Shown here: positions 1 through 64,000 of the stretch, piece by piece
Numbering within the stretch: the first letter of the stretch is position 1
Layout: the number at the start of each line of letters is the position of its first letter
Assembly: GCA_951813295.1 (NCBI GenBank)
Contig: CATOTI010000001.1
Coordinates: forward strand, 62,001 to 126,000
DNA from: an uncultured Pseudomonadales bacterium
GTDB lineage: Bacteria > Pseudomonadota > Gammaproteobacteria > Pseudomonadales > Azotimanducaceae
Direction: 5' to 3'
DNA length: 64,000 nucleotides
Position numbers and translations under genes: made by a program
Notes under the pieces: generated by a model
The model's input: only the letters and a program-made list of their open reading frames with translations
Told to the model about the DNA's origin: nothing
Database searches by the model: none

Positions 1-67
1 GCTTACTCAGGACCACAGGTGGGTTCGCCGCAGTGTTCAAACTCACCGATATGTTCACATTCGGCAT
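1..67 (-). CDS. Possible 5' end of a gene running off the left edge
   Basis: An ATG on the minus strand (bases 65-67) follows a purine-rich AAGGGGAAA ribosome-site-like stretch and opens 22 codons to the window edge without a stop. The peptide starts MPNVNISVSLN. It would lie downstream of, and co-directional with, TIR gene A. There are too few residues to recognise a family, and it may be chance. Bases 68-278 between this start and the end of gene A show no other coding or repeat signal that I can see. Confidence 0.3.
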   Translation of the reverse strand, partial: MPNVNISVSLNTAANPPVVLSK

Positions 68-278
68 CTTCGTTTCCCCTTTAGTTTTGCGGCCAATGCA
101 AGGTCGCCGCCCGTGAATCCACGCGCGTTGCGCTGCTCGAAATTACTGAAGGCTCAGTTGGCGCGCAAGCGAATCGGTCTCGCGGAAAACCCGATGCGAC
201 GACCACAACTGACGTCGAGCTTATTGGTGAAGTGTCTCGATGTAATCAGCGGCGTCGGTGCTGGATAGCGATGACCGA

Positions 279-2537
279 TCACTCGATCGGCGGAATCGTA
301 TCGCGGACGTTCGCGAACCAGTTCTGGACAAGCGTGAATGGCACGACGGGTGATTCGGTCAGCTTGACCATGAGGAGCGAGCCGTCGGGCGCGGCGTCGT
401 AGTTCGGTGCGCCCGGCGCGGTACGGTAGCCCCAGGTCAAGAAGTGAACGACGGCTTCGCCGCTCGGCGCGCCATCGACCATTGCGATGGACCTCAACTC
501 ATGCTCTGGATAATCAGTCCGGAAATAGAGCCGCCGCCCGGCAACACCCCAGATCGGGCGCGATCCTTTCCCGATCAGGATCGGCGGCGAGTCGTCATCG
601 ATGGTTTTTACATAGACGCCCGAAATGCCATTCGCGAAGGAGCTATAGGCGACGAGTCGATCATCCGGACTCACTCTGCCCGCGAACTTCGGCGAACCAT
701 CATCAGGAACAACAAGGTCGTATTCACCGGTCTCGAGGGAGAGTGAGACGACGGATGACCCGGCAAAGGTTACTGCGTCGTAGAGCAGGGTTTGTCCGTT
801 GCCTGTCGCGGCGGTAGCTCGGTGGTCTCCTTCAAGTGCGTGTATCTCAATCGGCTCGGTCATGCCGTGTGCGTCGATCCGATAGATGTCCGCATCGTCG
901 TCGACGCGCGAGAAGAAGAGCTCGGTTCCATCCGGGGTCCAGACGGGGCTACGAATATGACGTTCGTCTGCAAGGACTCGGCGTGAGTGCTTTTCGACTA
1001 TTGAGTACACGACGAGCGAGTCACCATCCCCGGGATCTTCCGCATCTAGAATGAACGCGATCTCCGTGCCGTCGGGCGAGATCCGAGGTTCGCGGTAGTA
1101 GTCCGGTGGCAGCGGTACGTTCGATTCGGTTCCGTTATCCGGGTCGATCCACACCAGGGTCGATTTGCGGTGTCCAGATGATAGGTGCCGCTGAACAAGG
1201 CGGTCGGTGGTTCGCGAGACGGATATCGGGAGGAGGTAACTGTCCACCTGGTGAATCGCGGCATGCGCGCCCAGGCGTTGCGTCGCGGCGTCGTATCGGG
1301 CGGCCAACAGATTGCGTCCGTCGGGCGAGAAGGCGACGAAATCATCCAGAAGGACGAACCCGGGAGCCGTCATTGCTCGCGGTGTGAGCAGCGGCGTGAT
1401 CGAACGATCGGCGGCGGAGTAGACCGCCAGACCGAACCGGAGCGTCGAGCCTTCTTGGACGTTCAGAAGAATATCGCCGTTTGGAAGAAATGATGGCCGG
1501 GTGTGGTGCTTTCCTTCCGTCGCTACTGTCAGAGCTGCGGCAAGCGACGAAAAGGTCGAGGCGGACTTGAGTCCCGGCGTCGACCAATCGGAGAAGACGA
1601 TTCGATCATCAGGTCCCCACGCCGCGCCATCGGCCCGAGCCCACCCCGACGGGATGTCGGTTGGAACGATCTCGATCGGGCCGCTGGTGCCATCGGTCCG
1701 GATGCGCATGTAGTCGCCATCACGAAGGTCTCGGTAACCGAGCCACTCGCCATCGGGCGATAAAAACGGGTCGACAACAAACTCCGCATCGAGCGGTAGT
1801 TCAATCGTTTCGGCGTTATCCAGGGAACGCGAAAAAAGGTGGTATTGGCGTCCGCGAAAAGCAAAGTAGACGAGCGTCTCGCCTTCCAAGAAAAACTCGT
1901 CGATCCGCTCCACGTCCGGCGGAACCTCGATCGTTGTTCGAACGATCGGTGGAATCGGGCGAGCGGGCTGCGCCTCGACCAGTTCTCCGCGAGCTCCGAA
2001 AAACCACCAAGCGGCGCTGGAAAGGCCGATCGCAAGCAGGACACTGAGAGCCATTGTTGGTGCTGAGAATCCCTGGACGACACGCACTGATTGCGCATCT
2101 GCCGTCCCACGATCGACATGCTCACTCACGCCTCGCAAGAGCTTAAGGCGATAGTCGCGCTCGCCGATCTCGTACTTAAAGATCGCTTGAATCGTGTTGA
2201 GCGACAGGCGGAGCCCGTCTGGGAGTTCGGTCGGTGCGAGGTGAACCGCGAGTAAGGGGCGTTCTTCCTCCAACGCAAAGTGCACTTCCCGCTGGCAATG
2301 CGGGCGTTCGACCGACGTCGGGGTTACAAAGAACAGCACGAGCGCCGCTCCAGCGATCGAGCGCGCCAGTTCGTCGCGCCATTCGGATCCAGGACTCAAT
2401 CCCTCGTCGTAGTAGACGTTGAAGCCCTGGTCGTGCAGCCACTGGATCTCGGGATAGACCTTGGCATCGTCGCCATGGGCATAGCTGACGAACACGTAAG
2501 GCTCGTCGCCCGAATACGCTGGGAAGGGCTTCTCCAT
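279..2537 (-). CDS. TIR domain - transmembrane helix - TolB-like beta-propeller protein (paralogue A)
   Basis: Predicted membrane receptor-like protein of 752 residues. Residues 10-125 form a TIR (TIR_2-type) domain: YVFVSYAH near residue 14, a YYDEGLSPGS loop, and a HCQREV motif whose Glu84 sits where TIR NADases carry the catalytic glutamate. A hydrophobic helix at about 160-180 follows, then about 550 residues of WD40-like/PD40 propeller with repeated SPDG turns, ending QNWFANVRDTIPPIE. There is no signal peptide, so the expected topology is TIR in the cytosol and propeller in the periplasm. I chose the ATG at 2537 because paralogues B and D start at the same MxKPF; a TTG 18 bases upstream is possible. 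The TIR is subtype 1 (like C) and the propeller class I (like B and D). It is transcribed away from B-E. NAD cleavage and signalling are inferred from the family. Confidence 0.85.
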   Translation of the reverse strand: MEKPFPAYSGDEPYVFVSYAHGDDAKVYPEIQWLHDQGFNVYYDEGLSPGSEWRDELARSIAGAALVLFFVTPTSVERPHCQREVHFALEEERPLLAVHLAPTELPDGLRLSLNTIQAIFKYEIGERDYRLKLLRGVSEHVDRGTADAQSVRVVQGFSAPTMALSVLLAIGLSSAAWWFFGARGELVEAQPARPIPPIVRTTIEVPPDVERIDEFFLEGETLVYFAFRGRQYHLFSRSLDNAETIELPLDAEFVVDPFLSPDGEWLGYRDLRDGDYMRIRTDGTSGPIEIVPTDIPSGWARADGAAWGPDDRIVFSDWSTPGLKSASTFSSLAAALTVATEGKHHTRPSFLPNGDILLNVQEGSTLRFGLAVYSAADRSITPLLTPRAMTAPGFVLLDDFVAFSPDGRNLLAARYDAATQRLGAHAAIHQVDSYLLPISVSRTTDRLVQRHLSSGHRKSTLVWIDPDNGTESNVPLPPDYYREPRISPDGTEIAFILDAEDPGDGDSLVVYSIVEKHSRRVLADERHIRSPVWTPDGTELFFSRVDDDADIYRIDAHGMTEPIEIHALEGDHRATAATGNGQTLLYDAVTFAGSSVVSLSLETGEYDLVVPDDGSPKFAGRVSPDDRLVAYSSFANGISGVYVKTIDDDSPPILIGKGSRPIWGVAGRRLYFRTDYPEHELRSIAMVDGAPSGEAVVHFLTWGYRTAPGAPNYDAAPDGSLLMVKLTESPVVPFTLVQNWFANVRDTIPPIE

Positions 2538-2665
2538 CCGCGTCGATCGTAGCAAACGATAGAGACGCTTCGCCCGTGCTCAAGGTTTGCCGCACTTCAA
2601 CCACGCCCGGCGCGCGTCACCGAATATCAATAAAAACACGGGTCCTTCCGATTTTCTGCCAATAG

Positions 2666-4615
2666 TGCTGCGCCCTCGTCATTGCGTTTCTCTTTATAGC
2701 GTCGAAAAGCGCTGCAACGACGCTATCGGTTGGTGAGCCACGTCGAGCCGATGTCGCTGGCGTCGTCGAGGTCGAGGTGGAGCTCGCTGCTGAACAGTTT
2801 GTCTACGCGGAAGTCGACCAGGTTGATGTTGACGTCTTGGTGAACGTTTTCGACCACGAAGGCGTGCTCGTGAACCGCTTCGACCAATCGAAACGAGGTA
2901 ACGAGCCGATTCAGTTCGAGACGAAGAAGACGGGGCTCTATCGGCTCGTCATCGAGCCGGTGGCCGAGGACGCAAATGGCTCAGTGGTCATCGAACTGGA
3001 AACGGCCGAGCCGGTTGCGACAGCGCCGGAAGCACGACTTGATCAGCTGCTTAGCCAGTTCAAAGGTGACGACACCCCCGGTGCGATCGTCGCCGTGATC
3101 AGGGGCGGCGAGATCGTGTACCTTCAAGCCGTCGGCATGGCGAACCTCCGGCACGGCATCCCGTTTCGTCGCGACACTGTGTCGAACATCGGGTCGGTAT
3201 CGAAACAGTTCACGGCGTTCGCGGTGATGTCTCTTGTCGATGCGGGCCTGGTCTCCCTCGACGATAACGTTCAGAAATACCTGCCGGAACTTCCCGAGTT
3301 CGACGAGATCGTGACCGTTCGACATCTCTTGAATCACACGAACGGCTATCGAGAGTTCCTCAACCTGCTTGGCATGGCCGGGCGCAAGATCTTCGAGGGT
3401 GACTATATTGGTCGCCACGAGGTTCTCGATATATTGGGTCGCCAACCGGAACTGCAGGATCCACCCGGGACCGTCTTCAACTACAACAATTCGGCTTTCA
3501 CTCTTGCTGCAACGCTGGTGGAAAGGGTCTCGGGGCAGCCACTAGCGGCGTGGCTTCAGAGCAACGTTTTCCAACGGCTCGACATGGAGCGGTCCATGTT
3601 GCGTTCACGGCTCGGTGAGATCGTCCCTAACGCAGCTGAGGGGTACGTCGTCGGCGACGAGTCGCCGTTTCGAGAGGCTGTCGATCTTGGCGGGGGCGGG
3701 GTACCGTCGCCGGGCCTGGCGGGATCTACACGACGGTCGACGATCTTGCTCGATGGATTCGCAACTACGCCGATCCGGTTGTTGGCAACAAAACGATCGT
3801 CGACGAGATGACGCGCTCGCAGATTCAGATGCCGGGCAAGGATCAACACTACGGTCTGGGTCTATTTCTTGGGACACATCGCGGCCTCCGTCAGGTCTCG
3901 CATGGCGGCGCAGACACCGCACACCGGGCCAGCATGCTCTATATACCCAGATATCGACGCGGCCGTCGTCGCCTTGAGCAACCACGGCAACTTTCCGGGA
4001 TCGATAGCTGTCGCCACCGCTGAAGCGTTTTTTGCCGAGTACTTTGATCCCGCAGATGATTCGTCCGTTGGCGACGTTCCCAGTGCAGCTGCGGTTGATG
4101 CCAGAGCGCTTGCTCGCTTCATGGGGGTGTATGAGCTTGAAACAGGTACCGCGATCGAATTCGAACTCGAGGGAAACGAGGTTCGCATCATTCCGACAAG
4201 TGGTGACCCGCTCCCCGTGGAGATTTTGAGCTCGATGAGCGTCCGTGTTCCCGGCGGTGTCATCGTCAAGTTCAATAATGTCGATGGGCATCTGGGACTC
4301 ACGCTCCCGAACGGTGTTGAAGGCGACCGGCTGCAACCTTGGCAGCCGACTGTCGGCGAACTGGCTGCTTTCGAGGGCCGCTACTTCAGCGATGAACTCC
4401 AGACGACCTACGTCTTTGAGGTCAAGGACCAGCGACTCGTCTTCAACCACGCGCGATTGGATGAGGTCGAGCTCCAGGCGAAGAAGAAAGACACCTTCAG
4501 CGGCGCATTCCCGTTGCTCGAGGCAGCGTTTGAACGAAACGACGAAGGCAAGGCAACCGGACTGACGGTATCTAGTGGCCGCACGAAGAACATTCGATTC
4601 TCGAGAGTTCCTTAA
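2666..4615 (+). pseudogene. Broken serine hydrolase (beta-lactamase/class C-like) gene
   Basis: Frame 2 encodes a PPC-like N-terminal segment and then a class C beta-lactamase/esterase fold, with SVSK as the SxxK nucleophile motif and YNN as YxN. Near 3697-3702, in a G-rich run, the homology leaves this frame (one base missing) and continues in frame 1 (GIYTTVDDLARW at 3721, through the HGG motif). Near 3946 one extra C returns it to frame 2 (DIDAAVVALSNHG), followed by a DUF3471-like tail. The unshifted frame meets a stop at 3809-3811. The start is also unclear: a signal-peptide-like stretch (CCALVIAFLFIASK, from 2666) lacks ATG, GTG or TTG, and the first usable codon is GTG at 2777. It lies divergent to A and upstream of B. 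Either a pseudogene or a gene with two sequencing indels. Confidence 0.8.
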
Positions 4616-4684
4616 CCTGCGAGACGGGTTGGACGTGGTTATCCGACCACCGAGGTTCGGCCGTCAGCACAAAGGCCGATGACG

Positions 4685-6952
4685 ATGGAGAAACCGTTTC
4701 CTGCCTACACCGGCGATGAGCTTTACGTCTTCGTCAGCTACGCCCATGCCGATGCAGACAAGGTCTACCCGGAGATTCAGTGGCTCCACGACCAGGGCTT
4801 TAACGTCTGGTACGACGAGGGAATAGAGCCCGGGTCAGTGTGGCGTGATGAGTTGGCACGGGCGATCGATGGTGCCGCGCTCTTTCTCTTCTTCGTTACA
4901 CCGATGTCGATTGGGCGGCCGCATTGCCTGCGGGAGGTGGCTTACGCGGTTGATCACGAGTTCCCGTTCCTGGCCATTCATCTAGAAGAGACCGACCTCG
5001 ATCCCGGCACCGAGCTCACGCTGAGTTCGATTCAAGCGATTCTGAAGTACGAAACACCCGAGCGGGCTTACCGTCAAAAGCTACTGCGATTTGCCACGCA
5101 GCACGTCGATCGTGGTGCTGCGGAAGTCCGCCCGGTGCGCCAGGTGCAGGGCTGGTCGACACGCAACGTGGCGGTCGCCTTGGTCACGTCCGCGGTAGTT
5201 CTCAGCGCGCTGAGTTGGTGGCTCGGAACGTCGTCCGTGCCAGTCGACGATTCGACGGATGAGGCTATTCCTGCGGTGGTCCGAACAACGATCGATATAC
5301 CCGATGACATAGAACGCATCGGCGGTTTCCGCTTGGAAGCTGAAACGTTGGTCTACTTTGGGTATCGAGACCGAAAACCTCGTCTCTTCACACGCTTTCT
5401 CGATTCGACCGAGACGATCGAACTACCGGTCGACGCAGAGTTCGCCCTATATCCCTTTTTGTCGCCGGATGGCCAGTGGGTCGGTTACCGGGATTTTCGC
5501 GACGGCGACTTCAAGCGGGTGCGAGCCGACGGCACGGGCGCGCCTATCGAGATCGTACCGACGGACATCGCGTCGGGCATGAGCGTGGACAGCGGCGTCG
5601 CTTGGGGCCCCGGCGATCGAATCGTGTTCTCAAATTGGACGACCGAGGGGCTCATGTCCGCAACGACCTCGTCATCGATTGCCGCCCCGCTGACTTTCGC
5701 GCCCGACGGTACGCGCCATGTCTTGCCTTCGTTCTTCTCGAACGGAGACGTACTCGTCAATGTCCGGGAAGGTTCGACGGGAGAGTTTGGCGTGGCGGTG
5801 TATTCAGCTCGCGACCAGCAGGTATTACCGCTTCTTGATCCACAGGCGACCACCAGCGGTGCGTTCATCTTACCCGGCAACCTAGTCGGTCTCAGTCCTG
5901 ACGGCGTCAACCTGATGGCCGGGCGCTACGACCCGGAGATGCGACGCCTCGGTACCCTTGTGTCGGTCTATCAGGTCGGTAGCAACCTGCGGCCCGTCGG
6001 ATACTCCACAACCACCGACCGAATCGTAGAACGCGAGCTACCCGCCGACTTCGGAAAGTCGCAGTTGGTATGGGTGGATGCGGCGACCGGTGAAGAGATA
6101 GAGCTGTCGTTGCCCGCCGACTACTACCGCGAACCGCGTCTTTCGCCGGACGGTACTGAGGTGGCGTTTGTGCTGGGCAACGACGATGACCCGGAGCCGG
6201 GCAACGCGCTCGTCATCTATTCGCTCACGCGAAAACAACTGAGGACGGTGCACACCGACACCCGATACCTCCGCAATCCCGTGTGGGCACCGGATGGCAA
6301 TGAGCTCTACTTTGGGATGTCTGACGAGAACACCGACATTTACCGTATCGACACTTACGGCGTATCCGGCCTGGTGGCGGTGTTGGTGCGCGACGGCATC
6401 CAATCGCCGACTTCAATATCCCCGGACGGACAGACCTTGTTTTACACCGACACCAACGCGATCGAGTTTCACATCAGTTCGCTCTCTCTAAGGAATCGTG
6501 AGTACGACAAAGTCGTCGAGAATGATGCGTCGATTTTCTTTGGCGCCATAAGCCCAGACGGCATGTTTCTAGCGTATTCGGATTGGACCGGCGGGATACC
6601 CCGCATCTACGTTAAGGATCTCGATGCTGGTACGGCGCCAAGTATCGTGGGTGCCGGTGCGATGCCGGTGTGGTCTCGCACGGGGACACGTCTGTATCAC
6701 AGAACTTTGGCCTCGAATGCCAAGCCCTTCGAGATGCGCTCGGTCGAAGTTATCAACGGGGCGCCTAGCCCGGATGCCACGATCCACTTTTCGACGTGGG
6801 ATCACCGGTACTACCCGGGCGGCCCAAACTACGCCGCCGCCGCCGACGGACGTCTCCTGATGGTCAAACGCATCGAGACGCCGGTGGTGCCGTTTACCTT
6901 GACCCAGAACTGGTTCGCCAATGTGCGCGACCAGATCCCGCCGATCGAGTAA
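4685..6952 (+). CDS. TIR domain - transmembrane helix - beta-propeller protein (paralogue B)
   Basis: First of four tandem plus-strand paralogues, 755 residues. The TIR domain (about 10-125) is subtype 2: WYDEGIEPGSVWR, then HCLREV with the putative catalytic Glu84. A juxtamembrane RPVRQVQGWST segment leads into a hydrophobic helix at about 160-182. The class I propeller carries PD40 blades such as FLSPDGQWVGYRDFRDGD and ends QNWFANVRDQIPPIE. ATG 4685 is preferred to ATG 4679 because AAAGG lies at good spacing and the start matches the paralogues. B and D are by far the most similar pair in the array, alike along their whole length, which suggests recent duplication. Expected topology is N-in, C-out. 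What the propeller senses and what the TIR makes are unknown. Confidence 0.85.
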   Translation: MEKPFPAYTGDELYVFVSYAHADADKVYPEIQWLHDQGFNVWYDEGIEPGSVWRDELARAIDGAALFLFFVTPMSIGRPHCLREVAYAVDHEFPFLAIHLEETDLDPGTELTLSSIQAILKYETPERAYRQKLLRFATQHVDRGAAEVRPVRQVQGWSTRNVAVALVTSAVVLSALSWWLGTSSVPVDDSTDEAIPAVVRTTIDIPDDIERIGGFRLEAETLVYFGYRDRKPRLFTRFLDSTETIELPVDAEFALYPFLSPDGQWVGYRDFRDGDFKRVRADGTGAPIEIVPTDIASGMSVDSGVAWGPGDRIVFSNWTTEGLMSATTSSSIAAPLTFAPDGTRHVLPSFFSNGDVLVNVREGSTGEFGVAVYSARDQQVLPLLDPQATTSGAFILPGNLVGLSPDGVNLMAGRYDPEMRRLGTLVSVYQVGSNLRPVGYSTTTDRIVERELPADFGKSQLVWVDAATGEEIELSLPADYYREPRLSPDGTEVAFVLGNDDDPEPGNALVIYSLTRKQLRTVHTDTRYLRNPVWAPDGNELYFGMSDENTDIYRIDTYGVSGLVAVLVRDGIQSPTSISPDGQTLFYTDTNAIEFHISSLSLRNREYDKVVENDASIFFGAISPDGMFLAYSDWTGGIPRIYVKDLDAGTAPSIVGAGAMPVWSRTGTRLYHRTLASNAKPFEMRSVEVINGAPSPDATIHFSTWDHRYYPGGPNYAAAADGRLLMVKRIETPVVPFTLTQNWFANVRDQIPPIE

Positions 6953-7006
6953 GCGCTGGCGCGTGTCGGCAACGCCGAAACTCAACTGACGTAGGCTGAG
7001 AACAAT

Positions 7007-7062
7007 CGAGCCGCGCTAACATTCGAACCGGAATCCACGCGAGTTGGGGATCTTGGACAAGC
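7007..7062 (+). repeat. Leader repeat copy 1, upstream of paralogue C
   Basis: The stretch beginning CGAGCCGCGCTAACATTCGAA and running into the first codons of paralogue C is nearly repeated upstream of paralogue E at 11742-11797. Both copies end at a TTG start context (GTTGGGxATCTTGGACAAG). Because the proteins differ downstream, the shared leader points to common descent of the 5' ends or to a conserved promoter/leader. I did not identify a confident -35/-10 pair. Confidence 0.6.
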
Positions 7063-9350
7063 CATTTGGTGCCTACACGGGCGACGAACCGTACGTTTTC
7101 GTCAGCTATGCCCACGCGGATTCGGCTGCGGTCTTCCCAGAGATTCAATGGCTGCACGACCAGGGTTTCAACGTCTACTACGACGAAGGCTTGAGCCCCG
7201 GTTCGGAGTGGCGCTATGAGTTGGCCCGCTCGATCCGCGAAGCGGCACTGGTGCTGTTCTTTGTCACGCCGACTTCGGTCGAGCGAACGCATTGCCAACG
7301 TGAAGTGCACTTTGCCTTGGAGGAGGAACGCCCTGTCCTCGCGGTCCACCTCGAAGAGACCGAACTTCCGGACGGCCTACGCCTGTCACTCAATACAATC
7401 CAAGCGATTCTCAAGCACAAGACGAGTGAGCGCGACTACCGTCGGAAGCTACTGCGCGTCGCGACGCAACATGTCGATCGTGGGGCTGCGGAACTGCGGC
7501 CCGTACAGCAGGTTCAGGGATGGTCGACGACAACGCTCATCGCGTTGGTTGTCGCGTCCACATTGCTTGTTGGTGGAAGCGTTTGGTGGCTCGGACAGTC
7601 GACCCCGGGCGCTGCGACCGCGGGTGTTTCCTCGACGCAGCAGGAGGTTTTCAACCCGGACAGCAGTGTTCTTCGGACGTTCGTACCGATCCCCGATGGC
7701 ACTGAGCACCTTCCCGCGTTACGGCAATTCCGAATCTCGGACGACGGTACCCAAGTCGCTTTTCTTGGTCGCGATAGCGAACGTAAGACCGAACTTTTCG
7801 TTTGGGATCGAAGTCAATTCGAAGCGACGTGGATCGATATCGGAGATGACGTCCCACACTTTCCATTCTGGTCACCTGACGGCAACTGGGTGGGTTACCG
7901 AAACCTTCGCGACGGGGACTACAAGAAGGTCGCCGTTGCCGGTGGTCCGCCTGTTCGGATCGGTGAATCCGGTTACGGTGAGGCGATAGCCAATGGTTTC
8001 GGGGTCACTTGGGCGCCGGACGGTTACGTGTATTTCAGCAATGATGTTTTGCACGGGGTGCAAAGAATTCCTTCCGACCAAGGTGAGCGCACCGCGGTCA
8101 CCGCGCCTCCTGAAGGCTGTTCGGACTGGGGTGTCGAATATTTGGCTGAGTTGGCCGCACTCATTGTTGGGCGGCTTTGTACAGAGTTCACATGGGGTGA
8201 CCGGTCGCGAAATATTGTCGGGGTTGACCTTGCGACGGGTCGCGAGACGGTCATCGTCGAAAACGCGGATCGGCCGCATCGGGTGGGACCGTTTCTCGTG
8301 TACCGGCACTACAGCGCTTACTGGGCGGCTCGATTTGATGCTGAGAGCCTTTCGCTAACGAGCGAACCTTCGTTAGTCATTCCGGTCGGGCTGGCCGCCT
8401 GGTTCGATATTTCTTCCCGTGGTGACATCGTCTTTTTACGGACAGAACCGGAGAACGTGAGAACGTTGGTTCGTGTCGATACGGACGGGGTCGAGTCACC
8501 GATCGAGGGGTTGGAACCGTTTGCGAATCTTGTCTCGCCGCGGATTTCGCCGGACGGTGATCAAATCGTCTTCGCGGCAAGAGATGAGAGATCGCGGCCC
8601 AGCCTCTGGCTGTACGACGGTGTCGCCAAACGCCGGTTTCGCCTGACCGACGACGAGCGGGGTCGTGGTTGGCCAGTCTGGAATCCAGAAGGCACGCGAG
8701 TCGCCACGGCACGCGCAGAGGACCCCGCGACGTTTTCGATCACCAGTGTTGCGGTTGACGGGCTCGGTGAAGAAGAAACGCTTGTACTGGTCGAAGGCGA
8801 GCGATTTCTACCTCATCACTGGACAACCGGTGGCGAGATCTTAGCTACGCGATCATGGTCTTCCGAGGCTGCGAACACTGATTTGGTGCGACTCGCAGTC
8901 GCGTCTGGCGAACTGCGAGCGTTGATTGCGACGGAACACTCTGAGGCTCACGCGACATTGTCTCGATCATCTCGATGGCTCGCGTATGAATCGACCCGTT
9001 CAGGCGACACCAACATCTTTGTCCGGCCGTTTCTGAAACTGGATGGCGGCCGAGCACGGATCTCCGATGCGAGCGCTGGGATCCCGGTTTGGTCCAAGAG
9101 TCGTGAAGACGTTCTCTACTACCGCACGGCGAGCGGCGGGTTGATCGAAGCGACGCTCGACGTCGCCGAGGGCGCGCGGGTGCTGTCGCGGCGAGAGATC
9201 TTCGACGATAGGGACTATCTGTTGGCTTATGACGTCGGCCCGGACGGCCGGTTCGTATTCGTTAAGCCGAGTAACGATGAGCCGGAACCCATTGCCTATG
9301 TGCAGAACTGGATCGCCGAACTCGAGGAGCAAGTTCCCGCCGCTGAGTAA
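7053..9350 (+). CDS. TIR domain - transmembrane helix - beta-propeller protein (paralogue C)
   Basis: 765 residues. The TIR domain is subtype 1, matching A: YYDEGLSPGSEWR and HCQREVHFALEEERP, with Glu84 in the catalytic position. The membrane helix (about 160-182) ends GGSVWWLG. The propeller is class II: it starts VPIPDGTEHLPALRQFRISDD, contains SPDGNWVGYRNLRDGDYKKV, and ends YVQNWIAELEEQVPAAE. This is very like the extracytoplasmic propellers of receptor-type Ser/Thr kinases. I used TTG 7053 because DKPFGAY aligns with the starts of B and D; TTG 7044 is an alternative. It begins 100 bases after B and ends 49 before D, so co-transcription is plausible. No ATG start is available, which may limit expression. 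Confidence 0.83.
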   Translation: MDKPFGAYTGDEPYVFVSYAHADSAAVFPEIQWLHDQGFNVYYDEGLSPGSEWRYELARSIREAALVLFFVTPTSVERTHCQREVHFALEEERPVLAVHLEETELPDGLRLSLNTIQAILKHKTSERDYRRKLLRVATQHVDRGAAELRPVQQVQGWSTTTLIALVVASTLLVGGSVWWLGQSTPGAATAGVSSTQQEVFNPDSSVLRTFVPIPDGTEHLPALRQFRISDDGTQVAFLGRDSERKTELFVWDRSQFEATWIDIGDDVPHFPFWSPDGNWVGYRNLRDGDYKKVAVAGGPPVRIGESGYGEAIANGFGVTWAPDGYVYFSNDVLHGVQRIPSDQGERTAVTAPPEGCSDWGVEYLAELAALIVGRLCTEFTWGDRSRNIVGVDLATGRETVIVENADRPHRVGPFLVYRHYSAYWAARFDAESLSLTSEPSLVIPVGLAAWFDISSRGDIVFLRTEPENVRTLVRVDTDGVESPIEGLEPFANLVSPRISPDGDQIVFAARDERSRPSLWLYDGVAKRRFRLTDDERGRGWPVWNPEGTRVATARAEDPATFSITSVAVDGLGEEETLVLVEGERFLPHHWTTGGEILATRSWSSEAANTDLVRLAVASGELRALIATEHSEAHATLSRSSRWLAYESTRSGDTNIFVRPFLKLDGGRARISDASAGIPVWSKSREDVLYYRTASGGLIEATLDVAEGARVLSRREIFDDRDYLLAYDVGPDGRFVFVKPSNDEPEPIAYVQNWIAELEEQVPAAE

Positions 9351-9399
9351 CGAATGGCTCGGCTAGCGCGAGGGTCCACTACGCTAGACTTCCGCCGCG

Positions 9400-11667
9400 A
9401 TGGATAAGCCCTTTGCCGCCTACGCGGGCGATGAACCGTACGTTTTCGTCAGCTATGCCCATGCCGATGCAGACAGGGTCTTCCCAGAGATTCAGTGGCT
9501 GCACGAGCAGGGTTTCAACGTCTGGTACGACGAGGGGATCGAGCCCGGAAGCGTGTGGCGTGATGAGTTGGCCCGAGCGCTCGATGGTGCCGCACTCTTT
9601 CTCTTCTTCGTCACGCCAACGTCGATTGATCGTCCCCACTGCGTACGCGAGGTGGCGTACGCGGTTGATCACGAGTTCCCGTTCCTCGCCATTCATCTAG
9701 AAGAGACTGACCTCGATCCTGGTATTGAACTCACGCTGAGTTCGATCCAAGCGATCCTCAAGTACGACACGCGCGAGCGGGCGTACCGCCAGAAGCTCTT
9801 GCGTTTTGCGACACAGCACGTTGATCGCGGTGCGGTCGAGGTCCGTCCGGTACGGCAGATGCAAGGTTGGTCGACGAGCAAGGGTGCCCTCGTCGTCGTC
9901 ATATCCGTTGTATCGATGAGCGCACTAACCTGGTGGCTAGCAGCCTCCGTGCCCCTGGAAACCCCGAATGATGGGGCGATCCCCGCGGTCGTTCGAACCA
10001 CGATCGATATCCCCGATGACATCGAACGCATCGGCGGGTTCCGCTTGGAAGCTGAAACGCTGGTCTACTATGGGTATCGCGACCGCGAACGACGTCTCTT
10101 TACGCGCTTCCTTTATTCCACAGAGACGATCGATTTACCGGTCGATGCAGAGTTCGCCCTTCGTCCCTTCTTGTCCCCAGACGGTAAGTGGGTCGGCTAC
10201 CGGGATCTTCGCGACGGCGACTTCAAGCGGGTGCGGGCCGACGGCACGGGAGCACCCATCGAGATCGTTCGTACCGACATCGCGTCGGGTATGAACGTGG
10301 ACGGCGGCGTTGCGTGGGGCCCCGATGACCGCATCGTTTTCTCGAATATCACGACCGCGGGGCTCATGTCCGCGACGACTTCGTCATCGCTTGCCGTACC
10401 GCTGACCTTCGCATCCGACAGCAAGAGACATGCCTGGCCCTCGTTCTTCGCGAACGGCGACATACTCATCAATGTCCAAGAGGTGGGTGCAACGCAAGTG
10501 TTGGGCGTCGCGGTGTACTCAGCTCGCGACCAGCAGGTGTTGCCGCTTCTTGAACCGCAGCCAACCACCAGCGGCGCCTTTGTCCTGCCCGGCAACCTGG
10601 TCGGTCTCAGCCCTGACGGGGTGAACCTGATGGCAGGGCGGTATGATCCGGAGACGCAACGGCTCGGCTCCTTGGTACCGGTCTATCAGGTCGGTAGCAA
10701 CCTGCGGCCCATTGCGCACTCCGCGACCACCGACCGATTCGTCGAACGCGAGCTACCGGCCGACTTCGGTAAGTCCCAGTTGGTGTGGGTGGACCCGGCG
10801 ACCGGCGAAGAGACCGAGCTGTCCTTACCGCTCGACTATTACCGAGAACCGCGTCTTTCGCCGGACGGTACCGAGGTCGTCTTTGTGTTGGGTAACGACG
10901 ATGACCCGGAGCAGGGCAACGCGCTCGTCGTTTATTCACTCACCCGGAAGCAACTGAGGACGGTGCACACCGACACCCGATACCTGCGCAATCCCGTGTG
11001 GTCGCCGAATGGCAATGAGCTCTACTTCGGGATGGCGAACGAGGATGACGACATTTACCGTGTCGACGCTTACGGCGTATCCGATCTGGTCGAAATATTG
11101 GTGCGCGACGGCTACCAATCGCCGACGTCGATATCGCCGGATGGACGGACTTTGTATTACAACGACATCCACGCGATCGAGTTTCACATCAGTTCGCTCT
11201 CTCTAGAGAATCGTGAGTACGACAAAGTCGTCGAGAACGATGCGTCGAATTACTTTGGCACCATAAGCCCCGACGGCATGCTCCTAGCGTATTCGGCTTG
11301 GATCGACTCGGTACCCCGAATCTACGTTAAGGATCTCGAAACGGACGCGGCACCACTTGTTGTGGGCGCGGGCGCATCGCCAGTCTGGTCTCGCACGGGG
11401 ACACGCTTGTACCACGGAACTCTGGACTCAAATGCTAAGCCCTTCGAGATGCGCTCGGTCGAAATTATCGACGGGGAGCCGAGCTCGGACATCACGACCC
11501 ACTTTTCAGTTTGGGACTACCGGTACTACCCGGGCGGTCCGAACTACGACGCCGCCGCGGACGGGCGTCTCCTGATGGTCAAACGCGTCGAAACGCCAGT
11601 GGTGCCGTTTACCTTGACCCAGAACTGGTTTGCCAACGTGCGCGACCAGATCCCGCCAATTGAGTAA
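9400..11667 (+). CDS. TIR domain - transmembrane helix - beta-propeller protein (paralogue D)
   Basis: 755 residues, the close twin of paralogue B along the whole protein. The TIR is subtype 2 (WYDEGIEPGSVWRDEL, HCVREV with Glu84), with juxtamembrane RPVRQMQGWST and a helix at about 160-180. The class I propeller ends QNWFANVRDQIPPIE. The start is an unambiguous ATG, MDKPFAAYAGDEPYVF. Differences from B are scattered substitutions with no frame damage, so both copies appear to be maintained. It lies 49 bases after C and 120 before E. TIR-derived NAD-based signalling is a family expectation and is not demonstrated here. Confidence 0.85.
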   Translation: MDKPFAAYAGDEPYVFVSYAHADADRVFPEIQWLHEQGFNVWYDEGIEPGSVWRDELARALDGAALFLFFVTPTSIDRPHCVREVAYAVDHEFPFLAIHLEETDLDPGIELTLSSIQAILKYDTRERAYRQKLLRFATQHVDRGAVEVRPVRQMQGWSTSKGALVVVISVVSMSALTWWLAASVPLETPNDGAIPAVVRTTIDIPDDIERIGGFRLEAETLVYYGYRDRERRLFTRFLYSTETIDLPVDAEFALRPFLSPDGKWVGYRDLRDGDFKRVRADGTGAPIEIVRTDIASGMNVDGGVAWGPDDRIVFSNITTAGLMSATTSSSLAVPLTFASDSKRHAWPSFFANGDILINVQEVGATQVLGVAVYSARDQQVLPLLEPQPTTSGAFVLPGNLVGLSPDGVNLMAGRYDPETQRLGSLVPVYQVGSNLRPIAHSATTDRFVERELPADFGKSQLVWVDPATGEETELSLPLDYYREPRLSPDGTEVVFVLGNDDDPEQGNALVVYSLTRKQLRTVHTDTRYLRNPVWSPNGNELYFGMANEDDDIYRVDAYGVSDLVEILVRDGYQSPTSISPDGRTLYYNDIHAIEFHISSLSLENREYDKVVENDASNYFGTISPDGMLLAYSAWIDSVPRIYVKDLETDAAPLVVGAGASPVWSRTGTRLYHGTLDSNAKPFEMRSVEIIDGEPSSDITTHFSVWDYRYYPGGPNYDAAADGRLLMVKRVETPVVPFTLTQNWFANVRDQIPPIE

Positions 11668-11741
11668 GCCCTGGCGCAAGGGCAGAGCCCACCATCGTTG
11701 ACGCCGGCTGAAATCGATCCTAGGTCGAGCGGAGAGCACCG

Positions 11742-11797
11742 CGAGCCGCGCTAACATTCGAACTGGAACTGACACGAGTTGGGAATCTTGGACAAGC
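11742..11797 (+). repeat. Leader repeat copy 2, upstream of paralogue E
   Basis: Second copy of the leader found at 7007-7062. It begins CGAGCCGCGCTAACATTCGAA and ends at the TTG start of paralogue E. The sequence 5' of it (TTGACGCCGGCTGAAATCGATC) also resembles that before copy 1, apart from an extra block of about 21 bases. Together with the closeness of B and D, this supports duplication of a two-gene B-C unit to give D-E. Confidence 0.6.
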
Positions 11798-13986
11798 CCT
11801 TTAACGCCTACACGGGCGATGAACCGTACGTGTTCGTCAGTTACGCCCATGCCGATGCAGACACGGTCTTCCCCGAGATTCAGTGGCTGCACGAGCAGGG
11901 CTTTAACGTCTGGTACGACGAGGGGATCGAGCCCGGGTCAGTTTGGCGCGATGAGTTGGCACGAGCGATCGATGGTGCCGCGCTCTTTCTCTTCTTCGTT
12001 ACGCCGTCCTCGATTGGGCGCCCGCACTGCCAACGTGAGGTCGCCTACGCCGTCGATCACGGCTTTCCATTCCTTGCCGTCCATCTTGAAAAGACTGACC
12101 TCGACCCCGGCACGGAACTGACGCTGAGCGTCATCCAGGCGATTCTCAAGTACGAGACGAATGAGCGCGAGTACCGACGCAAGCTGCTGAGCTTCGCAGG
12201 CCAACACCTCGAGCGCGGGGTTGCCGTGCAATCCCCCGGTGCTCGGCCGATCAACCGGGTTCTGCTGATCATTGCGGGTGCTGTGGTTGCCGGGCTCGCT
12301 GGGGCGCTGGTCCTACGAGATTCGTCCGATGTGGTCGCGTTGACATCGCCATCACTGCCGACGCGGGTCACCGTGCCGATGCCGGACTCGGTCATCTTGT
12401 CCCGGCTCCCACACAGTTTCGCCATCTCTGACGATGGCAGCACCGTCGTTTTTCGATCCGAAGAACGGAACCTACCGCTCTATATTTGGCGGCGCGATCA
12501 GCTACGAGCTGAACGCCTCGACACAGGTGACGACTTGCCGCATCAGCCTTTCCTTTCGCCCGATGGCGCTTGGGTTGGATACAGAGATGCGCGTTTTGGC
12601 GAGTACAAGCGGCTGCGTCGGAAAGCAGGTTCGAGGCCCGTTCGCGTCGGCCCGTCAGGCATTGCCCCTCGGCGCATCTTCTACGAAAGTCCGGTCTGGA
12701 CAGCCCGGGATCGCATCATCTTCAGCAACCCGTCGCATCGTGGGCTGCAGACGATCGATGTAGACGGAGGAAGGTCTGCTACACCACTGACCGATGCGGA
12801 TGATTCGCACAACTATCCGGAGCTGGTGGGCGACGACAATCTTGTCTATTCCACTCGCGACGACGGCGCGTGGTACGTCGTCTCGCATGATCTGCGCAAC
12901 AACGAAACGCGCCGCCAGACGCAGGGCGAATGGCCCCAGATTGCTGGCGAATTCCTTCTCTTCATCCGTGATCGGCAGCTTTGGGCCGCGCGCTTCGACC
13001 GTGGGTTGCTCACCATGACGACCGATGCGGTGCCTGTGCTGACCGTAGGTGCGGTCGGTTTTGCGGACGTTTCGGCGAGCGGCGACTTGCTCTACCTCGA
13101 GGGTGATGACGCGACGGTGCAATTGGTTTGGGTCGATCAGGATGGCCGTGAAGAGCTTTTGCCTTTACCGGCGGACCGATACCTTCACCCGCGTGTCTCC
13201 CCAGACGGTCGTCACATCGCCATGGTGGTTGAGGACGATGACAGCTTTAGCATTTGGACGTACGACATCCAATCAGGATCGCGGCGTTTGCTGGTCCGAT
13301 CACCCGATCGGCTAGCCGGTCCTGTATGGAGCCCCGACGGCAGCCAGATAGCGTACGAGGACTATGACTCCGTCAAGTTGATCTCGGTGTTAGGTTCATC
13401 GGTTGTCACACCACTAGCGACGCCGGCAATGAGGGATTACCGGCCGGTTCAATGGCACGACGACGGACTGATTCTTGTCGAGGCAAGTGCGGGCCGGCGG
13501 CCACTGATTGTCGACGCGGATTCGGAAGAGTTCGCCGAGATCGACCATCCATACTCTGGAGACGCGGGCGGCCAGCGGTTGTCGCCCGATGGAAATTGGC
13601 TGTCCTACATGGTGAGTACGTCTGGGGAATCTGAGATTCATGTCAGCTCGTCCCCCACTTTCGATGATTCGGTGCAAGTTTCCGAATCGGGCGGTTGGCG
13701 CCCCTTGTGGAATCACGACAGCCGCGAAATCTACTACTTCAAACGAACAGGCTTTGGCCAAGGCTCGATGTACGCGGCAGAAGTCACGGGTGATAACGAG
13801 AATCCCATAGGTTCTCCGCGTCGACTTTTCTCCGGCGACTACTTAATCCAAAGGTTCGGTCGGAACTACGACTTAGCCTCGGACGGTCGGTTCCTGATGG
13901 TGCGGACACCAACCAGCGAGCCCACTCTCGTCTATGTTCAGAATTGGCTCGCCGAGATCGAAGAACTCGTTCCGCGAGCCGAATAA
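11788..13986 (+). CDS. TIR domain - transmembrane helix - beta-propeller protein (paralogue E)
   Basis: 732 residues, last of the array. The TIR is subtype 2, matching B and D (WYDEGIEPGSVWRDEL, HCQREVAYAVDH, Glu84). The juxtamembrane part differs (QSPGARPINRVLL), the helix is at about 160-180, and the propeller is class II, like C but well diverged. Blades include FLSPDGAWVGYRDARFGEYKR, and the end is YVQNWLAEIEELVPRAE. So E joins the B/D-type TIR to the C-type propeller. The start is TTG 11788 by alignment of DKPFNAY; TTG 11779 is the alternative. A stem-loop lies downstream, before the convergent acyl-CoA dehydrogenase gene. Confidence 0.83.
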   Translation: MDKPFNAYTGDEPYVFVSYAHADADTVFPEIQWLHEQGFNVWYDEGIEPGSVWRDELARAIDGAALFLFFVTPSSIGRPHCQREVAYAVDHGFPFLAVHLEKTDLDPGTELTLSVIQAILKYETNEREYRRKLLSFAGQHLERGVAVQSPGARPINRVLLIIAGAVVAGLAGALVLRDSSDVVALTSPSLPTRVTVPMPDSVILSRLPHSFAISDDGSTVVFRSEERNLPLYIWRRDQLRAERLDTGDDLPHQPFLSPDGAWVGYRDARFGEYKRLRRKAGSRPVRVGPSGIAPRRIFYESPVWTARDRIIFSNPSHRGLQTIDVDGGRSATPLTDADDSHNYPELVGDDNLVYSTRDDGAWYVVSHDLRNNETRRQTQGEWPQIAGEFLLFIRDRQLWAARFDRGLLTMTTDAVPVLTVGAVGFADVSASGDLLYLEGDDATVQLVWVDQDGREELLPLPADRYLHPRVSPDGRHIAMVVEDDDSFSIWTYDIQSGSRRLLVRSPDRLAGPVWSPDGSQIAYEDYDSVKLISVLGSSVVTPLATPAMRDYRPVQWHDDGLILVEASAGRRPLIVDADSEEFAEIDHPYSGDAGGQRLSPDGNWLSYMVSTSGESEIHVSSSPTFDDSVQVSESGGWRPLWNHDSREIYYFKRTGFGQGSMYAAEVTGDNENPIGSPRRLFSGDYLIQRFGRNYDLASDGRFLMVRTPTSEPTLVYVQNWLAEIEELVPRAE

Positions 13987-14054
13987 ACGTGCCCAGCGCC
14001 TAGTTTGGCTGCGTTTTTGCTGGTTTGTTTTTACGGGTGGAAAAGTCGGGATGC

Positions 14055-14084
14055 GTGACGCGGCGGGCTGACATTCGCCGTCAC
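14055..14084. terminator. Stem-loop between convergent genes
   Basis: GTGACGCGGCG and CGCCGTCAC form a stem with one bulged C around a 10-base loop. It lies between the stop of paralogue E and the stop of the convergent acyl-CoA dehydrogenase gene. There is no T-run on either side, so if it terminates transcription it is not a classic intrinsic terminator. Confidence 0.3.
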
Positions 14085-14092
14085 CTCCTGCC

Positions 14093-15331
14093 TCACGCCT
14101 CCGGGTACTTTTCCAACGCCACCTGACCAACATATCGACGAATATCCGTCGCCGCATGCGGTTGCATGAACGGACCCGCGCGGACGTCACGGTACAGCCG
14201 ACTCAAGGGATTGGCGGTCATGAATCCGCCCCCGCCGGCGAGATCCAATGCCTGGTCGACGATGGCGATAGCGCCTCGGTTCACGGTCCACTTGGCGGCC
14301 TGGTACGACTGCATTAGCTGGTGAGCCGATTCGATTGTCGGCGGGGTGGACTTGGCGGCGTTGAGCCAGTCGTCGACGTCACGGCCGGCTTGCAGGAGCG
14401 TTGCGCGGCAGCGGCGGTATTCGATTTCGAGTTCGCCTGCCGTTTGCTGGAATCCGGGGGAGTCTGCGACGGATTCGCCGAGTCGTTTCTGGTTGGCGGC
14501 GGCATCGAGGGCGATTGCGCGGGCGTGCTGCGCGATGCCGAAAAACGCGCCGACCAGCGTCAGGTTGCCGAGCGTTCTGCTGACGAGCGAGCCGATGCTC
14601 CAGCGCCCCCACGGGCCGAGTCTTCGCACGGCGGACGGCGCGACTTCGACGTCGTTCAGTTTCACCGACTGACTACCGGAACCGCGCATGCCGAGTGCGT
14701 CCCAGTCGTTTTGCGGCTCGATGCCGGCGGTGTCGATGGGCAGCATCGTCGTCGCGAGGTGGTCGCCTTCATCGTCTTGCATGCGCAGATTCATCGCGAG
14801 GTGGGTCGCGATCGGCGACATCGTGACGAACATTTTGTGGCCGTTGATGCGCCAACCGGTTTCGGTGCGTGTCGCGGTGGTCATCGGGTGCAGGTTGTCG
14901 GTACCGCGTTCGGTTGCGGTTGCGCAGATGAGCATCTTGCCGTCGACCACGGCGCGCAGCGGGGCCGCCGGTCTGTCTGTGGAGCGGCCGGCTCGCTCCG
15001 CCTGGTACCAGGCGTCTGCCATGCCGCGGGTCACGCCGAGGTGCATGTTGATGGCGATCGCTGTTGATCCGTCACCCGTGGCGAGGGTCGCGATGCCGAC
15101 GAGCCAGTCATGCACCGATTGGAGGCCGAAGCCGCCGAGTGATGCCGGCACGAAGGCGCTCGAGAAGCCGGTTCGAACCAGGGTCTCGAAGTTTTCCGGG
15201 TTCATGACGCCGTCGCGATCGGCCGCCTCGGCGTTGTCGCGCAATACCGGAACGGACTGTCGGGCGGCGTCGACGAACTGCTCACCGGCGGCGGTCAGCG
15301 GTGCCAGTTCATCGCTCGATGTCGCTCCCAT
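14093..15331 (-). CDS. Acyl-CoA dehydrogenase-family flavoprotein
   Basis: 412 residues with acyl-CoA dehydrogenase fold features: an N-terminal helical domain containing GFSSAFVPASLGGFG, a middle beta region (GHKMFVTMSPIATHLAM) and a C-terminal helical bundle ending with SRLYRDVRAGPFMQPHAATD. The C-terminal half resembles flavin-dependent monooxygenase/HpaB-DszC-like members as much as true dehydrogenases, so the substrate is open. ATG 15331 is chosen because GGAGG lies five bases upstream; ATG 15349 would put that site inside the gene. It is probably FAD- or FMN-binding and cytosolic. It converges on the TIR array and I see no operon partner. Confidence 0.8.
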   Translation of the reverse strand: MGATSSDELAPLTAAGEQFVDAARQSVPVLRDNAEAADRDGVMNPENFETLVRTGFSSAFVPASLGGFGLQSVHDWLVGIATLATGDGSTAIAINMHLGVTRGMADAWYQAERAGRSTDRPAAPLRAVVDGKMLICATATERGTDNLHPMTTATRTETGWRINGHKMFVTMSPIATHLAMNLRMQDDEGDHLATTMLPIDTAGIEPQNDWDALGMRGSGSQSVKLNDVEVAPSAVRRLGPWGRWSIGSLVSRTLGNLTLVGAFFGIAQHARAIALDAAANQKRLGESVADSPGFQQTAGELEIEYRRCRATLLQAGRDVDDWLNAAKSTPPTIESAHQLMQSYQAAKWTVNRGAIAIVDQALDLAGGGGFMTANPLSRLYRDVRAGPFMQPHAATDIRRYVGQVALEKYPEA

Positions 15332-15409
15332 ATTGGCCTCCGCTGGCATGATCGATTCCGCGTCGGAGGCTCGCTGGAAAGCTGGTCGGCGTCAAACGCT
15401 CGCTGAGCG

Positions 15410-15703
15410 CTAGTCGAACTCGAGAACCGCCCAAGGCAGCGCGAGCGCCAGGAGGCCGAGGGCGGCGGCGATCTCGATCTGTGCGGCGGGGAGGCCGACC
15501 ACGATGAAGTCGGAAAGCCCCCACAGTGAGGCCACACCGCCGAGTACCACGGCACTGGCGAGTACAGCTTTTCGCTTGAGTTCCTCGCGGCGTATCTTCG
15601 CCGTGACGGCGGAGGCAAAGCTCGGGTCGTGAGGCGCATCTTCGGCAAGAAGATCCATCAGGTGCTGATCGGCGGGTCCGGTCGTCGCGGGGCGATCATT
15701 CAT
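15410..15703 (-). CDS. Small membrane protein, probable anti-sigma factor
   Basis: 97 residues: a charged cytosolic N-terminal part (about 1-45), then two hydrophobic segments (about 47-67 and 73-92). Its ATG overlaps the end of the ECF sigma gene by eight bases, the usual coupling of a sigma factor with its anti-sigma. No zinc-binding HxxxCxxC motif is present, so it would belong to a non-ZAS membrane type. The function is inferred from position and topology only. Confidence 0.6.
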   Translation of the reverse strand: MNDRPATTGPADQHLMDLLAEDAPHDPSFASAVTAKIRREELKRKAVLASAVVLGGVASLWGLSDFIVVGLPAAQIEIAAALGLLALALPWAVLEFD

Positions 15704-16238
15704 GCTGATTTCTCCTTCGACGTTCGTTCTCGGACTCGAGCGTCGCGTTGATGCGCGCCTTGGCGCGGTGCAGACGGGACTTGACGGTCCCCGCCGTACT
15801 GCCGACGGCTTCCGCGGCTTCGGCCGTGGTGAGCCCGGCGGCGTAGACCAGAACCAACAAGGTTCGATCGATCGGCTCGACGAGATCGAGTAATTCGGCC
15901 AACTCGAGCGACGCGGGCGGTTCTGAAGGCGACGGCGTCCCGTGGGCGCTCATCGACTCGTCGCGTAGCGTTCGTGCGTAACGGCGCTCGACGCCCGCTC
16001 GGCGTTCCACCATCAGAAACTCGCGATACGCGATGCGCGATAGCCACGCGCCGAACCGCCCGTTTCCCTTGTAGTCGGCGAGGTTTCGCCACGCACGCAG
16101 GAACGCGTTCTGGGCCAGGTCGTCGGCGAGGTGAGCGTCTTTCGAGAGGTGCCTCAGCATGCGGCGAAGGCGACCTTCGTGGCGCTCGACGAGAAGAGAG
16201 AACGCACGCTGATCGCGACGCGACAGAACGCGCGCCAC
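15696..16238 (-). CDS. RNA polymerase sigma factor, ECF (sigma-70) family
   Basis: About 180 residues. Region 2 is visible as AFSLLVERHEGRLRRMLRHL and DLAQNAFLRAWRNLADYKG, including the usual DLxQxxFLRAW signature. Region 4 is TLLVLVYAAGLTTAEAAEAVG followed by TVKSRLHRAKARI, a helix-turn-helix. Redirects RNA polymerase to a dedicated regulon. The start is uncertain: GTG 16238 is the first standard codon that keeps region 2, but homology seems to extend slightly upstream to EKDDDL. An ATT at 16259 overlapping the preceding gene's TGA would give that extension. It is the middle gene of a three-gene operon with the DUF6249-like gene upstream and the anti-sigma candidate downstream. Confidence 0.88.
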   Translation of the reverse strand: MARVLSRRDQRAFSLLVERHEGRLRRMLRHLSKDAHLADDLAQNAFLRAWRNLADYKGNGRFGAWLSRIAYREFLMVERRAGVERRYARTLRDESMSAHGTPSPSEPPASLELAELLDLVEPIDRTLLVLVYAAGLTTAEAAEAVGSTAGTVKSRLHRAKARINATLESENERRRRNQHE

Positions 16239-16254
16239 AAGATCGTCGTCCTTC

Positions 16255-16629
16255 TCAATCGTTGGCTGCCTCGCGGTTACGCATACGGAAGAGCAGCAGA
16301 TAGGCGAGCCCGACGGTGAACGGCAGGAGGCCGATGCCCAATAGGGGGCGCGTGGCCTCTGGCACGTCGATCGCGACCGCCAGTCCAAAGATGGCCAAGC
16401 TCGTGGCGATGCAGAGAATCCCGCGTCGCCGATCGCGATCTGGCGAGTCCATCGTCCGCAACATTTCCTGCATGACTTCGTCGGGGAGTGGTGGATCGTG
16501 TTCGAGGGATGCACGAATCGTTTGATGCATCTCTTGCTGACTCCGGAAACGGAAATAGGTGGCGAGGCTGAAACTCGTCCCCAGTGCCACGAACATCGCG
16601 ATGGCGATGAGTGAGCTTAAGTCCTCCAT
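16255..16629 (-). CDS. DUF6249-like small membrane protein
   Basis: 124 residues. An N-terminal hydrophobic helix (about 6-26) is followed by a cytosolic, charged stretch with HQTIRASLEHDPPLPDEVMQEM, then two more hydrophobic helices (about 72-90 and 97-114). This layout, with a proline-rich P-P-x-P-x-x-x link and an RRG before helix 2, is that of DUF6249 proteins, which often sit upstream of ECF sigma genes. Its stop codon abuts or overlaps the sigma gene. A role in signal sensing for the sigma/anti-sigma pair is inferred from position. The DUF assignment is from memory of the family. Confidence 0.65.
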   Translation of the reverse strand: MEDLSSLIAIAMFVALGTSFSLATYFRFRSQQEMHQTIRASLEHDPPLPDEVMQEMLRTMDSPDRDRRRGILCIATSLAIFGLAVAIDVPEATRPLLGIGLLPFTVGLAYLLLFRMRNREAAND

Positions 16630-16759
16630 CCCGACTCCTTTGTTGACTGGGTGTAGATGCGTAAGTCACACCGTCGGTTGCGTGGATCGGGGCGGACTTT
16701 GCGCAACCGGGTCCGGGAGCTGCGCATCCAGTTAGCTCTTGATCGGACGGAGTTGTCGA

Positions 16760-18415
16760 ATGCGGATTCTTCGAATCGGCGGGGTTCTCTTGGGGCTCGC
16801 ATTGAGCGGCGCGGCGATCGCTGGCCCGATCGATGATGTTCTCGAAGCGCGAAGTCGCGCGAGTTCGCTCACGGCTGCGAGTGATCACGTGGGGGCGGCT
16901 GAAACGCTGCGTGCGCTCGTCAGGGACAACCCTTTCGATGGTTCTCTGTGGCTCGATCTTGGTCGGGCAGAACGGCGCGCGGGCAATAGCGCGGGGGCGA
17001 TCGCGGCACTCGAACGGGCGCTCGAAATCGGCACTGGCAATATCCCGGGCCGCGGTTTTCGAGAGAACGTTTACCTCGAGATTGCTCTCGCTAAAGCGGA
17101 ACTCGATGATCCAGCGGCGGCGGACGCGTTGGATGCAGCCTTTGCCGCACGTCACCGGAATCCCGCGACGCTGTTGGGGCATCCCGCGTTGGCGGAGGTC
17201 GCCCGCGATACGAGATTCGTGGCAGAGAGGCCGTCGGTTGGCGGGGATGGTCGAATTGAAGGATGGCGAAACGACCTCGCGCTCCTGTCCCGGGAGGTCG
17301 AGCGTATGGCGGTATCTCAAGAAGGTATTGGTCCGCGCCCGGGGTTCCTCGACGATCTGCAGGCGCTCGCGGCGGATGTCGTGGACATCGATGACGAGAC
17401 GATCTTCGTTCGCCTCATGCGTCTCATGGCGAGCCTCGGCAATGGTCACTCGAGTGTCTTCCCGACGCCCGCGACACGTTTCGGCTTGTCCATGCTGCCG
17501 ATCGAGCTCTATGCGTTCCGGGAAGGGATCTTCGTCGTTGGCGGCACGCCGGAGACCGAGCGGTGGATCGGGGCGCGCGTCGTCGAGATCGGTGGGCGTG
17601 ACGCCGAAGCCGTAGCGCGTGACGTCGAGCCGTTCATTCCGAGTGACAACCCGATCGGGCGCCGTGCGTTCGTTGCCTTCGCGTTGACGATTGTCAGCGT
17701 GCTCCGTGAAGTCGGCGTGCCGACCGACGACGGTGTGGAACTGACACTCATCGACGCTCAGGGAGCTGAACATCACACGGTGCTTCGTGGCGGGGGCTTT
17801 CGCCCGCCGCCCGGGGCGCCGATCGCAAGCGCTGACGCGACGTTGGCGGGCCGGAATCCCAGCCTCGCGTATTGGTTCGAATCCGTCGAAAACGGCATCT
17901 ATCTTCAGTACAACGCCATCGTCGAGCGGCCTGATCTCCCGCTACGAGCGTTTCTCGAGCAGCTTCGACGGCGCGTGGACGAGACCGGGGCTCAAAACCT
18001 CATCGTCGACCTGCGGAGAAACGGCGGCGGCGACAGTTTCCTCAACCGCGACGTGGTTCGCTCGCTCGTGCACTTCGAGATGGATCATCCGGAGCGACGA
18101 ATCCTCGTGCTCATTTCGCGCCACACCTATTCGGCGGCGCAGAACCTCGCAACGGATATCGAGCGCATGACGGATGCGATTTTCATCGGCGAGCCGACGG
18201 GTTCTCGGCCCAACCACGTCGGTGAGGACAGTTTCTACATGCTGCCGTACAGCCAGCTCGCGGTGTCCGTTGCCTCGCGATTCTTCCAGACGTCAGAACC
18301 TACCGACGACCGGCTGTGGATCGCGCCGCACGTAGCAGTCCCGGTAACGGCCGAGGCTTTCTTCGCCGGACGGGATCCCGTGCTCGAACAGGTGACGGCG
18401 AGTCTCAGGCGGTAG
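16760..18415 (+). CDS. Secreted TPR plus S41-type peptidase-like protein
   Basis: 551 residues. A signal peptide (about 1-21, ending IAG) is followed by two or three TPR-like helical pairs (about 28-145). The C-terminal half has the S41/C-terminal-processing-protease core: DLRRNGGGDS near 417 and the nucleophile region RHTYSAAQNLA with Ser458. A PDZ domain is not obvious. ATG 16760 is preferred to TTG 16739 because the signal peptide starts there. Probably periplasmic or outer-membrane associated. It is divergent from the ECF operon across 130 bases. The substrate is unknown, and it could also be a non-proteolytic family member. Confidence 0.75.
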   Translation: MRILRIGGVLLGLALSGAAIAGPIDDVLEARSRASSLTAASDHVGAAETLRALVRDNPFDGSLWLDLGRAERRAGNSAGAIAALERALEIGTGNIPGRGFRENVYLEIALAKAELDDPAAADALDAAFAARHRNPATLLGHPALAEVARDTRFVAERPSVGGDGRIEGWRNDLALLSREVERMAVSQEGIGPRPGFLDDLQALAADVVDIDDETIFVRLMRLMASLGNGHSSVFPTPATRFGLSMLPIELYAFREGIFVVGGTPETERWIGARVVEIGGRDAEAVARDVEPFIPSDNPIGRRAFVAFALTIVSVLREVGVPTDDGVELTLIDAQGAEHHTVLRGGGFRPPPGAPIASADATLAGRNPSLAYWFESVENGIYLQYNAIVERPDLPLRAFLEQLRRRVDETGAQNLIVDLRRNGGGDSFLNRDVVRSLVHFEMDHPERRILVLISRHTYSAAQNLATDIERMTDAIFIGEPTGSRPNHVGEDSFYMLPYSQLAVSVASRFFQTSEPTDDRLWIAPHVAVPVTAEAFFAGRDPVLEQVTASLRR

Positions 18416-18438
18416 GTGGCGGGTCGAGCGGTCGCCGT

Positions 18439-19452
18439 CTAGCCCGATCTGGGTTCGAGATGCCGGACCACCTCGGCGGTCATTTTCGCTCCGGCCTTAA
18501 AACGAGTCTTGCGAAAGGCAGCCCAGAGCGCGAGCCCGGTGACCGGGGCGACGGCGAGCATGGCTGCCGTGCCTAGCCAATAGGTCGCCTGGGTTGCGAC
18601 GCCGCCGTACAACATCTCGGCTGGCGGCGAATTAGCGGATGCCGGGCCGAACTTTTCCAGGCGCTCGGCGACGGCCGGATGGGACCGTGAGTAGAGTCGG
18701 CGGTAGGCGTGCCACGCGGGGGATGTGTGCTGTACGTGCAGCCATTCCCAGAGCGCGGGACACTCATCGATGATGGGTAGCACCTCGTCGCTCAGGTTGC
18801 CGAGCATGCATTGGAACTGGCCCAGCAAACCGACGTCGAGGTAGCTCATCTTGTCGCCGAGCAAGAATGGACCGCCGTTTTTCTGAAGCAGCCGTTCGAA
18901 GTGTTTGAGCGCCGGTAGCGTACGCAGCGGGAGCATCTTGCTCACGATGTTGTCGGGGCCAATCTGCCGCCTAGCCATCGTGATGATGGTGAACATCCAG
19001 AGCGTGATAAACGGCCGGCCCAACGTGGACGCGAACCGGGCGAAAAAACTCGGATGCTCGTCCTCCATCAACGACCATTCGTACCAGAACCGCAGATTCC
19101 TGAAGCCCGCAGTCCGCATCAGCGGATAGTCGAACATGTTTCTGAACTGCTGCCAGTGGGCTGCCGCCTCTTCGGGCTCGACGCCCGCGAAGAGCGGCGG
19201 GTCGGGATAGCGCTCGTCTAAGAACCGAATGATCTCCAGTGACTCATAGAAGCACGTTTCGCCGTGCCAGAGCGCGGGCATCGTGAATTCGCTCTCGGCT
19301 TGCTCGGCGTTTCCACCCGCTTTCATCGTGCGGGGTCCCGGTGAGGACGTCATCGAGTACTCGAGCCCTTTCAACTCGAGCGCCAGCATGACCGCCTGAA
19401 CCCACGGCGAATGGTCTGTGCCGTAGACATGTATGGGCGGCTGGTCGGGCAT
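18439..19452 (-). CDS. Glutathione S-transferase-like protein with C-terminal membrane helix
   Basis: 337 residues. The thioredoxin-like N-terminal domain (about 2-85) has HVYGTDHSPWVQAVMLALELK and ESLEIIRFLDERYPDPPLF, the usual glutathione-site region of GSTs. A longer than usual helical C-domain contains LPALKHFERLLQKNGGPFLLG. A hydrophobic helix near 295-315 could anchor the protein, which is atypical for soluble GSTs. ATG 19452 (MPDQPPIHVYG) is used, since an upstream TTG or ATG would add residues outside the domain. It is divergent from the amidohydrolase gene. Confidence 0.75.
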   Translation of the reverse strand: MPDQPPIHVYGTDHSPWVQAVMLALELKGLEYSMTSSPGPRTMKAGGNAEQAESEFTMPALWHGETCFYESLEIIRFLDERYPDPPLFAGVEPEEAAAHWQQFRNMFDYPLMRTAGFRNLRFWYEWSLMEDEHPSFFARFASTLGRPFITLWMFTIITMARRQIGPDNIVSKMLPLRTLPALKHFERLLQKNGGPFLLGDKMSYLDVGLLGQFQCMLGNLSDEVLPIIDECPALWEWLHVQHTSPAWHAYRRLYSRSHPAVAERLEKFGPASANSPPAEMLYGGVATQATYWLGTAAMLAVAPVTGLALWAAFRKTRFKAGAKMTAEVVRHLEPRSG

Positions 19453-19491
19453 CGATCTGTCTCTAGGGAACAAGGAGATGCAATTCTAAGG

Positions 19492-19513
19492 GTCTCGCGG
19501 CGTTTCGCGAGAC
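19492..19513. promoter_or_regulatory. Perfect inverted repeat in a divergent promoter region
   Basis: GTCTCGCG - six bases - CGCGAGAC, perfect 8-bp arms, lies between the divergent GST-like gene and the amidohydrolase gene. It could be an operator for a regulator of either gene, or an RNA hairpin in a leader. There is no direct evidence for binding. Confidence 0.4.
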
Positions 19514-19586
19514 GGGTGGCGCTTCGGCAGACCCGTACACCTCATTCTTGATAGCTTGAATGCATCAAGACGATTTGGAGAGTCCC

Positions 19587-21257
19587 GTGGCCCACGATCT
19601 GGTCATTCGTAATGCACACATTGTCGACGGCACTGGCGCTGCTGCGTTTCCAGGCGATGTCGCCATCGACGGCGACACGATTACGGGGCTCGGCGCGGTC
19701 GATGAGGAAGGGCGCGAGGAGATCGATGCCGGCGGCAACGCGGTAACGCCCGGCTTCATCGATATGCACACCCATCTCGATGCGCAGATCGGCTGGGACC
19801 CGGATTTGACGTCCGTCACGTGGCACGGCGTCACGACGGCGTTACTCGGTAACTGCGGGGTCACGTTCGCCCCGTGTCGTCCCGAGGATCGCGAGTTTCT
19901 GGCCGGCATGATGGAGACCGTCGAGGACATTCCCAAAAAGGCGATCATGAGTGGCCTGCCGTGGGACTGGGCCTCGTACGGCGGTTATCTCGATTCCGTT
20001 GAACGTCTGTCGCCCATGATCAACGTGGCCGGATTGGTGGGCCATTGCGCGACACGTTTCTACGTGATGGGCGAACGGAGTGTCGAGGAACCAGCGACCC
20101 CCGATGAAATCCGACAGATCGCGGAACTCGCGGCGCAGTCCGTGCGTGAAGGCGCTGTAGGCTTCTCGACGAGCCGTGCATCCGTGCACAAACTGCCGGA
20201 CGGGCGTTGCGTCCCAGGCACGTATGCCGAGCGGGAAGAGCTGATGGCGATCGCGGCGGCGGTCGGCGACGCGGGCGGCATCATGCAAACGGTCATGGAG
20301 TTCAGCAAACCCGACGAAGAGATGGCGCTCATCGGCGACGAAGCGGCGTTCTGCCGGGCCGCCATCTTCAGCGAAGTCTGCTCGCCGTCGGCCGAACAAC
20401 GTAAGCGTCGTGATGAAACAGTGAAGCGGTTCCGCGCCGAGGGCAAGGACATCACGGGCTTCACCGTCCCGCGGAGTGCGGGCGGCGTCGGCGGGCTCAC
20501 CACGCCGCACTTCTGGCACTCGCCGAGCTGGAACAAACTCAGAGGGATGGATTTCGAGCGTCGGTTGGAAGCACTACGCGAAGAGGCTTTTCGCCGACAA
20601 CTCGTGACCGAACTCGAGAACCATGAGCACGCCAAGCAAGCAGCGGAACAAACGCGTACGTGGTACCCGATGGGCGCGGGCGAGCACCCGGATTACACGG
20701 GCGGTGCGGAGGAAAGTCTCTTCGCGATCGCCAAGCGCGCCGGTGAGCATCCGGCCGAGACGTGGATTCGGCTAACGCTCGAGTCCGAGGGCAAGGTGTT
20801 GTTCCACCACCGTGTGTTCAATCACGACCTCGATGCCGTCGCGGAGACGATCAGTACGGACTGGGCGATGCCCGGACTCGGCGATGCCGGCGCGCATGTC
20901 AGCGGCATGATCGACGCTGGTTGGGCCACCTTCGTTTTGTCGCATTGGTATCGCGACGCCGGGCTCTACAGCCTCGAAGAGGCCGTGCGGCGGATGACGA
21001 GTGTGCCGGCGGCGATTCTGGATTTGCCCGATCGCGGGACGTTGGCGGTTGGCCAGAAGGCCGATCTCAATGTGATCGATACAGACAAGGTAGCGGAATG
21101 CCAGCCGCGGCTCGTGAACGACTTTCCCCACGGTGCGCCGCGGTTCATTCAGCGCGCAGTCGGCTATCAGGCGACCATCTGTAATGGCGAGGTCATCCTG
21201 CGTGACGACGAGCACACCGGAGCGCACGCGGGCAAGGTTCTGCGGAATCGCGGTTGA
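19587..21257 (+). CDS. D-aminoacylase-like amidohydrolase (amidohydrolase family 3), copy 1
   Basis: 556 residues of the N-acyl-D-amino-acid deacylase/dihydroorotase-like superfamily. DMHTHLDAQIGWD gives the HxH metal ligands, GNCGVTFAPC the conserved cysteine loop, and GLGDAGAHVSGM the late Asp. C-terminal LPDRGTLAVGQKADLNVID is the usual small beta-sandwich. GTG 19587 has GGAGAG upstream and aligns with the second copy at 30659; ATG 19560 has no ribosome site. Cytosolic hydrolase of N-acyl or cyclic amide bonds; the substrate cannot be read from sequence. The paralogue at 30659 is closely similar throughout. Confidence 0.87.
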   Translation: MAHDLVIRNAHIVDGTGAAAFPGDVAIDGDTITGLGAVDEEGREEIDAGGNAVTPGFIDMHTHLDAQIGWDPDLTSVTWHGVTTALLGNCGVTFAPCRPEDREFLAGMMETVEDIPKKAIMSGLPWDWASYGGYLDSVERLSPMINVAGLVGHCATRFYVMGERSVEEPATPDEIRQIAELAAQSVREGAVGFSTSRASVHKLPDGRCVPGTYAEREELMAIAAAVGDAGGIMQTVMEFSKPDEEMALIGDEAAFCRAAIFSEVCSPSAEQRKRRDETVKRFRAEGKDITGFTVPRSAGGVGGLTTPHFWHSPSWNKLRGMDFERRLEALREEAFRRQLVTELENHEHAKQAAEQTRTWYPMGAGEHPDYTGGAEESLFAIAKRAGEHPAETWIRLTLESEGKVLFHHRVFNHDLDAVAETISTDWAMPGLGDAGAHVSGMIDAGWATFVLSHWYRDAGLYSLEEAVRRMTSVPAAILDLPDRGTLAVGQKADLNVIDTDKVAECQPRLVNDFPHGAPRFIQRAVGYQATICNGEVILRDDEHTGAHAGKVLRNRG

Positions 21258-21293
21258 GCGTGCAGTCGAGCCTCAGGGGGGCGTCGAGGCGGA

Positions 21294-22502
21294 TTAACCG
21301 AACGTAATCGCCCTTTCGGACTCGATCTTGTCTTCATCGACGTCGAGCCCGAGGCCGACGCCCGCGGGCGGATAGAAAAAGCCTTCCACAGGCTTCAGCG
21401 GTTCCTTCAGGAAGAACTGATAGATCTCGCCGAGGATCAGGTGGTATTCGAGCATCGGCGTTGTCATCGCGTTCAACGTAAACGCGACCGGTGCACTCGC
21501 GGCGGGTACGTAGACGTGGGGCACGAAGGTCACGTCGTAGGCGGTCACGAGCGCGTTGATCTTGATCATCTCGCTTAAACCCCCGGCCCAGATCGGCTCG
21601 AACTGGTAGATGTCGAGCATGTCCCGGTCGAACATCTCCTTCGCCGCCCAGCGCGTGAAGTCGTGCTCTCCGCCGGCGATGGGAATCGGGCTCAAGTTCT
21701 TGAGATAGGCGTAACTGTCGCGCAGCGCGTATTGCACCGGCTCCTCGATCCAGGCGGGGTCGTAGGGTTCGAGAAGCTTCGCCATTCGCAGCGTGTAGTC
21801 GACGCCCCAGTTTGCCCACGCATCGATCATCACCTGCAGGTCGACACCTGCCGCGTCCCGCAGCGCTTCCATCAACTCGATGTTCGCCCGTTCGCCTTCG
21901 AGGCCATCACCGACGCCGCGACGGAAAAACCACTTGGTGCCGATGAACCCTTGTTCGCGGATCATCGCCACTCGCTCAGCGGCTTTCTCTGGTTCGAGTG
22001 AATATCCCGCCGTACTCGCGTATGCGGGGATCCTGTCCTGTACGGGGCCGCCGAGCAGAGTCAGCACCGATTGGTTGAGCCACTTGGCCCTGATGTCCCA
22101 CAACGCATAGTCGACGTGGCTGATCGCGATCATGTTGTCGCCGCTCCGGCCATTCGGTGCCCGGCGATACATCACGTCCCACAGGTACTCGGTCGCGAGC
22201 GGGTCCTGGCCGATCAGGAGCGCGCGTAGCTGCGTGCCGAGGTAGTAGGTCGTCGCATCGCCCGTGATGGGGCCGACAACGCCGGTGATTCCCTCGTCCG
22301 TTTCGATGTTGAGAAACGTTTGGGTGATCTTGTAGCGGCCGTCACCGACGGCGGGAAACGCCCGGCGCGTCGAGTCTTCGACGTTCAGCCGGCGAAACGC
22401 CGGGTAGATGTCGACGGGTTGCGCGCCGCGCTCTTCCCACAGTTCGCCTTCGTGGGGCATCGTGCCCGTCAGTTGGCGGAGCTTTACGTCGGTAATCTTC
22501 AA
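21294..22502 (-). CDS. Mandelate racemase/muconate lactonizing enzyme family protein
   Basis: 402 residues, enolase superfamily. The N-terminal capping domain begins KITDVKLRQLTG. The barrel includes GTKWFFRRG, DLQVMIDAWANWGVDYTLRM (first metal Asp) and WIEEPVQYALRDSY (the Glu-Glu-Pro of the second metal site). A third ligand near IAGGEHDF and FVPHVYVPA near the end complete the active site. The pattern suggests an acid-sugar dehydratase-type member. The start is TTG 22502, where the conserved domain begins; the longer upstream reading adds no homologous residues. Likely role: dehydration or epimerisation of a carboxylic acid sugar. Confidence 0.85.
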   Translation of the reverse strand: MKITDVKLRQLTGTMPHEGELWEERGAQPVDIYPAFRRLNVEDSTRRAFPAVGDGRYKITQTFLNIETDEGITGVVGPITGDATTYYLGTQLRALLIGQDPLATEYLWDVMYRRAPNGRSGDNMIAISHVDYALWDIRAKWLNQSVLTLLGGPVQDRIPAYASTAGYSLEPEKAAERVAMIREQGFIGTKWFFRRGVGDGLEGERANIELMEALRDAAGVDLQVMIDAWANWGVDYTLRMAKLLEPYDPAWIEEPVQYALRDSYAYLKNLSPIPIAGGEHDFTRWAAKEMFDRDMLDIYQFEPIWAGGLSEMIKINALVTAYDVTFVPHVYVPAASAPVAFTLNAMTTPMLEYHLILGEIYQFFLKEPLKPVEGFFYPPAGVGLGLDVDEDKIESERAITFG

Positions 22503-22615
22503 TGTGCTGTCCTTCGTTCTGTCCGAGTGCCGAATCGGGCGAACGGTCGCGTGCATCGATCGTTCGGCTCGAGTTTCAACTGCATAGATGAAAGTGACGT
22601 GGTGAGTATCAGCAC

Positions 22616-23503
22616 ATGTTAGGTCCAACCGTAGAAGGGGACACAGTCAGCGGTCCGACCCGACAGAGGCGCCTCTTGACGTTCCTCGTCGTGACGATCG
22701 GTTGGTCGTGGTCGATTTGGGCGCTGGTGCTCTACGGACTTCGTGCAACCACTGTCGCCCCCTCGCTCCTGATGCCGTTGATACTGCTCGGCGCCTGTGG
22801 GCCGACGATAGCGGCGATCTACGTGACAGCGACAGGAGGCGGACGGTCTGCGCTCCGAACCCTTCTCGGCAGATTCCTGATCTGGCGCGTCGGCATCCGA
22901 TGGTATGCGTTGGCAATCGTCGGCCCGCCGGTCGTCGTCGGCATCGGGCTCGCCATAGCGGGACTCGCGGGGGCGGACCTCGGTGACGTGTCGTTTGCGG
23001 CATGGCCTCTTGCGTTCGTCTACCTGCTCTCGGCTATTCCGACCGGGGCACTTGCCGAAGAACTCGGTTGGCGTGGCTTTCTGCTGCCCCTGCTCCGCGA
23101 ACGGCAGGGCGCGGCGATGGCAAGTCTGGCCGTCGGGCTGGTCTGGTTTTGCTGGCACGTCCCGCTCTTCTGGGCGCCCACTGGGACAACCGTGAGCGGC
23201 CAGCCAGTCAACGTAATTGCGGTCACCGGCTACGCGGCTTTCGTGGTCAGTGTCTCGTTTCTATTCACCTGGATTCATGACAATACTCGCGGCAGCGTGT
23301 TGCTGGCCGTTTTGATGCACGCTGCGCTCAACGCGGGAATCCCTTTCCTTTTTGTCCCGGACGTCCCGCTGTTGGTTGACGGTGCAATTTCCGACGTCGC
23401 GAGAACCGCCACCCATTTCGCTGCAGTACCGGTGGGCGTCATCGTCCTTGGAGTATTGGCGTTTTACGGCGCGCGCTGCTTTTCTCGCGCAGATCAGTCC
23501 TGA
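22616..23503 (+). CDS. CPBP-family intramembrane metalloprotease
   Basis: 295 residues with about eight hydrophobic helices. The three CPBP (CAAX protease and bacteriocin-processing, Abi) motifs are present: EExxxR as EELGWR (148-153), FxxxH as WFCWH with His181, and HxxxN as HAALN (235-239). Such proteases act inside the inner membrane, some in bacteriocin self-immunity or prenyl-protein processing. The ATG at 22616 has only a weak ribosome site. No peptide or bacteriocin gene is seen nearby, so the substrate is unknown. It is divergent from the enolase-superfamily gene. Confidence 0.87.
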   Translation: MLGPTVEGDTVSGPTRQRRLLTFLVVTIGWSWSIWALVLYGLRATTVAPSLLMPLILLGACGPTIAAIYVTATGGGRSALRTLLGRFLIWRVGIRWYALAIVGPPVVVGIGLAIAGLAGADLGDVSFAAWPLAFVYLLSAIPTGALAEELGWRGFLLPLLRERQGAAMASLAVGLVWFCWHVPLFWAPTGTTVSGQPVNVIAVTGYAAFVVSVSFLFTWIHDNTRGSVLLAVLMHAALNAGIPFLFVPDVPLLVDGAISDVARTATHFAAVPVGVIVLGVLAFYGARCFSRADQS

Positions 23504-23515
23504 GCCGGTGGTGAC

Positions 23516-23995
23516 TTAGGGCGCGAGGCTCGACCGCGCTTTGACGGCCCAGTGCCCGTCTTCTTTGGTCAGGATATAGAGCGATCGATAGCGGCCAATG
23601 CTTTCGTTTTCTTTGTTGAACCGCTCGAAAACGGTCTCGACGTGAACCTTGGCAGGCGACGACATCGTGACGGTGCGCTCGACCCAGCGCGAACGGTCCC
23701 AGCCGTTCCGCGTTAGCGCTTCGAAGACGCGGCGGTCCGCAAACTGGGCGGCAGTGTCGTATACCGCGACCGAACCCCGTGCGAAGCGAACGTGCGGGTA
23801 GTGCAGTGTCTGCGACCACGTTTGCATTGAGCGTGAGTTGAAGGCGGTCATCCAGCGGTCGAGCGCGGCCATGGCGCCGGCTTCCGCGGCGTCGTCCGCG
23901 TAGGCAACTGGAACCAAGAGGCACAAAACGAGTGCAACGGACCATCGTCGGGCGTGCCGCGGGAAAGAGTGGCGGGTGGTATCGACTCGGTGCAT
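23516..23995 (-). CDS. Exported NTF2-like (DUF4440-type) small protein
   Basis: 159 residues. A signal peptide (about 1-33, ending AYADD) precedes one NTF2-like/SnoaL-like cone domain: AALDRWMTAFNSRSMQTWSQTLHYPHVRF, then GWDRSRWVERTVTMSS and LYILTKEDGHWAVKARSS. No catalytic set can be assigned. GAGGACG upstream supports ATG 23995. It converges with the CPBP gene. Function unknown; such domains bind small ligands or act as isomerases. Confidence 0.65.
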   Translation of the reverse strand: MHRVDTTRHSFPRHARRWSVALVLCLLVPVAYADDAAEAGAMAALDRWMTAFNSRSMQTWSQTLHYPHVRFARGSVAVYDTAAQFADRRVFEALTRNGWDRSRWVERTVTMSSPAKVHVETVFERFNKENESIGRYRSLYILTKEDGHWAVKARSSLAP

Positions 23996-24127
23996 GGACG
24001 TCCTCGGCTCGACTCAGGAAAGCACGTAACGCTATCGCCTCGGACTGTCGTTCGCACCTCAGCGCCTCGGGTGCGAGTCGGTTTCAGCCTATGATCGAAA
24101 GCAGTCGTGGCGACAAAGTACGGACGA

Positions 24128-24562
24128 ATGGGTGGCTCAAAAGACCTCGAATATCTGCTGCAAAGCGCAGGCCCGGCGCTCGATGCCGAGCACTACGTCT
24201 TTGTCTGTATGTCCGCGACCTATGGCGATCACGCCCAGTGGCGGCCGATTGCTTCATTCGCTGAAGACGAGGGCCTGACACTCGTGATTCGAGAGGCGAC
24301 CGCTGATTTGCAGGGCCTCGAGTACGACGGCGTCTTCAGGCGCATCACGCTCGAGGTGCATTCGAGCCTGGAGGCCGTGGGTCTCACCGCTAAGTTCGCC
24401 GAGCGTCTGGCGATGCACAACATCAGCGCGAACGTTTTCGCGGGGTTCTATCACGACCACATTTTTGTGCCGGCGGGCGACGCCGATCGGGCGATGTCGG
24501 CGCTTTCTTCGCTCAACGACCGGGCGGGCGACCGCCCATCACGACCGCATCACGGTCCGTAG
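24128..24562 (+). CDS. ACT-domain protein (COG3602-like)
   Basis: 144 residues with two ACT-like halves: LEYLLQSAGPALDAEHYVFV then ASFAEDEGLTLVIREATAD, and ITLEVHSSLEAVGLTAKFAERL then NISANVFAGFYHDHIFVP. ACT domains bind amino acids and regulate metabolic enzymes, but this stand-alone family is uncharacterised. ATG 24128 matches the usual family start; a GTG at 24107 is possible. It converges with the amidohydrolase at 24582, with no operon. Confidence 0.75.
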   Translation: MGGSKDLEYLLQSAGPALDAEHYVFVCMSATYGDHAQWRPIASFAEDEGLTLVIREATADLQGLEYDGVFRRITLEVHSSLEAVGLTAKFAERLAMHNISANVFAGFYHDHIFVPAGDADRAMSALSSLNDRAGDRPSRPHHGP

Positions 24563-24581
24563 ACCGGCGCGACGGGTCGAG

Positions 24582-25526
24582 CTAGTCAGGCGCCAACAGC
24601 CGTGCGGCGTTGTTGTGGAAGATATCGGCTTTCTGCGAATCGTCGAGGAACGGGGCACTGTCGATCGCTTCGAACCCGTCGTCGATGGTCTGCGCCCAAC
24701 CCATTTGATCGCTGCCGTAGAGGATTCGTTTGATCTGTCCGGCTCTCACCAAACCGTGCAGGAAGTCGTGGAACTCGGCGCGAGGCAGTAGCCAGTTGAT
24801 GGCGCTTACTTCGACGTAGAGCTGGGGATGCGCGTACATCAGTGCCTTGACGTCTTCGAGGTACGGCCAACCGGCGTGCATCATGTAAATCTTGAGATCC
24901 GGATGCGCGATGAGGACCGGCTCGATCTGCATCGGGTTGGCGTTTGCCGCTCGAATGTTCGCCATCAGCCCGCCCTGGTACAGGCTTCCCGGCCCACCCC
25001 CAGGTAGGATGTGATAGCCGGCCGGTATCCCGAGGGCTTCGGCGAGCTCGAAAAATGGCAGGACGGTGGGATCGTCGGCGCGCACGCCGGAGTAGTAGGA
25101 CCCCATTTCGCCGATCGCGTGCAGCTTTCCTGCTTCGTATTGCTGACGAAATCCTTCGACGCTGGTGGGGCCGAGACCGATCATTCCACCGACTAGAATC
25201 CGATCGGGGTCGGCCTCGAACCATTCGACAGCGGTACTGCCGCTCGTGATGGCTTTGACGACGTTGTACTTGCGCAGACGCTCGTAGGTCTCTGCGCGCT
25301 GCTCAGCGGCGGTCGTTGCGCCGACGTACGTTTTACCCGTCAGGGGATTGGTCCAGGTACCGCCGAGGCCCGTGAGTTCGACCGAAAACGCGTGCAGATG
25401 AACGTCGATGACGGGGCCGGTGTACTGGCGCTCGTACACCTCTGCCGCTGTCGCGGCGCCGGTCAGGGCCGCGCAAATCAACGTCATGGCAGCCGTGAAT
25501 CTTCTCGTCGTCGTCCAGTTCTTCAT
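24582..25526 (-). CDS. Exported amidohydrolase (Amidohydro_2/COG2159-like)
   Basis: 314 residues with a signal peptide (cleavage near GAATAAEVY). The TIM-barrel metal motifs are DVHLHAF near residue 41, GYHILP, MMHAGWP and GSDQMGW. This pattern fits aminocarboxymuconate-semialdehyde-decarboxylase-like metal hydrolases and decarboxylases. Export to the periplasm is unusual for that group but common in marine bacteria. It lies 12 bases downstream of the class II aldolase gene on the same strand, so the two are probably co-transcribed. Confidence 0.8.
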   Translation of the reverse strand: MKNWTTTRRFTAAMTLICAALTGAATAAEVYERQYTGPVIDVHLHAFSVELTGLGGTWTNPLTGKTYVGATTAAEQRAETYERLRKYNVVKAITSGSTAVEWFEADPDRILVGGMIGLGPTSVEGFRQQYEAGKLHAIGEMGSYYSGVRADDPTVLPFFELAEALGIPAGYHILPGGGPGSLYQGGLMANIRAANANPMQIEPVLIAHPDLKIYMMHAGWPYLEDVKALMYAHPQLYVEVSAINWLLPRAEFHDFLHGLVRAGQIKRILYGSDQMGWAQTIDDGFEAIDSAPFLDDSQKADIFHNNAARLLAPD

Positions 25527-25538
25527 TGTCGTTTGTGC

Positions 25539-26285
25539 TCAGGTTGTGCTTGTTTTTCGCGCCCAGGCGCCGAATGTTTTGGCGACGACGTCGGGTGAGA
25601 GCAGAAAGTCGTGCGCTTCGCGTGCAAGGTCCGGTTCGATGCGCTGTATCTCGCCCATCGATTCGACGAGGAGCTGCATTTTCGCCGCTCGTTCGAAGAA
25701 GACGGCGAGATAGGTGGCTTCTTCGACGCAAGTTCCGGTGGTGATGTAGCCGTGATTCGCGAGAAGGATCGACCGTCTCGAACCGATGCATTCCGAGATG
25801 ATCCGGCCTTCGTCGTCACCGAAGGGCACGCCGGGCCATTTGGAGAGGTAGGCGCAATCCTCATGGAACATCGCCGTGTCCATGTGCGCGACGACCAGTG
25901 GACGTCCAGCCATCGACAACGCAGCCGTGTAGGGCGCGTGCGTGTGCACGATGCAGCAAACCTCTGGACGGGCCCGGTAGATCCAGAGATGGAAACGAAC
26001 CGCCGGGTTGACGGGCCGATCGCCGACGACCAGTTCGAGTTCGTCGTTGATGACGCAAATGTCGCTTTCCGTTACTTCGCCGAAGAGAAGGCCGAGCGGT
26101 AACGTGAGGAAATGATTGGGGTTCGTCGTCGACCGAACGGTGAACTGACCAGCGAGATTGTCCGAGTGGCCTTCGGCCGCAAGGATCCGGCAGGCGGCGA
26201 TCATCTTCTTGCGATTTTCGATTTCGGCGTTGGCGACGTCTGTCGTCGTTGCTGACGCGTCAACCTCGTCGGGGGTCGTCGCCAT
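25539..26285 (-). CDS. Class II aldolase/adducin-family protein
   Basis: 248 residues. The fold is clear from CRILAAEGHSDNLAGQFTVRS, the zinc ligands in CCIVHTHAPYTAALS and the late LLANHGYITTG. Members are fuculose-phosphate-type aldolases, epimerases or decarboxylases, and the exact reaction cannot be told. ATG 26285 has GGGAGGAC upstream and starts the domain; the longer reading frame upstream has no homology. It is first in a likely two-gene operon with the exported amidohydrolase. Confidence 0.83.
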   Translation of the reverse strand: MATTPDEVDASATTTDVANAEIENRKKMIAACRILAAEGHSDNLAGQFTVRSTTNPNHFLTLPLGLLFGEVTESDICVINDELELVVGDRPVNPAVRFHLWIYRARPEVCCIVHTHAPYTAALSMAGRPLVVAHMDTAMFHEDCAYLSKWPGVPFGDDEGRIISECIGSRRSILLANHGYITTGTCVEEATYLAVFFERAAKMQLLVESMGEIQRIEPDLAREAHDFLLSPDVVAKTFGAWARKTSTT

Positions 26286-26454
26286 CGTAGGGTCCTCCCA
26301 GCTCATCCACCCGGGCACGAGGAAGAATGGCACCGTGATTTTTCGGGTAAAGCATGGCGCGTGCCCGGTGGAGAGCGAACATGTTAGACGAATCGGAACG
26401 AGCGTCATTCGCGGCCGATGGGGCGATAGCCCTGCGAGGGCGTGTTCAGGCGAG

Positions 26455-28230
26455 TTAGCTCAGCCTCAAGTGGTCCTCGACGTGGAGCGTCAGTTCGACC
26501 ATCCGCTCCAACAGCTCATCGGCGGGCGCGCCGGGAAACGTGCGTCGGACCATCTCCTTGGCGTAGAGCCGCGCGATATAGCGTAGTTGCGCGGCGGCGG
26601 ATCGTGAGGCGTACACGAAGTCCCGATGGCCGTTGTTGACGACGATGACGTTGGCGGCGTCATCGAACCGAGAGCGCCACAGAGCCGCGGGCGCGGGCTC
26701 GAATGTGTAGTTAGGAAGTCCCTGACCGATGGACGCCGTCGCCGCCGATTCGATGAGTTCGTCTGCGATCGTGAATATGGCTTCTGCCTCTAAGCAAATG
26801 TCGTGCTGCTCGGCGATAACGGATATGCGCACGCGCCCGGGTGTGTGGGGCGCCGTGAAATCGACGGTTTCCCCTCGGGTCGGCTCGAGCGTGCCGGCAC
26901 CTTCCACGACGCGCCAGGCAAGCTGTACGTTATCCGCGACCCGCCGGCGCGAACGGTCGCGGCAGATGGCACGCAAGGATTTGACGTCGCCGACGCGGAT
27001 AGCGGCCGATTGCGGGACGATCCGTACGCTGTGGAGGGGGCCGGCGAAGTTGAAGAAGTCTTTTTGCGGTTTGTTCGGTCGGGCGCCGGATTCATTGGAC
27101 TCATCATTAGAGGGCGCGTCGACATTCGCGGCAGCGCCGCTCGTTCCCCTCGTCGTCCGGCGTACTCGCTCGACGTCGAAAAGGTCGTACTCGTCATTGG
27201 GAAGCCCCATGAGGGCTTCGCGGAACGCTCGCTGGATGCTGCGGAGCAACCGACGGCTGGTTTGCTCCTCTTGAGCGCGGCGTCGTTCTTCAAGGAGTGC
27301 CTCGAGTTTTGCGGCCACCGGCCGCAGTGCGTACATCAGCGCCTCGAAATGGACGTCGCGGATGATCCCACTGCGCGTTCCCGGCGTGAGCCTCAGAAAC
27401 GGCGCGTCGATCGTTCCCTCCACGGCTCCCGATACCCAGACCGTATTCGCGAAGCGATCGATCTCGTCCAACGACGCGAGAACACGCGTTCCCGACCGAT
27501 AGAGCCCGACGCCCGAGGCGGAGTCGGCGAGGTAGAGTTCGAGCTGGACCTCGCCGAAGGGCGTTGCTAGCGGTCCCAAGTCCCGAACAGGCTGGCCGTC
27601 GAACTCGCGCGGTTCGACGCGAAACTCGGCTCGAGCCTGGCGATCTTGCACGACGATCTCGACCCCGGAAGCGCGGATGCGGTCCCGTAGCTCGGCGCCG
27701 AGATACCAGCGGATCTTATCGCCATGGAACCGTCCGAGGCCCGGCAAGAGCGGTTTGATCTTGAGGTCGGTGCCGACGATGGGCACCAGATCCCTCCGCT
27801 TCGAGACCGCATAGTGTGGGCTGTCCCGTCCCATTCGCATCTGGTAGTTGCGGCCATCGGTACCGGCGGAGGCAAGCGTCAGCTCCTCGCCCAGCGTCCA
27901 GAAACTCAAGAGCCCGATGCCGAACTCGCCCTGCACGGAACGGTCCGGCTGCTGCTGTTTCTGACGCCGCTTGAGCGAGTCGCAGATATGGGTCGCCACG
28001 TAGTCGAAATCGGGTACGCCGTCGTCGCGGACTTGAATCCCGGAACCGTCGTCATGGATCGACAGGAACGCTTCGCCGCCTTCGCGCCCGCGCGTGATCA
28101 GGATCTTTTTAGCGCCGGCATCGATACTGTTTTCGACGAGCTCGGCCACGGCCTTGAGCGGATTCTGCTGGGCCATCGCGATGATGCTGATCGCGTTCCA
28201 GTCGTCGCCGATGCGTAGCGTTCGAACCAT
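26455..28230 (-). CDS. GHKL ATPase (HSP90/MutL-like) with Ig-like C-terminal segment
   Basis: 591 residues. The Bergerat fold is complete: the N-box AVAELVENSIDAGAKK (Glu30, Asn34), DDGSGI (60-65) and GEFGIGLLSF (101-110). A transducer-like region to about 330 is followed by a charged arginine-rich linker, a beta-rich Ig-like stretch (SVRIVPQSAAIRVGD to LEAEAIFTI) and a conserved-looking tail with WRSRFDDAANVIVVNNGHRDF. There is no histidine-kinase H-box, MutL endonuclease motif or HSP90 tail. ATG 28230 has AGGAAG upstream. Predicted cytosolic ATP-driven dimer clamp; function unknown. Divergent from the DUF2784 gene. Confidence 0.75.
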   Translation of the reverse strand: MVRTLRIGDDWNAISIIAMAQQNPLKAVAELVENSIDAGAKKILITRGREGGEAFLSIHDDGSGIQVRDDGVPDFDYVATHICDSLKRRQKQQQPDRSVQGEFGIGLLSFWTLGEELTLASAGTDGRNYQMRMGRDSPHYAVSKRRDLVPIVGTDLKIKPLLPGLGRFHGDKIRWYLGAELRDRIRASGVEIVVQDRQARAEFRVEPREFDGQPVRDLGPLATPFGEVQLELYLADSASGVGLYRSGTRVLASLDEIDRFANTVWVSGAVEGTIDAPFLRLTPGTRSGIIRDVHFEALMYALRPVAAKLEALLEERRRAQEEQTSRRLLRSIQRAFREALMGLPNDEYDLFDVERVRRTTRGTSGAAANVDAPSNDESNESGARPNKPQKDFFNFAGPLHSVRIVPQSAAIRVGDVKSLRAICRDRSRRRVADNVQLAWRVVEGAGTLEPTRGETVDFTAPHTPGRVRISVIAEQHDICLEAEAIFTIADELIESAATASIGQGLPNYTFEPAPAALWRSRFDDAANVIVVNNGHRDFVYASRSAAAQLRYIARLYAKEMVRRTFPGAPADELLERMVELTLHVEDHLRLS

Positions 28231-28384
28231 CTTCCTGCGCCTGGCCAATCCCGTTTCGCCTATGTTTGTGTGCCGAGCCGATTTGAACACGTTCGGTCGT
28301 GGTCGGAAGCCGTTGGCTGCCCTGGGCTTGGGCAACACGGCTCCGGAGACGATAATCGATTCGCCCGGAAACAGGGGCTCCTCC

Positions 28385-28735
28385 GTGGCCGCTGATCTCG
28401 TCGTCCTCTTGCACATCCTCTACATCGCCTTCGCGACCTTCGGCGCCGCGCTCGCGATTCGATGGCCGCGAGTCACCTTTGTGCATCTGCCGGCGGCGCT
28501 GTGGGGCGCGCTGGTGGAGTTCTTCCAGCTTCGGTGCCCACTGACAGACCTCGAATGGTCGCTGCGTGGGCTTTCGGCGGATGAGACGTTCGTCGAGCGT
28601 TATCTGATCCCGATTCTCTATCCACCGGGGCTCACCGCCGGTGATCAGCTCGTGATCGGCACGGTGTTCGTGACGATCAACCTCGTGCTCTACGGCGTCG
28701 TGTGGCGGCGGCGAGGTCGGCGGTTTCGCGCTTGA
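28385..28735 (+). CDS. DUF2784-family membrane protein
   Basis: 116 residues with three hydrophobic helices. The family hallmarks are HLPAALWGALVEFFQLRCPLTDLEWSLR in the middle and YLIPILYPPG followed by a final helix. The GTG start at 28385 (MAADLVVLLHILYIAF) gives the standard length. It is divergent from the GHKL ATPase gene, 154 bases apart, and co-directional with the monooxygenase 48 bases downstream. No biochemical role is known to me for the family. Confidence 0.78.
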   Translation: MAADLVVLLHILYIAFATFGAALAIRWPRVTFVHLPAALWGALVEFFQLRCPLTDLEWSLRGLSADETFVERYLIPILYPPGLTAGDQLVIGTVFVTINLVLYGVVWRRRGRRFRA

Positions 28736-28783
28736 ATACTTCCGTGCAATGCTCGTCGCTGAGACCAATCGACGGAGATCGCC

Positions 28784-30592
28784 ATGAGCTTGCCGCGTGA
28801 GTATTCGAACCTCGGGTTTGATCCCGATGCGCTGCGCGAGAAATACCAGATCGAGCGCGACAAGCGGCTTCGTGACGACGCCAACGAACAGTACGTCGAG
28901 GTGTCGGGCGATTTTGCGCACTACGTCGATGATCCTTACGTCGAACGCGAAGAGCGCGACCCGATCGATGACGAGATGAACGTCGTCATCATCGGCGGCG
29001 GTTTCGGTGGCTTGATGACGGGTGCGCGGTTTCGCGAAGCGGGGATCGAAGACATCCACGTCATCGAGGCGGGCGGTGACTTCGGCGGAACGTGGTACTG
29101 GAATCGCTACCCCGGCGCGCAGTGCGACATCGAGTCGTACTGCTACCTGCCGCTGCTCGAAGAACTCAATTACATGCCGAAGGAGAAGTACTCCTACGCA
29201 CCCGAGATCTACGAGCACTCACAACGTATTGCGAAGGAATACGACCTCTACGACGGCGCGATCTTTCAGACGAAGGTGACGGAGCTTCACTGGCTCGAAG
29301 ACGAGGCGCGGTGGCTCGTGAAGACCGATCGAGACGACACCCTTCGGGCTCGTTTCGTGGTGATGTCGACGGGGCCGCTCAACCGCCCGAAACTCCCCTC
29401 CATTCCAGGAATCGACGAGTTCGAAGGGCATACGTTTCATACGAGCCGCTGGGATTACGAATACACGGATGGTGATCACAGTGGCGGCTTGACGAATCTC
29501 GCCGACAAACGGGTTGCCGTCATCGGCACAGGTGCGACGACGATCCAGGCGGTGCCTTTCGTGGGTGAGCACGCCAAAGAACTCTTTGTGTTCCAGCGCA
29601 CGCCGTCATCCGTGGATGTGCGTGGTAACGCACCGACGGACCCCAAATGGGCGGCGAGCCTCGAACCCGGTTGGCAACGCGCGCGACGCGAGAACTTCAA
29701 CGACATGGTGATCGGTCGTCCCGTCGCCGAGGATCTCGTCAACGACGGCTGGACCGAGATCTTCAGGACGCTCGCGAGCCTGATCCCGCGTGACGCGGAC
29801 AAAGCCGTGTCGCCGGAGGAAGCTGCGGCCCTTGCCGAGATCGCGGACTTCAAGAAGATGAACGGCATCCGCGACCGGGTGGACTCGCTTGTCACGGATT
29901 CGGACACCGCAGAAGCGCTCAAGCCCTGGTATCGCCAGTTCTGTAAGCGACCAACCTTCAACGACGAATACCTGCCGACCTTCGATCGCCGCAACGTGAC
30001 GCTTGTCGATACGAGCGAGACGAAGGGCGTCGAGCGGATCACGAAGACCGGCATCGAGACGGGCGGCCAGCACTACGACGTCGACTGCATCATCTTCGCG
30101 ACCGGCTTCGAGGTCGGCACGTCGTATACGCGCCGATCGGGCTTCGAGATCCACGGGCAGGACGGCCAGACGCTCTCGGATTATTGGGCCGATGGCTTGC
30201 GGACGTTGCACGGGTTCTCGAGCCGCGGTTTCCCGAACTGCTTCCAGGTCGGCTTCTCGCAGAACGGATTCTCGGTGAATCTGACGTCGGTACTCGACGA
30301 CCAGGCCCAGCACGTCGCTTACCTCATCAACGAGATCAATGCCCGCGGTGCGAAGTACGCCCAGCCGACGGAAGAAGGCGAGGCCGACTGGGTCTCGACG
30401 ATTCGTCAGCTCGCGGTGGCGAACACGGCGTTTTTTGAAGCCTGTACGCCGGGGTACTACAACAACGAAGGCGACGTCAGCGCGCGGCGGGGCCTCGGCG
30501 CCGAAGCGTACGCGCCGGGCGCGAATGCGTTCAATCGCCTGCTCAAAGAATGGCGCGAGGAGGGTTCTCTCGACGGGCTCGAGCTCACTTAA
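28784..30592 (+). CDS. Baeyer-Villiger-type flavin monooxygenase, copy 1
   Basis: 602 residues. The FAD Rossmann motif GGGFGG (71-76), GGTWYWNRYPG (101-111), the Baeyer-Villiger fingerprint FEGHTFHTSRWDYE (213-226) and the NADPH motif VAVIGTGATTIQ place it with type I Baeyer-Villiger monooxygenases such as phenylacetone or cyclohexanone monooxygenase. It would insert oxygen next to a ketone to give an ester or lactone. It is followed 66 bases later by the second D-aminoacylase-like gene. The paralogue at 38361 shares the same extended N-terminus with the DPDALxxKYxxERDKRLR type start. Confidence 0.9.
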   Translation: MSLPREYSNLGFDPDALREKYQIERDKRLRDDANEQYVEVSGDFAHYVDDPYVEREERDPIDDEMNVVIIGGGFGGLMTGARFREAGIEDIHVIEAGGDFGGTWYWNRYPGAQCDIESYCYLPLLEELNYMPKEKYSYAPEIYEHSQRIAKEYDLYDGAIFQTKVTELHWLEDEARWLVKTDRDDTLRARFVVMSTGPLNRPKLPSIPGIDEFEGHTFHTSRWDYEYTDGDHSGGLTNLADKRVAVIGTGATTIQAVPFVGEHAKELFVFQRTPSSVDVRGNAPTDPKWAASLEPGWQRARRENFNDMVIGRPVAEDLVNDGWTEIFRTLASLIPRDADKAVSPEEAAALAEIADFKKMNGIRDRVDSLVTDSDTAEALKPWYRQFCKRPTFNDEYLPTFDRRNVTLVDTSETKGVERITKTGIETGGQHYDVDCIIFATGFEVGTSYTRRSGFEIHGQDGQTLSDYWADGLRTLHGFSSRGFPNCFQVGFSQNGFSVNLTSVLDDQAQHVAYLINEINARGAKYAQPTEEGEADWVSTIRQLAVANTAFFEACTPGYYNNEGDVSARRGLGAEAYAPGANAFNRLLKEWREEGSLDGLELT

Positions 30593-30658
30593 GAACTTCA
30601 GATGTCCGGGTGCGCATCGGCGCTCCCGGGGAATCTAGCGCCAGACGAGGGGAAATCC

Positions 30659-32353
30659 ATGCGAAACGACATCGTCATTCGGGGTGGCACGGTCGTCGAC
30701 GGCACGGGCGGCGAGCCGTTTCACGCCGATGTCGGCATCGTTGGTGATCGGATCGTCGAAGTCGGTGATGTGGGTCCGGGTCGGCGTGAGATCGACGCCG
30801 AAGGCCACGCCGTGACGCCGGGGTTCGTGGATCTGCATACCCACCTCGACGCGCAGGTCGGCTGGGACAACGACCTCACGTCGATTTCCTGGCACGGCGT
30901 CACGACGGCGCTTCTCGGCAATTGCGGGGTCACCTTCGCGCCTTGTCGACCCGCCGACCGGGAGTTCCTGGCGGGTATGATGGAAACCGTCGAGGACATT
31001 CCGAAGCAAGCCATCCTCGCGGGATTGCCGTGGAACTGGGAATCCTATGGCGAGTATCTCGATTCGATCGGTTCGCGCGGTACCGCTATCAACATAGCCG
31101 GGATGGTCGGTCATTGCGCTGCGCGCTTCTACGTGATGGGCGAGCGTGCGATCGAGGAGGCTAACGACTACCGGCGCGGTTGGACGCCGCTGGTACGGCC
31201 GAGTGACGACGAGATTCAAGCGATCGCCGATCTCGTTGGCCGCTCCGTGGCGGAAGGTGCGGTGGGGTTCTCGACGAGCCGCATGACGGGTCACCGTCTG
31301 CCGGACACGCGTGCTGTCCCGGGCACGTTCGCACCACGTAAGGAACTGCGCGCCATCGCTCGTGCGATCGGCAAGCGCGGCATCATGCAAATGGTGTCTG
31401 GGTTCAACGAGGCCGAAGAGGAACTCGATCTTCTGGCCGAAGAAGCACGCCTGACCAAAGGCGCTTTGTTCAGCGGCACGGTCGAGGCGGGTATCGACTA
31501 TTTCGACGAGCGTGTTCGGGCGATGCGCGCCGACGGGCTCAACGTCGCTTCCGTGACCGTGCCGCGCAGCGGTGGTGGCGTCGGCGGCCTCATCACCGAC
31601 AATTTCTGGCAGACGCCGGCTTGGGACGAGCTTCGAAAACTCACCTTCGAGCATCGGTTGGCGCGGATTCGCGACGCCGATTTTGCCCGCCGCTTGATCG
31701 ACGAGGTCAAGCAGCAGGATCCGACAGGGCACTCCGCGAGCCGCTGGTATTGGATGGGCGACGCGGATCAGCCGCGTTATGACCACGCCCTCGACGAGGA
31801 TCTCTCGAGCGTCGCACGCGCGAACGGCGAGCATCCGGTGGAAACGTGGCTGCGCCTGACTGACGCCGCTGACGGCAAGGCGCTCTTCCACATGCGCGGC
31901 TTCAACGTCGATTTGGAGGGCGTCGAACGCTTGATCCAGACGGAGTGGATCGTGCCGTGTCAGGGGGACGCCGGCGCGCACGTCAGTCGGATGATCGATT
32001 CCGGCTGTACGACCTTCGTGCTTTCGCATTGGCACCGCGACCGCGGCGTCTACAGTCTTGCTGAGGCGATTCGTCGGATGACGTCGATGCCGGCGTCGTT
32101 CCTGGGCCTAAAAGATCGCGGCACGATTGCCGTCGGTCAGCGTGCGGATCTCAATGTGATAGACGTCGACCGGGTGGCGGAGCGACAACCCGAGATCGTC
32201 CGTGATCTGCCGACGGGTGCGCCGCGTTTCATTCAGCGTGCCGACGGCTACCGAGCGACGATCGTGAACGGCACCGTCGTGCTCGAGAACGACGCGCTCA
32301 CGGGCGAGCGCGGCGGCATCGTGCTCAAGAGCACGGAGATGAACGGACCCTAG
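30659..32353 (+). CDS. D-aminoacylase-like amidohydrolase (amidohydrolase family 3), copy 2
   Basis: 564 residues, close paralogue of the gene at 19587: DLHTHLDAQVGWD metal site, GNCGVTFAPC, GFSTSRMTGHRLPDT, CQGDAGAHVSRM and a LKDRGTIAVGQRADLNVID tail. ATG 30659 has GAGGGGAAA upstream and begins at the conserved IVIRGGTVVDGTG. It may be in one operon with the monooxygenase upstream, suggesting that one oxidises and one hydrolyses steps of the same catabolic route. The substrate is unknown. Confidence 0.87.
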   Translation: MRNDIVIRGGTVVDGTGGEPFHADVGIVGDRIVEVGDVGPGRREIDAEGHAVTPGFVDLHTHLDAQVGWDNDLTSISWHGVTTALLGNCGVTFAPCRPADREFLAGMMETVEDIPKQAILAGLPWNWESYGEYLDSIGSRGTAINIAGMVGHCAARFYVMGERAIEEANDYRRGWTPLVRPSDDEIQAIADLVGRSVAEGAVGFSTSRMTGHRLPDTRAVPGTFAPRKELRAIARAIGKRGIMQMVSGFNEAEEELDLLAEEARLTKGALFSGTVEAGIDYFDERVRAMRADGLNVASVTVPRSGGGVGGLITDNFWQTPAWDELRKLTFEHRLARIRDADFARRLIDEVKQQDPTGHSASRWYWMGDADQPRYDHALDEDLSSVARANGEHPVETWLRLTDAADGKALFHMRGFNVDLEGVERLIQTEWIVPCQGDAGAHVSRMIDSGCTTFVLSHWHRDRGVYSLAEAIRRMTSMPASFLGLKDRGTIAVGQRADLNVIDVDRVAERQPEIVRDLPTGAPRFIQRADGYRATIVNGTVVLENDALTGERGGIVLKSTEMNGP

Positions 32354-32386
32354 CCCGGCCGTTCTTCTGTCGCAGCGATGTCCCGT

Positions 32387-33638
32387 CTAAATCGGGTGCA
32401 GCCGCACCGGTACGTCTTTGATGCCGCGGATGAAGTTGTTGGGGAGACGCTCGATGTCGCCGACGAGTTCCACGGTGTGGAAGCGCTTCATGATTTCTTC
32501 CCACAGCACGCGGAGTTGCAGTTCAGCCAGGCGGTTGCCCATGCACCGATGTACGCCGAATCCGAATGAAACGTGGCTGCGCGCGTTCTTCCGGTCGATG
32601 ACCAGCTTGTCGGCATCTTCGAAGACGGACTCATCGCGGTTGCCGGAGAGGTACCACATGACGATCTTGTCGCCGGCCTTGATGGATTGGCCGCCCAGTT
32701 CGTAGTCGGTGAGGGCCGTGCGGCGCATGTGGATCACGGGCGTCTGCCAGCGAACCATCTCGGCCACCATGTTGGGGATGAGTTTCGGGTTGTCGCGCAG
32801 TTTCTGATACTGATCGGGGTACTGATTGAGCGCGATGACGCCGCCGCTGATGCTGTTGCGGGTGGTGTCGTTGCCGCCGACGATCAAGAGCAGGATGTTG
32901 CCGAGGAAGAGTTCGGGATCCTCGTTCATCTTTGCGGTTTCGGGGTTGTTCTGCAGCATCGAGAGCCAGGTCGAACGACGGTTCGCGGCCGAGCTTCGAC
33001 GTCCAGAGCTGATAGAAAGCGCCGGCGCACTCCATGAGTTCCGCGTACCGGCTATCCATGTCGATGCTGTCGTCGCCGGTGATTTCGGGCACGGCGGTCG
33101 CTAGATCGGACCAGTGCACGAGCTTGCGGCGTTCTTCGTAGGGGAAATCGAAGAGTGTCGCCAACATGCGAGCGGTCAGCTCGACGGAGACCTCCTGCAC
33201 CCAGTTGAACGTCTCGCCGACCGGCAGGTTGTCCAGAATGTCGGCCGCGCGTTCGCGAATGATCGGTTCAAACTCGGCGAGGTTTTTCGGGGAGACGCTC
33301 GGAGCGACGACGCGCCGTTGCCGGGCGTGGTCCGGTTCGTCCATGCCGATGAAGCTGCGGCTCTCGATCTGACCTTCGATCGCGATGGGATCAGGCAAAG
33401 CGATGCCGCCTTTCTCGGAAGAGAACACGGTGTGGTTGGTGTCGACTTCCTTGATGAGCGCGTGGGTGCTGACCGACCAATACGCGCCAAAGGGGCTGTC
33501 GGCGAGCCGATGGACGGGCGCTTCGCGACGGAGTCGCTCGAAGTAAGGGCGCCAGGTGTCGTCGCCGAAGAGCTCAGGGCGACTGACGTCGATGTCCTCG
33601 AGCGCGATGCTGCTGGCGTCCGGACTGACTGCATTCAT
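32387..33638 (-). pseudogene. Cytochrome P450 gene with one-base frameshift
   Basis: The N-terminal part reads from ATG 33638 (GGGAAAAC ribosome site) for 224 codons to EPSFDL. At 32966-32967 one extra base (CC for C on the plus strand) breaks the frame. The homology resumes at once as LSMLQNNPETAKMNEDPELFLGN and runs to 32387. Deleting one base would give an intact P450 of about 415 residues, with the I-helix VGGNDTTRNS, ExxR as EMVR, and the heme loop FGFGVHRCMG. It is a soluble bacterial class I P450, of the kind used on terpenoids or sterols. Either a recent pseudogene or a sequencing slip. Confidence 0.85.
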
Positions 33639-33694
33639 GTTCGTTTTCCCATGCGACTGACAAGTAAGGGCTTAGGGGCCGGTGCCCGCGGAAT

Positions 33695-33715
33695 GTATAT
33701 AGGATACTACTTGTC
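33695..33715. promoter_or_regulatory. AT-rich promoter/operator-like patch upstream of the P450 gene
   Basis: TGTATATAGGATACTACTTG is an AT-rich patch in an otherwise GC-rich stretch upstream of the P450 gene. It shares AGGATACTA with the patch at 48775-48796 (opposite strand), and GxTACTACTT resembles the centre of the inverted repeat at 35905. It may be a promoter or a binding site of a common regulator. This is weak, pattern-based evidence. Confidence 0.3.
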
Positions 33716-33760
33716 GGCGACGTTCAACTCTGGTTCGAGTGCGTCTGTGGAACTGCCGAA

Positions 33761-34333
33761 TCAGCCTGATTCGGGCGGCTGGAAGGATGCGGCTCGAGCG
33801 AGAATCGTTTCGATCACGTCGGTTTTGGCGTCGGCATATTGTTGTGTATATCGCCATGTCTGCTTCGCCAGCCGGCGTTTGGTCGTTTCGTACAGGTGCC
33901 GGTCCTTGGCGTTGCTACGCAAATGGTCGCGGAAAGCGAGCATCCGGCCGACTTCGAGGGATCCCGCGGAGAATACGTGCAAGTTCGCTCGGCAGGTGGC
34001 CCCTTCGAGCAACCGGTGTTCGAACCAGTCGGGCTCGCGCAGTCTCAATCGGAAACCTTGCGCCGCGAGGTCGGGCCCGTAGCTGTCTTCCAACGCTGAA
34101 TCGGCAACGGCAAGAACGATGTCGATCACCGGCTTCGCCGCGAGCGTCGGTACGGACGTTGATCCGACATGTTCGAGCAGGAGGACCCGGTCACCGAGGG
34201 CGGTTCGAATGAGCGTTGCTTCTTTCTCGAACCACGCGGTCCAGTTCGGATCGTGCGGTAGGAGTTCGATGGGACCGTTGAGGATCGACGGCCGTCCCAC
34301 GTTCGCTTCGAGAATCTGCTTTTCAGTGGTCAT
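33761..34333 (-). CDS. GrpB-family (UPF0157) nucleotidyltransferase-fold protein
   Basis: 190 residues. PIELLPHDPNWTAWFEKEATLI and LLLEHVGSTSVPTLAAKPVIDIVLAV are the GrpB/UPF0157 hallmarks: GSTSVP followed by the KPxIDI acidic strand of a nucleotidyltransferase fold. The tail HLYETTKRRLAKQTWRYTQQYADAKTD is also typical. Cytosolic; the reaction is not established for most members. It lies 45 bases downstream of the sulfatase gene on the same strand. Confidence 0.87.
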   Translation of the reverse strand: MTTEKQILEANVGRPSILNGPIELLPHDPNWTAWFEKEATLIRTALGDRVLLLEHVGSTSVPTLAAKPVIDIVLAVADSALEDSYGPDLAAQGFRLRLREPDWFEHRLLEGATCRANLHVFSAGSLEVGRMLAFRDHLRSNAKDRHLYETTKRRLAKQTWRYTQQYADAKTDVIETILARAASFQPPESG

Positions 34334-34378
34334 GCTGGCGGCCGTCGGTGGGACAAGATCATTGAAGCCTCGCTGACG

Positions 34379-35761
34379 CTAACTCCCGATCGGCGCCTTC
34401 AGTTGTGACTGCGCGACGCGTTCGAGAATGGCGAGCCGATATTGCGACTCGACGTCGTGATAGTCGTCAAGACCCGCGAGATTGGTGGTTTCTTGCGGGT
34501 CGGTCTGGCGGTCGAAGAGGAGGTAGCACTCACCATCGCGATTGAGGGCCGCTTTCCAGGATTCGTCGACGATCATGAACTCGCCACGAAACTCCGAGAT
34601 GGCGTTGTCGCGATGCGCGGTCGTGTCTCCCGCAACGATGTCGACCAGTGATTTGGCGAATTGTCGATGCGCATGCTCTCCGCCCGCGATTTCGACCATC
34701 GTCGCGCCCGCGTCACCATTCTCGGCCATCGAGTGACAGACGCCGGGGGATTGGCCGGGAATTCTGACGATCAACGGAACGCGTAGTGCGCCGTCCAGGA
34801 AGTTCATCTTGTAGATGAGATCCCAGTCGCCGTTCATCTCGCCGTGATCGGAGGTGAAGACGATGGCGGTGTTGTCCCACTCCCCGCGTGCTTTGATCAC
34901 ATCGAAGATCGCGCCGATCTGATCGTCGATCAGCGTGACGTTACCGGCGTAGTTCGCGCGCATCGCTTCGACGTCACCGGGCTCGAATTCGGGTGTCGAG
35001 TTCTCCATGTAGTGATCGAGCCAGCCGGTGGGTCTACCCGGCTTGGTGGCCGGACGTTCAACCGGGGCGGGCATATCGGCGGGGTCGTAGCGGCTCGCGA
35101 ATGGTTCGGGCGTATCCCACGGTTCGTGCGGGCCGCCGAAGCTGACCCAGCAACACCAGGGTTCGCCGCGATCGTATTCGGTGAGGTATCGGGCGGCTTG
35201 CTGCCCGACGTAGACGTCGGCGTATTCCTCGCGCGGGAGCGTCGACGGGCGCACCACGTGGGGTTTGTTGGCGAACCGCTCGCGGAAGTCTTCGCGGTAG
35301 GCGGCGAGCAAGCCCCGTTCTTCCCACCGGGCGGTCATGTGACTCATCACCCAGGCGCTCGCGCGCGGACCACCGATCTCGTCGACGTCGTCGATGCCGA
35401 TCTCGTGCATCAGGTCTTCGCGATCGCGCAAGTCGCCCTGGTGCGGGTGGAGGTGGGTCTTGCCGAAGAGGCTCGTGCGGTATCCCGCCTCGCGCACGCG
35501 CTTCATCCACGTCGCGGTAGTCGCGGGGATCTCGTAGTTCACGTTCGACCAGATGCCGTTGTTGTGCGGATAGAGCCCGGTCGCCAGCGTGAAGCGTGCG
35601 GGTACACAGATCGGCGTCGTGGTCACGCATTCGGTGAACTGCATCCCTGCGGCCGCTAGTTGGTCGAGATTCGGCGTCTCCATCCAAGGCGAGACGCTAC
35701 CCAGTGCGTCCCAGCGCTGTTGATCGGTCATGACGAAGAGAATGTTCGGTTTGGTCGACAT
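34379..35761 (-). CDS. Sulfatase (type I, formylglycine-dependent), copy 1
   Basis: 460 residues. ILFVMTDQQRWDALG opens the alkaline-phosphatase-like core, and CVPAR at Cys52-Arg56 is the CxPxR signal that a maturase converts to formylglycine. GKTHLHPH, SDHGEMNGDW and GxHEPWDTP-type segments supply metal and sulfate ligands. The opening resembles choline-sulfatase-like and related S1 sulfatases. There is no signal peptide, so it is probably cytosolic. ATG 35761 starts the domain. It is divergent from an enoyl-CoA hydratase remnant across a region with a strong inverted repeat. No maturase gene lies in this window. Confidence 0.88.
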   Translation of the reverse strand: MSTKPNILFVMTDQQRWDALGSVSPWMETPNLDQLAAAGMQFTECVTTTPICVPARFTLATGLYPHNNGIWSNVNYEIPATTATWMKRVREAGYRTSLFGKTHLHPHQGDLRDREDLMHEIGIDDVDEIGGPRASAWVMSHMTARWEERGLLAAYREDFRERFANKPHVVRPSTLPREEYADVYVGQQAARYLTEYDRGEPWCCWVSFGGPHEPWDTPEPFASRYDPADMPAPVERPATKPGRPTGWLDHYMENSTPEFEPGDVEAMRANYAGNVTLIDDQIGAIFDVIKARGEWDNTAIVFTSDHGEMNGDWDLIYKMNFLDGALRVPLIVRIPGQSPGVCHSMAENGDAGATMVEIAGGEHAHRQFAKSLVDIVAGDTTAHRDNAISEFRGEFMIVDESWKAALNRDGECYLLFDRQTDPQETTNLAGLDDYHDVESQYRLAILERVAQSQLKAPIGS

Positions 35762-35904
35762 CGGCGGCTCCGTTCGTGTGCTGGGCGTCTTTCGTTGCGT
35801 CGCTTTTCGTTTCAATGTCGGCGCTCGCGCGACCGTCTGTGGCTGGGTCGAGCATCGCACCGATGAGTTCCTCGGTCGCTGCGCGGAAAGTCAGGTCCGG
35901 AGTA

Positions 35905-35926
35905 ACTAAGTCGTATGCTACTTAGT
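35905..35926. promoter_or_regulatory. Operator-like inverted repeat between sulfatase and hydratase genes
   Basis: ACTAAGT - CGTATGCT - ACTTAGT: perfect 7-bp arms with an 8-bp spacer, placed between the divergent sulfatase gene and the enoyl-CoA hydratase remnant. Size, symmetry and AT content fit a TetR-type or similar dimeric repressor site. No regulator gene is adjacent in this window. Confidence 0.5.
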
Positions 35927-35966
35927 GTCCACGGATGAGCGGCGACGATCGATAGGAGCGTGACTG

Positions 35967-36409
35967 ATGAGTGATGGAACCTCTGACGAGCCGATATTGC
36001 TCGAAGAAACCTACGGGGGCGTGCGCCCGTCAAACTGAACCGCCCCGATCGCAAAAACGCGCTATCGCCGGATCTGACGCGCGCGATCGTCGATGCTGTC
36101 GATTGCGCGGCCCGCGATGATTCCGTGCGTGTCGTTGGCCTCACCGCCGTCGGCGATACATTCTGCGCGGGCGCTGATCTGAGCCCCGCCGAGAACCGAA
36201 AACGCGGTGATGACACGGTCGATACCGCCGTCCAACTCGTGATGAACATCCGCGTGCACTGCGAGAAGCCGGTCATCGCGGGAATCAATGGGCTTGCCAT
36301 CGGTGCCGGGTTGTCGCTCGCGATGTGCTGCGACATGCGGATGGCAAGCAGTAACGCGCGGTTCATCCCGGTTACGCCCGTGCCGGGACGTCGCCGGATT
36401 GCGGATTGA
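35967..36409 (+). pseudogene. Truncated, frameshifted enoyl-CoA hydratase remnant
   Basis: ATG 35967 follows AGGAG and opens EPILLEETYGGV. One base is then missing near 36020-36022, after which hydratase homology continues (PVKLNRPDRKNALSPDLT, FCAGADLS, KPVIAGINGLAIGAGLSLAM) to ARFIP. Near 36366-36369 a second base is missing: the next frame reads GYARAGTSPDCGLT, typical hydratase sequence, and then stops. The remaining C-terminal hundred or so residues are absent, and an intact hydratase starts eight to ten bases later. It is therefore a decayed gene that lost its 3' half, with two extra indels. Confidence 0.8.
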
Positions 36410-36418
36410 CCTGAAGTC

Positions 36419-37240
36419 ATGGCGGAAGTCCTCACTGAAATTCGAGATCGCGTTGCCATCATCACGCTCAATCGGCCTGATCAGCTGAACGCCTGGAACG
36501 GTGCCCTGTGCGCACAACTCGACGCGGCGTTGCGTCGCGCGGCGGACGACGATCGAGTGGGCGCAGTGGTCATTACGGGTGCGGGACGCGCGTTCTGCGC
36601 GGGCGCCGATCTGAGTTCTGGCGGCGATACGTTTGCCGACGGCGGTGCGTCACGCCCGGGTGACGATTTGGAAGCGCGCACGCCGAAGTTTCTGCCCTGG
36701 GACGTACCGAAACCGGTGATCGCGGCGATCAACGGTCACGCGGTTGGCGTCGGCGCGACCTATGCGCTCGCTTGCGACATCCGTTTCGTTGCGGCGTCCG
36801 CCAAGATCGCGTTCGTCTTTTCGCGGCGCGGGATGCTGGCCGAGCTCGGCTCGCACGCGCTTTTGCCGCGGGTGGTGGGGTTGTCCAATGCGTCTGATCT
36901 GATCCTCTCCGGACGGCCGGTGGATGGGAACGAAGCCGGCCGGTTGGGATTGGCGACGACGTGTGCCGATGGCGATGCCACGAAAACTCTGGCGATAGAA
37001 CGAGCGGCCGAGATGGCGACGATGAGCGCCCCAGTTTCGATGGCGATTTCGAAGCGGCTCCTCTGGGAAGGTGTCGGCCTAGACGCCATGCGAACGCGTG
37101 AGCAACCGCTCTTCGATTGGGTGGCCGAGCAGCCGGATTCCGTCGAAGGCGTGGTGTCGTTCCTTGAGAAGCGAACGCCCGAATGGAAGATGTCGGCGGT
37201 GGCGGATTTTCCCCACGATCTCTTCGATGACGGCGGCTGA
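36419..37240 (+). CDS. Enoyl-CoA hydratase/isomerase-family protein, copy 1
   Basis: 273 residues, crotonase fold. VAIITLNRPDQLNAWN opens the core, AGRAFCAGADLS is the first oxyanion-hole loop, and KPVIAAINGHAVGVGATYALACDIRF the second. It has the C-terminal EGVVSFLEKRTPEWKM also seen in the gene at 62413, so those two are paralogues. Likely acts on an unsaturated acyl-CoA in degradation of a side chain or fatty acid. It sits just downstream of a decayed hydratase and has no strong ribosome site of its own. Confidence 0.87.
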   Translation: MAEVLTEIRDRVAIITLNRPDQLNAWNGALCAQLDAALRRAADDDRVGAVVITGAGRAFCAGADLSSGGDTFADGGASRPGDDLEARTPKFLPWDVPKPVIAAINGHAVGVGATYALACDIRFVAASAKIAFVFSRRGMLAELGSHALLPRVVGLSNASDLILSGRPVDGNEAGRLGLATTCADGDATKTLAIERAAEMATMSAPVSMAISKRLLWEGVGLDAMRTREQPLFDWVAEQPDSVEGVVSFLEKRTPEWKMSAVADFPHDLFDDGG

Positions 37241-37248
37241 ACCGTCGC

Positions 37249-38352
37249 TCAGTTCTTTGCGGCGACCAAGCGCCAGTCGTCCGATCCCGGCGCGTAGCGG
37301 TTTCGAAAGCCCGGATCGTAGGTATCGGCCAATGGCTGGATCTCGGCGGTCGCGGCCCGATAGGCCTCGATGAGCGCGTCTTCGGTCTCGTAGTCGAACG
37401 GGTCTTGCAGACGCTGTTCGGTTTTGGAGCCACGACGGATCGGGTGGTCGGCTAAGTGTCGGGCCGTCGACGCGAGTGCGTCGACCGTTGGTACGAGGTC
37501 CCGGTAGCCGAGATCAAATCGAATCGCGTCAACACTTAAGCTTTGGTGTGACGTGTGTTCGCCCATGAGAAACGGTCGCGCGGGTGTCGCTAATGCCGCG
37601 GGGAGGCTGACGAGTTCTACTTCGGCATCGAGCGCTTCCGTCAGTACCTGGATGGTCTGCGCCGTTGAAAGACTCTGTTCGTCCGCGACGTTGTAGGTCT
37701 TCCCGGCCGCACTCGCCTCGTCGGCGGCGAGGGAAAGCGCGTGGCCGACGTTGGGGCCGTAGCCGACGGTGCGAAGCGTCAATCCACCGTCCGCGACGAT
37801 GATGCGGCGTCGTCCGTCGAGAACCCGTCTCACGACCAGCCATTCGCGCGGCAACAGCTGGCCCGGCCCGTAGATCAAGGGGTAGCGAAACATCGTGCCG
37901 TCGGGATGATGCTCGAAGACGAGATCTTCGCTCGCCACCATCTTTGCGGTTTTCTCGTTCTCGGTGACGTCCGAGCGCGGCGCGTCCTCGCGTGTTGGGA
38001 CGGGTAGACCGGGTGGCTCGAGAGCGTCCGGCACGGCGTAGCCGCGGTAGCTCGGCATTCCACCGACCGCGACGAACTGCCCGGTCCGACCGACGAAGAA
38101 GGCGGCGAGATCGCGCAATCGGCCATACATCGAATAGACGACGTCGAACGTTCGATTACCGAGCGCGCCGGCGACGGATTCGATCCGAAAGGGATCCGTA
38201 TGGATGTGCTCGACGTGGTCGGGAATCGTGTCGACCTCGTGACGGCCGGTGTGCAGGATCGCCGCCGTGAATCCCCGGGCGATGAGCCCATTGACGAGGC
38301 TCGGACCGGTCGGGCCCGTCCCGCCGATCACGAGTGCAGTCCGGCCAACCAT
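37249..38352 (-). CDS. NAD-dependent epimerase/dehydratase-family protein (extended SDR)
   Basis: 367 residues. The Rossmann motif ALVIGGTGPTGPSLV (about 6-20) binds NAD(P). FRYPLIYGPGQLLPREW is the usual substrate-domain segment, and TYNVADEQSLSTAQT fits extended SDRs. The classical YxxxK is not evident: MFRYPLIYG lies where one might look, so catalysis may be altered. It begins eight bases after the stop of the Baeyer-Villiger monooxygenase gene on the same strand, so the two form an operon and may act on the same ketone or lactone. Confidence 0.8.
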   Translation of the reverse strand: MVGRTALVIGGTGPTGPSLVNGLIARGFTAAILHTGRHEVDTIPDHVEHIHTDPFRIESVAGALGNRTFDVVYSMYGRLRDLAAFFVGRTGQFVAVGGMPSYRGYAVPDALEPPGLPVPTREDAPRSDVTENEKTAKMVASEDLVFEHHPDGTMFRYPLIYGPGQLLPREWLVVRRVLDGRRRIIVADGGLTLRTVGYGPNVGHALSLAADEASAAGKTYNVADEQSLSTAQTIQVLTEALDAEVELVSLPAALATPARPFLMGEHTSHQSLSVDAIRFDLGYRDLVPTVDALASTARHLADHPIRRGSKTEQRLQDPFDYETEDALIEAYRAATAEIQPLADTYDPGFRNRYAPGSDDWRLVAAKN

Positions 38353-38360
38353 CGGCCGGT

Positions 38361-40199
38361 TCAGCCGAACTCGATGCCGTCGAACGTGCCCGCGGCGCGC
38401 CAGTCGGCGAGAATCCGGAAGAACTTGATCGGTCCGCCACCGTAGCCGGCCGTGAAGAAGCCGTTCGGATTATCGGGCTTTCCTTCGTTGTTGTAATAGC
38501 CGGGCGTACATTCGACGCGAAACCGCTCGCCCATATTGGCGGTTCGTCTGATTTCCTCGAGCCATGCGGCTTCGCCCGCGGCACTCGGTTCCACGGTCGT
38601 TGCACCGCGTTGACGAGCTTCGGCGAGGATGTGGGCGACGTGAACGGCTTGCTCGTTCAGTGCGTGCGGCACATTGACGGTGATCGCGGCTTGCGTGAAA
38701 CCCAGGAAGAAGCAGTTCGGGAAACCGTGAGTGCTGAAGCCGTGCAGCGTCTTCAGCCCATCGCCCCACTTTTCGCTCAGTCGCTCTCCGTCTCGCCCGG
38801 TCACGTCGTATCCGGCGCGGCGCGTGTAACCCGTACCGACTTCGAAACCGGTCGCGAAGATCAGGCAGTCGAGTTCGTGCTCGACGCCATCGACGACGAC
38901 ACCTTTCTCCGTGATCCGCTCGACGCCTTTGCCATGCGTGTCGATCAGATGGACGTTCTCGCGATTGAAGGTGGGCAAGTACTCGTCGTGAAAGCACGGT
39001 CTTTTGCAGAATTGCCGATACCAGGGTTTAAGCGACGCGGCCGTCTCCTCGTCTTCGACGATTGAATCGACGCGGGCGCGGACCGAGTTCATCTTCTGAT
39101 AGTCGGCCATCTCCATGAGGTGACCCTTCTCCGCCCCCGATAAACGCCGGCCCAGTTGTCGGGAAACCTGCTTGGCGGCGATCCCGGTCAGATTGCGGAA
39201 GATATCGGTCCAACCATCGGCTACGAGGTCTTGGTCTTGGTCGCCGCCGCTGACGAGGACGTTGAAGTTGTCCATTCGGTCGTATTGCCAGCCGGACTCC
39301 AACGTGTCGGCCCATTCGGGGTCGGTCGTCCGGTTCGCCCGAACGTCGACAGAAGACGGCGTTCGCTGGAAGACCTTCAACTCCCTCGACCACTCGCCGA
39401 GGTGCGGGATGCACTGCACGGCCGTTGCTCCCGTGCCGATGATGCCGACGCGTTTGCCTTTGAGGTTGACGAGGCCACCGCTCGCGTTGCCGCCCGTGTA
39501 GTCGTAATCCCAACGGCTGGTGTGGAAGGTGTGGCCTTTGAAGTCGTTGATGCCGGCGATGCCGGGGAGTTTGGGTCGGTTGAGCGGGCCGTTTGCCATC
39601 GCGACGTAGCGGGCGCGCATTCGGTCGCCGCGGTTGGTCGAGACGATCCAGTATTGTTCGGCTTCGTCCCAGGATAAGTCGGTCACCTCGGTTGAAAGGC
39701 AAGCGTTTCGGTAGAGGTCGTAGTGCTTCGCGATGTTCTGCGTGTGCGCCATGATCTCGGGCGCGAACGAGTACTTGTGCTCCGGGATGTAGTCGAGCTC
39801 CTCGAGCATCGGCAGGTAGCAGTAGGACTCGACGTCGCACATCGCACCCGGATAGCGATTCCAGTACCAGGTCCCGCCGAAGTCGCCGCCTTTTTCGATC
39901 ACGCGAATGTCGTCAAACCCCGCCTCTCGCAGGCGTCCGCCGAGCAAGAGGCCGCCGAACCCACCGCCGATGATCACGATCTCGACCGTGTCGTTCAGGG
40001 GGTCCCTTTCCATCGGTTTTGCGTAGGGATCGTCGACGTAGTTCGAGAAATCGCCTTGTACTTCGATGTACTGATCGTTGGCGTCGTCGCGCAGGCGCTT
40101 GTCTCGCTCTTCGAGATATTTCGCCTTCAGCGCTTGCGGGTCGAAGTCGACTTCGCCCAACGCCATTCGAACCACATCTTGTGAAGCTGACTCCGCCAT
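38361..40199 (-). CDS. Baeyer-Villiger-type flavin monooxygenase, copy 2
   Basis: 612 residues, clear paralogue of the gene at 28784. IVIIGGGFGGLLLGGRLREAG (FAD), GGTWYWNRYPGAMCD, FKGHTFHTSRWDYDY (Baeyer-Villiger fingerprint) and VGIIGTGATAVQCIPHL (NADPH) are all present. A strong GGAGGAGAG site precedes ATG 40199. Predicted NADPH-dependent oxygenase making an ester or lactone from a ketone. It is followed by the SDR-family gene in the same operon. The two copies suggest related but distinct substrates. Confidence 0.9.
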   Translation of the reverse strand: MAESASQDVVRMALGEVDFDPQALKAKYLEERDKRLRDDANDQYIEVQGDFSNYVDDPYAKPMERDPLNDTVEIVIIGGGFGGLLLGGRLREAGFDDIRVIEKGGDFGGTWYWNRYPGAMCDVESYCYLPMLEELDYIPEHKYSFAPEIMAHTQNIAKHYDLYRNACLSTEVTDLSWDEAEQYWIVSTNRGDRMRARYVAMANGPLNRPKLPGIAGINDFKGHTFHTSRWDYDYTGGNASGGLVNLKGKRVGIIGTGATAVQCIPHLGEWSRELKVFQRTPSSVDVRANRTTDPEWADTLESGWQYDRMDNFNVLVSGGDQDQDLVADGWTDIFRNLTGIAAKQVSRQLGRRLSGAEKGHLMEMADYQKMNSVRARVDSIVEDEETAASLKPWYRQFCKRPCFHDEYLPTFNRENVHLIDTHGKGVERITEKGVVVDGVEHELDCLIFATGFEVGTGYTRRAGYDVTGRDGERLSEKWGDGLKTLHGFSTHGFPNCFFLGFTQAAITVNVPHALNEQAVHVAHILAEARQRGATTVEPSAAGEAAWLEEIRRTANMGERFRVECTPGYYNNEGKPDNPNGFFTAGYGGGPIKFFRILADWRAAGTFDGIEFG

Positions 40200-40461
40200 C
40201 TCTCCTCCTTGCTAATCGTCGACCGGCCACGTAACCGCGCTAGTTTCTCACGCCGTCTGGTCAGGTTTGCGTTTTTGAAGGGTCGAGGTTGTGCGAGTCG
40301 ATCGTCGGGGGAGCTCATACCCGCGGCTTCCTGAACGTTGCGCCGTGGCGGGATCTGGGCTTTTCTCTAGCTCGAACCTGGACGCTTCGGTACTTCGGCA
40401 TGCTCAAAGACAACCAGGAGCGACTTGCGGGCTCGGATCGCAAATAACCACGGGGAATTCC

Positions 40462-42534
40462 ATGACGTTTCTTCGCGTACGAACGAGTCGTTTGACCGCC
40501 GGCTTGCTGTTTTTGCTCCTCGCTGGGGGAGTTTTTGGCGCCGACGCGGCACGCACCTTCAGCGCGGACGATGTCTTCGAGCTCGAATGGGCGCGGGACC
40601 CGCAGATTGCCCCTGACGGCGCGAGTGTCGCGTGGGTGCGGACCGGCTACGACCGCCAAAGTGACCGTCCGCGAGGGGGCTTGTGGATGACGGATATCGC
40701 GAGCGGTCTTTCCGAGCCGTTGGTGACGGGAAAAGGCAGTTACCACAGCGCGCGTTTCTCGCCTGACGGCAGCCGTCTCTTCTACCTCGCCAGCGAAAGC
40801 GGTGGCACGGAGCTTCGTGTCCGTTGGCTCGCATCGCAGCGCGAGACGCGCGTCGCCGAACTCGAATCCGTTCCGCGCCAGATGACCTGGTCGCCCGACG
40901 GGGAACAGATTGCCTTCACGATGTTCAAACCCGGTGAAGGTCTCGATCTATCCCGACCGAAACCGCGCCGACCGGACGATGCGGCATGGGCGGATCCAGT
41001 GCGCGTGATCGATGATCTCGTGTACCGCTTCGATGGTCGTGGTTTTCTGAAAGAAGGCGAGGATCAGGTCTTCGTCGTCCCCGCACATGGGGGTACGCCC
41101 CGTGCGGTCACCGACGGCGGTGACGGCTACAGCTCGCCGGAATGGAGTGCCGACGGTACGACGCTCTACGTCGTCGGCAACGATGGCGAGCGACCCGAGA
41201 TGGACCCGATCGAGTCGGAAATCTACGCCGTCGATGTCGCGACCGGCGCGCGCACGCAGCTCACGGATCGCGACGGTCCCGACCAGAGCCCAGCCGTTTC
41301 GCCCGAGGGGAGACAGCTCGCCTGGCTCGGTCTCGATGACGAGCGGCTCTCCTATCAACAGACCCAGGTTTACGTCCGGACGCTGCCGAACGGCGAGCCG
41401 CGCCTGCTATCCGGCGACTTCGACCACGACGTTTCGAATATCAGTTGGCGCGCGGACGGTGGCGCTGTGTACGTCCAAGCCAACGTGTCGGGTGCCCTAC
41501 ATCTCGTCGAGATCGATCTGGAAGGCAATGCAACTACGCTCGTGAGCGACATTGGTGGTACGAGCCTCGGTCGTCCCTATGGGTCTGGCGATCATGCGGT
41601 CCATGGTCGCGGCAGGTCGCGCGTGATGGCCTGGACGGCCGGTGATTCCATGCGCCCGGCGGAGCTTGCGATTCGCATCGGCAATGCGTCGGCGCGGATC
41701 GTGACGGATCTCAACTCGGATCTGCTCGAGACCATTGCGCTGCCGCGTATCGAGGAACTGCACGTGCCTTCGCGCCTGGACGGTCTCGAGATCGAGGCCT
41801 GGATGGCGATCCCCGCCGGCGTCGAGGCGGACGGCACGGCGCCGATGATTCTCGAGATCCACGGCGGGCCGTTTGCGATGTACGCGCCGACGTTCGCCGC
41901 GGAAATCCAGCGCTACGCGGCCGAGGGCTACGTGACCGTCTGGGCGAACCCTCGTGGCTCGACGGGCTACGGCGAAGCCTTCGCGAAAGAGATCGATCAG
42001 GCCTATCCGGGCCCGGATCACGAGGACCTGATGAGTGTCGTTGACGAGGTGGTCGAACGCGGCTGGGTCGATCCGGCGCGTCTTTTCATCACAGGCGGCT
42101 CCGGCGGCGGTGTGTTGAGCGCGTATGCCACGGGTATGACGGATCGTTTTGCCGCCGCCGCGGTGATCAAACCCGTGATCAATTGGTTCACGATGGCGTT
42201 GGCCGCGGACATCGGCGTTGTCGTGAAACGACATTGGGTGCGTGGCGATCCCTGGGAAGACCCGCAGAAGTACTTCGACTTGTCGCCGATCCGCGTCGTC
42301 GGCAACGTCACGACGCCGACGCTCGTAATGGTCGGGGAGGAAGACTGGCGCACGCCGACCTGGGAGGCGGAGCAGTGGTACACGGCGCTCAAGATGCGCG
42401 GTATTCCGGCCGCCTACGTGCGCGTCCCGGGCGCGTCACATTCGATCGCCTCGCGGCCGAGTCGACTCGTTTCGAAGACCGATACGATCATGGCGTGGTT
42501 CGAGAAATACGACCCGGCGAAGGCCGACGATTGA
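40462..42534 (+). CDS. S9-family prolyl-oligopeptidase-like exported peptidase
   Basis: 690 residues. A signal peptide (about 1-27, GGVFGADAA) precedes an N-terminal beta-propeller (about 35-430) with SPDG blades and a C-terminal alpha/beta hydrolase. The nucleophile is Ser547 in GGSGGG, with the acid Asp628 in GEEDWRTP and His660 in GASHSIASRPSR. This is the acylaminoacyl-peptidase/DPP-like arrangement. ATG 40462 has GGGGA upstream, and the longer frame upstream is not homologous. Probably a periplasmic oligopeptidase. The 262 bases before it, shared with the divergent monooxygenase gene, show no clear feature. Confidence 0.88.
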   Translation: MTFLRVRTSRLTAGLLFLLLAGGVFGADAARTFSADDVFELEWARDPQIAPDGASVAWVRTGYDRQSDRPRGGLWMTDIASGLSEPLVTGKGSYHSARFSPDGSRLFYLASESGGTELRVRWLASQRETRVAELESVPRQMTWSPDGEQIAFTMFKPGEGLDLSRPKPRRPDDAAWADPVRVIDDLVYRFDGRGFLKEGEDQVFVVPAHGGTPRAVTDGGDGYSSPEWSADGTTLYVVGNDGERPEMDPIESEIYAVDVATGARTQLTDRDGPDQSPAVSPEGRQLAWLGLDDERLSYQQTQVYVRTLPNGEPRLLSGDFDHDVSNISWRADGGAVYVQANVSGALHLVEIDLEGNATTLVSDIGGTSLGRPYGSGDHAVHGRGRSRVMAWTAGDSMRPAELAIRIGNASARIVTDLNSDLLETIALPRIEELHVPSRLDGLEIEAWMAIPAGVEADGTAPMILEIHGGPFAMYAPTFAAEIQRYAAEGYVTVWANPRGSTGYGEAFAKEIDQAYPGPDHEDLMSVVDEVVERGWVDPARLFITGGSGGGVLSAYATGMTDRFAAAAVIKPVINWFTMALAADIGVVVKRHWVRGDPWEDPQKYFDLSPIRVVGNVTTPTLVMVGEEDWRTPTWEAEQWYTALKMRGIPAAYVRVPGASHSIASRPSRLVSKTDTIMAWFEKYDPAKADD

Positions 42535-42545
42535 GGGACGAAGCC

Positions 42546-43706
42546 ATGGACGACGACCAACGAACTCGTGCGAGAAACGCCATTCTCGGTGCCGCCGTCG
42601 CTGACGCGGCCGCCCTCGGAATGCACTGGATCTACAGCCAGCGCCGCATTCACGAACTGGCGCCCGAGGCACCGGAGTTTCGCGAGCCTGCCGAGGCCGA
42701 CTATGCCGACGGGGTGGGTTATTTGGCGCATGACGGTAAGCGCGCGGGTGATCTCTCGCAGTACGGCGAACAGATGCTCGTGATGTTGCGCTCGCTTGCG
42801 AACACGGGCGGTCGATACCAGCGGGTCGATTACACCGAAGCCTTCCGCCGGCATTTCGGCTACGGCGGCGAATTCGTGGGGTATATCGATCGGCCCACCC
42901 GGCAGACGCTCGATCGGATCTATCGCGACGAGAACGCGGCCATGCAAGCCGTGGATGAGTTGCCGTACACGGGCGATGAGCGCGATCGACACAGCATGCA
43001 CACGAAAGTACTCGCCGCCATCAAGCAGTACGAGGGCGAGGCGCTTCGCGAACGCGTCGCGTGGTATGCCGGCGGAATGCCGGATCCGGACCTTTCGTTG
43101 CAATACGGTTTTGCGCTGCTCGATGCGCTGGCGCCCTCGGACGCTTTCCCGGGTGCGGTCGATGAGCAGCTTCCGGCGGTGAGCAAGTTGCCGCCGTTGG
43201 TCGCCTGCTATCTCGATGATCCCGAACTCGTCGACGTGAGTGCCTCGGCGATCCGTGTGACGAATAACGCCCCTCGCGCACTCGATTTCGGCCGGGTATG
43301 CACCGAGCTTTTGCGGTCGTCGATCGCGGGTGCGTCGATCGCGTCGAGTATTGAGGCGGCGGTCGACGAGGGCTCGCCGAGTGCACAGGACGTTCTCCGG
43401 CGGGCACTGTCCGACGATGGTTCCGTACGCGAGGTCAGCAAGTCATTCGGCCTGCACTGCGATCTGGGGGCGGGTGTGCCGAGCCTGATGCACAACCTCC
43501 AGTCGGCGACGAGCTTCACCGAAGCGGTCCGCCGTAACATCGCCGCGGGCGGTGACAACTGTGGTCGAGCCGTGGTGCTGGGCGCCGTGGGCGGCGCCGC
43601 GTTCGGCGTCGGCGGTGACGCTGGAATTCCCACCGCGTGGCTCGAGCAGGTACACCGGATTGATCACATCGAAGGCCTTATCGATGCGGTTCTCGGTGAC
43701 GGTTAG
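42546..43706 (+). CDS. ADP-ribosylglycohydrolase-family protein
   Basis: 386 residues. GAAVADAAALGMHWIYS near the N-terminus and GGDNCGRAVVLGAVGGAAFG near residue 335 are the two signature regions of the family. In active hydrolases the second reads like GGDTDT, with paired acidic ligands for magnesium. Here Asn-Cys-Gly follow the Asp, as in J1-crystallin-like members, so hydrolase activity is doubtful. It is 11 bases downstream of the S9 peptidase gene with GAGGGACG before the ATG, so the genes are coupled. Confidence 0.82.
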   Translation: MDDDQRTRARNAILGAAVADAAALGMHWIYSQRRIHELAPEAPEFREPAEADYADGVGYLAHDGKRAGDLSQYGEQMLVMLRSLANTGGRYQRVDYTEAFRRHFGYGGEFVGYIDRPTRQTLDRIYRDENAAMQAVDELPYTGDERDRHSMHTKVLAAIKQYEGEALRERVAWYAGGMPDPDLSLQYGFALLDALAPSDAFPGAVDEQLPAVSKLPPLVACYLDDPELVDVSASAIRVTNNAPRALDFGRVCTELLRSSIAGASIASSIEAAVDEGSPSAQDVLRRALSDDGSVREVSKSFGLHCDLGAGVPSLMHNLQSATSFTEAVRRNIAAGGDNCGRAVVLGAVGGAAFGVGGDAGIPTAWLEQVHRIDHIEGLIDAVLGDG

Positions 43707-43712
43707 GGGCGC

Positions 43713-44801
43713 TTAGGACAGAAGCCCCACATCGGCGTTTCCGTTTGCAAAAAGGGGTTGGAGTTCCGGCCAGCGGTCGAGACATGCACGGGTTTCGGCG
43801 AATGCGTCGACCAGCAGCACGCCGTCGCGCCACAACGCGACACCGTCGACGGCGATGGTCGGGTCGAGCACCATCCAGCAGATTTCGCCAGGCATCACGC
43901 GATCGCTGCAGGTGTGGAAGTGCAGAAACCGGGGGTTCGTGAAGACGGTGTTCGACCATCGGTCCGGGTCCGTCGTTGCGGGTTCCGTCGCATGGCTACC
44001 GGGGTGCACACCCGCGTGCCAGGAGTGAACCACGTCCATTTGGAGCCTGAACTGGTCAGCGATACGGCGATAGTGGTGTTGGATCTGCCGGACGCTTCCG
44101 GCATCGCCGCGGTAACCCACGATTCGGCCATCCCGCAATTCCGCAGTCACGGGCGCGTCGAGTTCGATCCACAGGGGCTCATAGGTGCGCGAACCCGTCG
44201 AGGTCAGATAGCGGAATAGCTGGATTTCGCCCGAGAACGCCTTAGCGTGGATGGGTGCGTGCACCCCCATCGGGAAACGCGTGATGGTCACTTCATCGGT
44301 GTCCTCGACGCGGATGTCGTTCGTGCCGCTTAAGCGAGTTCCGCGGGGGCATGAGATCGTGATGGGCGCTTCGGCCAGAAGGGCATCGATCGTATCCTTC
44401 AGATCGACGGTGGCGGCGTACTCGATACGACCGTAGTCGGACGCGAGCATCTCGAGCGTTCGGGCGTAGCACATGACGCGACGCCGCTGGTCGCCGGACT
44501 GCCTAAAACGCAACTGATCGCCGATCCGCGTAAAGAATATGCAGCAGTCGTAATCGACATTGGTGAGTGCGGTCTCGTCGAGCTCGTCGTCGATGAAGCG
44601 GTTGTCGGGCCCGCCGGTCTGCTGGATCGTGACGAAAGCGCCTCGCTCGCGCGCAAGGTCTGCCACCAGGCGCGGCGCCTTGTCGTCATACCAGCCGAGC
44701 GCGGGGTCTTCGCACAACAGCAACAGTTGATCGCCGGCGGTGAGCTTCGCTGCCCGGAGTAGGTTCTGCGCACCCGTGCGCGCTCGTTGCGCGAGCGTCA
44801 T
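43713..44801 (-). CDS. M29/aminopeptidase-T-like metalloenzyme
   Basis: 362 residues. The N-terminal half (AQNLLRAAKLTAGDQLLLLCEDP) and the C-terminal half with SWHAGVHPGSHAT, RFLHFHTCSDRVMPGEICWM and a final barrel resemble the thermophilic aminopeptidase M29 fold, which also includes dihydroxypyridine dioxygenases of the NicX type. I cannot assign the metal ligands with confidence. ATG 44801 overlaps the stop of the 2OG oxygenase gene as ATGA, so it is translationally coupled, third in an operon. Substrate unknown; an aromatic or heterocyclic ring-cleaving role is one possibility. Confidence 0.6.
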   Translation of the reverse strand: MTLAQRARTGAQNLLRAAKLTAGDQLLLLCEDPALGWYDDKAPRLVADLARERGAFVTIQQTGGPDNRFIDDELDETALTNVDYDCCIFFTRIGDQLRFRQSGDQRRRVMCYARTLEMLASDYGRIEYAATVDLKDTIDALLAEAPITISCPRGTRLSGTNDIRVEDTDEVTITRFPMGVHAPIHAKAFSGEIQLFRYLTSTGSRTYEPLWIELDAPVTAELRDGRIVGYRGDAGSVRQIQHHYRRIADQFRLQMDVVHSWHAGVHPGSHATEPATTDPDRWSNTVFTNPRFLHFHTCSDRVMPGEICWMVLDPTIAVDGVALWRDGVLLVDAFAETRACLDRWPELQPLFANGNADVGLLS

Positions 44802-45751
44802 GGCTCGTCGGCCTCCCGCCGATAGGCGAAAGCCTGTGCGAAACGCCATTCGAGATAGTCGCCGCACGTAATGGGTTCGGCCGCGCTTCCCGTGCCCACA
44901 TCACGGCCGTCGATCACCGTTTCCGGGTTCGGATCGAACGCGAGAACCAGTGACAGGCGATCGCCGGTGGAGGGGCTCACGACACGATGTGGGGCGGAGC
45001 GAAAAGCGCCGTTCGTCCAACGCGCGAGCAGGTCGCCGACGTTGACGATCAATGTGCCTGCGATTGGCGGTGCGTCGAGCCATTGACCACCCGGCCCTTC
45101 GATCTGAAGCCCGCCGACGTCGTCCTGGCACAAGATCGTCAGTACGCCGAAGTCGGTATGTGGTCCGACACCGAAGCGAGCGTCATCGGTGCCCGCGTGA
45201 CGCACGTAGTGGACATACGAAGCACGGCTCAAAGGCTTGTCGACATGCTTCAGGAAGAAATCGGGGTCGAGGTCCAACGAGGTGGCGATACCGCGCAACA
45301 GACAGATTGCGAGTCGCTCGGCGCTATCGAACCAGGCCATGGCGTGGCGGCGAAAGTCGACGAGTTCGGGCCACCGGTTCGGCCCGCGTAAGGAATGATC
45401 CGACGAGGCGGCGTCGGTAATCGAGCGACCCCAGATGAAGCTCTCTTTACGGTCGGCCGGAACGTCGTCGGCCATCTTCGCCTCGCCAGTGCGGAGCCAA
45501 CCCCGGTGGTGTCGAGAGACTTGTACCTTCGCCTTCGTCCCCTCGGGGGACGCGAAAAACGTCACCGCGCTCGAACGCGCGGCTTCGATGATCGTGTCGT
45601 CTATGCCGTGGTTCTCGATATAGATGAAGCCGGGATCCTGGCTCGCCTCGCGCAATGCATTCGACGTTTCTCGACAGACTTCGCCGCGTACGAGCGCCGC
45701 GACGTCGACGACGGGAATGGCGACTTGCGCTTGATGGCTCGTGAGGCTCAT
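44798..45751 (-). CDS. 2-oxoglutarate/Fe(II)-dependent oxygenase, isopenicillin-N-synthase family
   Basis: 317 residues. IPVVDVAAL and GFIYIENHGI open the family's N-terminal DIOX_N region. The iron ligands are His198 and Asp200 (GPHTDFGVLTIL) and His255 (APHRVVSP), with the co-substrate RxS at Arg265/Ser267. The fold and motifs are complete, so activity is expected: hydroxylation, desaturation or ring formation on a small molecule. It overlaps the CMD-family gene upstream and the M29-like gene downstream by ATGA, giving a tight three-gene operon. Confidence 0.9.
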   Translation of the reverse strand: MSLTSHQAQVAIPVVDVAALVRGEVCRETSNALREASQDPGFIYIENHGIDDTIIEAARSSAVTFFASPEGTKAKVQVSRHHRGWLRTGEAKMADDVPADRKESFIWGRSITDAASSDHSLRGPNRWPELVDFRRHAMAWFDSAERLAICLLRGIATSLDLDPDFFLKHVDKPLSRASYVHYVRHAGTDDARFGVGPHTDFGVLTILCQDDVGGLQIEGPGGQWLDAPPIAGTLIVNVGDLLARWTNGAFRSAPHRVVSPSTGDRLSLVLAFDPNPETVIDGRDVGTGSAAEPITCGDYLEWRFAQAFAYRREADEP

Positions 45752-46335
45752 TCGTCGTCGGCGGAGTAGTAGCCGATGACGTCGTCTTCCGTCGTGACAC
45801 CCAAACCATTGAGGCTGCGATTGACGTAGTTGAAGTAGCAGACGATCTGATTGACCTCGAGGATCTCGCCGTCGTCATAGCCGGCGGCGCGCATCGTTTC
45901 GATGTCCGCTTGTGCGACGGATGCGGGGCTGAGGGTGAGCATCTGGGCGTAGTCGAAGAGCGCGCATTCGCTTGCTTCGAACGCGTCACTCGGCCGACGT
46001 GCCTCGAATGCTCGTTCGATGCGATCGGCCTTCGGGTCGTCATCGATCAGGTGGCGGGCGTTTGCCCAGTGATTCGCCAAAGAGTAGCCGCACTCGTTCA
46101 GGATCGAGACCCACGACGCGATACATTCCTGCAGCCACGCGGGCAGCGTATTGGCATCGTCGTGGAGAACCGCGCGGTACAGCACGACGTGACCGACGAG
46201 CGTCGAAGGTCGTAGCGAGTGCACCCGCATGACGTTGTCGACCGTTCCATGTGGTGTCCGTGCGAGGGCGAGCGCTTCGCGAAGCTCATCGTTTGCATTC
46301 GTGTCGTCGACCATTTCGATCCAGGCCGCGGCCAT
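45748..46335 (-). CDS. Carboxymuconolactone decarboxylase/AhpD-like protein
   Basis: 195 residues, all-helical CMD fold of the peroxidase-related type. The active-site region is ILNECGYSLANHWANA: the usual CxxC has become CxxS while the following His remains, so classic disulfide peroxidase chemistry may be lost. LSPASVAQADIETMRAAGYDD matches the family's second half. CAGGAGTA lies before ATG 46335. First gene of the operon with the 2OG oxygenase and M29-like enzymes; probably detoxification or a catalytic step in the same pathway. Confidence 0.82.
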   Translation of the reverse strand: MAAAWIEMVDDTNANDELREALALARTPHGTVDNVMRVHSLRPSTLVGHVVLYRAVLHDDANTLPAWLQECIASWVSILNECGYSLANHWANARHLIDDDPKADRIERAFEARRPSDAFEASECALFDYAQMLTLSPASVAQADIETMRAAGYDDGEILEVNQIVCYFNYVNRSLNGLGVTTEDDVIGYYSADDE

Positions 46336-46456
46336 CTGATTACTCCTGCTGTAGTCACGCAGCGCCCATCGGGATCTAGCTCGGACGCCGTCCGAGCAAG
46401 AATAGCTCGCGCGCGATCAGAGCCGCGCGGTGGTCAACGGTCGGCGCCAATTTTCC

Positions 46457-47437
46457 TCAGCGGCACCTCTTGCGAATCGACGCGGCGTCGTTGCGAGCCG
46501 CGATGCGATAGAAACCTTCGAGGTAGCGTCGCATCTTCTTGTAGGTCTTCGTTTGGAGGCCGTCGATGCCATCGAGTGCTGCGAAGACTTCGTCGCGCGC
46601 TGCCATGACGTTGCCGAGCGCCTCGTTCCAGACCGCGTCGCTCGTGCAGAAACCCCGGAAGCGCCGGTCGCGGACGTCTCGGATGCCGAGTTCGGGGTTT
46701 CCTGCCGCATAGGCGACGTTGACGATGCCAGCGCGGTCGAAATCGTAGGGCACGCTGTAGATCCGACCGTCGATCGCGACGGGGCTCGAGTTGTGGCAGC
46801 AGTCGTCACCTGCAGGACCCGATATAAAGGAGAAATCGGTATTGCCGATCGCGTAGTGGAACAGCGAGGCGAGCGTCATGTGGTGCGCGTCCAACTCCCG
46901 CGAGGCGAATCTCTCGGTCAATAGCTGCCCCCCGATCCGCGCGACGAGTGCGTCTTTCGATTCGATGACGAAGGCGTGGTGGGAACTCGACTGTCTGCCG
47001 TCGATATAGGTGATGTGCAGGCGGCGTACCCGGAAGCTCTTGTCGGTCAGGAGGTTCAATAGTCGATAGGCGAAGTACTCTTCCATCACGTTGGCGTTGG
47101 CTTCTAGACCCACCTCGCAATGGGTGACGAGTTTGAGCTTGTCCTGCCCATCGAACGGCGCACCCGATACCAGATCTTTGTCGAAGTTCAGGCGTAGCGG
47201 CGGAAAACGGCAGTTCGCCCGACGGAAGTTGCCGCGGGGTCGAACTTTGACGGGCACTTGCACGCTATCGACGGAAAGAACGAAATCACGCTCTTCGGCG
47301 GGATCGGACTTGTCTCGGAAGGTCTGTCTGACCGGACCTTCCAATGCGACGGTCAGCGGATCCGAGGACTCGAAAAGCCCCGCTGCAGTGGCGGGGACCG
47401 CCAGGATCGAGATGAGAAACGCGATTCGGCATCGCAT
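46457..47437 (-). CDS. Exported protein with possible CotH/HipA-like kinase fold
   Basis: 326 residues. A signal peptide (about 1-19, ending ATAAG) is followed by a beta-rich region with VRPRGNFRRANCRFPPLRLNF. Then come KLKLVTHC, MEEYFAYRLLNLLTDKSFRVR, AIGNTDFSF, a HNSSP loop and SVPYDFDRAG. The order Lys ... GNTDxS ... HN ... DFD resembles the catalytic Lys, Asp-Asn and metal-binding Asp of secreted CotH-type kinases. I have not seen a named family for it. Six cysteines suggest disulfides. ATG 47437 is used because the signal peptide begins there. Confidence 0.6.
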   Translation of the reverse strand: MRCRIAFLISILAVPATAAGLFESSDPLTVALEGPVRQTFRDKSDPAEERDFVLSVDSVQVPVKVRPRGNFRRANCRFPPLRLNFDKDLVSGAPFDGQDKLKLVTHCEVGLEANANVMEEYFAYRLLNLLTDKSFRVRRLHITYIDGRQSSSHHAFVIESKDALVARIGGQLLTERFASRELDAHHMTLASLFHYAIGNTDFSFISGPAGDDCCHNSSPVAIDGRIYSVPYDFDRAGIVNVAYAAGNPELGIRDVRDRRFRGFCTSDAVWNEALGNVMAARDEVFAALDGIDGLQTKTYKKMRRYLEGFYRIAARNDAASIRKRCR

Positions 47438-47530
47438 CCTGGAGATTGCTCGGTGGCTTTTCCGACCCACGAAGCGTAGCAAGACGATGGCAGGCTGTTG
47501 GCGTCGGGTCCCGGACGCGCTCGAGGGCGG

Positions 47531-47890
47531 TTAAGCCGACGTCATGTAGTACTTCTTGAGCCGTTCGGTGATGTGCCAGATCATCTTCGAGCCTTTCGGT
47601 ACGAACACCACCTCGCCGGGACCGAACGATTCCGCGACCCCGTCGGCGTTGGTCATGGTGAGCGCGCCCGAGATGATCGTCATCATCTCGTTGACGGGGT
47701 AGTTGTCGATCTCGAGCTTGCAGGGCGCGCACTCCCAGACACCCGAGGCAACGGAGCCGTCGTCTGCGTCGTAGAACCGCACAGTGGTCTCTTCGCTGTC
47801 GTCCGATGTGAAACAGGCTTTGGGAATCAGCCTCGAGGTTTTTTTCTCGCCGACTGGGTCAGGGAGGATTTTGAACGTGCTGGCAGCCAT
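47531..47890 (-). CDS. Cupin-domain protein (DUF861/cupin_3-like)
   Basis: 119 residues, a single cupin barrel: SGVWECAPCKLEIDNYPVNEMMTIISGALTMTNADG then FGPGEVVFVPKGSKMIWHITERLKKYY. This pattern (W-E-C, E-M-x-x-I-x-G, PKG, W-x) is that of the (S)-ureidoglycine aminohydrolase-like cupin_3 group. The metal ligands are partial, so catalysis is not certain. It is 37 bases upstream of the DUF1330 gene on the same strand, reading away from the signal-peptide-bearing gene at 46457. Confidence 0.82.
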   Translation of the reverse strand: MAASTFKILPDPVGEKKTSRLIPKACFTSDDSEETTVRFYDADDGSVASGVWECAPCKLEIDNYPVNEMMTIISGALTMTNADGVAESFGPGEVVFVPKGSKMIWHITERLKKYYMTSA

Positions 47891-47927
47891 TGATATCCGT
47901 TGGTAATGGGTTGTCGTCGGGGTCAGA

Positions 47928-48725
47928 TCACGGGCGTGTCGGGAAAGCCCAGGTTAAATCGAGTCCGTGCTGGCGGTCGACGTTCGCTTTTCGCCAGGTC
48001 TCCGTCGCCACCATCCCCTGCAGGGCTTCCAACGACGGGTAGCGGACGAGGTAGAAGTCCTCCCACGTCTCGTCGGAAACGACCGGCAGCGCCGCATCGA
48101 GAACGATCACCGGTGCTCCGCCGCGTTCGAGCACCATGGGCAAGACGACGTTGCCGTACTTTTCGTACTCCTCGCGCCCGCCGTCGCGTTTGAAGCGTAG
48201 GAGATTGACGACAAAGATCTCGGACCCGCCTTGCGTCGCCACGGTCCCGATTGGCGGGCCACCTTCTCGTTGGCGAAAGGCATAAACCATGGTGCGCGCG
48301 AGGCCGGCGGCGCGGTCGGCGAGGCCGGCTTGGTATTCGGGATCGGTCACCATGCTCATGAACGCGGACGGCGAGGGGTAGTAAACCAGGATGACTTCGT
48401 CCCAATGCCCGGCGCCCGGGGTGTCGGCGAGCGGTACGCCACGGTAGAGAACCTTTGCGCCCCGCTTTATGAGGTGCGGCGCCGTGTTTGCACCGTACTT
48501 GGCGTACGTTTCGCCACCGTCGCTGAATTCCAGCAGATTCAACATGACGAACGGCTCGTCCGGCATCTGGGCCAATGCCGCAATCGTTGCGGGTTCGGGC
48601 GATAGGTTCGCGTTCCTCTCGAGGTCGGTTGCCGTGGTGTCGTGTTCGGTCGCGGCGTGTGCTCCGAAACTGGTGCAAGCCACGAGAAAAGCTGCCGCTA
48701 CCACGATGTACCGCTGAACGATCAT
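47928..48725 (-). CDS. Exported protein with duplicated DUF1330-like domain
   Basis: 265 residues. A signal peptide (about 1-24, ending GAHAA) is followed by two ferredoxin-like alpha/beta-barrel halves, each with the DUF1330 pattern: FVMLNLLEFSDGGETYAKYG and YYPSPSAFMSMVTDPEYQAG, then IFVVNLLRFKRDGGREEYEKYG and RYPSLEALQGMVATETWRKAN. It is a dimer-like tandem fusion of a normally single domain. GGGAGGGATAC before ATG 48725 is a strong ribosome site. Periplasmic; function unknown. Divergent from the sulfatase fusion gene. Confidence 0.82.
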   Translation of the reverse strand: MIVQRYIVVAAAFLVACTSFGAHAATEHDTTATDLERNANLSPEPATIAALAQMPDEPFVMLNLLEFSDGGETYAKYGANTAPHLIKRGAKVLYRGVPLADTPGAGHWDEVILVYYPSPSAFMSMVTDPEYQAGLADRAAGLARTMVYAFRQREGGPPIGTVATQGGSEIFVVNLLRFKRDGGREEYEKYGNVVLPMVLERGGAPVIVLDAALPVVSDETWEDFYLVRYPSLEALQGMVATETWRKANVDRQHGLDLTWAFPTRP

Positions 48726-48756
48726 GTATCCCTCCCGCCATTGATATGGCGTGCAG

Positions 48757-48771
48757 TAATGCGTTGCATTA
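48757..48771. promoter_or_regulatory. Palindromic site TAATGC-GTT-GCATTA
   Basis: Perfect 6-bp arms separated by three bases, in the 93-base divergent region between the DUF1330 and sulfatase-fusion genes. It is AT-rich relative to its surroundings. It is a plausible repressor or activator site for one or both genes. Confidence 0.45.
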
Positions 48772-48774
48772 AAA

Positions 48775-48796
48775 GATACCTGCAATAGTATCCTGC
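48775..48796. promoter_or_regulatory. Second inverted repeat GATAC - eight bases - GTATC
   Basis: GATAC at 48775-48779 and GTATC at 48788-48792 frame eight bases, next to the palindrome at 48757. On the opposite strand it contains AGGATACTA, also present upstream of the P450 gene. The two adjacent symmetric sites suggest a regulated divergent promoter. Confidence 0.4.
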
Positions 48797-48818
48797 GGGG
48801 AAAGGTGCGGGGGCGCTG

Positions 48819-50597
48819 ATGAAGATAGTGAAGTGGATTGGCGGGGTGCTGGCGGTCTACGTCGTGTTCGTCATTGCGTTCGACGGGGTTTTCCTCGGCT
48901 ACTTCCAGCCCCAGCTCGAAGCGACCGGCATTCCCATGCTCGTGCTGACGACGACGGACGATTCGGGTGAAGCAGGCGATCGCATGCTGGCGCGGATCGA
49001 GATGGGGGACGAGCTGTATGTATCGGCTCACCATTGGCCACGGGGTTGGTATCACAAAGCCCTCGCGCGTCCGGACGTGCGCGTTGAGATCGATGGCGAA
49101 ATCGCGGATTACCGTGCCGTTCGCATCGAAGGGGAGGAGTTCGAGCAAGTTGCGACCGCGTTCCCTCTCGGATTCGTGACGCGTTTCCTGATGGGGTTTC
49201 CGCCGCCGCGTGACATCCTTCGCCTCGATGCGGTCGCGCCTTGGGCGAATACGCTCGAACGAAGGCCGAACGTCCTACTGATCGTGGCCGATGATCTCGG
49301 GTATGCGGATGTCGGGTTCCAGGGCGTCAAGGACATCCCGACACCGAGCCTGGATGCGTTGGCGGCAAGCGGCGTTCGGGTTACGAACGGCTACGTGTCG
49401 AGTACCTGGTGCAGCCCGACGCGCGCCGGCTTGCTGACCGGCAAGCATCAGGAGCGATTCGGTGAAGGTGGGCACGAAACGGCTCCCGGTCAGGCGATGT
49501 CTCTCGCGGAGACGACCTTGGCGGAACACCTGCAAGCAGCGGGATACGTCACGGGCTTGGTCGGCAAATGGCACCTCGGGACCGAGCCCGAGTACCACCC
49601 GATGGAAAGAGGGTTCGATGAGTTCTTCGGCTTCTTGCGGGGCGCGCATACGTTCCTTCCCGAGGTTCCGATCATCATTTTCCCGGACGAGGAAGGGAAC
49701 GGCGTCGATTTCGGCGCGACCGAGGCGCGTGCGGGTCTCGACGGCCAGATTCAGCGCGGCCGGGCTTTCGTGCAGGAGGAGGCCCATCTGACTGATGCGT
49801 TTGGACGCGAGGCCGTTTCCTTCATCGAACGGCACGAGTCGGATCCGTTCTTTCTGTACCTGTCTTTCAACGCGCCGCACATGCCCATGCAGGCAACCGA
49901 TGAACTACTCGACAAGTTTGCGAGTACCGAAGATCCCGTGCGGCGCCTTTACAACGGCATGACGTTTGCGATCGACGAGGCGGTGGGCGCCGTGATGGCG
50001 CAATTGCGGCGTTCGAATCTGATCGACAACACGCTGATCTTTTTCATCAGCGACAACGGCGGTCCGACGGTGCTGACGTATGCCTACAACGCATCCAACA
50101 ACGCGCCGCTCAGGGGTTCGAAGGGCACGGCGCTCGAGGGCGGGATACGCGTGCCCTTCGTCGTGTCGTGGCCGAGCGTCGTTCCGGCTGGAATCACCTT
50201 CGATGAGCCGGTCGTGCAGCTCGATATCATCCCGACCGTGCTCGCTGCCGCCGGGCTCGAGCCGGCGCCGAACCTCGACGGCGTCGATATCCTTCCACAG
50301 CTCACGGGGATGAGCGCTGCCGCGCCGCACGATGCGCTTTACTGGCGTTCGTTCGGCCAGATGGCGGTGCGCCAGGGCGATTGGAAACTCGTCACCTACC
50401 CCACTCCGGTGGATACCGATGAGATGCCGCACGGCAATCCGCCTTACCGTGGGCCCTTGACGGAGCCGCGGCTCTACAACCTGCGCGACGACATCGGGGA
50501 AGAGAACAATCTGGCCGATTCGGAATCGGCGCGCGCGGCGGAACTGCTCGCGCTTTGGAATGCGTGGAACGCCGAGCTTCAGGCGGCTGCGAGATGA
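48819..50597 (+). CDS. Membrane-anchored fusion: flavin-reductase-like (DUF385-type) domain plus sulfatase, copy 2
   Basis: 592 residues. A membrane helix (about 5-27) is followed by a split-barrel domain (about 35-137): LVLTTTDDSG, ARIEMGDELYVSAHHWPRGWYHKALARPDVRVEIDG. This is the F420/FMN-binding nitroreductase/quinone-reductase (DUF385) pattern with its WYHKAL motif. Right after LRLDAVAPWA comes a complete type I sulfatase: NVLLIVADDLGYADVGFQG, CSPTR with Cys198 as formylglycine site, and SDNGG. The reductase-like part is usually a stand-alone anchored protein ending where the fusion begins here. It is 50 bases upstream of the MFS symporter gene and likely co-transcribed with it. Confidence 0.85.
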   Translation: MKIVKWIGGVLAVYVVFVIAFDGVFLGYFQPQLEATGIPMLVLTTTDDSGEAGDRMLARIEMGDELYVSAHHWPRGWYHKALARPDVRVEIDGEIADYRAVRIEGEEFEQVATAFPLGFVTRFLMGFPPPRDILRLDAVAPWANTLERRPNVLLIVADDLGYADVGFQGVKDIPTPSLDALAASGVRVTNGYVSSTWCSPTRAGLLTGKHQERFGEGGHETAPGQAMSLAETTLAEHLQAAGYVTGLVGKWHLGTEPEYHPMERGFDEFFGFLRGAHTFLPEVPIIIFPDEEGNGVDFGATEARAGLDGQIQRGRAFVQEEAHLTDAFGREAVSFIERHESDPFFLYLSFNAPHMPMQATDELLDKFASTEDPVRRLYNGMTFAIDEAVGAVMAQLRRSNLIDNTLIFFISDNGGPTVLTYAYNASNNAPLRGSKGTALEGGIRVPFVVSWPSVVPAGITFDEPVVQLDIIPTVLAAAGLEPAPNLDGVDILPQLTGMSAAAPHDALYWRSFGQMAVRQGDWKLVTYPTPVDTDEMPHGNPPYRGPLTEPRLYNLRDDIGEENNLADSESARAAELLALWNAWNAELQAAAR

Positions 50598-50647
50598 TTC
50601 GTTGGACGTTGGATATGGGCGCCGATCGATGAAGAAGGGCAGTGCTC

Positions 50648-52081
50648 GTGTCTGAAACCACGGGCGCCGAAGCACGGCGTTTCAGCCTGCCCTCGGTAAC
50701 GCCGGCGGCGACGGCCTGGATCTACGGCTCGCTGAGTTTCCCTATCGCGATGCTCGGCTATCCGTTGGGCGCGTACATCCCGCGACTCTATTCGACGGAA
50801 ATGGGCGTCAGCCTGACGATGATCGGCCTCGTGATCACCGTTGCAGCGATTTTCGACGCGATCACGGACCCCTTGATGGGTCATTTCAGCGACCGCTGGC
50901 GTACGCGTTGGGGAAGGCGGCGACCGTGGATGGTCATTGGCATTCCGATATGGCTCTTCGCCGTCTACATGTTGTTGAACCCGAGCATCGGCGTCACGGT
51001 CGTCTATCTCGCGTTCTTCTACATCTTCATGCGGGCGGCATCGACCGTGTTCGGTCTGCCGTATGCCGCGTGGGGTGTTGAACTCTCGAGTGAGTACCAC
51101 GCGCGCACCATGATCCAGTCGGCGCGGGAGAAATACGTTCTCGCCGGTTTGATCGCATCGGCTGCGATGGTGGCTTTGTCGGAGGAGATCTTCGGACGCG
51201 CCGACGCGAGTTTCGTGCTCGCGAATATCTCGCTGGTGGTCGTCGTCATGGTGCCGCTCGCGACGGCCCTGGTTCTCGTCAAGGTGCCCGAAGTCCCCGA
51301 CTTCAACGCGCCACGCGTGTCGTTCAAAGCCGGTATCAGCCGGATGTATCAGAACAAGCTCTTTTTTCGTCTGTTGATGATCGAGCTCCTGATCGCCGGT
51401 GGGGAGAACTTCCGCAACACGCTCTCGCTCTTGTTCCTGCAGGACTACGTCGGCATGGGCGGTATCGGTCGTGCGCTGATTCTCTATTTCGGCGCCGGTC
51501 TCCTGGCGATTCCGTTCTGGGATTTTCTGGCCAAACGATTCGGCAAACACGTCTCTCTCGCTTCGGCCATGGTGCTGGTCGGCGCGGTCTCGCTCGGCGT
51601 GCTGACGCAGGCGAACAACCCCGGTCCGCTGTTCTACCTGCTCTTTGCGCTCAAGGGTTTTTGCTTCGGCGCATTTGCCTATCTACCGCGTGCGATGCTC
51701 GCCGATGTGGTTGATCTCGATACGCTGCGTTCGGGTGCAGCGCGTCCGGCGAGCTATTTCGCGATCCTCGGGTTCGTCACGAAGTGCGCCGCGTCGTTCG
51801 GCGGATTGTCCTTGCCGATACTCGCTTTTGTCGGCTACTCGGCGGTGGCGGGCGCGTCGAACAGCGCCGACCAGCTTATGTGGTTGGGGGTGCTCTACGG
51901 GGTCGTCCCGACGGCGGTGTTCGTCTTTGCCTTCTATCTCTGCATTACCTGGCCACTGACGGACAAGCTGCACGCGAAGGTCGAACGAATCGTCGAGAAG
52001 CGCGTCGCGCGGCAGGTGGCGAAAGCGGAAAGAGCGGCCCGGGAACAGGAAGGCGGGTCGACACCGTCGGACCGGCCCTGA
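50648..52081 (+). CDS. MFS transporter, GPH/MelB-type sugar:cation symporter family
   Basis: 477 residues with 12 predicted helices. DAITDPLMGHFSDRWRTRWGRRRPWM after helix 2 is the hallmark of the glycoside-pentoside-hexuronide:cation symporters, with the Asp pair that binds the coupling cation. LPYAAWGVELSSEYHART is another conserved family segment. The tail after helix 12 is long and charged. GTG 50648 has AAGGG at good spacing; GTG 50642 is an alternative. It follows the sulfatase fusion, so uptake of a desulfated or sulfated glycoside is a reasonable inference. Confidence 0.88.
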   Translation: MSETTGAEARRFSLPSVTPAATAWIYGSLSFPIAMLGYPLGAYIPRLYSTEMGVSLTMIGLVITVAAIFDAITDPLMGHFSDRWRTRWGRRRPWMVIGIPIWLFAVYMLLNPSIGVTVVYLAFFYIFMRAASTVFGLPYAAWGVELSSEYHARTMIQSAREKYVLAGLIASAAMVALSEEIFGRADASFVLANISLVVVVMVPLATALVLVKVPEVPDFNAPRVSFKAGISRMYQNKLFFRLLMIELLIAGGENFRNTLSLLFLQDYVGMGGIGRALILYFGAGLLAIPFWDFLAKRFGKHVSLASAMVLVGAVSLGVLTQANNPGPLFYLLFALKGFCFGAFAYLPRAMLADVVDLDTLRSGAARPASYFAILGFVTKCAASFGGLSLPILAFVGYSAVAGASNSADQLMWLGVLYGVVPTAVFVFAFYLCITWPLTDKLHAKVERIVEKRVARQVAKAERAAREQEGGSTPSDRP

Positions 52082-52149
52082 TCTAACTGGCCGTGCGCTA
52101 AGGGTTTCCACGTGTTTGCCCAGGCGCGGCATCGGGCGAAACTCGCGGC

Positions 52150-52588
52150 ATGCGACAGGAACGAATTCTGGTCGCCGTCGACCTGACGACGGACGAGGGA
52201 CGAGGGACGCACGGTCATCGAGGCCACCGCGGCGCTCACCCGTGGCGGGGCCATGCTTCACGCGGTCACGGTGCTACCGCCGATCGCGCTGCCGTTGCGG
52301 CTTGAAGGCGTCGACGAGGAGACGATGGAACGTATTACCGCCGATGCGGCGGTCTATGCCGGCGAGCGCCTGCGTGAAATCACAGCGCCCTATGGCGTCG
52401 ATGCCGAATCGGTCTTCGTGCGTGCCGGCAAGCCAGCCGATGTGATCCTCGAGCTTGCTGACGAACTCGAGACCGACGTCATCGTGATTGGCAAACATGC
52501 ACGACGGGGCGAAGGGCGAACCCTCGGTTCGACAGCGGCCTCGATTCTGAACGGCGCCTCGCGCAGCGTGTTGGTGGTCAAGGTCTAG
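52150..52588 (+). pseudogene. Universal stress protein gene disrupted by a 7-bp duplication
   Basis: From ATG 52150 the frame reads MRQERILVAVDLTTDEG, a UspA start. The tandem repeat GACGAGG at 52192-52198 and 52199-52205 then shifts it by one base. Removing one copy restores DEGRTVIEATAALTRGG, joining the rest: AMLHAVTVLPP, ADVILELADELETDVIVIG, and the nucleotide-binding GxxGS-like GRTLGSTAASILNGASRSVLVVKV. The C-terminal part alone is open to 52588 and might be re-initiated at ATG 52253. One-domain UspA of about 145 residues before the damage. Confidence 0.85.
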
Positions 52589-52675
52589 CGTTCTCGGTCG
52601 GTGGATCTCGGATAGCCTTGATTCACGCGGTCGTTGGCAGAGCCGCATACCAGTCCTTTGTGGTCACGCCTCCCT

Positions 52676-52707
52676 ATAAACAAAAAGGGCGCCTGTCGGC
52701 GCCCTTT
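52676..52707 (-). terminator. Intrinsic terminator of the TonB-dependent receptor gene
   Basis: A perfect stem of AAAGGGCGCC and GGCGCCCTTT (52684-52693 and 52698-52707) with a four-base loop. On the minus strand it is followed by TTTTTGTTT. It lies 46 bases after the receptor's stop codon. A textbook rho-independent terminator for that gene; on the plus strand, facing the UspA remnant, the T-run is short. Confidence 0.9.
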
Positions 52708-52752
52708 CTCGAAGTCTGGTGGCGTCGCGGTAACGGCGCCTTTCGGATTGCC

Positions 52753-55728
52753 TTAGAAGGCCATCCTGACCCCGAACCGGATCTCGTAACGCGAAGCATC
52801 ACCAATCCGGGCTTCCGGCGTGGTGCTGTTCTCGTTGACCGTGTTCGGGAAGTTGGCCTTGTAGAGCACGCCCCAATCGTCATTGATCAAGTTCGTCAGA
52901 TTGTCGATGACGAGGAACGCCGAGGCGTAACCCGTACCGATGCTGAGTTCCTGCTCGACGCGGAAGTCCACCTTCCGCCACCACGAACCCGTCTCCGAGT
53001 TCCGGGAAACGCCTGGGCGCAGGACGTTGTCGCGGAAGTCGAGGAATGGCGTGAAGCCGTAGGGATTGATGGTGCCGTTGAACGTGCGGCTGTACGGATA
53101 GCCCGAGTTGACCTGACCGTAGAGCGAGAACCGCGTTGTGTTCTCACCGAAGAGATTCACTTCGTAGTTCAACACACCCGTGAAGCGGTGCTCGATGTTG
53201 TAGTTCGAACGGGACAAGACCTCTTCTTCGGGATCGAAGAAAGCACGGTTCTGGTAGTTCGAGAACGCGACCGAGCTCGTCATCGGCGCGACGTCTTCGG
53301 CGTCCGTGTAGGCGTAGCCGAAGGTCCAGTCGATACCGTTGTCATATCCATGCGAGAGAAAGAAGGACGCGCCGATGGATTCGTCGCCTTCGGAGCTGTT
53401 CGTCAGCACAAAGGTCGGCTCGCGCGCGCTGTCGTAGATCGGGTAGCCGTCCGGATTCGTACCGACTTGCTCGAGATCGCCGTGCTTGACGATGGCGGTG
53501 TCTTGGGCGCGCGTCAGCAGCACGTCGCCCATGAGTTGGAGTCCGTTGTCGAAGACATACGTTGCACCCAACGAGAACTTCCACTCACTCGGCAGTTCGA
53601 AGCTCGGGTCGAGATAGTTGATCTCGAAGTTATCGCCAACGCCGCTCGCGACTGCTTCGTAGAGCTCGGACGGGATCCCCCAACCGGGCCCGTTCGGCAC
53701 ACCTTCCTCGAGACCGAGGTAGACGACATCGTCATCGAATAGCGAGCGGCTGCCGTCGGTGTAGCCGAACGAGCGGCCACGTTGACCGAACTGCAGCACG
53801 TTGTTGTTCGAGAAGTTGTTCGACAGCCACACGTTCGGGTTACCGCCCGAGTAGAGGCCGACCCCGCCGCGCAGCGTCAGCGCGTCGGTCGCGTAGTAGG
53901 TCAAGCCGATGCGCGGCTGCACGAGGCCTTCCCCGTCGACGGTCGTCGAGTTCGAGAAACCGTAGTCCTGGACAAAGGTCGGGTTCTCCTCCGGCGCGTC
54001 GTCGGACGTGTACCAGTCGTAGCGGAGCCCGGCGACGACGGTGAGCTTGTCCATGGGCGAAAACTCGTCCTGGATGAACAGCGTGTTGACGGCATAGCCC
54101 CAGTCTGCGGCGGCGTCGTTGGAGTTATTCGACGGCGCGTTGTTGTAGTAGATCGCCCGCGGCAGGCCGGCGCGGAAGTTGTCCATCCCGCGGAAGCGGA
54201 TTTCGGTTTCCGTGTGCTGGACGAAGAGGTTGAAGACATCCAACTGCTCGCGCTCGACACCAAAGCTCAGGGCGTGTGAGCCCATGAGATAGTTGGCGCG
54301 CAAGGACCAGTTCAAGACGTCGTAGTTCAGCTTGTTCGACTGCCGGCTGTCGTCGCCACCGAGGTAGACGTCGACGTCGTCGAGCTCGACGCGAATTTCG
54401 CCGAAGTCCGTACCGCCGACTGTGGCCTGGCGGTTGTCGAGTTCGATATAGCCGAGACGGAGTTCCGTGCTGAAAGTCTCTGTCCAGTCGCTGTAGAGCG
54501 TACCGACGTAGGAGGTGAGTTCTGCGCCACGTTCATAGAGATGGTTACGGAACTCGAACTCGTTGAGATCGCCGTCCGATTCCGTGAAGTTGTTGCCGTC
54601 GTTGTAGTTATAGGTGAAGGCGAAGCGATGGTAGTCGTTGATGTACCAGTCGATCTTCACGAGCAGCTTCTCGTCTTCGTTAGCGAGGCCGGTCGGGATA
54701 CCGCCCGGATCGTACTGATAGAGGGAGTTGGCGATGCTGACGATTTCATCCAGCTCAGCCTGTGAAACCTGAACCTCGTTAACCGCGCCGGAACCGATCG
54801 CGCCACGCTCGAACAGGTTCACGCCCTCGAGCTGTTCGTAGGCCGCAAAGAAGAAGAGCTTGTCCTTGATGAGCGGCCCGCCGACGTTGAAGCCGAAGCG
54901 GGTTTCATCGAACGACCCGGTGACGATGGGGTCACCCTCGAGTGAGTCGTTTCGCAGGTCCTCGTCGGTGTAGTCGTAGAAGAAACCGCCGAAGAATTCG
55001 TTGCTACCCGACTTCGTGACGGCGTTGATGTTGCAGGCGCTGAAGCCACCGTACTTGACGTCGAAAGGTGCCAGTTCGACGGCGACCTGGTTGATCGCGT
55101 CGTAGGAGAACGGCATCCGCTCCGTCGGGTAACCGTTCGAATTCAGACCGAACGAATCGTTGTTGCGCACACCATCGAGAGTGAGGCTATTGAAACGCGA
55201 GTTCTTGCCACCGCACTGCACGGCGTTGATGTCGCCGCGCGATTCGTCGACGAAGATTCGCGGATCGACACGAAGTACGTCGGTGATGTTGCGGTTGATC
55301 GAAGGCAGCGTCTCGAGCTCTTTCAAGCCGAACGCCGCGTTCGGTCCCACCGCGACCTGCGAAGTAATGCGCGTGCCTGTCACGACCATCTCTTCGACAC
55401 CGGACGAAACCGACAGCCCGAAGGAGAGGTCGGTGGTTTCGCCGAGAATGAGTGCAACGTCTCGCAATGTCTGCGTGCCGAAGCCGGTACGGCGCACCGT
55501 GACGGCGTAGTCATCGTCGACGGGTAGATTGCGGATAGAAAAAACGCCTTGGGCGTTTGAAGTGGCCGAACGAGAGAGCGATGTGCCCTCGTTGCGGATA
55601 GTGATCGAGGCGTCGGCGAGCGGGGTGCCGCTCTCGTCAGTTACCACGCCGCGAACACCGGATGACGTCTCGATGGCGAGCGCGGTGCTCGTCAACAGAG
55701 ACAGAAAGAGAACGGCGACGAAACGCAT
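52753..55728 (-). CDS. Oar-like TonB-dependent outer-membrane receptor with N-terminal carboxypeptidase-regulatory domain
   Basis: 991 residues. A signal peptide (about 1-18, STALAIE) is followed by a carboxypeptidase-regulatory-like beta-sandwich (about 24-105, VRGVVTDESGTPLADASITI), then a plug with MVVTGTRI and LETLPSINRNITDVLRVDPRIFVD. A large beta-barrel ends RFGVRMAF, with the terminal Phe used for outer-membrane insertion. The layout is that of Oar-type receptors, which import large substrates or peptides. The plug and barrel carry conserved cysteines (AVQCGGKNSRFN, FSACNINAV). GGGGAAC lies before ATG 55728. It may serve the adjacent periplasmic hydrolase set. Confidence 0.9.
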   Translation of the reverse strand: MRFVAVLFLSLLTSTALAIETSSGVRGVVTDESGTPLADASITIRNEGTSLSRSATSNAQGVFSIRNLPVDDDYAVTVRRTGFGTQTLRDVALILGETTDLSFGLSVSSGVEEMVVTGTRITSQVAVGPNAAFGLKELETLPSINRNITDVLRVDPRIFVDESRGDINAVQCGGKNSRFNSLTLDGVRNNDSFGLNSNGYPTERMPFSYDAINQVAVELAPFDVKYGGFSACNINAVTKSGSNEFFGGFFYDYTDEDLRNDSLEGDPIVTGSFDETRFGFNVGGPLIKDKLFFFAAYEQLEGVNLFERGAIGSGAVNEVQVSQAELDEIVSIANSLYQYDPGGIPTGLANEDEKLLVKIDWYINDYHRFAFTYNYNDGNNFTESDGDLNEFEFRNHLYERGAELTSYVGTLYSDWTETFSTELRLGYIELDNRQATVGGTDFGEIRVELDDVDVYLGGDDSRQSNKLNYDVLNWSLRANYLMGSHALSFGVEREQLDVFNLFVQHTETEIRFRGMDNFRAGLPRAIYYNNAPSNNSNDAAADWGYAVNTLFIQDEFSPMDKLTVVAGLRYDWYTSDDAPEENPTFVQDYGFSNSTTVDGEGLVQPRIGLTYYATDALTLRGGVGLYSGGNPNVWLSNNFSNNNVLQFGQRGRSFGYTDGSRSLFDDDVVYLGLEEGVPNGPGWGIPSELYEAVASGVGDNFEINYLDPSFELPSEWKFSLGATYVFDNGLQLMGDVLLTRAQDTAIVKHGDLEQVGTNPDGYPIYDSAREPTFVLTNSSEGDESIGASFFLSHGYDNGIDWTFGYAYTDAEDVAPMTSSVAFSNYQNRAFFDPEEEVLSRSNYNIEHRFTGVLNYEVNLFGENTTRFSLYGQVNSGYPYSRTFNGTINPYGFTPFLDFRDNVLRPGVSRNSETGSWWRKVDFRVEQELSIGTGYASAFLVIDNLTNLINDDWGVLYKANFPNTVNENSTTPEARIGDASRYEIRFGVRMAF

Positions 55729-55950
55729 TCCAATTGTTCCCCAACAGCCAAAAAAGCGCGCGTATTCTACAGGCGGAACGTGAAGATCTGGTTAATCCTG
55801 GCGTCGTTTTTGCGCGGCTTTTGAGCGCGGGTGCAAACGAGCGAGGCGGGGATCCGTGCCCAGGCGCCGAGGAACTCGTTTGGTTCGGCGAGTTGACGAT
55901 CGCGCGTCGATCGTTGCACGTTCGTGGAGAGAAAAAGGGGGATAGGTCTC

Positions 55951-58257
55951 GTGCGTTTGGTTCTCGTTATCTGTTTCTCGATTACGTCCGTCTGGCTCGC
56001 AGCCGCGGAGCGGACCGTGGAGACGCACGTCCTCGACGGTCTCGAAGGTCCCGCGGAGATTCGAATCGATCGCTGGGGTGTCCCGCACATCTACGCGTCG
56101 ACCCATTACGACGCTTTCTTCGTGCAGGGCTTCAATGCGGCTCGCGATCGCCTCTGGCAGATCGACACTTGGCGACGGCGCGGGCTGGGTCGTCTGGCTT
56201 CCGTTCTGGGCGCAAAGTACGCGGAACAGGATCGGGCGAACCGGCTCTTTCTCTACCGGGGGGACATGTACCGCGAATGGCTCTCTTACGGATCCGACGC
56301 CAAGGCAATCGCGAGCGCGTTTGCGAATGGGATCAATGCCTATATCGACCTGATCGAGCGCGAGCCCGAACGTCTGCCACCTGAGTTTGCCGTCCTCGGC
56401 TACTCGCCGGAGCGTTGGCACGCCGAGGACGTCGTCCGTATCCGCAGCCACGGCCTGTGGCGCAATGTCTCGAGCGAAGTTCAGCGGGCCGAGCTGATCT
56501 GCCGATTCGGCGTGGAGAAGGCCCTCGCATGGCGAAAACTCGAACCGGCGTGGCCGCTCGTCGTCCCCGAGGGCCTCGACCCGTGCGCCATCCCGAGCGA
56601 CGTGCTCGATACTTACCGTCTCGCGAAGGCGGCGGTGGTGTTCGACCCCGAAGCCGATGGTGTGGCGACGATTCCACGCGACGATTTGGCCGGGCTCGGT
56701 AGCAACAATTGGGCACTGGCGCCTGAACGCACAGCGAGCGGGAACGCGATTCTTGCCAACGACCCGCACCGGGGCCACGCGGTCCCGTCGCTACGCTACA
56801 TCGCGCATCTCGTCGCGCCCGGACTCAACGTTATCGGCGCGGGTGAACCGGGCCTGCCGGGTGTCTCGATCGGACACAACGAGCGCATTGCTTTCGGCCT
56901 CACGATATTTGGCCTCGACCACGAAGATCTCTACGTCTACGACCTCGATCCTGATGATCCGACGCGTTACCGATACGCCGACGAGTTCGAACCGGTCCGG
57001 CGAATCGCGGAAACGATTCCGGTCCTCGGGGCGGATCCGCAAGACGCGGTGCTCGAATACACGCGCCACGGCCCTGTCATCCATCGCACCGACGAACGAC
57101 TCTTCGCGGTGCGGGCCGCGTGGCTCGAACCCGGCATGGCACCGTATTTCGGTAGTGTCGAGTACATGCGCGCCGAGAATTGGCGTGAGTTCGTCGCGGC
57201 GCTCAACCGCTGGGGTGCACCCGCCGAGAATCAGGTCTACGCGGATGTCGACGGCAACATCGGCCACAAACCGGCCGGGCTCTTTCCGCGTCGTTTGAAT
57301 CACGACGGCGTACTGCCCGTGCCCGGTGACGGGCGCTACGAATGGTCGGGTTATCACGACATGGATGCGTTGCCGGAGACCTACAACCCGGCGTCCGGGT
57401 TCGTTGCCACGGCCAACGAGATGAACCTACCGGGCGACTATCCGATCGCCGCGCGACGCGTCGGCTTCGACTGGTCGGCGCCGTGGCGCAAACGACGGAT
57501 CGATTCGGTTCTCGAGCGCGCGGACGGCCACCTGCTCGCCGATTCGCTGGCCTTGCAGACGGATACGACCTCGCTTTTCGCAGCAGAGGTCATCAGTCGA
57601 TTGCCGAATGCGATTCCCGGCGCCGCGAAGGCGCTCTTTGCGAACTGGCGTGGCGACATGGCCGCCGGGTCCGCTCCGGCCGCGCTTTTCGGGACCTGGT
57701 ACTACCAGCACTTCCTGCCGGCCATGGCGGAATCCGAGTTCGGTGCCGAGGCAGGCATTCGATCGCTCGATCTCGATTTCATGCTGGCGGCGGTGGCCGA
57801 TCCTCGTCGCGCAGCCTTGATTGAGACGACGTTGGTCGCGGCGCTCGAGAGCCTCGAGGAGACCCTTGGCACCGATAGAAAGAACTGGCGGTGGGGCGAT
57901 CTGCACGAGATCGCCTTGCGACATCCACTCGAGGAGCATCTCACCGACGCCGACCGGCAAGCCTGGGCGTTGCCTCGATTCCCGCGTGGTGGCACGGGGA
58001 ACTCACCGAATGCGGCGCACTTCGATCGCGACGATCTCGATGTCCGCGCAGGGGCGTCCTGGCGCATGGTGGTCGATACGGGTGACTGGGACGCGGCGAT
58101 GATGGCGAACACACCGGGCCAATCGGGAGATCCGCGCTCGCCGTTCTACGGCGATCTACTGGAAACCTGGGCAAAAGACGAGAGCGTACCGTTGCTCTAC
58201 AGCCGCTCGGCGATCGAAGCCGCGACCGTCGTCGAGATTCGCCTCCGGCCGCGCTAG
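55951..58257 (+). CDS. Penicillin acylase-family N-terminal-nucleophile hydrolase
   Basis: 768 residues. A signal peptide (about 1-18, SVWLAAAE) precedes the alpha chain (WGVPHIYASTHYDAFFVQGFNAARDRLWQID). An autocleavage site follows at GLGSNNWAL, where Ser251 becomes the N-terminal nucleophile of the beta chain. NDPHRGHAVPSLRY and later NEMNLPGDYP complete the fold. The family covers beta-lactam acylases and N-acyl-homoserine-lactone acylases, so either amide could be the substrate. GTG 55951 after AGGGGGATAGG is preferred; GTG 55924 adds nine residues. Periplasmic, divergent from the receptor. Confidence 0.87.
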   Translation: MRLVLVICFSITSVWLAAAERTVETHVLDGLEGPAEIRIDRWGVPHIYASTHYDAFFVQGFNAARDRLWQIDTWRRRGLGRLASVLGAKYAEQDRANRLFLYRGDMYREWLSYGSDAKAIASAFANGINAYIDLIEREPERLPPEFAVLGYSPERWHAEDVVRIRSHGLWRNVSSEVQRAELICRFGVEKALAWRKLEPAWPLVVPEGLDPCAIPSDVLDTYRLAKAAVVFDPEADGVATIPRDDLAGLGSNNWALAPERTASGNAILANDPHRGHAVPSLRYIAHLVAPGLNVIGAGEPGLPGVSIGHNERIAFGLTIFGLDHEDLYVYDLDPDDPTRYRYADEFEPVRRIAETIPVLGADPQDAVLEYTRHGPVIHRTDERLFAVRAAWLEPGMAPYFGSVEYMRAENWREFVAALNRWGAPAENQVYADVDGNIGHKPAGLFPRRLNHDGVLPVPGDGRYEWSGYHDMDALPETYNPASGFVATANEMNLPGDYPIAARRVGFDWSAPWRKRRIDSVLERADGHLLADSLALQTDTTSLFAAEVISRLPNAIPGAAKALFANWRGDMAAGSAPAALFGTWYYQHFLPAMAESEFGAEAGIRSLDLDFMLAAVADPRRAALIETTLVAALESLEETLGTDRKNWRWGDLHEIALRHPLEEHLTDADRQAWALPRFPRGGTGNSPNAAHFDRDDLDVRAGASWRMVVDTGDWDAAMMANTPGQSGDPRSPFYGDLLETWAKDESVPLLYSRSAIEAATVVEIRLRPR

Positions 58258-58281
58258 GAACAAGACGTGCATTTAGGAACT

Positions 58282-59217
58282 ATGAAGATGACCGGATCGC
58301 GCCGTTGGGTTACCTCGTTTGCCGTTGTCCTGATGTCGTTAGGCGCGTTCGGGGATGATCAGAATGTCCCGACAGGCACCGATATCGTTGGGAGTTTTCC
58401 CTGGATCACCGATGGGCTCGGCAACCATCAGTCGAAGGTGGAGCAGGCTTATGCCGCTGGGCGGGTGATTGAGCGGTTACGGGATTTCTTCGCGGATGAG
58501 TCCAGAACGAGGATCTGGAATCACGGCGCGGGCAAGCGCAAACATCCTCGCCTACCCGTCGACCTCGATAGCTTGCCGCCTGGGGTAGGCCCATTCGGGC
58601 TTTTCGTCGCCTTCGAACCCGCGGACATCGACCTTTACCGCGCGCTTCTGCCACCAAACTTCGACATGCCGAGTGCCCCCGCGGTTTCCATCGTCGCGAT
58701 CGACTACAACCAACCGAACCCGGTCCGGCGCTACAAAGAGGGCATGGTGATGCTCAAGGCCTTGGCGTCGAACGGCACGGAGACCTGGTATGTGCACAGC
58801 ATGCCGGTGGAAGACTGGCTGATGCTCGCGATGGGCCACGACTGGGGCTTTCGCAAAGAACTCTTCGACATGGTGGTGTCGAAAGACCACGCGGCGGTGC
58901 ATCGGCGCGATGGCGGTCTCTTCTACTCACTCGAACTAATCGAGGAGCGATACAACGAGGCAACGGCGATCGTTCCCGATGGTGGTGCGGGCGGTATCAA
59001 CAACATGGCCGTCGTTTATCCGCCGAATCCGGCGATTGCGATGATCCACGGGGTCGAAGGCGCCGTCCGCGCGATCGAGAAAGACCGATCGATGGTGCGA
59101 ATCCGCGTCGGCGATGATGTCGATTGGGCCCCGCTCGTGCCCGCGTCGGGCGAAGCACCGGGTTACTTCCAGCGCTTTGTTTATGACCGAGCGAACGGAT
59201 TCATTCTCAAGATCTGA
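58282..59217 (+). CDS. Exported acetoacetate decarboxylase-fold protein
   Basis: 311 residues. A signal peptide (about 1-24, LGAFGDD) is followed by an acetoacetate-decarboxylase-like core: LYRALLPPNFDMPSAPAVSI, VAIDYNQPNPVRRYKEGMVMLKA and HSMPVEDWLMLAMGHDWGFRKE. In cytosolic decarboxylases a Lys forms the Schiff base; two Lys lie in the conserved stretch here, but I cannot say which aligns. Export is unusual for the fold. ATG 58282 has TTAGGAAC upstream. It starts 24 bases after the acylase and is probably in the same operon. Function unknown. Confidence 0.65.
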   Translation: MKMTGSRRWVTSFAVVLMSLGAFGDDQNVPTGTDIVGSFPWITDGLGNHQSKVEQAYAAGRVIERLRDFFADESRTRIWNHGAGKRKHPRLPVDLDSLPPGVGPFGLFVAFEPADIDLYRALLPPNFDMPSAPAVSIVAIDYNQPNPVRRYKEGMVMLKALASNGTETWYVHSMPVEDWLMLAMGHDWGFRKELFDMVVSKDHAAVHRRDGGLFYSLELIEERYNEATAIVPDGGAGGINNMAVVYPPNPAIAMIHGVEGAVRAIEKDRSMVRIRVGDDVDWAPLVPASGEAPGYFQRFVYDRANGFILKI

Positions 59218-59225
59218 GGGCGTTG

Positions 59226-60791
59226 CTATTCCCCGTGTCGATCGATGCGCTCGAGCCGAATGATTTTTCCGCCTGTTCGATCTTCGAGTAGCAGGTAGAT
59301 CGTTCCGTCCGAGCCCTGCTCGATGTCTCGGATCCGCCCGACGCCTTTGATGAGGGTCTCCTTGTCGAGCAGCCGGGTACCGTCGAGGCGGACGCGCAAA
59401 AGACTGCGCGCCTTCAAAGAACCGACGATGAAATCGCCGCGCCATTCGGGAAACTGATCGCTATCGGCAATGATGAAGCTCGACACTGCAGGTGATGGCG
59501 AAAGATCGACGATCGGTTGTTCGATCGCGCTGCCCTCGATATCGATGTCGAGTTCAGCGCCGTAGTCGACCGGTGATCCATCGTAGTTGGTGCCGAGCGA
59601 AGTCAACGGCCAGCCGTAGTTTCGACCGGGGCGCAGGTGGTTGATCTCGTCACCGCCGCGCGGGCCGTGTTCCGTTCCCCATAAACCGCCCGCGCCACGG
59701 TCGAATTCGAGGCCCTGAGGGGTGCGATGGCCGTAGGTGTAAGTGCTTGGGTAGACGCCGTCGAGTGATACGAACGGGTTGTCGATCGGAATTCGCCCGT
59801 CATCGTGCACGCGGTGGACTTTGCCGCACGGGGCGCGAAGGTCCTGAATACCTTCGATGAATCCGCACTTCATCCCGATGGAGAGAAAGACGTGTCCGCG
59901 ATCGTCGAAAGCGATGCGTCCGCCGGCGCCGTAGTCCCCGGTCGGCATGTAGTCTTCGAGTCGCGCCTGCCAGATGACCTGCTCGTCCGTCCAGACACCG
60001 GCCGCGATACGGCCGCGGACCAGGCGATTCATCGACACGCCGCGGTCGTGTTCGCGACTACGCCGGTTACAGCGTTCACATCGGTGGCTGTGGGCGAGGT
60101 AGACCCATCCGTTCTCGACGTAGTCGGGGTGCACGGCGATGTCGAATAGCCAACCCTCGCCGAGGTCCGTATCGAGCCCTTCGATCCGGAAAATGTTGTG
60201 TAGCGCGACGGGCGTTCCTGCGATCAGCTCGGATTTCGCACCGGCGGCCGTCACGATGCGAACGCCGCGCGTTTTCTCGACGACGAGCAACTCGCCGTTC
60301 GGCAGAGGCGCGATGGAATACGGCAGCGGATCGAGGCCGTCTGCCACGCTCGCCAGCCGGAAGTCGTGCCACTCGGTTTTGAACGACGTCGACGGGATCG
60401 ACATCGGCGTGTCGTAGTTGAAGCTCGCGTAGTTGATGTCGGCTCGTGCTTCGAGGATGTAGAGAGCGATTCCTTTGATCTCGATCGGCGAGAACGTCGC
60501 CCGCCAGGCGGGCATGCCGGCGGATACCGAACCGACGGCGATGCTCGCGGCGATCTCGTCCACCGATTCGCCTTCCGATAGATCGGCGCGCAGCGATGTG
60601 CCTTGTGCCGCACCCTCGAGGTTCTCGCCGTGGCACACAGCGCAGTGCTCCTGGTACCTCAGCCTCGATTCCGTGACGCCCGAATACGCGGCGATTTCCT
60701 CTTGAGCGAGGCTCGCGGCGGACAGCACGACGGCTAACGCCATGATCCATGGTCGGATCGACGCGATCAGGAAACTCTCGCCACGCACCAT
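59226..60791 (-). CDS. PQQ-dependent sugar dehydrogenase-like protein with N-terminal cytochrome c
   Basis: 521 residues. A signal peptide (about 1-30, ASLAQEE) is followed by a cytochrome c domain with CAVCH (Cys50, Cys53, His54) and then a six-bladed glucose/sorbosone dehydrogenase-type propeller. The propeller shows LPNGELLVVEK, DIAVHPDYVENGWVYLAHS, GAGGRIAFDD and EHGPRGGDEINHLRPGRNYGWP. It oxidises a sugar or alcohol and passes electrons to its own heme in the periplasm. An insert HRCERCNRRS in the propeller is odd. The start is uncertain: ATG 60791 lacks a clear ribosome site. Confidence 0.85.
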   Translation of the reverse strand: MVRGESFLIASIRPWIMALAVVLSAASLAQEEIAAYSGVTESRLRYQEHCAVCHGENLEGAAQGTSLRADLSEGESVDEIAASIAVGSVSAGMPAWRATFSPIEIKGIALYILEARADINYASFNYDTPMSIPSTSFKTEWHDFRLASVADGLDPLPYSIAPLPNGELLVVEKTRGVRIVTAAGAKSELIAGTPVALHNIFRIEGLDTDLGEGWLFDIAVHPDYVENGWVYLAHSHRCERCNRRSREHDRGVSMNRLVRGRIAAGVWTDEQVIWQARLEDYMPTGDYGAGGRIAFDDRGHVFLSIGMKCGFIEGIQDLRAPCGKVHRVHDDGRIPIDNPFVSLDGVYPSTYTYGHRTPQGLEFDRGAGGLWGTEHGPRGGDEINHLRPGRNYGWPLTSLGTNYDGSPVDYGAELDIDIEGSAIEQPIVDLSPSPAVSSFIIADSDQFPEWRGDFIVGSLKARSLLRVRLDGTRLLDKETLIKGVGRIRDIEQGSDGTIYLLLEDRTGGKIIRLERIDRHGE

Positions 60792-60830
60792 TGGGGATCG
60801 ACCCTCATCTGCTGGGGAATCCAAGTAAAC

Positions 60831-60866
60831 ACTTCTTGAGGAGACTGCCGCACGTCTCCAAGAAGT
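60831..60866. promoter_or_regulatory. Long inverted repeat between divergent cytochrome genes
   Basis: ACTTCTTGAGGAGAC and GTCTCCAAGAAGT form arms of 13-15 bases, identical but for two extra bases (AG) on the left, with an eight-base spacer. It lies between the divergent dehydrogenase-cytochrome and cytochrome-lipoprotein genes, 40 bases before one start. It could be an operator for both or a hairpin in a leader. No T-run follows. Confidence 0.45.
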
Positions 60867-60972
60867 ACAGCGGTCAAGTTTCCGGCGTCCCGTATTCGGC
60901 TAGGTGATTCCCACGGTGTTGGGGGTTCAGGGCCGCTCCTACGATCAAGAACCCCATATTCAGGAGCGTGCG

Positions 60973-61431
60973 ATGGTGCGTTTCGCCCCACTTCTTCTGC
61001 TGCTTCTTCTCGTTGGCTGCGGCGACCTGCAGCAACGCGGTTTCAGCCTGCCGGAAGGTGACGTCACCAAAGGCCAGTCCGTGTTCATGGCCCTCGGATG
61101 CCGGGCCTGTCATCACGTGGACTCGAGCAATCCGGATCTTGTCGTCGCGCGCGACGATGAGTCACTCACGGAGATCGACGTCGGTCTCGGTGGTGAAGTC
61201 GGTAGGAGCAAAACCTACGGCGAACTCGTGACGTCGATCATCAACCCCTCGCATCGGATCTCGCCCGAGCATCTTCATTCGCGTTATTCGGTGGACGGCA
61301 TATCGCGAATGGCGAACTTCAACAGCGTCATGACCGTCGAAGAACTCGTCGATCTCGTCATGTACCTCGAGCGAGCGTACGAGCTTCGGGTGGTTCGTAC
61401 GCCTTACCCGAATTACCCGTACTACCACTGA
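60973..61431 (+). CDS. Cytochrome c-type lipoprotein
   Basis: 152 residues. The lipoprotein signal LLLLLLLVGC has its lipobox Cys at 16. A single heme site CRACH (Cys43, Cys46, His47) follows GQSVFMALG, and later Met residues in SRMANFNSVMTVEELVDLVMYLE supply the second axial ligand and the typical C-terminal helix. AGGAG lies seven bases before ATG 60973. Predicted membrane-anchored periplasmic electron carrier. It is divergent from the dehydrogenase-cytochrome gene and may be its electron acceptor. Confidence 0.87.
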   Translation: MVRFAPLLLLLLLVGCGDLQQRGFSLPEGDVTKGQSVFMALGCRACHHVDSSNPDLVVARDDESLTEIDVGLGGEVGRSKTYGELVTSIINPSHRISPEHLHSRYSVDGISRMANFNSVMTVEELVDLVMYLERAYELRVVRTPYPNYPYYH

Positions 61432-61570
61432 CGTCGGTTGGCGGCCGCTGAATCGTCTTCCGGGCTCGGCCAGCGAAAAGTGCCCCGACGATACCCGGTC
61501 GCGCGGGTTAGGCACTCGCGATCGGGACGACGTCGTCACCGGGATTGAGATACATGACCTGAAAGCAAGA

Positions 61571-62371
61571 TCACAACACCCGTTCGCTCATTTCGTGTTC
61601 GTGGAATGGCGATCCGGCGGGTCTCTTCCGGGACGCGCTCCAAGGCGCGATGTGGCAATCGTCGCCGACGTAACGCAACGCGAGCGAGCGCCGCGTCTCG
61701 CCGTCGCGCGTCGCGCCCCCGCCGTGCAAGGTGCCGACGTGAAAGATCACCACATCGCCAGGTGAGCAGGCGTACGAGACGATGTCCCATTCGTCGCGGT
61801 TCGATTCGATCGCGGGGATGTCCGCGGCACGAAAACTACCGTAGATCGAGGAGTACACGGGGCCCAGATGAGACCCTCGGACGACCTCCAGCGAATGCGC
61901 GGCGTCGACAGGATCGAAACACATCCAGACCGTGACGGCGTCGAGCCCCTCGCAGCCGAGATCGGCGGCGTCCTGGTGCCAGCCGGTGCGCTCGCCACCT
62001 TCCTTCAGGAAAACCTGCTCACCGATGAACCAGGCGTTTGATGTTTGATTCTCGCCGGCGAACAGAGTGCCGAGCGCGGCGGTGATTTCCCCGGCGTCCT
62101 TGACCCCGCGATAGATCTCGCGTGCATGTGGATTGCCGAGGTCCTGGTAGAAGAAACCGCGTTCCGGGTGGTCGATTAAGCGCGCCGCCGCTTCGCTCGT
62201 CACTGACGCCAGGTCGTTCGTGTAGAGGCGCGAGGCGAACGGACCGGCGTTCTCGATGCTCCAGCGCCAGGCGCGTTCCGCCTTTGCGAGGGTCTCGGCG
62301 GAGAGAACGCCGGGTATATGCACCACACCGTCACGCCTGAACCTTTCCTGTAGATCAGCGGCTTCGGTCAT
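61571..62371 (-). CDS. Phytanoyl-CoA dioxygenase-family protein
   Basis: 266 residues. ERFRRDGVVHIPGVLSAETL is the usual family opening. The iron site is His132-x-Asp134 in TGWHQDAADLG and His216 in GTLHGGGAT, with the 2-oxoglutarate-binding Arg in ETRRSLALRY. Non-heme Fe(II)/2OG oxygenase, cytosolic. Such genes are numerous in marine and sponge-associated bacteria, and the substrate is rarely phytanoyl-CoA. ATG 62371 has GGGAACG upstream; ATG 62383 adds four residues. It is downstream of the hydratase gene on the same strand, 41 bases away. Confidence 0.87.
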   Translation of the reverse strand: MTEAADLQERFRRDGVVHIPGVLSAETLAKAERAWRWSIENAGPFASRLYTNDLASVTSEAAARLIDHPERGFFYQDLGNPHAREIYRGVKDAGEITAALGTLFAGENQTSNAWFIGEQVFLKEGGERTGWHQDAADLGCEGLDAVTVWMCFDPVDAAHSLEVVRGSHLGPVYSSIYGSFRAADIPAIESNRDEWDIVSYACSPGDVVIFHVGTLHGGGATRDGETRRSLALRYVGDDCHIAPWSASRKRPAGSPFHEHEMSERVL

Positions 62372-62412
62372 CAACGTTCCCATCGCGCGCCAGCTTTGCT
62401 GGGGCGGCGTTG

Positions 62413-63225
62413 CTACTTGAACTCGTCCGGAATGTCGTCCGGAGTCATCTTCCATTCGGGCGGACGTTTTTCGAGGAACGACACGACGCCTTCGGTGGCA
62501 TCGGATTGGTTGCCGAGCCAGGCGAAGGCTGGGTTCTCGTCGTTCATCATGTCTTCGGGCGAGGAATGCAGACCTCGCCACAACAGTCGCTTCGTTATCG
62601 CGACCGATGCCGGTGCGGTGTTGACGTAGTCGGCCGCCATCGACCGGGCTGCCGGCAGCAATTCGTCCTTGGGTAGTACCTTGGAAACGATGCCCATTTG
62701 CGCGGCTTCTTCGGCGGTGAAGATGCGTCCCGACATCAGGACATCGGCCGCGTTGGAAAGGCCTGCAACGCGTTGCACGATCAGATGCGCCGCCAGCTCC
62801 GGCATCATCCCGCGCCGGGTGAACACGAAACCCAGTTTGGCGCCTTCGGCCGCGAGGCGAATGTCGCAGAGCATCGGATAGGTCATGCCCACGCCGACGG
62901 CCGCGCTGTTGATCGCGGCGATTACCGGTTTGTCGATCTGGTAGGGGTGAACGGTTCGAACGTTGGTGCCGGGCTCGGTCGGTTCGGGCCGGTCTCGATT
63001 CGAGAATGTTCCCCCGCCCCCTTCGAGGTCGGCGCCCGCGCAGAAAGCCCGACCGGCGCCGGTAAGTATGATCGCTCGTACGTCGCTATCCGCGTTCGCG
63101 TCGAGGAGGGCAGCCGAAAGCTCGGCGGCGACCGTTCCGTTCCAGGTGTTCATCTTGTCGGGGCGGTTGAACGTGATGGTGGCCACGTGGTCCGCCACCT
63201 CGTAAAGCAGAGTCTCAAAAGCCAT
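62413..63225 (-). CDS. Enoyl-CoA hydratase/isomerase-family protein, copy 2
   Basis: 270 residues, crotonase fold. VATITFNRPDKMNTWN, AGRAFCAGADLEGGG and KPVIAAINSAAVGVGMTYPML give the two oxyanion-hole loops. The C-terminus EGVVSFLEKRPPEWKM matches the gene at 36419, marking the two as paralogues. GGGAGGAC is a strong site before ATG 63225. First of a likely two-gene operon with the phytanoyl-CoA dioxygenase-family gene. It probably hydrates an unsaturated acyl-CoA. Confidence 0.88.
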   Translation of the reverse strand: MAFETLLYEVADHVATITFNRPDKMNTWNGTVAAELSAALLDANADSDVRAIILTGAGRAFCAGADLEGGGGTFSNRDRPEPTEPGTNVRTVHPYQIDKPVIAAINSAAVGVGMTYPMLCDIRLAAEGAKLGFVFTRRGMMPELAAHLIVQRVAGLSNAADVLMSGRIFTAEEAAQMGIVSKVLPKDELLPAARSMAADYVNTAPASVAITKRLLWRGLHSSPEDMMNDENPAFAWLGNQSDATEGVVSFLEKRPPEWKMTPDDIPDEFK

Positions 63226-63294
63226 GGATGTCCTCCCTGGGTAGCAGCTCTTTTCGCGTTGCCGCGAGGGCGACCGAATCGCAGCCCCTTCGTC

Positions 63295-63307
63295 CACTAT
63301 CGTAGTG
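63295..63307. promoter_or_regulatory. Palindrome CACTA-TCG-TAGTG upstream of the hydratase gene
   Basis: Perfect 5-bp arms with a three-base spacer, 70 bases before the hydratase start and about 145 before the divergent lipoprotein start. It is a short but symmetric candidate regulator site. Confidence 0.3.
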
Positions 63308-63452
63308 CACCGTCGCCGACGGTTGGCAGCTCGTCTCGGATCGCGGTGAACCACCGAAACGGCTCTGCCGCCGATCAGCATCCGTGCTGGCCATCAATCG
63401 GCGCGCGGATCAGACTGCACGCACCTTCAGTTTTTCGCGGCGAGGGAGTCGT

Positions 63453-64000
63453 TTGAAGAATCGAGTGTTGTTGGTGCTCCTGGCAGGTCTCGTCATGGGT
63501 TGCGGCGGCGAGCCGAACCAGACGGCGGACAGACCGGCGGACAGACCGGCGGACGAATCGGCGGCGAGCGAGCCAACCGAGGTGTCGAGCGGGTTGATAT
63601 CGTCGGAACGTGAGGCGCTGGCGGCCGAGTCCGATTTTCCGCAGCCGACGACGGAAACGGCGCTTTTGAGCTGCGAATCGATGCAAGGCATCGACGTTCA
63701 TTGTGGCTACAAGAATCCCGAGGATCTCGTGATCGTGCCGAACGGTGAACAGCTCATCGTCAGTGAGATGGGCGAGTTCATGCTCGATAGCCCCGGCAAA
63801 CTGTCGATGCTCGATCTTGCGGCGGGCACACGTGCCGAGATCACCATCGATTGGTCAGCGGATGGTCGGGCCTGGGGTGCCGATTCGTGTCCCGTGCCGG
63901 ACGTCGCGGCGTTCAGTCCGCATGGGATCGACCTCATCACTCGTCCCGACGGTCGTCATCAGTTGCTGGTCGTCAATCATGGCAAGCGAGAATCGGTCGA
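63453..64000 (+). CDS. Lipoprotein with paraoxonase/SMP-30-like propeller (3' end outside window)
   Basis: At least 182 residues, open to the window's right edge. A TTG start with GAGGGAG upstream gives the lipoprotein signal MKNRVLLVLLAGLVMGC (Cys17). A low-complexity linker follows, with DRPA repeated from a 12-bp tandem repeat. Then comes MQGIDVHCGYKNPEDLVIVPNGEQLIVSEMG and SPHGIDLITRPDGRHQLLVVNHG, which resemble the first blades of paraoxonase/arylesterase or SMP-30-like six-bladed propellers (HGI ... VVNH). A lactonase or esterase role is inferred from family only. Membrane-anchored in the periplasm. Confidence 0.7.
   Translation, partial: MKNRVLLVLLAGLVMGCGGEPNQTADRPADRPADESAASEPTEVSSGLISSEREALAAESDFPQPTTETALLSCESMQGIDVHCGYKNPEDLVIVPNGEQLIVSEMGEFMLDSPGKLSMLDLAAGTRAEITIDWSADGRAWGADSCPVPDVAAFSPHGIDLITRPDGRHQLLVVNHGKRESV

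Follow-up and report, generated by a model that had tools for sequence, protein, structure and literature searches.

A tandem array of five predicted membrane TIR–propeller paralogues with mosaic TIR heads and diverging sensors in an uncultured Pseudomonadales bacterium

Five paralogous genes (A to E), each predicted to encode a TIR head, one membrane helix and a pair of TolB-like propellers, stand together in the DNA analyzed here, a window of 64,000 nucleotides (C1:62001-126000) from a 5.97 Mb assembly of three contigs with a listed contamination of 7.4%. The parts are ordinary and their state is unusual: a membrane TIR array whose heads have been exchanged within the TIR while the sensors diverged. 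As the probable explanation, we favor a lineage-specific array of single-pass TIR receptors, in which the sensors diverge and stretches of TIR are copied from gene to gene by gene conversion.

Table 1. Coordinates (positions in the window) of the five genes and of features within the locus
Feature	Position	Strand	Description
Gene A	279..2555	-	TIR subtype 1, TM, class I double propeller; Met start probably 2537
Tract in A shared with C	2187..2426	-	residues 38-117, alignment columns 41-120
Serine hydrolase, disrupted frame	2777..4615	+	between A and B; part of PF00144, then weak DUF3471 match
Gene B	4679..6952	+	TIR subtype 2, TM, class I double propeller; structure modelled
TIR head of B	4685..5134	+	residues 1-150; Asp44, Glu84
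Membrane helix of B	5168..5230	+	about residues 162-182; basic before, acidic after
Two tandem TolB-like propellers of B	5270..6949	+	about residues 199-451 and 454-741; structure model
Gene C	7044..9350	+	mosaic TIR, TM, class II double propeller
A-like tract within TIR of C	7164..7403	+	alignment columns 41-120
Gene D	9400..11667	+	TIR subtype 2 (start E-like, remainder B-like), TM, class I double propeller
Gene E	11779..13986	+	TIR subtype 2, TM, class II double propeller

All five open frames listed in the initial annotation were found, intact. Each of the proteins, 735–768 residues long, consists of TIR_2, a single hydrophobic helix at about residue 162 and PD40, in that order, and genes B to E on the plus strand are separated by gaps of 49–111 bases. 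The serine hydrolase lies within the locus and is no part of the receptor. TIR_2 (PF13676) scored 61.1–64.5 bits in all five proteins (curated cut-off 28), and PD40 scored 29.5–46.6 bits (cut-off 20.9); used as a genome-wide probe at E 0.001, PD40 did not report the five genes. PD40 repeats and the TolB propeller fold are both present. By contrast with TolB itself, the propellers are attached to a membrane helix and a TIR, and the four proteins scanned against the TolB equivalog TIGR02800 (A, B, C and E) stayed far below its cut-off (48.8–70.2 of 343.15 bits). In the structure model of protein B, the propeller region consists of two propellers, the first modelled less confidently, and the helix and linker have low confidence; propeller matches took up the structure-search list. 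The single hydrophobic helix, together with a charge bias around it that is clear in B and D and weak or absent in A and C, suggests that the TIR is cytoplasmic and the propellers periplasmic. Helix and linker have diverged among the paralogues (12–29% alike; 55% for B and D).

GC content was 58.8–59.8% in the seven 2-kb segments up to 14 kb and 60.7–65.0% past that, except for one segment of 58.8%; the step up, at about position 14000, falls directly after gene E. Promoter and terminator scans gave no excess over shuffled sequences, no Rfam family matched in positions 1–16000, and a tRNA search found none. Apart from one 29-base match, the right flank was absent from the other 15 genomes of the genus, so that no empty site could be demonstrated.

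The sequence motifs by which the initial annotation had sorted the heads into two subtypes and the propellers into two classes are present as described. In the TIR tree (64 rows left once matches had been filtered by length and repeats taken out), A and C group at 100/96, in agreement with the proposed split into A, C and B, D, E. The propeller split into A, B, D and C, E was recovered at 100/100 and 98/95 in a tree of 23 rows, in which the propeller of D is sister to that of B. Class II is loose, with 31% identity between C and E over 527 columns; a view that it is no class at all, taken from this identity, was dropped given the 98/95 grouping. Other proteins of the propeller family share the C-terminal ending NW...EL..xVP; in L126, for instance, it occurs behind a Ser/Thr kinase. 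The description of the set as containing every pairing of head and sensor types is fair for the four combinations. A catalytic Glu84 had been proposed for all five proteins; the Glu is present in each, at position 84 in A, B and D and at 87 in C and E, counting from the Met of A, the second Met of B and the longer start of C and E.

Separate TIR and propeller trees, which the annotation had suggested building, are incongruent beyond chance. The TIR subtype signal is concentrated in columns 41–120 of the codon alignment (residues 38–117 of A, B and D). There, the three best trees pair A with C, and the best three trees lacking this pair were rejected (pAU 1.6e-4 to 4.8e-4). In the propeller region, C pairs with E in the top three trees, and the best A+C tree was rejected (pAU 1.6e-5), more weakly so with the first half of the propeller region alone (pAU 0.0175). 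Because the genealogies of TIR and propeller disagree, we conclude that heads and sensors have recombined. Third codon positions of columns 41–120 also favored A+C, with rejection of the best C+E tree (pAU 0.0055), which makes convergence of residues an unlikely cause. In columns 1–40, by contrast, first and second positions favored C+E and rejected A+C (pAU 0.003), third positions being uninformative; the TIR itself thus carries two histories. In columns 121–160, the AU test does not choose between trees.

The same pattern was seen at the level of single genes. Among 76 informative sites, 42 support A+C, and 38 of these lie in columns 41–120. C resembles D and not A before column 41, A in columns 41–120, and is mixed afterwards; at residues 135–157 it is closer to B and D (86% and 77%) than to A (45%). 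In permutation tests on triplets, which treat sites as exchangeable, C was mosaic relative to A and D (p 5e-5) and to A and B (p 1.5e-4), and D was mosaic, with an E-like start and a B-like later part (p 0.002); the other two of the five tests gave no structure (p 0.22 and 0.70). At least two genes, C and D, are therefore mosaics. The simplest history that we can infer is whole-gene descent as ((A,(B,D)),(C,E)) plus a minimum of two or three conversion tracts within the TIR, a pattern from which direction cannot be deduced. Synonymous divergence in the shared tracts is about 1, indicating that the exchanges are old and the ends of the tracts blurred. The initial annotation had read the set as combinatorial reshuffling of sensor and effector with breakpoints near the membrane helix. 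Its premise that head and sensor genealogies disagree is borne out, but the pattern is that of gene conversion inside the TIR, and the detectable switches fall within this domain, near column 40 and near column 120.

Other genomes carry the same head. Among 206 genomes of the bacterial family, 29 had it at E 1e-25, a lower bound because no more than 18 candidates were scored per genome. In a sample of 369 genomes from the class, it was detected in one, the window's own. Elsewhere in the genus, 15 genomes gave no match at E 1e-25 and one weak match (3e-11) in a separate search. A pattern scan of contigs found 37 loci, some of them under Opitutales, Parvularculaceae, Acidobacteria and Oscillospiraceae, so the head is not limited to the bacterial family. 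The annotation had known of no described system of this kind. The single TIR-TM-PD40 layout also occurs in other genomes (L054, L057, L142, L146 and L163), whereas a tandem of five was seen nowhere else: the other 28 positive genomes of the 206 had at most two copies per contig, with at most 18 candidates scored per genome and many of the assemblies fragmented. A literature search, with most subscription journals outside its reach, likewise found no described system with the five-gene layout. In G017, two copies stand side by side, in what resembles a simple duplication whose second copy is broken.

Behind the head, the tails vary widely. From 91 deduplicated TIR matches (one repeat of A dropped), the 54 with tails of at least 200 residues were clustered by sequence into groups of 36, 9, 4 and 2 and three singletons, which were named by Pfam searches of nine representatives. 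The group of 36 is FlgO/TPR-like (two representatives; FlgO slightly below cut-off), the group of nine is the PD40 propeller and includes A to E, the group of four is FGE-sulfatase with hydrolase-like ends (two representatives), and the pair is an AAA_16 ATPase (one representative). The singletons are an alpha/beta hydrolase, an FGE-sulfatase and a Ser/Thr kinase with WD40. One 1409-residue protein (L099:2229-6455) joins the TIR head, a Ser/Thr kinase and WD40 propellers, and in L067, L073 and L075 the same head is joined to FGE-sulfatase domains. The accessible portions of papers on conflict systems name an FGS domain, which we take to be the FGE-sulfatase fold. Conversely, the propeller family also lies behind Ser/Thr kinases (identified by Pfam in L126 and by reading in L131), TIRs of another group (L125, L127 and L128), a multi-helix head (L145, L147 and L150, by reading) or an apparent leader alone (L149, L154 and L156). 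In the kinase proteins, a signaling head is followed by a C-terminal propeller homologous to that of A to E, the kinase replacing the TIR. PknD of M. tuberculosis is likewise a signaling head followed by a C-terminal propeller, of the NHL type, a different family.

This variety would be expected if ready TIR cassettes, head plus promoter, had been joined to unrelated propellers through breaks close to the membrane helix, and the 5' leader upstream of the start, alike by eye in C and E, fits the same idea. We regard such modular shuffling as unlikely for the array, however: the switch points lie inside the TIR, columns 1–40 already favor C+E as the propellers do, and all five propellers fall into a single group, albeit with support of only 89/85, which implies that the fusion of TIR and propeller is probably older than the array. 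A still less probable alternative is that nothing recombined and that the TIR evolves slowly, its two subtypes being old or convergent. Of the 45 pairs listed, 44 indeed have a TIR distance smaller than their propeller distance, and the subtypes differ mainly by replacements (in columns 41–120, pN 0.05 for A–C and 0.23 for A–B; pS 0.58 and 0.60), so part of the TIR similarity is explained by slow evolution. The AU tests, third positions included, largely contradict this alternative as a full account, as does comparison with other genomes. The ratio of TIR to propeller distance was 0.23–0.66 in 33 between-genome pairs with propeller distance above 2 (25 own–other and eight of the ten other–other pairs, the two nearer ones, at 0.41 and 1.77, being left out) but 0.07–0.24 in the seven pairs within the window's own genome that exceed the same distance; six of these fall under the lowest of the 33, the pairs not being independent of one another. 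L172 gave no frame, and L125 and L127, of another TIR group, were aligned but excluded from the comparison. Moreover, B and D differ by a dS of 0.48 in the propeller and 0.84 in the TIR, and their TIRs are 0.97 and 0.82 from that of E; the two heads are about as distant from each other as from E's, although the propellers are sisters. Copying of TIR stretches thus appears to be the better explanation of these sequence data.

Whether the heads are enzymes was considered from their conserved residues. All 64 TIRs compared keep both Asp44 and Glu84, and their constancy across very different tails argues for an enzyme; a catalytic Glu in helix alpha-C and an Asp in strand beta-B are what marks NADase TIRs. 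The WxxxE motif is absent, however, all five proteins having HxxxE (His80), and over the 64 TIRs the Trp position holds H 32, N 23, Y 6, W 2 and F 1 times. A TIR profile of 20 rows matched 65 solved sequences, headed by 7uxr (a bacterial TIR), 7ylf (a Toll-like receptor TIR) and 7uwg and 8g83 (Tir/AbTIR), with MyD88 further down. In 8g83, named an NAD(+) hydrolase, the Glu of WxxxE aligns to Glu84, and the Asp of VWYDE, presumably D167 of AbTir, aligns too; A to E differ from such AbTir-type TIRs in the His for Trp and in their setting as membrane receptors. With a Toll-like receptor TIR in second place, the profile is not specific for NADases, and a narrow five-row profile found nothing in the PDB at 1e-4. 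According to the available text of PMC11374754, the equivalent Trp is needed for the activity of AbTir, not for that of TcpC, and is tied to cyclic products. Its absence could mean that activity is lost or changed; given the His in its place, we predict with modest confidence, by analogy, plain ADP-ribose and not a cyclic isomer as the product. On balance, NAD cleavage by the heads seems marginally the likelier case.

We find it rather doubtful that the TIR is a non-enzymatic adaptor in ordinary sensors of the environment or of envelope stress, with no role in defense, a reading that is compatible with gene conversion. It would account for the lost Trp, for the likeness of the TolB-like propeller, FlgO/TPR and kinase analogues to general sensor designs, and for neighbors that are mostly metabolic (Pfam or reading) and, among those scanned, include no PADLOC match; against it stand the invariant Asp and Glu and the occurrence of the same head with an AAA_16 ATPase tail and with kinase-WD40. 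The suggestion that this is a defense locus fared poorly in PADLOC: the five proteins themselves match weakly, the TIRs of A, C and E having weak similarity to ThsB (E 1.6e-4 to 0.006), ten neighbors gave no match at 1e-5, and two more gave none at 0.01. Relative to Thoeris ThsB, A to E add a propeller and a membrane helix, and no ThsA-like gene was found among the scanned neighbors. Among bacterial TIR defense proteins, those of Thoeris and the CBASS TIR effectors act inside the cell. Ternary conflict systems, in the portion of the source available, have MoxR ATPase and vWA gene partners (PMC7159879). A part for the array in defense is conceivable, at somewhat less than even chance.

Under the favored reading of an array with copied heads, the five genes would descend by duplication, with sensors that diverged very far. 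The N-terminal TIR, cytoplasmic and probably NAD-cleaving, would be tied through one helix to a periplasmic propeller pair whose ligand is a peptide or protein; on binding, the receptors would gather into clusters and the TIRs become active, and conversion between neighboring genes would let varied sensors feed one interchangeable output. The closest analogy found is mammalian TLR1/TLR6, in which gene conversion is reported to maintain similarity over most of the TIR, the remaining sensor diverging (Kruithof 2007, PMC2077338). Both are tandem membrane receptor paralogues with TIR heads alike by gene conversion and diverging sensors. They differ in that A to E lack the leucine-rich ectodomain and C-terminal TIR of a Toll-like receptor, having an N-terminal TIR and a propeller, and in that the converted region reported for TLR1/TLR6 includes the membrane helix and last repeats, whereas helix and linker have diverged in A to E. 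Common descent is claimed for the TIR fold only. If the reading is correct, the array would be an independent arrival at a TLR1/TLR6-like arrangement, and it would raise the testable question of whether one common TIR output constrains the evolution of a receptor family. It would further predict NAD cleavage by this group of TIRs, but no formation of the cyclic product with which the absent Trp is associated. More speculatively, and in our estimate improbably, the array might be the counterpart of a Toll-like receptor cluster, with periplasmic sensors of different specificity, one interchangeable TIR output, mixed complexes and a common, possibly non-cyclic, NAD-derived response to phage or contact with neighbors.

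Related copies occur elsewhere in the genome, which has nine TIR_2 matches in all. They include a truncated copy, made up of a TIR with an in-frame stop plus part of a class I propeller, in the vicinity of an integrase-like frame (C1:600783-601682; L011:2883-4683), a TIR followed directly by a propeller-like end, as would result from an in-frame deletion of the sensor (C3:169319-169741; L010:4173-4742), and a broken TIR_2 piece on C2. A TIR-TPR gene of another TIR group adjoins A on the left (C1:59660-61654; L009:13664-15655), oriented as A is, at a distance of about 600 bases. In the 64-row tree, the seven TIRs included from the family of A to E form one clade against the 57 others (97/97), and we read these copies and remnants as birth and death inside one lineage. 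Purifying selection acts between B and D. Positive selection in the sensor was considered and set aside, with a B–D pN/pS peak of only 0.55 (residues 601–660) and a permutation p of 0.04 for the replacement excess, too weak a value; replacements between B and D are relatively common in the second propeller (about residues 520–660). A weak DUF3471 match, like that in the serine hydrolase between A and B, also ends a TIR-TPR protein of another genome (L062).
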